From a virus: a stretch of 24,895 bases of DNA. The notes under the pieces were generated by a model, which saw nothing but the letters and a program-made list of their open reading frames with translations, had not been told where the DNA came from and did no database searches. Shown in pieces: positions 1 through 24,895 of this stretch (positions are counted from its first letter, which is position 1; each line of letters starts with the position of its first letter). The stretch covers positions 1 through 24,895 of the IMG/VR virus record IMGVR_UViG_3300017769_003220. One strand, written 5' to 3'. A program made the position numbers and the translations under genes.

Positions 1-3
1 GCC

Positions 4-198
4 ATGAAAGATAAACACTTAAAAGATAAAGCAATTGAGATCTGGAGAACATTCACGGCGCAGGAAAAGCGCCTGGTCCGCGGGTTGTGTATGTTCCCAG
101 CTGTTAAAATGGAATCCATGCCGGCGGACCCGCATGAGCATCACCAAGTGATCTGTTTCATGCTTGATCTGTCGAAGCAGGATAAAGAAGCCGCCTAA
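4..198 (+). CDS. Small hypothetical protein (64 aa), possibly 5'-truncated by window edge
   Basis: I do not recognise this protein. It is short, hydrophilic and probably helical, rich in Lys/Glu at both ends, with a central Cys and a run of His/Pro (PHEHH, about residues 43-47). The ATG at base 4 is the first visible start, but only three bases precede it, so no ribosome site can be judged and the frame stays open to the window edge; the gene may begin further left. It is the only + strand gene left of the lysogeny module and converges on the DUF6378-like gene, with the 211-253 hairpin between them. Length and plausible composition support a real gene, but no family evidence does. Confidence 0.55.
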   Translation: MKDKHLKDKAIEIWRTFTAQEKRLVRGLCMFPAVKMESMPADPHEHHQVICFMLDLSKQDKEAA

Positions 199-210
199 CC
201 CCTCCCCGCC

Positions 211-253
211 GCGAAAGTAAAACTTATTGCCGTAAGGCAAGTTTTACTTTCGC
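211..253. repeat. Long perfect hairpin between convergent genes
   Basis: The arms GCGAAAGTAAAAC (211-223) and GTTTTACTTTCGC (241-253) are a perfect 13-base inverted repeat. Inside, after a 3-base bulge, TTGCC (227-231) and GGCAA (236-240) pair around a GTAA tetraloop. The right arm contains the last codons and the TAA of the gene on the - strand. It sits where a bidirectional terminator is expected, but no U-run follows it on either strand. The arm word GCGAAAGTAA is the same word that is iterated at 1284-1458, so a protein-binding or origin-related role is also possible. Confidence 0.7.
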
Positions 254-678
254 TTCCCCAGTTCAATCACTTCCCAGCCAACAGCCGCATACCCGGCAAT
301 ATCGCACCAGGAATCGAACTTGCTGCGATCCTCCGCGAGTCTTCCAATCTTGAGCAGCACCCCGATAACTGCAATATCTTCCGGGGCCAGATCCACGCCT
401 CTACGCTCGCCCAGGTAAGCTTTAACCAGATCCACTGTTCTCTGGAAGTTAATTTGCGGATCCCCGTAATCCTGGTTTCGATCGCGGCTGACCAGCTGCT
501 CCGCCTGGTGCAGCAGCTCCAGCCTTGGCAGTGGTGCTGGTTCCGTTTCCTCGCTTGGCGGAGGAACGACTTCCAGGTTGATTTTAGGATCCGTTTCATC
601 GTATCGGAGCGGAGGCCAGTTGTCGTTGAATTCTGGTTCCGTTTGGCAGTCTTGTTTATTAGAAGGGTATGTTGTCAT
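244..678 (-). CDS. DUF6378-like phage protein (144 aa)
   Basis: The C-terminal ~90 residues carry the pattern I associate with DUF6378: an R-D-x-x-Y-G-D-P-x-x-N-F stretch (about residues 66-78), then helical segments with LAPEDIAVIGVLLKIGRLAE and a closing D-S-W-x-D-I-A-G-Y-A. The first ~50 residues are an acidic, Pro-rich, probably disordered extension. The family is common in phages; its biochemical role is not known to me, though its helical layout recalls MazG-type nucleotide hydrolases (inference only). The ATG at 678 overlaps the 3' end of the preceding gene by 20 bases, and a GGAA lies 7 bases upstream. It is the last gene of the early operon and its stop lies inside the 211-253 hairpin. 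Confidence 0.75.
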   Translation of the reverse strand: MTTYPSNKQDCQTEPEFNDNWPPLRYDETDPKINLEVVPPPSEETEPAPLPRLELLHQAEQLVSRDRNQDYGDPQINFQRTVDLVKAYLGERRGVDLAPEDIAVIGVLLKIGRLAEDRSKFDSWCDIAGYAAVGWEVIELGKRK

Positions 679-1264
679 TTTCTGGTTCCGTTTCGTTTTT
701 GTTGGAGTTGAGGTTTTGGTGATCGGTTAGCTCACTTGCTGGGAACTCTTTCTTCAGGTGAAAGATCACCTGGTTCCCAGGTTGCTGGCTGTACCAATCG
801 ATGATGTGACAAACTTCGTCCAGGGTCCAGGCGATGGATGCCTGGTCCCGGTTGACGCGCTTCAGATCCTTCTGATCCCGGACGAAGGCATATGCCTGGT
901 TCTTTGGTCCTCGGTGGAACCAGGCGTAGGGTTGGGACTGATCCATGGGTTCGTGTCCCTGTTTTCGTGCAGCCTGGTCGAGGAGCTTCCAGCCTTGTAT
1001 GAGATTGTGGGACTTCTGTTCCACCGCGTTGATGTCGTTATCGTGGATAGCGCGGTTCAGGTTTTCGAGTGCGCGTTCGAAGCGGGTTCGCAGATCGAAG
1101 GGTACGAGGGTTGGGAGCGTATCGACTCCCCAGGTTCGTTCCATCTCGCGGGCAACGCGGTCGAGCGGCGCCAGGTGCTGCGCGATCGTGGCTTGCGCGT
1201 CACGGAGCCATGCGTGGATGGGTATGGGTTTGCGGTTAGATCTTCTTCGGGTCATCGCTTTCAT
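659..1264 (-). CDS. Helical phage protein with SSB-like C-terminal tail (201 aa)
   Basis: I do not recognise the family. Residues ~10-165 are rich in Arg, Gln, Trp and Leu and look mainly helical, not like the OB fold of SSB. Residues ~176-201 are a polar, probably disordered linker ending in the acidic tail ENDNIPF. Bacterial SSB proteins end in an acidic tip with D-D-D-I-P-F that docks partner enzymes, so the similarity is notable in a replication operon. The tail codons overlap the start of the next gene (659-678) in another frame. The ATG at 1264 is the longest start; a second Met lies three codons in, and neither has a clear ribosome site. The repeat array 1284-1458 lies just upstream. 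A role in replication or SSB-partner recruitment is inference. Confidence 0.7.
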   Translation of the reverse strand: MKAMTRRRSNRKPIPIHAWLRDAQATIAQHLAPLDRVAREMERTWGVDTLPTLVPFDLRTRFERALENLNRAIHDNDINAVEQKSHNLIQGWKLLDQAARKQGHEPMDQSQPYAWFHRGPKNQAYAFVRDQKDLKRVNRDQASIAWTLDEVCHIIDWYSQQPGNQVIFHLKKEFPASELTDHQNLNSNKNETEPENDNIPF

Positions 1265-1283
1265 CTGTTTAACTGGTGACGCG

Positions 1284-1458
1284 GGCGAAAGTAGAGTGCG
1301 GGCGAAAAGCGAAAAGCGAAATTGAATATCTATATTTATATAGGGGTTTACTTTCGCCTCTTACTTTCGCCACTTTCGCCTCATTTTCGCCTTACTTTCG
1401 CTTGTTACTTTCGCCCATTTTCGCCCTTCTTCGCCCTCAATTTCGCCTTACTTTCGCC
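1284..1458. repeat. Helically phased TTTCGC iteron array, candidate replication origin
   Basis: Ten direct copies related to TTACTTTCGCC occur, with the TTTCGC word (or its variant) beginning at 1352, 1365, 1374, 1385, 1396, 1409, 1419, 1429 (one base off), 1441 and 1452. Mean spacing is about 11 bases, close to one DNA turn. Four inverted copies (GCGAAA at 1285, 1302, 1309, 1316) lie on the other side of an AT-rich stretch (about 1319-1345, with TATATTTATATA). Arrays of short phased repeats beside an AT-rich element in a replication operon are typical of iteron origins bound by an initiator; the primase-helicase encoded at 2236-4362 is an obvious candidate partner. An operator or transcription-control role is the alternative. 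The rest of 1265-1734 holds only a doubtful reading frame and a terminator. Confidence 0.7.
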
Positions 1459-1667
1459 GGGGAAGGATGCTGTATCTGTTTTAGTTTTTCGATGCTTTGT
1501 CTCATAACGCGTTTAGTCACTGTCTTGCCAGGATTGGATTTCTGCCAAAGACATATGATTCTTAACAATAAAGTTAACGGGTCATCGAGGTAGCTCCTGG
1601 AAGCAGCTGCACCTTTGCGCATGGAATGAGCAAGTTGCGCTGGGATGGTCTGAGCTTTAGAAGTCAT
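1437..1667 (-). CDS. Doubtful small basic ORF (76 aa)
   Basis: An open frame in the operon direction fills part of the gap between the 83-aa and 201-aa genes. The product would be basic, with a Lys/Arg-rich C-terminal half. Against it: no ribosome site precedes the ATG at 1667 or the internal ATG, its last codons run into the repeat array, and no family is recognised. It could instead be a chance frame in a non-coding origin region. Confidence 0.25.
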   Translation of the reverse strand: MTSKAQTIPAQLAHSMRKGAAASRSYLDDPLTLLLRIICLWQKSNPGKTVTKRVMRQSIEKLKQIQHPSPAKVRRN

Positions 1668-1716
1668 GAGTTGCCGATCAACGCACCCCGCGCCATATGA
1701 GAACGGGGGTGAAAGG

Positions 1717-1736
1717 AGAAGTCGGCACTTCTTTTT
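1717..1736 (+). terminator. Intrinsic terminator reading rightward, against the early operon
   Basis: AGAAGT (1717-1722) pairs with ACTTCT (1727-1732) around a CGGC loop and is followed directly by more T (T-run 1732-1736), the form of a rho-independent terminator on the + strand. On the - strand the hairpin lies just past the stop of the 83-aa gene, but no U-run follows it there. No + strand coding gene precedes it, so it would end either antisense transcription or a non-coding RNA from the 1460-1716 interval. Confidence 0.55.
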
Positions 1737-1986
1737 AACGTCCAGGAGCTGTAGATTTTGGGCATGGGATGTTTATATGATAAATGCGGCATTTTGGGCA
1801 TAGATCAGATCCTATGCTTTCCTTGGTTTCTTTTGCTGCATCCTTAATCATCCGCTCCGCCTCTTCGGTAAACTCGTTGAGGTCGAGCTTCTCTTCGATG
1901 CGGTTGATGCGGGTCTGCATATCGACCAGGTGATTGAGGATGTTGTCGATTGCGATGTCGCGTTCAATTGGTGACCGGACCTTCAT
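1735..1986 (-). CDS. Small coiled-coil protein with CCHC-like zinc knuckle (83 aa)
   Basis: Residues ~10-60 are a charged helical/coiled-coil region (Ile/Leu heptads with Glu and Arg). Near the C-terminus (about residues 63-75) is C-P-K-C-R-I-Y-H-I-N-I-P-C, spacing C-x2-C-x3-H-x4-C, one residue shorter than the classical CCHC zinc knuckle, which binds nucleic acid in other families. The ATG at 1986 has AAGGA six bases upstream and overlaps the preceding gene by 23 bases. The family is unknown to me. Context, between the primase-helicase and the candidate origin, suggests an accessory replication role, but that is inference. Confidence 0.7.
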   Translation of the reverse strand: MKVRSPIERDIAIDNILNHLVDMQTRINRIEEKLDLNEFTEEAERMIKDAAKETKESIGSDLCPKCRIYHINIPCPKSTAPGR

Positions 1987-2233
1987 GGCGTATCCTTGTT
2001 TTTGCGTGTATCACTAAATGCTCACCAATCTCTAATGCTTCTTTTGGTGACATGGTTAAAACAATCTGAAACATATGATCGTGTTTTCTTTTCAGTTTTA
2101 GGAAAACTTGTGATCCAAAAACCCAATCAGATTTATCAACAGTGATATATCCATCCCTGCTGTTAATGCGGAAATCTACTTCTGTGTGGTTGACTCTGTT
2201 TAAATGCTTTTGAAACCAGTTCGTTATTTTCAT
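1964..2233 (-). CDS. Hypothetical protein (89 aa)
   Basis: Not recognised. It has a basic N-terminus, a central stretch that looks beta-rich (about residues 20-60, alternating hydrophobic residues) and a final helix with A-L-E-I-G-E-H-L. No catalytic motif is visible. The ATG at 2233 follows the primase-helicase stop by two bases, so translation is probably coupled; there is no strong ribosome site of its own. Its end overlaps the 83-aa gene by 23 bases. Operon position and absence of a competing frame support it as real. Confidence 0.7.
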   Translation of the reverse strand: MKITNWFQKHLNRVNHTEVDFRINSRDGYITVDKSDWVFGSQVFLKLKRKHDHMFQIVLTMSPKEALEIGEHLVIHAKTRIRHEGPVTN

Positions 2234-2235
2234 AT

Positions 2236-4362
2236 TCAGTTGTAGGTTCGGTGTTTAACGGACTCGACGGGTTCCGTAACGATGCGGATCCCTTTCATGT
2301 GTTTCTTTTTATTGCAGACAGCATCTTCAATGTTTCCGCGATCCAACCAGGTTTGTAGATACATCTTCGCCTGGAATGATGTCATGCCGAATTCGTTCTT
2401 CAGATATCCCATGAAGGAACGGGGCGTGTTGTTGCCGATCGAGAACGGATTCTCGGCTTCCCAACGGCGGCGGATCTCTGAGAAGATCTGCTCGACCTGA
2501 CCATCTTCCAGGTTCCGGTTGTCCTCCAGGATTTCCATGATCTCGCCGGTGCGATCCACGATGAGTCCGTTCTCTGCGCGGACCCCGTAGTGAACATCCA
2601 GGTCCGCCTGGTCGTTGGCTTTCACAACCGCCCAACAGACAGCTGCACCTTGCCCAGGCTCGAAGCCGAAATGCTTGGACAGCTGATGCTGTTCCTGTTC
2701 AGGCATAACCCAGATCGCGATGACAACGCGTGGTCCATCGACCAGGCCGGTTGTGCCGCGTATGCTTTCACGCGCCTGAGCGGCGGTGCGGATCTGAAAG
2801 GTTCCATCCTTTCTCATATGATGGGTGACCAGGACTGATGCACCGGTTGCCGTGGACAGCTCATTGAAGTTGGACCACCAAGCTTGGGCAGCTGCTGGAT
2901 CCGAATTGACATCGGCGCTGGTGAACGGCTGCAGCGGATCCTTGATGATCAAGGCCAGGTTATTAATCTTGAGCAGCTGCTCCCGGAGATCGGCATAGGC
3001 TTCTGTGGCTCGATAGGTTCCGAAGTCGTTTACCAGGAGCGGGAAGGCGCCACCCAGGTCAGGCAATGCCAGGACAATCAGATTCTCGTTGGCGCGTTCC
3101 CGGAGAGTCGGATCCTTGATGGATGCGATTCTGCGATGTACTGCATTACGAGAATCTTCTGCTGTGATGTAAACGACCTTGCCGTTGGTCAGGACTTTGT
3201 TTCCAAGGGCATACTCTTGATGCATCCCCTGGTCACCTCCTGCCACGCGGAGCGCGGTATCCAGCATTAGATAGGATTTGCCGATACCTCCGGAGCCTGC
3301 AACCAGGCCGGTGATGCCGCGTGGCAGGATCCCTTCGATGATCCATTCCAAGGGTGGCGGTTCGCCTACATAGGTTTTCAGGTAATGGTCTTCCAGGATG
3401 ATCTTTTGCCGTGGGACTTCGATGGTCTTGGCAGGCTTCTCCGGTTGAGGCTCCGATCCAGGCTCCACGCCTTGAAGAATCCGAAGCTTGCCCTGGTCGG
3501 CCTTTGAAATGAGATACTGAGCTTTCTTCCTCATCAGCTTCTCGCCGCGTCCATCGGCATCCAGGGACTGCCCTCTTGCTGCAACCTTTGCCGTGTAGGT
3601 GGGCCAGGCTTCCAGGATCAGATCATCCACCTGGGGAAGATCTCCCTTCTCAACCCACCAGGATCGGATGCAGCCCATGAGCAGCTTGGTCATGTAACCT
3701 TCGCGCCCATCGGTGTACTCGCCCCAGCGGTTTACGGAATCCGATTGGAATCCGGTGTCAGCTGCATAGTATTCATCGTTGGTTACCATACTGAGCAGCC
3801 ATTGCGGGGCATCAGCGATATCAGCGCCGCATCCCTCTCGTATCTCGTAACGTCCTCCGGAATGATGGTTTGAGGGTGTCACCACCACAAAGCCACCTTC
3901 CCCGCGTACATCGATGTCGGGACCAAGGACGTTTTTATCTGTGATTACTTTTATGTCAGGCGGTGCGCGGAAAAAGAAATGGATTCCTCCGCCGCCTGTT
4001 TTCTGTTCAATTGTTTCTGGTAGGTCTTCATTGGATAGGATGAGATCCTGCAAGGATTCCAAACCCACTTTGCCAGGGCCAACGTCAACATCTGGTACAA
4101 AGACATTGCCGCTGACCTGACCGGTTACAACGCCGATATTGTAGCCGTGGTAACGCCCGCCTGCTTCAAACCAACTTTCCAATGTATTAACAGTCGGGCG
4201 CCGATCCTGGTATTGGCTCCAAGAACGTAAAGCCGGGTGCTTACCAGGACTCCCGCAGTGCGGATCCGCGCAGCTGCAGGCTCCATCATCCATGACGAAA
4301 TGAACCGGGATTACACAAAAACCCCGGTTATGCCATCCAATGGCCCAGGATAACGAATCCAT
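2236..4362 (-). CDS. Bifunctional primase-polymerase / RepA-like helicase fusion (708 aa)
   Basis: The N-terminal ~190 residues fit the prim-pol (archaeo-eukaryotic primase-like) domain: a start resembling A-x-x-W-x-x-R-G-F-x-V-I-P-V, a Cys cluster (C-S-C-A-D-P-H-C, about residues 29-36) followed by GKHP, an acidic DVDVG motif near residue 92, and T-G-G-G-G-I-H-F-F-F-R. The central part has Walker A G-S-G-G-I-G-K-S (about residue 358) and hydrophobic strands such as VVYITAED and LALIIKDPL, as in RecA/RepA-type hexameric ATPases (AAA_25-like). The C-terminus looks like a small helical, possibly winged-helix, region. Such fusions prime and unwind at phage and plasmid origins. The start at 4362 overlaps the upstream stop as TAATG. 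With the 1284-1458 array this is the likely replication initiator. Confidence 0.9.
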   Translation of the reverse strand: MDSLSWAIGWHNRGFCVIPVHFVMDDGACSCADPHCGSPGKHPALRSWSQYQDRRPTVNTLESWFEAGGRYHGYNIGVVTGQVSGNVFVPDVDVGPGKVGLESLQDLILSNEDLPETIEQKTGGGGIHFFFRAPPDIKVITDKNVLGPDIDVRGEGGFVVVTPSNHHSGGRYEIREGCGADIADAPQWLLSMVTNDEYYAADTGFQSDSVNRWGEYTDGREGYMTKLLMGCIRSWWVEKGDLPQVDDLILEAWPTYTAKVAARGQSLDADGRGEKLMRKKAQYLISKADQGKLRILQGVEPGSEPQPEKPAKTIEVPRQKIILEDHYLKTYVGEPPPLEWIIEGILPRGITGLVAGSGGIGKSYLMLDTALRVAGGDQGMHQEYALGNKVLTNGKVVYITAEDSRNAVHRRIASIKDPTLRERANENLIVLALPDLGGAFPLLVNDFGTYRATEAYADLREQLLKINNLALIIKDPLQPFTSADVNSDPAAAQAWWSNFNELSTATGASVLVTHHMRKDGTFQIRTAAQARESIRGTTGLVDGPRVVIAIWVMPEQEQHQLSKHFGFEPGQGAAVCWAVVKANDQADLDVHYGVRAENGLIVDRTGEIMEILEDNRNLEDGQVEQIFSEIRRRWEAENPFSIGNNTPRSFMGYLKNEFGMTSFQAKMYLQTWLDRGNIEDAVCNKKKHMKGIRIVTEPVESVKHRTYN

Positions 4363-4937
4363 TAGATGGTGACGTTCTCAAACGAATCATCTGCTTCAGC
4401 TTCTGGAGCTGGTGCGGAATCCATTGGAGCATCACCACTCATCTCGTCAGGTCGCGCTTTGTAACCTACGAGTTTGTATTGAGGAATCTTGGTTGGACCT
4501 TTGCCGATCCTGGTCTTGATTGCAGGCAGGATCTCAACAGCAGGAATCTCCCCGCTTTCAAATTTGCCAGCTGCTTCAACTTCGTTGTACAGCTTCTTGA
4601 CAAATTCCTGCAGACCAGCGCGATCCGATGACAGCTCACGGAGCGGCGCATCGCCAAAACATTGAGTCGAATAGAACTTTACAACGAATCCATTCTTATA
4701 CTCTTCGTTGGGGCGAGGTGTCTGATTGTTGTTGGGCCAAGGCTGGAAGTCTCTCCCGCCCTGCAGCTTGAGCCATCCCAGCTGGATGTTCTCAATATCT
4801 ATCAGCACCGGAGATTTCCAATCAACCGGCGGCATGATCCCAGGCTCACCAGTTGACATCAACCATTCATTGTCTTCGATAGAGAACCGAAGAAAAGGGA
4901 GGCCGGAGCCTCCAGAGTTTGCGAAGTTTAGTGGCAT
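4362..4937 (-). CDS. Conserved phage protein, ssDNA-binding-like (191 aa)
   Basis: The sequence follows a layout I know from phage recombination/replication operons: an N-terminal Gly-rich lead, then a beta-rich core (about residues 12-140) with D-I-E-N-I-Q-L-G-W and a P-R-P-N-E-x-Y-K-x-G-F segment, then a low-complexity Pro/Ala/acidic tail ending D-D-S-F-E-N-V-T-I. Such acidic tails are common in ssDNA-binding proteins, but I cannot prove binding from sequence. I chose the ATG at 4937 because AAGGAG lies six bases upstream; the frame is open 13 codons further back (4976) without a ribosome site. It sits between the PD-(D/E)XK nuclease and the primase-helicase, consistent with an ssDNA-handling role. 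Confidence 0.7.
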   Translation of the reverse strand: MPLNFANSGGSGLPFLRFSIEDNEWLMSTGEPGIMPPVDWKSPVLIDIENIQLGWLKLQGGRDFQPWPNNNQTPRPNEEYKNGFVVKFYSTQCFGDAPLRELSSDRAGLQEFVKKLYNEVEAAGKFESGEIPAVEILPAIKTRIGKGPTKIPQYKLVGYKARPDEMSGDAPMDSAPAPEAEADDSFENVTI

Positions 4938-5003
4938 ATCACTCCTTGCGGTTTCGCGGTTTTTCGTCCGGATCACGCCCCAGACGTTGGCGTCTGAGTG
5001 GAG

Positions 5004-5810
5004 TTACTCAGGATAAAGTTCTGCGCGGATATGATCCGCGTCATTCCAATAAAAACTGTCAGGGTTGTGAGGGATCATGTCGATCAGCTCCTCACGGGTA
5101 TGCGCGTCCAGCAGCCGCTCCAGGTTCCGGACTGTGCGCTTGAAGTGCGCCAGGTAAAAGCTGCTGTCTTCCAGGTCTAACCATACATAAGGATCCTTTT
5201 TTCGCTTCAGCGCATAAAAGAACATCACTTCGGGTTCCTTTCCGGTTTTGCGGTGCATTGCTTTCTGGTAGATGGACGCCTGGATCCCATGAGCCAGCGA
5301 CCAAGTGGTTGGCGCTTTTGCCGTAGTCTTTAAGTCAATGACCGTTCCGTTTGCGCCGAGTTTTGGATACCAAAAATCCAGATATCCCATTGCTTCCACT
5401 GCTTCACCTTCTCGAAACTGAACCGGGATCCGCACTTGATGCTGGTTCTTTTCGCCGCGTGGTGCTTCTTCCGGGACACCAAGTGGGCGAAGCTGCTCCA
5501 GGGTAACAGTCACCATTTGAGTGACAGTTGCGTGTCTTGACTCTAATTCATCCAGCTGGTTCTTCATCATTTTTGAGCTGTTCCGCATATGATCCATTGC
5601 CAGGCCGATGCACTCATCAACGGGCGCATTTGGTTGGAACAGACCATGAGCCACGCCAAGCTCCACCGAAGATCCCTGCAATGCAGCCCAACCAAATGGG
5701 AACTTGATCTTATAAAGGTATCGAGCCAACCAAGCGTCCAGGGCTTCGCGGGCCATGTTGACGTTGGATGCAGAAACGTGCTTGATGTCATGCTTTTCAA
5801 ATCCGTTCAA
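5004..5810 (-). CDS. PD-(D/E)XK nuclease, RecB/Cas4-like (268 aa)
   Basis: The nuclease core shows G-Y-L-D-F-W (acidic motif II, about residue 139) and V-I-D-L-K-T-T (D-x-K motif, about residue 156), followed by a helix with Q-A-S-I-Y-Q-K-A matching the QxxxY motif of the RecB/Cas4/exonuclease group. The N-terminal H-V-S-A-S-N-V-N-M resembles the usual substrate-side motif. No Cys cluster for an iron-sulphur centre is evident. The likely start is TTG at 5810, with GGAGGG four bases upstream; it overlaps the previous stop as TTGA. Likely role: processing DNA ends for phage recombination with the ssDNA-binding-like and RuvC-like neighbours. Confidence 0.82.
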   Translation of the reverse strand: MNGFEKHDIKHVSASNVNMAREALDAWLARYLYKIKFPFGWAALQGSSVELGVAHGLFQPNAPVDECIGLAMDHMRNSSKMMKNQLDELESRHATVTQMVTVTLEQLRPLGVPEEAPRGEKNQHQVRIPVQFREGEAVEAMGYLDFWYPKLGANGTVIDLKTTAKAPTTWSLAHGIQASIYQKAMHRKTGKEPEVMFFYALKRKKDPYVWLDLEDSSFYLAHFKRTVRNLERLLDAHTREELIDMIPHNPDSFYWNDADHIRAELYPE

Positions 5811-6025
5811 TGCGCCCTCCAACCAATCTTGTTTTCAAAAGGAACAGGATCAATCTTTGGAAACCGATGGGATCCTTGTGCGATATTCATTTCCAACTCA
5901 TCAACCCGTTGTCTGATATCCACGCCAGACTCATCTTGTCCCAGCTTCTTAATCTTGCCGCCTTCCTTCAGGAACTTTTCAACGGCAGCCTGGACAGCTG
6001 CATGGGTTACTTTTTTCTTTTTCAT
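5807..6025 (-). CDS. Hypothetical small basic protein (72 aa)
   Basis: Not recognised. The N-terminus is strongly basic (K-K-K-K), followed by a predicted helix (HAAVQAAVEKFLKEGG), then an acidic helix around VDELEMNIAQG and a Pro-rich end. The ATG at 6025 overlaps the resolvase stop (TGATG arrangement), and an in-frame extension to 6058 would run further into the resolvase gene. Its own stop overlaps the TTG of the nuclease. Tight coupling on both sides supports reality; a DNA-binding accessory role is only a guess. Confidence 0.7.
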   Translation of the reverse strand: MKKKKVTHAAVQAAVEKFLKEGGKIKKLGQDESGVDIRQRVDELEMNIAQGSHRFPKIDPVPFENKIGWRAH

Positions 6026-6501
6026 CAGAATTCCTCCACGCCAAACCTGGCTCCCCACCAGGCGAGTAACAAGGCTTCGGCCCTGCCATCATCCTTCTTG
6101 CGGGCAAAGCGATCCGATATTTGAGGATGCAGCTGCATGGCGCGTTCTCTGGATGCATCTTTACCAGGCGCCAGCTTCATGTCTTTTTTCCAGCGATTAG
6201 GAGTGACGCCGACCACGCGCATCTGCAAACCGGCAACGACTCCCATGATGTATCCGTATCCTTTCCCAAAGTTGAACATGGAGGTGACACCTTGCCCTGG
6301 CATTGCGGAAACTTTTTCCACAACCACCGGAGCATTGGCGTCTTCCATGAGAATATCTGCTAACAATATGGGAGAAATTTCCCGTTTCGACTTCCCAACT
6401 TGCAGGGTTGGCATATCAAAAATTTGTGGATTACTATCGACATTAGTGTCGAGTAAGCAAACACCTCCATTCAGTCCTGGATCAATTCCCCATATCATCA
6501 T
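6025..6501 (-). CDS. RuvC-like Holliday junction resolvase (158 aa)
   Basis: The N-terminus I-W-G-I-D-P-G-L-N-G-G is the first RuvC-fold strand with its catalytic Asp (residue 6). V-V-V-E-K-V (about residues 59-64) supplies the second acidic residue, and R-K-K-D-D-G-R-A-E-A-L-L-L-A near the C-terminus supplies the final acidic pair. The GQGVTSMFNFGKGYGYIMG segment is typical of the phage/bacterial RuvC group. Length matches the family (about 160-175 aa). It would cut four-way junctions made during recombination-dependent replication. The start ATG at 6501 overlaps the Cro-like stop (ATGA); the alternative is the second Met. Confidence 0.9.
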   Translation of the reverse strand: MMIWGIDPGLNGGVCLLDTNVDSNPQIFDMPTLQVGKSKREISPILLADILMEDANAPVVVEKVSAMPGQGVTSMFNFGKGYGYIMGVVAGLQMRVVGVTPNRWKKDMKLAPGKDASRERAMQLHPQISDRFARKKDDGRAEALLLAWWGARFGVEEF

Positions 6502-6761
6502 GCGGCCTCCGCTGGACCCACCTGGACAATGTATTCCTCCAGGGCAAATCTCTGATTTACATGACGAGCGATAACACTTAAGGCGGCGAGGTGATGAACA
6601 GGCAGGCGCTGCCTAACCTTCCATTTATGAACGGCTCCCGGCGAAATAGGCATTCCCATTTCGCGGAGCATTCTTGAGATTTTCGTGTTCCCACCAAAAT
6701 CATCGACCAGCTTGTCAACGTCAAATCGGACAGGCTGTTTGCGGCTTAACTTGTTTTTCAT
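6498..6761 (-). CDS. Cro-like HTH regulator, first gene of early operon (87 aa)
   Basis: A basic N-terminal lead is followed by a helix-turn-helix segment: G-G-N-T-K-I-S-R-M-L-R-E-M-G-M-P-I-S-P-G then A-V-H-K-W-K-V-R-Q-R-L-P (about residues 24-55), the layout of Cro/YdaS-type phage regulators. It is the first leftward gene, divergent from the repressor operon across the 6762-6918 control region, which is the classical Cro position. The ATG at 6761 is the only sensible start. Repression of the rightward promoter is inferred from position. Confidence 0.8.
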   Translation of the reverse strand: MKNKLSRKQPVRFDVDKLVDDFGGNTKISRMLREMGMPISPGAVHKWKVRQRLPVHHLAALSVIARHVNQRFALEEYIVQVGPAEAA

Positions 6762-6779
6762 TTGGCTCCATGCCGTGTT

Positions 6780-6797
6780 GTTGATTCATGAACCAAC
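6780..6797. promoter_or_regulatory. Near-perfect palindrome, candidate operator
   Basis: GTTGATTCATGAACCAAC is an 18-base palindrome with eight of nine base pairs matching. It lies just downstream of the leftward -10 candidate, around the expected start of transcription, where a repressor dimer would block initiation. Related half-sites (AATCTAC at 6799, AATCGAC at 6876) occur nearby. Confidence 0.5.
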
Positions 6798-6798
6798 T

Positions 6799-6827
6799 AA
6801 TCTACATAAGCCAACCTGGCATTGCAA
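6799..6827 (-). promoter_or_regulatory. Candidate leftward early promoter
   Basis: On the - strand a -35 candidate TTGCAA (6827-6822) is followed after exactly 17 bases by a -10 candidate TAGATT (6804-6799), each four of six to the sigma-70 consensus. It faces the Cro-like gene, about 38 bases upstream of its ATG. Confidence 0.45.
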
Positions 6828-6841
6828 ATAAATTTTTTATG

Positions 6842-6870
6842 TTGACAGTCTGTACTACTGGCATGATGAT
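6842..6870 (+). promoter_or_regulatory. Candidate rightward lysogeny promoter
   Basis: A perfect -35 hexamer TTGACA (6842-6847) is followed after 17 bases by GATGAT (6865-6870), four of six to the -10 consensus. It faces the 59-aa gene and the repressor/integrase operon. The candidate operator at 6876-6894 covers the expected start site. Confidence 0.5.
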
Positions 6871-6875
6871 TGATT

Positions 6876-6894
6876 AATCGACATAAAATCGATT
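6876..6894. promoter_or_regulatory. Inverted repeat AATCGA-N7-TCGATT, candidate operator
   Basis: AATCGA (6876-6881) and TCGATT (6889-6894) form a perfect 6-base inverted repeat with a 7-base spacer. AATCGA also recurs directly 11 bases on (6887-6892), and GATTAATC (6872-6879) is a perfect palindrome overlapping the left end. The cluster lies just after the rightward -10, as expected for a repressor or Cro site. Confidence 0.45.
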
Positions 6895-6918
6895 CTTTAC
6901 TAAGAAAGGAAAAACAAA

Positions 6919-7098
6919 ATGAGTAAATTGGAAAAGTGGGACCAGAAAGTTCTGGCCCTTGGAAATGGTGTGCAGTGGTTATCGCTAGTCCAATACAGAA
7001 CAGAGGGGAAAGGCACTCAAAAAAAAGTTATTGGGGCTTGGGGTAGGAAACGAAATATCATTTGGCTAGGAGCCTGGAAAGGTTCTAATGTATATTAA
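6919..7098 (+). CDS. Small Trp-rich hypothetical protein, first gene of lysogeny operon (59 aa)
   Basis: ATG at 6919 is preceded by AAGAAAGGA with eight bases of spacing, the clearest ribosome site in this region, and the frame runs 59 codons to TAA at 7098. The product is basic with five Trp (residues 7, 20, 41, 49 and 53) and alternating hydrophobic residues suggestive of a small beta fold. I recognise no family. It sits directly behind the candidate rightward promoter and ahead of the repressor. Possible roles are an anti-repressor partner, a superinfection-exclusion or lysogenic-conversion protein, or a leader peptide; none is shown by the sequence. Confidence 0.65.
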   Translation: MSKLEKWDQKVLALGNGVQWLSLVQYRTEGKGTQKKVIGAWGRKRNIIWLGAWKGSNVY

Positions 7099-7228
7099 TT
7101 ATTGGGTTTGTGGACGGTTAGATAAAAGCAATAGTCCACCAAGTAGAGGAATAAAAAAATTCAGATATACGCACAGCGTGTTTGGTAGAAGACGTAAACA
7201 CGCCCACATATTCAAACATCCACCACCT

Positions 7229-7246
7229 ACCCAGGCCGACCTGGGT
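7229..7246 (+). other. Hairpin in leader of repressor gene
   Basis: ACCCAGG (7229-7235) and CCTGGGT (7240-7246) form a perfect 7-base stem with a CCGA loop, 22 bases ahead of the preferred repressor ATG. No U-run follows, so it is not a standard terminator; it could modulate translation or RNA stability. The rest of 7099-7268 shows no gene I can support. Confidence 0.45.
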
Positions 7247-7268
7247 CATCAAAAACGAGTTAAAAGAT

Positions 7269-7688
7269 ATGCCAAAAACACATATGACAACGCCACCTAC
7301 ACCAGATGGCGAACTGGATTTATCAGTCAAACGAATCCGCAAATCAGAATTCGGCAAAAGACTGATGCATTTATTAGTGCAAAAAGGGATGAAGCAAGCA
7401 GAGCTTGCTCGTAAATCAGGACTTGGTAGGGACAGTATAAGCCAATATGTGCGCGGTAAAACCGTACCTACCCCACAAAGTTTAAGGAAAATGGCAGATA
7501 TACTTCAAATCACTCCGGATCAATTGTATCCAAATTATTCTTTAGATGCAGCTGCGGAGGAAGAGATTGCGCCCTTCGAGTTTCGAGGTGTCTCAGGGGA
7601 ACCAGATAAAATGTTCGTACAAATCAGCATGAAAATGACTATGGAAAAGGCCATGAAGATCATGCAGATCATTAATAATGGCGGATAA
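7269..7688 (+). CDS. XRE/CI-type phage repressor (139 aa)
   Basis: Residues ~17-80 form a Cro/C1-type helix-turn-helix domain: F-G-K-R-L-M-H-L-L-V-Q-K-G-M-K-Q-A-E-L-A-R-K-S-G, then G-R-D-S-I-S-Q-Y-V-R-G-K-T-V-P, then S-L-R-K-M-A-D-I-L. The C-terminal part (F-V-Q-I-S-M-K-M-T-M-E-K-A-M-K-I) is short and lacks the Ser-Lys protease of LexA/CI repressors, so cleavage-type induction is not expected; it may serve for oligomerisation. The start is uncertain: ATG at 7269 or 7284, or an unsupported TTG at 7182. No strong ribosome site is visible. The stop overlaps the excisionase ATG by 11 bases. It likely represses the leftward early promoter. Confidence 0.82.
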   Translation: MPKTHMTTPPTPDGELDLSVKRIRKSEFGKRLMHLLVQKGMKQAELARKSGLGRDSISQYVRGKTVPTPQSLRKMADILQITPDQLYPNYSLDAAAEEEIAPFEFRGVSGEPDKMFVQISMKMTMEKAMKIMQIINNGG

Positions 7689-7956
7689 CCTGGTCACGCA
7701 GCTGGAAGCAGCTGACCTATTATCCTGCAGCCTTTCTACGATACAAAGGCTGCGAGAATCAAAACAACTGCGAACAATCAACATTGGACGTTCTGTTCGT
7801 ATTCCAATAGAGGATATTGAATGGCTGCACCGCCAAGGATTAAGCTGCACCAAGGCAGCTGGTATGTCTTCTTTGCAGAAACAGGAAGATCTCAAAGAAC
7901 ATCGCTTCGGACAAAAGATAAGGAGATTGCGGAACGGCGCTTCGCTGGCTGGCTAG
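7678..7956 (+). CDS. Excisionase-like HTH protein (92 aa)
   Basis: Residues ~5-50 match the winged HTH_17/excisionase family: T-Q-L-E-A-A-D-L-L-S-C-S-L-S-T-I-Q-R-L-R-E, then a wing R-T-I-N-I-G-R-S-V-R-I-P-I-E-D-I-E-W-L. Such proteins bend attachment-site DNA and steer integrase towards excision, or act as regulators. The ATG overlaps the repressor stop (7678-7688). The last ~45 codons (7821-7956) overlap the integrase gene in another frame and show no family features, so the functional domain probably ends near residue 52. Confidence 0.8.
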   Translation: MADNLVTQLEAADLLSCSLSTIQRLRESKQLRTINIGRSVRIPIEDIEWLHRQGLSCTKAAGMSSLQKQEDLKEHRFGQKIRRLRNGASLAG

Positions 7957-8888
7957 AACAGCGGGAGCTGGAGATGTCAGTCCAGGAGGATCCGACTATC
8001 GATTTCGTCCTGGATGTCTGGTTTGACCAGTGGGTCCGGGATCGGTTCCTATCAGCAAATCGTTACCCCTCAATCATTAAACATCTAAAATCGCATTTCG
8101 GTCATATGCGCGTTAGCAGAGTCCAACGTGAACACTCTGTTTCCTATGCAAAAAAGCGCAGAAAGGTTGCATCAGAAAGTACCATTTGTACTGAACTGAA
8201 TAAACTTCGCGCTGCATTAAACTTCATGCTGTATCGAATCGAACCGAATGAGCGGCGCCTGGATCACAAGATCATACCTTACATCGAGATCCCACCAACG
8301 GGTCCACCGCGTGATCGGGTTCTCACCAGGGAGGAGCTGCAGCTATTATGGGACTACTGTCTGCAGGATAAGAATCGCCAGACTCTTGAAAGCAGCAACA
8401 GGATATCCAGAGAAGCTAGGTTCTTAATACTGGCGATGGAAACTGCACAAAGAAAAGGTGCGATTAAGGAGCTAACCTGGTCCCAGGTTGACTTCGATCG
8501 GCGGCTCATCATGTTTAATCCAGTAGGCCGCAATCAAACCACAAAGCGCCGCCCGCCGATCCCGATGAGCAAGAAGCTGGAACAGCAGCTGCTCATCATG
8601 TATCAGCAAAAAATAAATACCTATGTATTGGATGTAAAAACTGACATCCATTATGGAGTAAAGCGGATCCTGGAAGACTTAGGGATCGAGAATGCAAGCC
8701 CGCATACCTTCAGGCATACCTGGGCTACCCATGCAGCTGAAGATGGAGTTCCTATGCATACCATTGCTGCATTTTTAGGGGATACGGAAAGGACTGTGCG
8801 GAAGAATTATCTGCACCTCTCACCAGATTATTTGCGGATGGCAGTGGACCGCGAACCTACAGCGCAAATTGCGCCGTTACCCTCCTGA
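7821..8888 (+). CDS. int: Tyrosine-recombinase integrase (355 aa)
   Basis: The N-terminus Q-G-S-W-Y-V-F-F-A-E-T-G-R-S-Q-R-T-S-L fits the arm-binding AP2-like fold of phage integrases. A core-binding helical domain follows (about 55-160). The catalytic domain shows Arg211 (T-A-Q-R-K-G-A-I-K-E-L), a Lys in the T-T-K-R-R-P-P hairpin, His295-x-x-Arg298 (H-T-F-R-H-T-W), and nucleophile Tyr330 (K-N-Y-L-H-L). The position usually His or Trp before the Tyr (L-G-H) is Asp321 here (L-G-D). Length is normal. The start at 7821 is supported because the conserved N-terminal segment begins there; it lies inside the excisionase gene. It mediates site-specific integration, and the downstream 8889-9071 region is a candidate attP. 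Confidence 0.92.
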   Translation: MAAPPRIKLHQGSWYVFFAETGRSQRTSLRTKDKEIAERRFAGWLEQRELEMSVQEDPTIDFVLDVWFDQWVRDRFLSANRYPSIIKHLKSHFGHMRVSRVQREHSVSYAKKRRKVASESTICTELNKLRAALNFMLYRIEPNERRLDHKIIPYIEIPPTGPPRDRVLTREELQLLWDYCLQDKNRQTLESSNRISREARFLILAMETAQRKGAIKELTWSQVDFDRRLIMFNPVGRNQTTKRRPPIPMSKKLEQQLLIMYQQKINTYVLDVKTDIHYGVKRILEDLGIENASPHTFRHTWATHAAEDGVPMHTIAAFLGDTERTVRKNYLHLSPDYLRMAVDREPTAQIAPLPS

Positions 8889-8905
8889 CAGCGCATTTTG
8901 CGCTG
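8889..8905. other. Hairpin immediately after integrase stop
   Basis: CAGCGCA (8889-8895) and TGCGCTG (8899-8905) are perfect inverted repeats with a TTT loop, starting directly after the TGA of the integrase. No U-run follows. A second palindrome, GCGCAAATTGCGC, sits inside the last integrase codons (about 8861-8873). It could be a weak terminator or part of the attachment region. Confidence 0.5.
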
Positions 8906-9073
8906 TTGATTGACACCTCAGGAACTGACAAAAAGTCGATGAGGCTCGCAATCGCAGTGTTGATCGGTATCTAACAAAATCAACTGTGGTCGGGGTGGAA
9001 GGATTCCATCCCACCGCAACCCCTTGCTATCACTGTCCGTAGATCAATACGCTGCGCTGTTGCTTGCGCTGTT
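8899..9073 (+). other. Three direct TGCGCTGTT repeats, candidate attP arm region
   Basis: TGCGCTGTT occurs at 8899-8907, 9053-9061 and 9065-9073, all in the same orientation, in the gap between the integrase and the convergent virion operon. Temperate-phage attP sites are usually next to int, with short direct arm-type repeats flanking a core, so these are candidate integrase arm sites. The core is not identifiable without the host junction. The third copy overlaps the stop codon of the giant gene. Confidence 0.4.
8992..9012. other. Hairpin in integrase/virion intergenic gap
   Basis: GGGGTGGAA (8992-9000) pairs with TTCCATCCC (9004-9012) around a GGA loop: nine pairs including one G-U. It lies between convergent transcription units and could stop either, but there is no U-run on either side. 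It is also inside the candidate attP region. Confidence 0.4.
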
Positions 9074-12000
9074 AGAATGTGATTGGCGTGAAGTCACCAG
9101 CTTTCTGTTTCTTCTTTCGCCCGCCAGCTCCCGGGTAATATTCTTCCCCGTACAACCCTTTGATGATGTTCCTGGCAACGAAGTGCTTTGCCCCGGAGCT
9201 GGTCCCGAATGCAGCAAGGGATCCTGCAATGGCTCCCCTGAACTCGATCAAGGGTCCAAGCGATTTGCCGAAACCAGGTGCTGACGCCATCAAGACTACA
9301 GCTGGTACAACAAACAGATTGTATAGCCCGGCAACCGCCTGGTATTCAGCTGCAACTGTAGACTCTGCATTTCTCACAAAAGGCATGGCTGCTCTTTGTG
9401 CGGCATCTAATATGAAACTTGGCCCGGCTCCCGTAAGAATGGTATTGATGTCGCGGTTATACTTGATACTGCGAAGGGTCTGAATGTACGGATCTAAGGC
9501 TCCGGTCAAACCAGCTCGGTAGATCCCTTGCTCGAAGATGTACTCGTACAAGCGATCATTCTCTGCTTCATCCTCCAGGCGATCCCGGTCGAACAGAAAC
9601 GCTCTGACTGTAGCAACCAGGGTATGCCCAGCATACAAAGTCAGGAACGGACCCAGCATAGCAGCGCCAACGTGTTGGGCAGCTGCAACCTTGCCTTCTG
9701 CATCCTTTCTTCGCTTTGCACCTCTTACTGCTTTTGTCAGTACGTTCCGGTGAAATGCATAAATAAAAGATTGAATGCCGTACACGATCCGCCCCAACGG
9801 ATGCTCCGCATACATGGGCCGATCCACATTCTTAGGATCCTGGATCGACTGATCAATGAACCGCATGATGGCTACAGAATAGATCTCGCCCATGTCCGAA
9901 AGGCTGCCATCCTTCTCCACCAGGTCATCGACACTAGGGAACGGATAATCGCTTGTCTTGTCTAAATCTTTCTCGTTTTTTATGGTCGGAACAAGGAACT
10001 CAACAAACTGTTCCATGTCTTCAGCTGCCACGCCAAACTCGTTGAATTGCTGCTCGGCACGCTTTTTATATTTATTCTTAGCAGCATCATCCTTCCCTTG
10101 TGGATTTTTAATCTCAAGCGCCAGCTCCCGGAAGAATTGCTGCCCCACCTTCATCACGGATCGGCGCTGTGCTGCTGTGATCCCGGTCAGCTTGATGACA
10201 CTAAAAAATCGATTAACGCGCCGTGCCAGTTTAGGATCATCCGCGAAGGATCCGCCAAGCCGGTTGGCAACCATATCACCATATTCCGGGTCATCGATAA
10301 CGCCCAGGATGTTTGCCAGCTGCTTATCCAGGGCTACCTTTTGCGCTGCATCCTTGTTCACTTTTGCATAGGCTTCGTAAAGGGATCCGGAAAACGCTTT
10401 CAGTCCATCGCGTACACTTCCGGTCTGGGTTGCAACAGTCAGGGGTTCTGCAATCGAAGACCAGGCTGCACGACCCAACAGCGCCATCGTGCCGTAGGCA
10501 TGGATGGTGTTCAGGATCTTTTGCCCTTTGATGTCGCGTACTGGACCTTGAGTCCCTGTGACGAACTGAACAATTTGCCGTATAAGTAATCGGTCATCTG
10601 GATCCACCTTGCCCACCATCTTGTCATCTAAGATGTAATCCAGGTAATCTCTGTTCTTTCCTGTTACCGGATCCTTCTTTGTGCCTTTCTCAAGGCGGCT
10701 TCGACCAAACCGCTTTTCATATTCTGCCTTCTTCACAACCTGGGGGATGTAGGCTTCGATGGCTTCGTTTACTGGCAGATAAAATTCGTTCATGTATTTA
10801 TCTGCTTCAGGCGGAAGCTTCCTGCGCTTTGTGAATCGGTTGAATGCAGAATGGGCTGCTGGATCCTGGCCTGCAGCTGACATGATTCTTTGATGCCAAT
10901 CTTGAGAACTAAGATCTGAAAAGGTGTCGGACATCTCTTCATAAAGTTCAGCATAATAATCACCCATGTTTTCCTGGATCTCGTCCATTTCAGTCTCAAT
11001 GGCATCTGGATCCTCTGCTGCGTCTAGTTGCTTTTTCAGCTCCCTCAATTCTTTTGCGTCTTTCCTAAACTTTTCCAGTAAATCTAATTTATTTTTGCGC
11101 TTAAAATGAGCTTTTACTGTTTTCCTTTTTGCAAGTTGCTGATCCAGTTTTTGAATCTGGTCATAGCTGCTGACATCCTCAAAGAAAAACTCATTTGTAA
11201 ATATAACTTCTTTGTAAAGATTATATGCCTGACTTAAAAATCCTTGGATGTCTGTTTCTACAAGCGGCATATCCAGCATCCTTGGAAGGTATGCACCATC
11301 CTGCAAATAACTGACATCGATCCCGCTTCGCCTGGCATACTCGTAAACGCGATTCAGGACAGTCCGGAGATCGCCACCAATCTTTTGTATCTTCTTGGAT
11401 ACATTCGGTTTTTGGCCTGTCAGAAAAAGACGTAAATCTTTTTGCTGCTCTTCTGTCAGATCTCGGAACTTCGCCCCTGCATCCGGACCAAAGGTTCCCT
11501 GCATTGCTGCATTATACATAGTTGCAAATCTGCGGTTCTCCCTCCGCGCACCCTCTTCAAAGGTTCCGCCGCTGAACGTGGTCCTGGTACCACCTGGATC
11601 CGTGGCAACCAGGTCCAGTATTTCTCCGATTAATGCAGCTGCTTGAGGTTCTTTTCGGTATCGGCGCTGCAGCTGCTCCAAGGTTGCACGTTTAGAGAGA
11701 AAAGGACGGCTCACAATGTAATCCATTGTCTTATCAATAAACCGCTCTGTCAGTCTTCCGTTGTACCTGGACGGGCGTTGTTTCTCTTTTTGTTCTTGGG
11801 TCAGCCCTGCTTGCATCTGTGCGCGTTGCTCTTCTCTTGCTTCTTTTGTAAAGGTAACAGGCTGAATTGGGCCGAAAAACTCAAACCCTGTTTCAATGGT
11901 GTCAGCTGTTCCAGGCATCTTGGATGGTTCCCCATTGAATACAGACTCACGGCGCATCGCGTCAAACAATTCGCTGAATGCCTTGAAGATGACATTCCGC

Positions 12001-15000
12001 TCGGATTCCTGGGGATGGGTCAACGGCAACCGGATATCGTAGTCCTTAACCTCATCCAGGGTCAGCTGATACGCATCATCCGGGAGCGTGATGAACTCGG
12101 TGGACCCGCCTGCCTTCGTTACGATATGGGCAACGTATGCCTCGAAGGCGCGGGCAAACATCTCTGTGGGTTCGCGCCAATAGTTTTTATCGGATGCAGT
12201 TCTCCGGGCAAACTCAGTCGAGTCTTTCCGGTACTGCGATTCTTCTACTCTCCCGGATCCCTGGCGCAGCCGCTTCAGCTCAGACTTGGTTCTAGCAATG
12301 GAAGCAGGCTCCGGTAGGTTAGGATCCTTCTCAAGCTTCTTGCGGTATGCAGCCTCCTGGTTCACCAGCTGCTGTTCCTTCGCCATGATCTTGGTTGCGA
12401 TCTCCGCCTGGTTGAAGAACATGGCATTAATCAGATTGCCCATCGCTTCCTGAACAGTCTCCGGTGTTTCCATCTGCCAAGGTGCAGCATCCTTCGGAAT
12501 GTTACGGATCACCTGGATCAACCCTCGGCCCTCTTTGCCGCCAAACTTATCCATCAGATGAAAGTCCAAGGCGTGGCCCCATTCATGGGCGAAGCTGTTA
12601 GGGCGCTTCGGCATGATGATGAACGGCGCTTCCATTGCCGGGAGATCGGATTTTGTTTGAACGGGGATCCCCAGCGCGTTTTCAGGATAGTATGCTGCAA
12701 AGTATCGACCCCAATCCACGCCAGGCAGCGCCAAGCCTAGTGAGCCATCCAGGCCAATGGCATCAGCTGGAAGTGCCAAGGTTGCAGTCATGGACTGCAG
12801 ATTTCTGTAGGCATCCAGGAGCGCGTTGACCGCGTCCCAGGTGTTGATGTCTGATTTTTGGATGAACTTGAAACCGAATTTATCGCGAAGCAGTTTTTCT
12901 AAAACCTTGTATTGCTTCTTTATTGATTGGTTCCGAATGACGTTGGGGTCTTCTCCTGCATCTCGGAATGCGTCAAGGAAGACGGATTCTCTTCGTTGGA
13001 GGGTAAGCTTTTCGACCAGCTCCCCGGCTTTGGTTCCCCTGGTGCTTTGAGTTGGTTCTGCGTCCTGGGGATTGACAACCGATTCAGTTTCCAGATCCCT
13101 GGGATCTTTTGGCCTGGTAGCGGTGTCATCTATTCCTTTGCTTTCAAGAACTCCTGGGCGGCTTCTCTTGCGGGTTCGTAGTTGTGCTTGTTTGCCAGGC
13201 GTATCATCGCTCGATATAGGGCTTGCTTCATTGAGGAGTTCTCCTTGCTTTTTTCCTTTTTTACTTCTTCCTTTTTCTGCATCTGCTGCTCTCTTTGTTG
13301 CCTTGGTTAAGACTTCTTCAGCAGTTACTTCAGAATCTAATCCTGGTAATGCTCCTGCTGTTTCTGCATTTGCTTCTTCAGTCAAAAACCTTAGAAGATC
13401 CTTAATGTAAGTCTGGCTTTTAACTCTGTCCAGTTTTTCATTGTGGAAGCTTCTTATAAATAGATCACGAACTGGATCTGTTTCTTTTAAAAAATCAACC
13501 TGGTCAAAATATTCTGCAGCTGTCCGTCCTGTTTCACGAAGCTCGCCAATAGTCTTAATGGCTTCTGATAAAGACGAAGCAATCCCTTTGACCTCATTCC
13601 GTATTTCCGGATCCAGGCGCAGCTTCGCAAATGCGGGAGCTGCATCCAGCAACCCGTTGCTCAAACCTTTGACGTTGTCATCTGTAGATTCGAGCATCCG
13701 CCCCAGTGTCTCTGGATCTTCGTATGCTTTTGCCAGGATTGCAGACTTAATCCGCCGCAACCCATCGACTGTCAGCTCACCATCCTTGTAGACGTTACCC
13801 TTCTCGGATGCAGGAATTTTATTTAAGAAGGCATTTACAAAACTGGAATTTTTGGCAAGCGTGAAATCGCCACCGGCGTAAAGGTTTAGTGTTGGTAGAT
13901 CAAGAACCTTGGCATCCAGGTTCGCCTGTTCCTGGCTGCCTAGTTTTGCCGTGCCGGGTTGATTCGACTCATCTGCAAATTGCTCAAGCAGCTGCGAGGT
14001 GACCGGATCCCCAGTTGCAGACTTGCCGGTCAATCTTCTGACTAGGATCGGCTTCTCAAAATTTTCTGCATCCGGAAATAACTGTTTCAGCTTTTCCTGG
14101 TATGCTTTCAGCTGTGTTGGATACCGTGACAGTTCCCCTTGCTTCTTTCTGTAAACCTCGGTCATGGTCAGCACTCGACCATTGCCGCTGATGATCGTTC
14201 CATCTTGTGCGATGATCGGTGCGCCGGTGTCGCTGGTTCTGCTGTTCTCGGTGATCTGATCTACGTCTAGCTCCTGCGCCCTTCTACGCGCTTCATCCCT
14301 GGATTCCTGTCTGCTGCGATCGCGGATCTGCAACCTACCGGTTGCCTGCTTCAAGTCTTTCAGGTCTATGACAACCAGCTCAGTCTCCAGGTCCGTGTTG
14401 CCTACGGGAGTCTTGACGTTGCTGGGTTTTGAATCTGGGACAGGGGTTATGTTTTTTGTGGGATCCGGGAGCAGCTCCGGTGCTAAATCTTTTGATGGGG
14501 TAACAGGACCAGGTTCTGTTTGTGTAGGCTTTACTGGAGGTGCTGCTATTTTTGTAAGTATTTTTTGTTCTTCTGCATCTAAAACTTTTAATACTTTGTC
14601 TGCATCTCCTTCAAAAATAAGCGCATTAACCGCTTGCCTCGCCTCTTCAAAAGAATTTTTTACACCATCTTCCAAAGTATCGTAGACATCCATTTTAGGT
14701 TGGAAAGCAAACTCTGGAAGGTCATAACCATCTAGCTTATTACCTAAAATTGGTTTGACAGCAAATTTACCTTCTTTGGTTTCTGCGTAATTAATTTGAA
14801 ATTCAAAATCTTGATACCTATCACCTTTTGGTAAATTAGGTATTTCTATTTTTTCTGAATTTTTTAATTGCGGTGCGCCTAATTCAGTTTCTTTAAATTT
14901 ATATTTTGGTAAAAATTCATCCGAATCCGCCATTGTAACCGGTTTAGATGGCGGCCTTACCGGCAACGGCTTTACTTCTGCTTCTGGCTCAACGGCTTCA

Positions 15001-16274
15001 GGCTTGACGCTATCCGGATCCGGTAAAGGCACTTCTCGAAGCTGAACTTCAGGGCGCTCTGGCGTAGGCGCAACCACTTCTTGAGTCTCGACAGATGGCG
15101 GCGTAATTTCTTCATCGAATCCTTGCGGTAGGGTTTGATCAACAGGGTCAGGCAGCTGCTGCAATTCGTTAAGGATGTCTTCCAGCTCACGGACTTGCCG
15201 TCTTTGTTTTAGCTCGATCGGCGCCTTGGCTACTTCTGCTGCAACCTGGCCTCCGCCTCGTAAGGTCATACCCGCTGTTCCGCCTCCAACGAATGCCTCA
15301 ACCAGGCGCTTCCGTAGTTCAACAGGAGATATGTCTGCACCACCTTTTTGTTCTAACAGCGCAAACAATCCTTCTTGCCCGGTTTCTGTCAGGGCTTCAC
15401 CTACACCACCTTCAACTAATCCCTTGGCGATCCGCCCAGCTGCTCTGCGATCTGCACGGGCAACCATGTTGACGATTCCCTTCGCACCGATCTTGCCGAT
15501 CAACTCACGCGGGATCCCCTTCATGATGATTCCCAAACCCAGGTTCTCCAGGACTCCGCCAATCGCACCACCTATGCCTGCCAGGCGCAGCCGCTCCTGC
15601 GGGTCCAGACCTTCAATCTCTTTCAGTGATGCATTCAGCTCCCCGGAAAGCATCAACGGAGATGCCGTGCCACCGGTAAACAAGGACAGCAACATCGGCC
15701 CGCCTGAAGTCGATATCGTGGACTGTGCGTATTCGACAAACGTCCCAAAGTCCTCAACCTCATCCAGGCTCATGGGCTGAAAGCCCATCTTCTTGACTGC
15801 CGCATCCATCTCATCTGCAGAGTCGCGGATCCGCTGGATGGCTTCAGGATCCCGGCCCTTCGTTTCAAAGTAATCTGCAACCAGGTTCCTGGTGTCTCGC
15901 AAGGTGCGCCTAAACCCATACTCCAATCCCTCCATAAAATTAATATCGCGTGGTTCTGGCTCAATCTTGGGAGGTGCGTCCAAAGTCGGCGGAGCAACAG
16001 GCGTTACCTGGGGAATGGTGTCAAGGGTCTGGCGGGGGTCTGGGACTACAGCTGGAGCAGCTGGTGGTTCTACCGGGATGACGGGCGCAAGGTCAATAGG
16101 CTCTTCAACTATCTTAGGGCGTGGATTAAAATTTTTAACAATGTTGAAATATTCATTACCAGGCTCATCAACATCATCAACCAATTGTACTGCATCTGTT
16201 TTTTCAGGCGGCTCAACAGAATCAATATCAACGCCAGAATATTTACTGGCTATTTCAAGATATTCATTTCGCAT
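9072..16274 (-). CDS. Giant polyvalent ejection-type protein with ParB-like and zincin-like segments (2400 aa)
   Basis: The position, last of the virion operon after gp14- and gp15-like genes, matches T7 internal protein gp16. Residues ~190-350 are Gly/Ala-rich amphipathic or membrane-active sequence. Pro-rich linkers occur at ~55-110 and ~390-445. Residues ~628-975 resemble the DdrB-like ParB domain of phage polyvalent proteins, with D-G-T-I-I-S-G-N-G-R-V-L (about 690-700). H1230-E-W-G-H1234-A-L-D-F is a zincin metallopeptidase motif. Long charged helices follow (about 1680-1790). The C-terminal ~300 residues contain hydrophobic segments (A-A-M-L-G-P-F-L-T-L-Y-A and F-V-V-P-A-V-V-L-M) like the end domain (LPD38-type) of podophage polyvalent proteins. 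No transglycosylase motif is visible. The start overlaps the upstream stop as TAATG. It probably enters the host with the DNA; enzyme activities are inferred. Confidence 0.85.
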   Translation of the reverse strand: MRNEYLEIASKYSGVDIDSVEPPEKTDAVQLVDDVDEPGNEYFNIVKNFNPRPKIVEEPIDLAPVIPVEPPAAPAVVPDPRQTLDTIPQVTPVAPPTLDAPPKIEPEPRDINFMEGLEYGFRRTLRDTRNLVADYFETKGRDPEAIQRIRDSADEMDAAVKKMGFQPMSLDEVEDFGTFVEYAQSTISTSGGPMLLSLFTGGTASPLMLSGELNASLKEIEGLDPQERLRLAGIGGAIGGVLENLGLGIIMKGIPRELIGKIGAKGIVNMVARADRRAAGRIAKGLVEGGVGEALTETGQEGLFALLEQKGGADISPVELRKRLVEAFVGGGTAGMTLRGGGQVAAEVAKAPIELKQRRQVRELEDILNELQQLPDPVDQTLPQGFDEEITPPSVETQEVVAPTPERPEVQLREVPLPDPDSVKPEAVEPEAEVKPLPVRPPSKPVTMADSDEFLPKYKFKETELGAPQLKNSEKIEIPNLPKGDRYQDFEFQINYAETKEGKFAVKPILGNKLDGYDLPEFAFQPKMDVYDTLEDGVKNSFEEARQAVNALIFEGDADKVLKVLDAEEQKILTKIAAPPVKPTQTEPGPVTPSKDLAPELLPDPTKNITPVPDSKPSNVKTPVGNTDLETELVVIDLKDLKQATGRLQIRDRSRQESRDEARRRAQELDVDQITENSRTSDTGAPIIAQDGTIISGNGRVLTMTEVYRKKQGELSRYPTQLKAYQEKLKQLFPDAENFEKPILVRRLTGKSATGDPVTSQLLEQFADESNQPGTAKLGSQEQANLDAKVLDLPTLNLYAGGDFTLAKNSSFVNAFLNKIPASEKGNVYKDGELTVDGLRRIKSAILAKAYEDPETLGRMLESTDDNVKGLSNGLLDAAPAFAKLRLDPEIRNEVKGIASSLSEAIKTIGELRETGRTAAEYFDQVDFLKETDPVRDLFIRSFHNEKLDRVKSQTYIKDLLRFLTEEANAETAGALPGLDSEVTAEEVLTKATKRAADAEKGRSKKGKKQGELLNEASPISSDDTPGKQAQLRTRKRSRPGVLESKGIDDTATRPKDPRDLETESVVNPQDAEPTQSTRGTKAGELVEKLTLQRRESVFLDAFRDAGEDPNVIRNQSIKKQYKVLEKLLRDKFGFKFIQKSDINTWDAVNALLDAYRNLQSMTATLALPADAIGLDGSLGLALPGVDWGRYFAAYYPENALGIPVQTKSDLPAMEAPFIIMPKRPNSFAHEWGHALDFHLMDKFGGKEGRGLIQVIRNIPKDAAPWQMETPETVQEAMGNLINAMFFNQAEIATKIMAKEQQLVNQEAAYRKKLEKDPNLPEPASIARTKSELKRLRQGSGRVEESQYRKDSTEFARRTASDKNYWREPTEMFARAFEAYVAHIVTKAGGSTEFITLPDDAYQLTLDEVKDYDIRLPLTHPQESERNVIFKAFSELFDAMRRESVFNGEPSKMPGTADTIETGFEFFGPIQPVTFTKEAREEQRAQMQAGLTQEQKEKQRPSRYNGRLTERFIDKTMDYIVSRPFLSKRATLEQLQRRYRKEPQAAALIGEILDLVATDPGGTRTTFSGGTFEEGARRENRRFATMYNAAMQGTFGPDAGAKFRDLTEEQQKDLRLFLTGQKPNVSKKIQKIGGDLRTVLNRVYEYARRSGIDVSYLQDGAYLPRMLDMPLVETDIQGFLSQAYNLYKEVIFTNEFFFEDVSSYDQIQKLDQQLAKRKTVKAHFKRKNKLDLLEKFRKDAKELRELKKQLDAAEDPDAIETEMDEIQENMGDYYAELYEEMSDTFSDLSSQDWHQRIMSAAGQDPAAHSAFNRFTKRRKLPPEADKYMNEFYLPVNEAIEAYIPQVVKKAEYEKRFGRSRLEKGTKKDPVTGKNRDYLDYILDDKMVGKVDPDDRLLIRQIVQFVTGTQGPVRDIKGQKILNTIHAYGTMALLGRAAWSSIAEPLTVATQTGSVRDGLKAFSGSLYEAYAKVNKDAAQKVALDKQLANILGVIDDPEYGDMVANRLGGSFADDPKLARRVNRFFSVIKLTGITAAQRRSVMKVGQQFFRELALEIKNPQGKDDAAKNKYKKRAEQQFNEFGVAAEDMEQFVEFLVPTIKNEKDLDKTSDYPFPSVDDLVEKDGSLSDMGEIYSVAIMRFIDQSIQDPKNVDRPMYAEHPLGRIVYGIQSFIYAFHRNVLTKAVRGAKRRKDAEGKVAAAQHVGAAMLGPFLTLYAGHTLVATVRAFLFDRDRLEDEAENDRLYEYIFEQGIYRAGLTGALDPYIQTLRSIKYNRDINTILTGAGPSFILDAAQRAAMPFVRNAESTVAAEYQAVAGLYNLFVVPAVVLMASAPGFGKSLGPLIEFRGAIAGSLAAFGTSSGAKHFVARNIIKGLYGEEYYPGAGGRKKKQKAGDFTPITF

Positions 16275-18193
16275 TATTCAGATTCCGTTGCCTGTTTTAC
16301 ATCCTTTGGTCTAAATCCAAATATTTCTTCAATGATGTCTTTGCTTTCTTCAGGCGTATAACCCCTTTTTAAATTTACTTTCTGTAAATCGTTAATCATT
16401 TCCATAAACATTTCTGGATCTTCTTCTTTCAGCTTTTTGCTGTCTGAAAGTTCTTTTGCCCGGCTAATGTCATTATAAAGCTGACCAGGGATGTAGAAGT
16501 TTGGTGAATCTAAATAACCATCCAGTATTGCAACAGGCGCCATTTTGAGCGATTGAGTTGCAGCAAGTGTTGAATTCAATACATCTTCTTTGTTTGCATC
16601 ACCTTTTGCTCCTTTATAATTTGCTGCAAATTCCTTAGCCGCTGTCATGAATAACTGATTCCGCGCTGCACCGGGAATGTTATTCCAGTTTTCAATATTA
16701 GAGGTGGTGCTTGTCCATCCCTTGACAAATACATTGGCTTGAGCTGGTGGGATTTTTATAGTCTTAGCCAGTTTCCTTTGAAGTTCTGTTACTTTTAATT
16801 TTGCGCTCTCTGCTTTGCTCTTTTCCTGACTGACCCTATCGTCCATTGTCTCGTCTTGAAACTTAACTTCGTTAGTTATCTTTTTAATTTTCTCATCAAG
16901 TATCTTTATATTTTTTTCGCTTTCATTACCCAGAACCTCTGTTTTCTTCTTAACTAAACCAGTTCTTTCAGCAATATTTTCGCCGGTCTTTTTAATGTTA
17001 TCTTTTTCAAGAGGACGTTTTTCAATCCTATCTGTAATCTTTTGATCTGTTAACAGGGTTTTCGTGTCAATGTTGTCAATTTCAGATTCAATTTTTTCCA
17101 GCTCACGAGGTGCTAATGCTTCAGCAAGATCTAACTTTTGATCTTTAAGATTTATGTCTGCCTGAGTCGATTTACCTTCTTTTTCTAGGTTATCAACCTG
17201 AACGGGTCTTTTCTCTTTTGTGGTTTCTGCTCTTTGGAAAGACTCCTCACCTCTTGATTCTTCTGTAAGTCTTTGCTCTTCCAGCAATAAGCCTTTTGCT
17301 TCCTCATTAAGAACTTGCTCCTCAAGCTTTAACCTTTCCAGCTCTTGCCTTACTTTCTGAAAATCGGCATCACCTTGCTTCATCCCAGTTTTTATTTTTG
17401 CTTGCAGCAATTCTTGCTGATCAATGTTTTTCTTTATGCGCTCTCTTGCTCTTTTTATCCCGTCAAGAAGTAAGTTTCTTTGTGCAGAAATAGATTTAAA
17501 TTTAGACTCTTCTGACTTAAATCCTTCTCCTCTTAATTTTTCTTGTTCTTGTTTTGTTATAAGTGATTCTTGTTCTCTTGCATCTGGGGAAGTAGTCATG
17601 CGCTCAATTGCCTGGGTAGCAAGCTGCGGAGATGCATTGTTTAAAATAAAACTAATTATGTTTTTGCCTTCCTCTAATTGTTCTGGACTAAAATTTCCGT
17701 CTTCACCAGGCTTCTGTCCTGTTAAAGTCAGTGCTAATTTAGAAAAGATTGGACTGTTAATGTTTTTTAATGCCTCATTCTGTGCCGTTTTTCTTAAAAC
17801 ATCTTGCTCTCTGCTGTTTGCTAATTGCTGGGCAGCTGCTCCTTCTGACTTAATTTTACTGACGCTTGGTTGGGTTTCTAATCGCGTCTTGTCAGCGGAT
17901 GCAAATTGGCTCGGATTCCTTACGTAAGACCTTGCGTATGCTGCACGTTGTGTATCATCAAAATCGCCAAAATTAATACCAGGGTTTGCCTGGTTAAACA
18001 TAGCCTCCATAAGACTAGGGTTATCTCCAATGCTGCGAATGTCCTGGTTACCTAACTCAACCCCAGCTGCTTGAGCATTCGTTAATCTGGATCTTGCTAT
18101 TGCAGCATCATCACTCGCGGATCCCAGCAAAGCTCTGGACAGATCACTAGATATTTTGGCAAGTCGTGGATCGTAATAAGTTTGCTGAGACAT
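16274..18193 (-). CDS. Coiled-coil internal virion protein, gp15-like by position (639 aa)
   Basis: The protein is dominated by Lys/Glu-rich coiled coil (about residues 205-505), flanked by a globular N-terminal region and a globular C-terminal ~130 residues (V-F-V-K-G-W, N-W-N-N-I-P-G-A onward). The motif E-K-R-P-x-x-x-D-N-x-x-K occurs twice (about residues 327 and 389), suggesting an internal duplication. No enzyme motif is seen. Position between gp14-like and giant gp16-position genes matches T7 gp15, a core/ejection protein of similar size (747 aa). AAGGA precedes the ATG at 18193 by about five bases. The coding DNA is visibly more AT-rich than its neighbours. Assignment rests on order and architecture, not on recognised sequence similarity. 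Confidence 0.75.
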   Translation of the reverse strand: MSQQTYYDPRLAKISSDLSRALLGSASDDAAIARSRLTNAQAAGVELGNQDIRSIGDNPSLMEAMFNQANPGINFGDFDDTQRAAYARSYVRNPSQFASADKTRLETQPSVSKIKSEGAAAQQLANSREQDVLRKTAQNEALKNINSPIFSKLALTLTGQKPGEDGNFSPEQLEEGKNIISFILNNASPQLATQAIERMTTSPDAREQESLITKQEQEKLRGEGFKSEESKFKSISAQRNLLLDGIKRARERIKKNIDQQELLQAKIKTGMKQGDADFQKVRQELERLKLEEQVLNEEAKGLLLEEQRLTEESRGEESFQRAETTKEKRPVQVDNLEKEGKSTQADINLKDQKLDLAEALAPRELEKIESEIDNIDTKTLLTDQKITDRIEKRPLEKDNIKKTGENIAERTGLVKKKTEVLGNESEKNIKILDEKIKKITNEVKFQDETMDDRVSQEKSKAESAKLKVTELQRKLAKTIKIPPAQANVFVKGWTSTTSNIENWNNIPGAARNQLFMTAAKEFAANYKGAKGDANKEDVLNSTLAATQSLKMAPVAILDGYLDSPNFYIPGQLYNDISRAKELSDSKKLKEEDPEMFMEMINDLQKVNLKRGYTPEESKDIIEEIFGFRPKDVKQATESE

Positions 18194-18202
18194 ATCTTCC
18201 TT

Positions 18203-18820
18203 TTATGATTGAACTACTTCTGGATCGTCTGGTTTTTTCTTCAAGCCGTAATTGGTGCCAACCATACCTAAGTTTTGCAACAAATCTCCAAGCGGCGAGT
18301 AAGCTTCTGCTCTAGCCTGCCCCAGCTCCCGGTTAAGAGCATTGGCGCTGCCACGCATAAAATTCCCGGACATTCGGCCCTGTTCCCTTGCCCGCATCAA
18401 ACTTGGTGCAATATTAGTCAATGCCTGTCCAAAAGCACCAAGATTGCCCATTGCCTGGCCCCTGGAAACAGCGCGGTCCTTGGCGCGGTTCATCGCGGCT
18501 TCTTCGATCCCTTTTATGACGTTGGGGCTGCCACCTCGCATCACCGGCGCCTGGGCTACCTGGCCTCCTACATTCTTATTCAGCAAATCGGTGATCCTTT
18601 TGTTTTCACCGCGCATCTCGCTTTGAATGTTGCCCTTGCCGTATTTATTCAATGCCACATTTTGCTTACCCCTGGCAGCAGCTTCAAAGCCGCTTTGCCG
18701 ATCCATCTCATCACGGGTAAACCCTCTTGCTTTTGATGCAGCATCATCTGCTGATTGCTTCTTCATTGCCGTTCCTACGACTACTGACGCAATGGCTGCT
18801 CCTGTTACGGGATCACACAT
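18203..18820 (-). CDS. Internal virion protein B-like, gp14-type (205 aa)
   Basis: It begins M-C-D-P-V-T-G-A-A-I-A-S-V-V-V-G-T-A, like T7 gp14, which begins M-C-W and a small-residue hydrophobic segment; the rest is Ala/Arg/Gln-rich helix (Q-A-M-G-N-L-G-A-F-G-Q-A-L). T7 gp14 (196 aa) forms an outer-membrane channel on ejection. I chose ATG at 18820 because AGAGGAAAT stands just before it and the conserved M-C start follows; the frame is open back to 18883, but that would overlap the upstream gene. It is followed closely by the gp15-position gene. Confidence 0.72.
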   Translation of the reverse strand: MCDPVTGAAIASVVVGTAMKKQSADDAASKARGFTRDEMDRQSGFEAAARGKQNVALNKYGKGNIQSEMRGENKRITDLLNKNVGGQVAQAPVMRGGSPNVIKGIEEAAMNRAKDRAVSRGQAMGNLGAFGQALTNIAPSLMRAREQGRMSGNFMRGSANALNRELGQARAEAYSPLGDLLQNLGMVGTNYGLKKKPDDPEVVQS

Positions 18821-18827
18821 ATTTCCT

Positions 18828-20222
18828 CTATATGACTCTTGAGGATCCGCTTCCACCGGTGGATCGGACCCTGCTGGTTGCAAAACTTTCTCTTGGGGTG
18901 AAGCGGCCTGTTTTTAATTCAGGACGGGTAAACTGAACAGGGTTTGCGCCAGGATCATAATCAACCTGGGTAAATGCATCCAAGAATGACGGCGCATCCC
19001 CATATGCCGGTGTTTCAGCTAAATCACCTCCAAACACTTCTGGCTGAAAGGCGTTGATTTCTTCCTGGGTTGTCAATCCCTGCAAAGAACTGACTAAGTC
19101 CGACTTTCGGTCAACGGCATCTTTCTTTTGTGCTGTGACAAATTTATCAGCTGCTGCACCTAAATCTGTCAGCTCTTGTGTTTTTGCGGTATCCAGCGGC
19201 TGCCTCCGCCGGGCAAGCTCATCCGAGGTGATGCGACCCTGCGCCTTGAAACCCTGGTAGATTGCACGAAGCGCGTCATCGTAAGCATCGTTTAATCCTG
19301 GTGTAAATTGATCAAGGTAGCTTTGCCGTAACCCTCCATAATAATCCTCCGTTAATGCATCATCGAATGCAGTCTGGATAGCGCGGAGCTGGTCTGTGTA
19401 GGAAAGCGGAGTGTCACCGGTTCCTGTCCCAGTAAGATTGAGATTATTATTATCGTTATCTTTTTTGTTTAAAGATTCATTCGGGTCAGGAATGTTGATG
19501 TTTTTTAGATCATTCTGCGCGTTATAGCTCCAAGTCCCATCATTATTCTGTGACCATCCTGTGCCGATATAATCTTCTGTATTGTAATTAATGAACTCAT
19601 TCGGGTTTGTGGGATCCTGGTAAGCTTGCTGAAATGTACCATCAGCTTGAAGGGTAAGCGCAGTGCCATCAGACGCGATAGTCGTAGTCCCAATAGGCAT
19701 CCCATTATAGGCAGTAATATTCCCGTTTTCGTTAATAGTGATGTCATCCCCGGTTTGTTCATAATTTATAAACTCATTAGGATTTAGCTGCTCAACTTGA
19801 CCGGTTGTTATTGTATTAAAACTATCACCAGACCCAATCTGTACAACCTCACCATCATCCGTTTTTATAAAAATGTTACCGCTTTGATCAACAAAAGTGT
19901 TGTTATCCGCTAACGATGCTTCAACATCCCCAGTATCATCCATTGCGGAGCTGATAAGTTCGCTTATGTCATCGTCAGACATTCCCTCAAAGCTATCTTC
20001 GGAATCTAGGTCTTCTTCCTCATAAGAATCTACATCATCTTCAGTGTATGGTTCAGTGGGAGGCGGAGGCGGTGGAGGGTTATTGGTATTTGGATCGCCT
20101 GAAGGATTGTTGTCATCGCTTGCTCCGTTATCATCACCGCAAAAGCAAATGCTTTTCCCGGCATAAGGCGTCACGCCATACGGGCGAAGCTCATCCAGAA
20201 TCCAGATCTTTTCCATAGTCAT
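18828..20222 (-). CDS. Acidic virion protein with repeat and Cys-headed N-terminus (464 aa)
   Basis: It starts with ~25 residues containing C-F-C-G-D-D, then an acidic, Asn/Asp-rich low-complexity region with seven consecutive Pro (about residues 49-55). Residues ~115-240 are Thr/Gly/Asn-rich with a repeated N-P-N-E-F-I-N-Y (about 147 and 207), probably beta. Residues ~270-400 are helical and resemble the 196-aa protein encoded next door (Y-x-x-x-L-R-Q, a Q-x-x-P-x-x-x-x-x-Y-x-x-A-L-R segment, S-x-x-x-x-R-R), implying paralogy. The ATG at 20222 overlaps the previous stop (ATGA); ATG at 20216 has AAGGG six bases upstream and may be the real start. Likely a minor virion or ejection-accessory protein. 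Confidence 0.72.
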   Translation of the reverse strand: MTMEKIWILDELRPYGVTPYAGKSICFCGDDNGASDDNNPSGDPNTNNPPPPPPPTEPYTEDDVDSYEEEDLDSEDSFEGMSDDDISELISSAMDDTGDVEASLADNNTFVDQSGNIFIKTDDGEVVQIGSGDSFNTITTGQVEQLNPNEFINYEQTGDDITINENGNITAYNGMPIGTTTIASDGTALTLQADGTFQQAYQDPTNPNEFINYNTEDYIGTGWSQNNDGTWSYNAQNDLKNINIPDPNESLNKKDNDNNNLNLTGTGTGDTPLSYTDQLRAIQTAFDDALTEDYYGGLRQSYLDQFTPGLNDAYDDALRAIYQGFKAQGRITSDELARRRQPLDTAKTQELTDLGAAADKFVTAQKKDAVDRKSDLVSSLQGLTTQEEINAFQPEVFGGDLAETPAYGDAPSFLDAFTQVDYDPGANPVQFTRPELKTGRFTPRESFATSRVRSTGGSGSSRVI

Positions 20223-20809
20223 CCCTTGATCGATGCGCTGCTGCCGGTCCCAAACAGTGCCGGGTATCGGTTTTGTTTTCGCCGTTCCAGATCCGCCTGG
20301 GTTGCCAATCCTTCGCTTAAACTTCCAAACAGATCCAGCATCGGCTCATATTTAGGTAATGCATTCAGACTTTCTGCTCTTGAGATTGCCGCATTCGCTG
20401 CTGCAGTGGGATCCGCCAGAGCTGCATTGTTAGCAGACAGCTCCTGGCGGGCGTTCTCTATTGCAGTTCGAGCATCATTTGCAGAAGCATCCGCACGTTG
20501 GCGCATATCCTGTTGAGCAAAATCAAACTTCTCCCTAGCATTCGCCCTCCGGGTCGATCCAACGCTGCTGTTGTTCAGTCCGGATCGAGCCAGTGCAAAC
20601 GTCAGCTGACGCAGCGCGTTATTGTATTGATCATCGACACGCGGCTGCTGGTAATCTATGAAAGCCTGCCTGCGATCATCAAAAAAAGGCTCATCAAACT
20701 TATTGAATGTTGTGTCTATTGATGTTTGACCTTTTTTAATATTTTCCTGACGTTTTTTCTCTCTTTCCCGTACTTCGTCAGCACCCGTATCTGGTGTTCC
20801 AAAACACAT
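20219..20809 (-). CDS. Helical virion protein, paralogue of the 464-aa C-terminal domain (196 aa)
   Basis: It starts M-C-F-G-T-P-D-T-G and is mostly Arg/Gln/Ala-rich helix. The segment Y-Q-Q-P-R-V-D-D-Q-Y-N-N-A-L-R-Q-L, then F-A-L-A-R-S-G-L, then S-S-V-G-S-T-R-R (about residues 50-95) aligns with the C-terminal half of the 464-aa neighbour. I placed the start at 20809 because AAGGAG, embedded in the last codons of the GNAT-like gene, lies five bases upstream. The frame opens back to 20842 but would overlap that gene. It lies between gp13-position and gp14-like genes, so a gp14-type or minor internal virion role is likely. Confidence 0.72.
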   Translation of the reverse strand: MCFGTPDTGADEVREREKKRQENIKKGQTSIDTTFNKFDEPFFDDRRQAFIDYQQPRVDDQYNNALRQLTFALARSGLNNSSVGSTRRANAREKFDFAQQDMRQRADASANDARTAIENARQELSANNAALADPTAAANAAISRAESLNALPKYEPMLDLFGSLSEGLATQADLERRKQNRYPALFGTGSSASIKG

Positions 20810-20810
20810 A

Positions 20811-21161
20811 CTACTCCTTTTTAAATATGCTCCAGCTGCCAAGCAGCTTCTTGAACCCTACCCGCTCCATAATTTTATAAAACGGAGATCGCTCTTCGCA
20901 GGGCATTAAATATGATTTGATTCCTCGATCTTCCATCAATGCCTCTAAGACTTGAAAGATTGCCAAGGAATCACGCGGTCCTGTTTTTTCTGTATGCATC
21001 CACCAGGAGCTACACGCGACTGCAACCGATATTGCACCAACAATTTCCCCGTCTTTTTCGACATAATGCGTAGGGTCGATAATCCCTTCCTGGTTGGCTT
21101 TTGCTGCTTGATAAACTGAATCCAGCTGATCATGGTCGCGTATCGGTTTTACTTTAATCAT
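20811..21161 (-). CDS. GNAT-like protein in the T7 gp13 position (116 aa)
   Basis: The layout is that of a small GNAT fold: an N-terminal R-D-H-D-Q-L-D-S-V-Y helix, H-Y-V-E-K-D-G-E-I-V-G-A-I-S-V-A central strands, and a C-terminal S-P-F-Y-K-I-M-E-R-V-G-F-K-K-L ending like acetyltransferases. The acetyl-CoA loop normally R/Q-x-x-G-x-G/A is not evident: the matching stretch reads around G-P-R-D-S-L-A-I-F. It lies exactly between the tail tube B-like gene and the gp14-like block, where T7 has gp13. A structural, non-catalytic role is therefore possible. The start overlaps the previous stop (ATGA). Confidence 0.72.
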   Translation of the reverse strand: MIKVKPIRDHDQLDSVYQAAKANQEGIIDPTHYVEKDGEIVGAISVAVACSSWWMHTEKTGPRDSLAIFQVLEALMEDRGIKSYLMPCEERSPFYKIMERVGFKKLLGSWSIFKKE

Positions 21162-23602
21162 CCAGCTTCTGACGGCGTATAATGGACCGCCAGATTCCCA
21201 ATCTTGGCTGCCCCGGCGGCTGAACAGACCAATTTGATTGCAATGTGAGTTGAATAACCAGTAATCGTCATTCGGCCCAGGCCATAAGTCGTTTTGTTGA
21301 TAATACCAACATCCTCCTGGGTCAGGATGTCAGTTGGATCCGTGGCAACAGAAATAGACCAATCATTGGTGATGGTTGCATCTAGGCTCATAAAATCCTT
21401 GAATGTTGCAGGCGTGGATCCGTCTAGAAATGGCAGCTGCACTGTCACTGGGCTTGTGTCGTATTGGTCATTATCTGGACCGCCCAAGCTGTAAAGCTTG
21501 TTATCGGATCCGCGACACAAGAGTTGTGATCCGTCATAAGAAAAATCAGTGACAGTGAAGCCAGGTTCGTAAATAGACCAGGCTGAGATCTTGCTGGATG
21601 GGAAATAACTGAAAACGTAAATCTTTGTGCCGATGGCAAGAAAATATCTGCCATCACGCGGAGACAGAATCCCTACCGCCTTCCTGGCAGCTGTCTCATT
21701 GGTTTGAATTTCTGCAAGCACCAGTTCATCTATCGGGTTCCCAATGTCCTCAACAAAAGCAGCATTGGAACTGTCACGCGCACGGAGGGATCGGATCCCG
21801 GATAGATCTAAATAAAAAACATCATTATCTCCAAATTCGACAACCGAATTCGGTGCAATCGTTCCTGTGTTATGCAGCACCTGGACTTGCTGGGATTGAT
21901 CTGGATCTACATCTGCAAACCAGATTTGAACCGCCTGTTCTGCAAAAATTGCCAGGTTGTTGAAATAGTTCGCAATCGCCTTTAGGTCTTCCGATCCAGA
22001 TGCATTGTTGGAAAGATTGATTGCTGCACAAGCTCCGGTATTTAAGGTTGAGTTATAAGTAAAAGAATTCCATTCATTAGGATTATCGATATCAGACTGA
22101 TGCCAGATCGATCCTGACAAACTATGCATCTTCGATTTTACTGTCAGAACAAACGGACCAGGGGTGAACCCCGCTACGTTGGAATCGTCTGCACCTCCAT
22201 CCAGTGTATCGAGATTATAATCATCAGTTGTGACGTTACCGGTTGAGGTAACCACCACCACCTTAGTGTTCTGATTGCTGCCAGAATTTTTGCTGATAAT
22301 ATTGACAATCGATCCATTTGCGGTTGCTTCATATTCCGGGGCCGATGCAAATTCATTGATTGCTGTTGCAACCAGCGATGCCGTATTCGAGTTTGACGTT
22401 GTCCAGGGAATAAAAGTTTCGATGATCTTGACGCCGTCTACAGTGATATTAGTGATCGCGTTGTTGACCCCGCCGCTCATGTTTGCCGTGGTCGCTGTGA
22501 CTGCACCATCAACCTCTGCCGCAACTACATATCCGTTGGGTGTTACACCAACATCTGCAGCGGTAATGGTCACCACATTGGTTGATGCGGATGCCGAGTA
22601 ATTTGGGGTTGAGGTGAAGCTGTTGATGGCTGCTGCAACGGCGGTTGCAGTCGTGTCATTGTTGCCGGTATGAGCAATTGCATTTTCATGGATCTGGGCT
22701 CCATTAACACGGATGATACGAACATTGTCACCAGGGTTGTCTGTCCCTGCAGTGATTGTTACGGATCCCGTGGAAGCTGTTCCGCCTGCGCTCCCGGCAG
22801 TTATGCGAAACCTTGCCCTAGCTCTGCCATCAAACCAATCTGCTACCCGGTTGTTTGGAGTGACAGAACTATTGTTCGTTGCATTCAAACCCTCCCAATA
22901 ATGATAAATCTTTCCGTCTGCAAACCTGGCTGCTGAATAAACAAAACCATTGAAAAAGTCTGCACCTAATAACTCTGTCATCTTGATGCTGGCAAACGTG
23001 GTCTGGTTACTGATTACCATCCCGGCAGTCTTTGTGATCGTCATCGCCGTCCCTTGAGCAATTAAGCCCTGGATAATGACCTTGTTCCCCTCTGAAGTGG
23101 CTATGTATTCCGGATTGCCGCCTGAAGTAAAACTGACAAATTGATTAATCTCTTCTGCAACTGCTTCAGCTGTTGTGACGTTGTTGCCCGTATGCGCAAT
23201 AGTGGTGTCAATGATCGTTACGCTGTTAATGGTAATCTGCGAAATGGTATCTGTGGTTTGAGTGCCTCCAGTAATCTGGAAACTGGCTTCGCATTCAGGG
23301 TGTCGCAGCTGAACGTAATTGACGTTGGTAGGAGTGCCGGTAGCGAATGTAACGTCAGCGGATGCCGCTGATCCGAAGACGTAAGTCTGGCCTCCAGCTG
23401 CCGCCAAGCCGACTGTGACCGGACTCCCACTTCCATCTACCGGCAACGTGGCAAGCGCAACGAATGCTTTGCGCTTTTCGATTTCCCCACCTCTGGTCAG
23501 ATGGGCATTCGTTAATGTGACGAGACTTCCAGGAACACTGGTGACGTTGGTTCGCCTGGTGTCAAGACCTGACTTGAAATCCTCTACAAGGATGTATGGC
23601 AT
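21158..23602 (-). CDS. Tail tubular protein B-like, gp12-type, with three repeated domains (814 aa)
   Basis: The start E-D-F-K-S-G-L-D-T-R-R-T, with N-A-H-L-T-R-G-G-E-I-E-K-R-K, is typical of podophage tail-nozzle/stabilisation proteins. The body is beta-rich. Between ~115 and ~460 three units share one plan: I-T-x-x-x-V-x-I, an A-H-T-G-N-N or equivalent turn, A-x-A-V-A-x-x-I-N-x-F, P-E/N-Y-x-A, V-x-I (units near 121-175, 296-348 and 384-438). The C-terminal half (about 480-814) resembles the propeller part of gp12 proteins (I-A-I-F-A-E-Q-A-V-Q-I-W, I-R-S-L-R-A-R-D). T7 gp12 is 794 aa. The ATG overlaps the upstream stop (TGATG). It would form the distal tail tube. Confidence 0.82.
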   Translation of the reverse strand: MPYILVEDFKSGLDTRRTNVTSVPGSLVTLTNAHLTRGGEIEKRKAFVALATLPVDGSGSPVTVGLAAAGGQTYVFGSAASADVTFATGTPTNVNYVQLRHPECEASFQITGGTQTTDTISQITINSVTIIDTTIAHTGNNVTTAEAVAEEINQFVSFTSGGNPEYIATSEGNKVIIQGLIAQGTAMTITKTAGMVISNQTTFASIKMTELLGADFFNGFVYSAARFADGKIYHYWEGLNATNNSSVTPNNRVADWFDGRARARFRITAGSAGGTASTGSVTITAGTDNPGDNVRIIRVNGAQIHENAIAHTGNNDTTATAVAAAINSFTSTPNYSASASTNVVTITAADVGVTPNGYVVAAEVDGAVTATTANMSGGVNNAITNITVDGVKIIETFIPWTTSNSNTASLVATAINEFASAPEYEATANGSIVNIISKNSGSNQNTKVVVVTSTGNVTTDDYNLDTLDGGADDSNVAGFTPGPFVLTVKSKMHSLSGSIWHQSDIDNPNEWNSFTYNSTLNTGACAAINLSNNASGSEDLKAIANYFNNLAIFAEQAVQIWFADVDPDQSQQVQVLHNTGTIAPNSVVEFGDNDVFYLDLSGIRSLRARDSSNAAFVEDIGNPIDELVLAEIQTNETAARKAVGILSPRDGRYFLAIGTKIYVFSYFPSSKISAWSIYEPGFTVTDFSYDGSQLLCRGSDNKLYSLGGPDNDQYDTSPVTVQLPFLDGSTPATFKDFMSLDATITNDWSISVATDPTDILTQEDVGIINKTTYGLGRMTITGYSTHIAIKLVCSAAGAAKIGNLAVHYTPSEAG

Positions 23603-24318
23603 CAGCTGCTGCTCTGGTTAGCAACAACCGGCGGCCCTTTAGGAAGGTATTGATTGAGCGGGATCTCACCTCCGATGATAAACATCTCGGATTTACTGCT
23701 ACGCGCTTTCAATCTTGCATAATGGGCATTCGCTTGAGCCAGTTTATTCTGTGCGTCAGGCTGCTTCTGTCTGGCTAAGATTTCTGCGGCGGCATACAGA
23801 ACAATCAACTGGTCATCCAAGTCAGCGGTATCGCTGTCTGAAATGAATGTTGATAGATTCTTGATCCCGTGGATCCGTATCTTTCCGGATCCGGTTGTGG
23901 TGTTGGTGTTGTTATTAGGAATGGGCCAAAGCTCGATCTGATTATTCTCGTAAGCATCATATCGATAAACAGGATAACTGCGGATGTCCTGGTCCGAATC
24001 ATATTGATTGTATTCGCTGGCGCCTATCCCGTATTCAATTTTGTGCCATTGATCTCCCCATTTAAACTCAACACGTTCGATCCGCTCAAATACTACGTCA
24101 GACGGGACATCGTAATAGCGTTGCCCCGATGCAGTATTGATATCCCGGCGAACAGCTAAAAAAGGCCAGGAATAATCATTCCAAAGCCTTTTTTGAGTGC
24201 GTTGCAACGTGTTGATTAAAACATCGCGGGTCGCTTTTCCTAAACTGGCTTGCAGTGAATGACCAACTTCAGATCGAAGGTCTTCGATCAATACTGTCAG
24301 CTGTGTGCCTCTTGCCAT
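23602..24318 (-). CDS. Tail tubular protein A-like, gp11-type adaptor (238 aa)
   Basis: Helical N-terminal region (T-Q-L-T-V-L-I-E-D-L-R-S-E, then N-T-L-Q-R-T-Q-K-R-L-W-N-D-Y-S-W-P-F-L, about 8-55) followed by a beta region with R-Y-Y-D-V-P-S-D-V and I-E-L-W-P-I-P, and a final helix L-I-V-L-Y-A-A-A-E-I-L-A-R-Q. This is the usual arrangement of gatekeeper/adaptor proteins that join connector and nozzle; T7 gp11 is 196 aa. It lies directly before the gp12-like gene and overlaps stops and starts on both sides (TAATG, TGATG). Confidence 0.8.
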   Translation of the reverse strand: MARGTQLTVLIEDLRSEVGHSLQASLGKATRDVLINTLQRTQKRLWNDYSWPFLAVRRDINTASGQRYYDVPSDVVFERIERVEFKWGDQWHKIEYGIGASEYNQYDSDQDIRSYPVYRYDAYENNQIELWPIPNNNTNTTTGSGKIRIHGIKNLSTFISDSDTADLDDQLIVLYAAAEILARQKQPDAQNKLAQANAHYARLKARSSKSEMFIIGGEIPLNQYLPKGPPVVANQSSS

Positions 24319-24677
24319 TATTCTGCTGCTGCTTCAGGTTCCTCTTTTTTTGGGGCTGCGGCGGCTTTCTTTTTTGTCGCTTTTTTAGGCGGATCTGCAA
24401 AATATGAATCCGGGATTTTAGCTTCTGCAATTTTCATTGGCAGTTCGCCGTAAGGACCAAAAACTTCTGCTACCTTTGGAGCGCGATATGAATAATTTAA
24501 ATAATCTCTTTCGGATACAGAATCACCAGGTTTTGTTCCTGTTTTTTCTATTTCTGTGACAGATACATCTCCATGCAGATATCGCAGCATCACTAATTCC
24601 GCGACACTACATCCATCTTTGTGAACTGTCATCCCGATATTACCTCCAAGGGCAACTGTGCATTTGTAAACATCCAT
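24318..24677 (-). CDS. Hypothetical virion-operon protein with Lys/Ala tail (119 aa)
   Basis: The N-terminal ~75 residues follow a pattern seen in small phage proteins between capsid and adaptor genes: V-A-L-G-G-N-x-G-M-T-V-x-K-D-G-C-S-V-A-E-L-V-M-L-R-Y-L-H-G. Residues ~96-119 are a low-complexity Lys/Ala/Glu tail (K-K-A-T-K-K-K then acidic end). I know no function. The start at 24677 is kept because the pattern begins there, although its ribosome site is weak; an internal ATG (codon 16) has GGAGG ten bases upstream. It may be a head-completion or decoration protein (inference). Confidence 0.72.
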   Translation of the reverse strand: MDVYKCTVALGGNIGMTVHKDGCSVAELVMLRYLHGDVSVTEIEKTGTKPGDSVSERDYLNYSYRAPKVAEVFGPYGELPMKIAEAKIPDSYFADPPKKATKKKAAAAPKKEEPEAAAE

Positions 24678-24696
24678 AGCTATTTTTCGGTTATAG

Positions 24697-24714
24697 GCGG
24701 GGCCGAAGCCCCGC
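24697..24714 (-). terminator. GC-rich UUCG-loop hairpin after the capsid gene
   Basis: On the - strand GCGGGGC-TTCG-GCCCCGC is a perfect 7-base stem with a UUCG tetraloop closed by C-G, an exceptionally stable RNA hairpin. It lies between the capsid stop and the 119-aa start. No U-run follows it in the operon direction, while TATTTT follows on the + strand. It may be a partial terminator or a processing/stability element that lowers expression of downstream genes relative to capsid. Confidence 0.6.
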
Positions 24715-24721
24715 TATTTTG

Positions 24722-24895
24722 TCAGGAAATTTCGTAAACTCCGTGACAATTCAACTGCGAGGAACACATGACACAAGTGGTCGTGATTGCTCGGTACATC
24801 ACATACTGTGTTGCGCTTCTAGCCGGTGAATGACGCTTCATTTTCTCGCCCTGCATATAGTGCATTTTCAGCTTGCTGGAATCGATAATGTAACA
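24722..24895 (-). CDS. C-terminal end of probable major capsid protein (partial, 57 aa visible)
   Basis: An open frame enters from the right edge and ends at TGA (24724-24722). The visible part reads C-Y-I-I-D-S-S-K-L-K-M-H-Y-M-Q-G-E-K-M-K-R, then T-Q-Y-V-M-Y-R-A-I-T-T-T-C-V-M-C-S-S-Q-L-N-C-H-G-V-Y. The pattern 'D-x-S-x-L-K ... Y ... N-x-x-x-H-G' with strand content near the end is what phage coat proteins often show. Gene order (this, small protein, tail A, tail B) equals T7 gp10-gp11-gp12 with one insertion. The gene starts outside the window, so the identification leans on context. Confidence 0.65.
   Translation of the reverse strand, partial: CYIIDSSKLKMHYMQGEKMKRHSPARSATQYVMYRAITTTCVMCSSQLNCHGVYEIS

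Follow-up and report, generated by a model that had tools for sequence, protein, structure and literature searches.

Where copying of the DNA begins is unknown for most phages, and an array of short repeats beside a replication gene of a marine phage raises the question here. The stretch analysed (the window, positions as given below) is a 24,895-base IMG/VR record and a fragment of a phage genome; integrase and repressor-like genes, named by sequence resemblance only, lie at 7.2-8.9 kb, and the phage is, judging by its sequence, temperate. An earlier note had described the array as ten direct and four inverted copies of a short word around an AT-rich stretch, and had read it as a likely origin. 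The array and its neighbouring genes are arranged as follows.

659-1264, minus strand: gene of a 201-aa protein just beyond the array, with an SSB-like acidic tip (DDEIPF in the family; here NDNIPF).
1284-1321, plus strand: four inverted iterons beyond the spacer, corresponding to the one inverted iteron of relatives.
1322-1347, no strand assigned: core spacer, reading AAACCCCTATATAAATATAGATATTCAA on the minus strand, with a conserved ACCCC box at the last iteron followed by an AT-rich part.
1348-1458, minus strand: main iteron block of ten GGCGAAAGTAA copies (operon strand), 9-13 bp apart and conserved in relatives.
2236-4362, minus strand: gene of a 708-aa primase-helicase, the proposed initiator, identified by Pfam and PDB matches.

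The coordinates confirm the description of the copies. Direct TTCGC copies (n = 10) start at 1353, 1366, 1375, 1386, 1397, 1410, 1420, 1430, 1442 and 1453, and inverted GCGAA copies (n = 4) at 1285, 1302, 1309 and 1316; the direct copy at 1430 is degenerate (TTCTTCGCC), strict TTTCGC being present in nine of the ten. The successive direct spacings are 13, 9, 11, 11, 13, 10, 10, 12 and 11, and a recount puts their mean at 11.1, in agreement with the range of 9-13 and mean of about 11 reported before. The core octamer ACTTTCGC occurs nine times in the window, compared with a mean of 0.75 and a maximum of 3 in 100 dinucleotide shuffles, and the leading 7-mer cluster of the window is GGCGAAA at about 1251-1500 (10 copies per 250 bp; runner-up 5). 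Two more IMG/VR contigs carry the array with identical spacing, which excludes an assembly artefact. The array was said to lie in the operon of the primase-helicase, and it does form one same-strand gene block with the 708-aa gene, 778 bp beyond the helicase stop codon, with three small open reading frames in between. On the evidence assembled below, the array is almost certainly the site at which DNA replication of this marine phage begins.

Conservation of the array was approached first from the word alone. A scan of 2.9 million IMG/VR viral contigs with the pattern TTACTTTCGC-N0-8-TTACTTTCGC, made without reference to any gene, returned 32 stretches, about 23 of them with dense arrays. Most of the dense arrays share one main design, which on the operon strand consists of direct GCGAAAGTAA copies, AAACCCC..TACCCC and a single inverted copy. 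All of the dense-array stretches encode a homologue of the 708-aa helicase and/or of the 201-aa protein, and contigs holding a mere chance pair of words have neither gene. Similarly, a scan for the core (AAGTAAACCCC-N0-5-TACCCC) returned 64 stretches; 47 have the helicase and/or the 201-aa gene, every one of them with an array, and the other 17 have neither genes nor array. In three of the 47 the array, made up of other or mixed words, escaped the automatic count and was judged by eye. In these pattern scans the arrays are associated almost exclusively with the helicase. Beside the helicase gene, the position of the array is thus kept in dozens of relatives, down to about 25% helicase identity, which supports the origin reading. 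Loss of the array among relatives that share the replication genes had been named in advance as grounds for refuting that reading, and the opposite was found.

A second survey started from the gene, with helicase relatives drawn from viral contigs, bacterial genomes and named phages and with any 7-mer that occurs five or more times within 250 bp counted as a dense word. Among 182 non-redundant helicase loci, such a word was present downstream of the helicase in 110 and upstream in 13; a clear downstream word was missing in 72, many of which are fragments or weak relatives. Related helicases show the word series GCGAAAGT, GCGGAAGT, GCGGAGGT and GCGGAGAT, and unrelated words occur elsewhere, namely CGTGACA in Rhizobium phage 16-3, GTTCCCA in RHph_Y3_1 and CCGGACA in Rhodobacteraceae elements. 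RHph_N65, like phage 16-3, has its array at the helicase gene but with another word. In two complete genomes, no other repeat cluster is as dense as the array (12 vs 4 copies in RHph_N65; 9 vs 5 in RHph_Y3_1). The arrays of the named phages lie at 34,936-35,132 of MN988536 (RHph_N65), about 12,936-13,125 of MN988490 (RHph_Y3_1) and about 56,250-56,600 of DQ500118 (16-3). The helicase of Wolbachia phage WO (wKue), at which no array was found, is possibly a decayed copy. Given that the same arrangement, with a word that changes with the tail of the helicase, recurs in more than 100 related viruses and prophages, it seems to be a general design of origins in phages that have a helicase of this kind.

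The spacing of the copies bears on how such an array might work. It had been claimed that the direct copies fall on one face of the helix, and in the window this holds for neighbours: R is 0.54 for a period of 10.5 bp and 0.90 for one of 11 bp, and adjacent copies are thus in phase while the face drifts along the array. Across the family, iteron spacings peak at 10-11, 21, 31-33, 43 and 55 bp, multiples of about 10.8 bp, with R = 0.61 vs at most 0.22 in random sets. Helical phasing is thus strongly supported. The AT-rich segment, to which melting had been assigned, is present in the window (A+T at 17 of 22 positions) but is peculiar to this phage; the spacer of its marine relatives is the C-rich AAACCCCNNNTACCCC, and AT-rich melting therefore does not appear to be the conserved part of the design.

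Arrays are also enriched in sites for IHF. Exact IHF-consensus sites number 14 in 74 array regions vs 1.4 expected, about a tenfold enrichment, and their density is 0.47 per kb in arrays vs 0.044 elsewhere in the same loci. In the relatives' arrays these sites keep a single orientation relative to the operon throughout. IHF-type sites (TATCAATGACTTA and alike) were seen within the arrays of L045, L047, L108, L110, L205, L206 and L211, and further in those of L216, L249, L266, L268, L125 and L028.

The origin reading accordingly draws on the convergence of the word scan, the core scan and the 110 vs 13 survey on the helicase, on the genome-densest clusters of RHph_N65 and RHph_Y3_1, on phasing and on IHF enrichment. 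Two features of an iteron origin are found, short phased direct repeats and an adjacent, co-conserved gene for the putative initiator. Against it stand the 72 loci with no clear downstream word, the lack of an IHF-like site in the window, and the GC skew, which the earlier note had suggested as a check and which lent no support: in the two complete phages analysed, the cumulative extremes lie away from the array (the window itself being a fragment).

Where the 201-aa protein is present, in the marine and related clades, the array occupies the gap after the helicase stop and sits directly upstream of the start of the 201-aa gene. An array so placed could block or drive transcription, and might be an operator at which a repressor or the helicase controls the downstream operon, with no origin function. 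Such a role is very improbable. A scan of positions 1-2300 gave no sigma-70-type promoter match, the word is not present near the repressor/Cro region (6.5-7.7 kb), and in RHph_N65 the array comes after the helicase gene and is followed by a gene on the opposite strand. Further, a set of up to 14 phased copies that also has an inverted counterpart would be unusual in an operator. Iteron arrays elsewhere also serve as centromeres, so that a partition (parS-like) site, or else a packaging or recombination site, might be considered; this is the least credible of the alternatives, as no gene for ParA or ParB was seen beside the arrays of the annotated phages and, in the lineages read, the array follows the helicase gene and not the terminase genes.

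If the array is an origin, its reader has next to be named, and the primase-helicase has three parts that bear on the choice.

3799-4326, minus strand: Prim-Pol domain (residues 13-188), from Pfam.
2803-3369, minus strand: RSF1010-RepA-type RecA-fold helicase domain AAA_25 (residues 332-520), from Pfam.
2275-2499, minus strand: predicted C-terminal winged helix (residues 622-696), the proposed iteron reader, from structure prediction.

The sole PDB relative of the helicase is RSF1010 RepA (1g8y, E 3e-17). The last ~120 residues match no Pfam family, and a PDB sequence search with the C-terminal domain gave nothing credible. The predicted winged helix has three helices and a two-stranded wing, with a core pLDDT of about 80-93. 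Assignment to a winged-helix family was attempted with Foldseek, which returned only weak matches to winged helices (lowest E-value 0.08, to the DnaD N-terminal domain), and no family claim is therefore made. One relative (L028:5226-7262) combines the C-terminal domain of the window's clade and a GCGAAAGT array with an N-terminus in which the Prim-Pol domain was not detected and which matches the 'putative DNA primase' of phage AcaML1; it looks like a primase swap that retained the origin reader.

Within the GCG-type group, the iteron word varies together with the winged helix. On a tree of 74 helicase bodies, from which the last 100 residues had been removed, GCGAAAGT arrays require seven changes, at least six of them on well-supported branches. 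A screen of all C-terminal columns for association with GCGA vs GCGG words gave residue 688, at the wing tip, as the strongest. Lys688 is found in 54 of 56 non-GCGA types vs 2 of 18 GCGA types, the remaining GCGA types having Asn, His or Arg; the window has His688. Fisher's test of this association gives p 3e-12, uncorrected for kinship. In six independent pairs, residue 688 agrees with the word in four to five and disagrees in none (p = 0.06), and a combined rule, formed after the fact, holds in all six (p = 0.03). The two Lys688 exceptions, L012 and L014, have Val at 689, and their sister L093 has Thr. The array of L093 is mixed (GCGAAAGT x4 and GCGGAAGT x5), its sister phages having pure GCGAAAGT arrays, and is possibly an origin caught in transition. 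As residue 688 had been noticed by eye ahead of the column screen, its tracking of the iteron base change is to be taken as a strong lead and not as proof.

The RepA-type body, the predicted winged helix and the association of the word with residue 688 together point to the helicase as reader. The same origin might instead be read by the 201-aa neighbour or by a host factor, with the helicase recruited secondarily, and the position of the array directly before the 201-aa gene would suit such an arrangement. This is rather unlikely, given that an array is present at the helicase in L028, RHph_N65, EBPR siphovirus 5 and phage 16-3, in which no homologue of the 201-aa protein was detected along the stretch read, and that the word covaries with the winged helix of the helicase itself.

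It is thus highly probable that the array is the replication origin of a temperate phage, bound through the C-terminal winged helix by the phage's own primase-helicase, which would unwind and prime the DNA there. For binding, loading, melting and priming at the array we infer the following course. The primase-helicase, a product of the same operon, would bind the GGCGAAAGTAA iterons by its winged helix, and the phased bound copies would allow RepA-type helicase rings to assemble on the array. The duplex would then open in the spacer that separates the direct copies from the inverted ones, where the fused Prim-Pol domain may prime.

Several known replicons share parts of this scheme. The helicase of P4 alpha is of a different family from AAA_25. 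In SaPI/PICI elements, the origin follows immediately 3' of the initiator gene, with iterons flanking an AT-rich region (PMC6092414), and the iterons are read by the C-terminal domain of the helicase (PMC7581432). The present arrangement resembles that of their Rep or Pri-Rep in having the origin 3' of the initiator-helicase gene and two iteron sets around a spacer, and in that the primase is sometimes fused to the helicase, as in the 708-aa protein. It differs in the enzyme, since SaPI/PICI have DUF927 and D5/Primase_Cterm helicases in place of an RSF1010-RepA-type AAA_25 domain with Prim-Pol, and in the host element, those systems being found in satellites and this one in whole phages. P4 alpha, in what PMC4234260 cites of it, likewise unites primase, helicase and origin recognition (the last a proposal for the phage protein) and uses iterons; its primase is there of the bacterial Toprim type, unlike the Prim-Pol and AAA_25 that Pfam finds here. 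RSF1010 has a RepA-type hexameric helicase, an iteron origin (oriV) and a dedicated primase, but divides the work among three separate proteins, RepA, RepB' and RepC, of which RepC reads the iterons (PMC4234260; 1g8y); here a single polypeptide combines primase, helicase and proposed reader, and the array comes after its gene. ORF904 of pRN1 also joins Prim-Pol, helicase and a C-terminal winged helix in one protein with the origin just downstream, but its helicase is of SF3 type and its origin is a stem-loop without iterons (PMC4234260). In its proposed mode of action the system resembles SaPI/PICI Rep-ori and P4 alpha, with a helicase of another superfamily, and it is a member of none of these groups. 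No description of iteron origins for RepA-type phage primase-helicases was found in the open-access literature.

On balance, and with considerably less assurance, we favour the wider proposal of a large and hitherto undescribed class of self-sufficient initiators, made up of the RepA-type primase-helicases found in phages and prophages. Each would read an iteron origin downstream of its gene through its C-terminal winged helix, and residues 688-689 would be the specificity switch that determines the variable iteron base, making origin and reader change together. A phased 8-10-bp word downstream of a RepA-type primase-helicase would serve as a rule for finding origins in a large group of marine, soil and rhizobial phages and of prophages. 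Other uses include a set of naturally matched readers and words on which base choice by winged helices can be tested, and candidate compact replicons for vectors; the SaPI/PICI-like layout is also seen to occur with an unrelated helicase.

Two other origin candidates in the window were considered. A hairpin origin of the pRN1 kind was rejected, the core of the window folding no better than shuffles (z -1.1); the core of one relative folds better (z -4.1), as expected from its inverted iterons. The other candidate lies at the end of the operon.

211-253, no strand assigned: outlying inverted pair of iteron words, GCGAAAGTAA...TTACTTTCGC, flanking a bidirectional terminator-like hairpin.

This hairpin sits between convergent genes (DNA folding z-score -7.2), and its arrangement with the iteron words was not seen in the relatives checked. 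A second origin is not claimed for its two GCGAAAGT copies, because one chance copy inside a hairpin would yield both.

Among the neighbouring genes, the 201-aa protein belongs to a family of about 200 aa that has no Pfam match, carries the DDEIPF tip almost throughout and is mainly helical in an AF2 model; it is a possible replication accessory protein. The window also encodes a giant protein of 2400 aa on the minus strand (9072-16274), and in L023 and L027 long open reading frames resembling its C-terminal part occur in the same neighbourhood.
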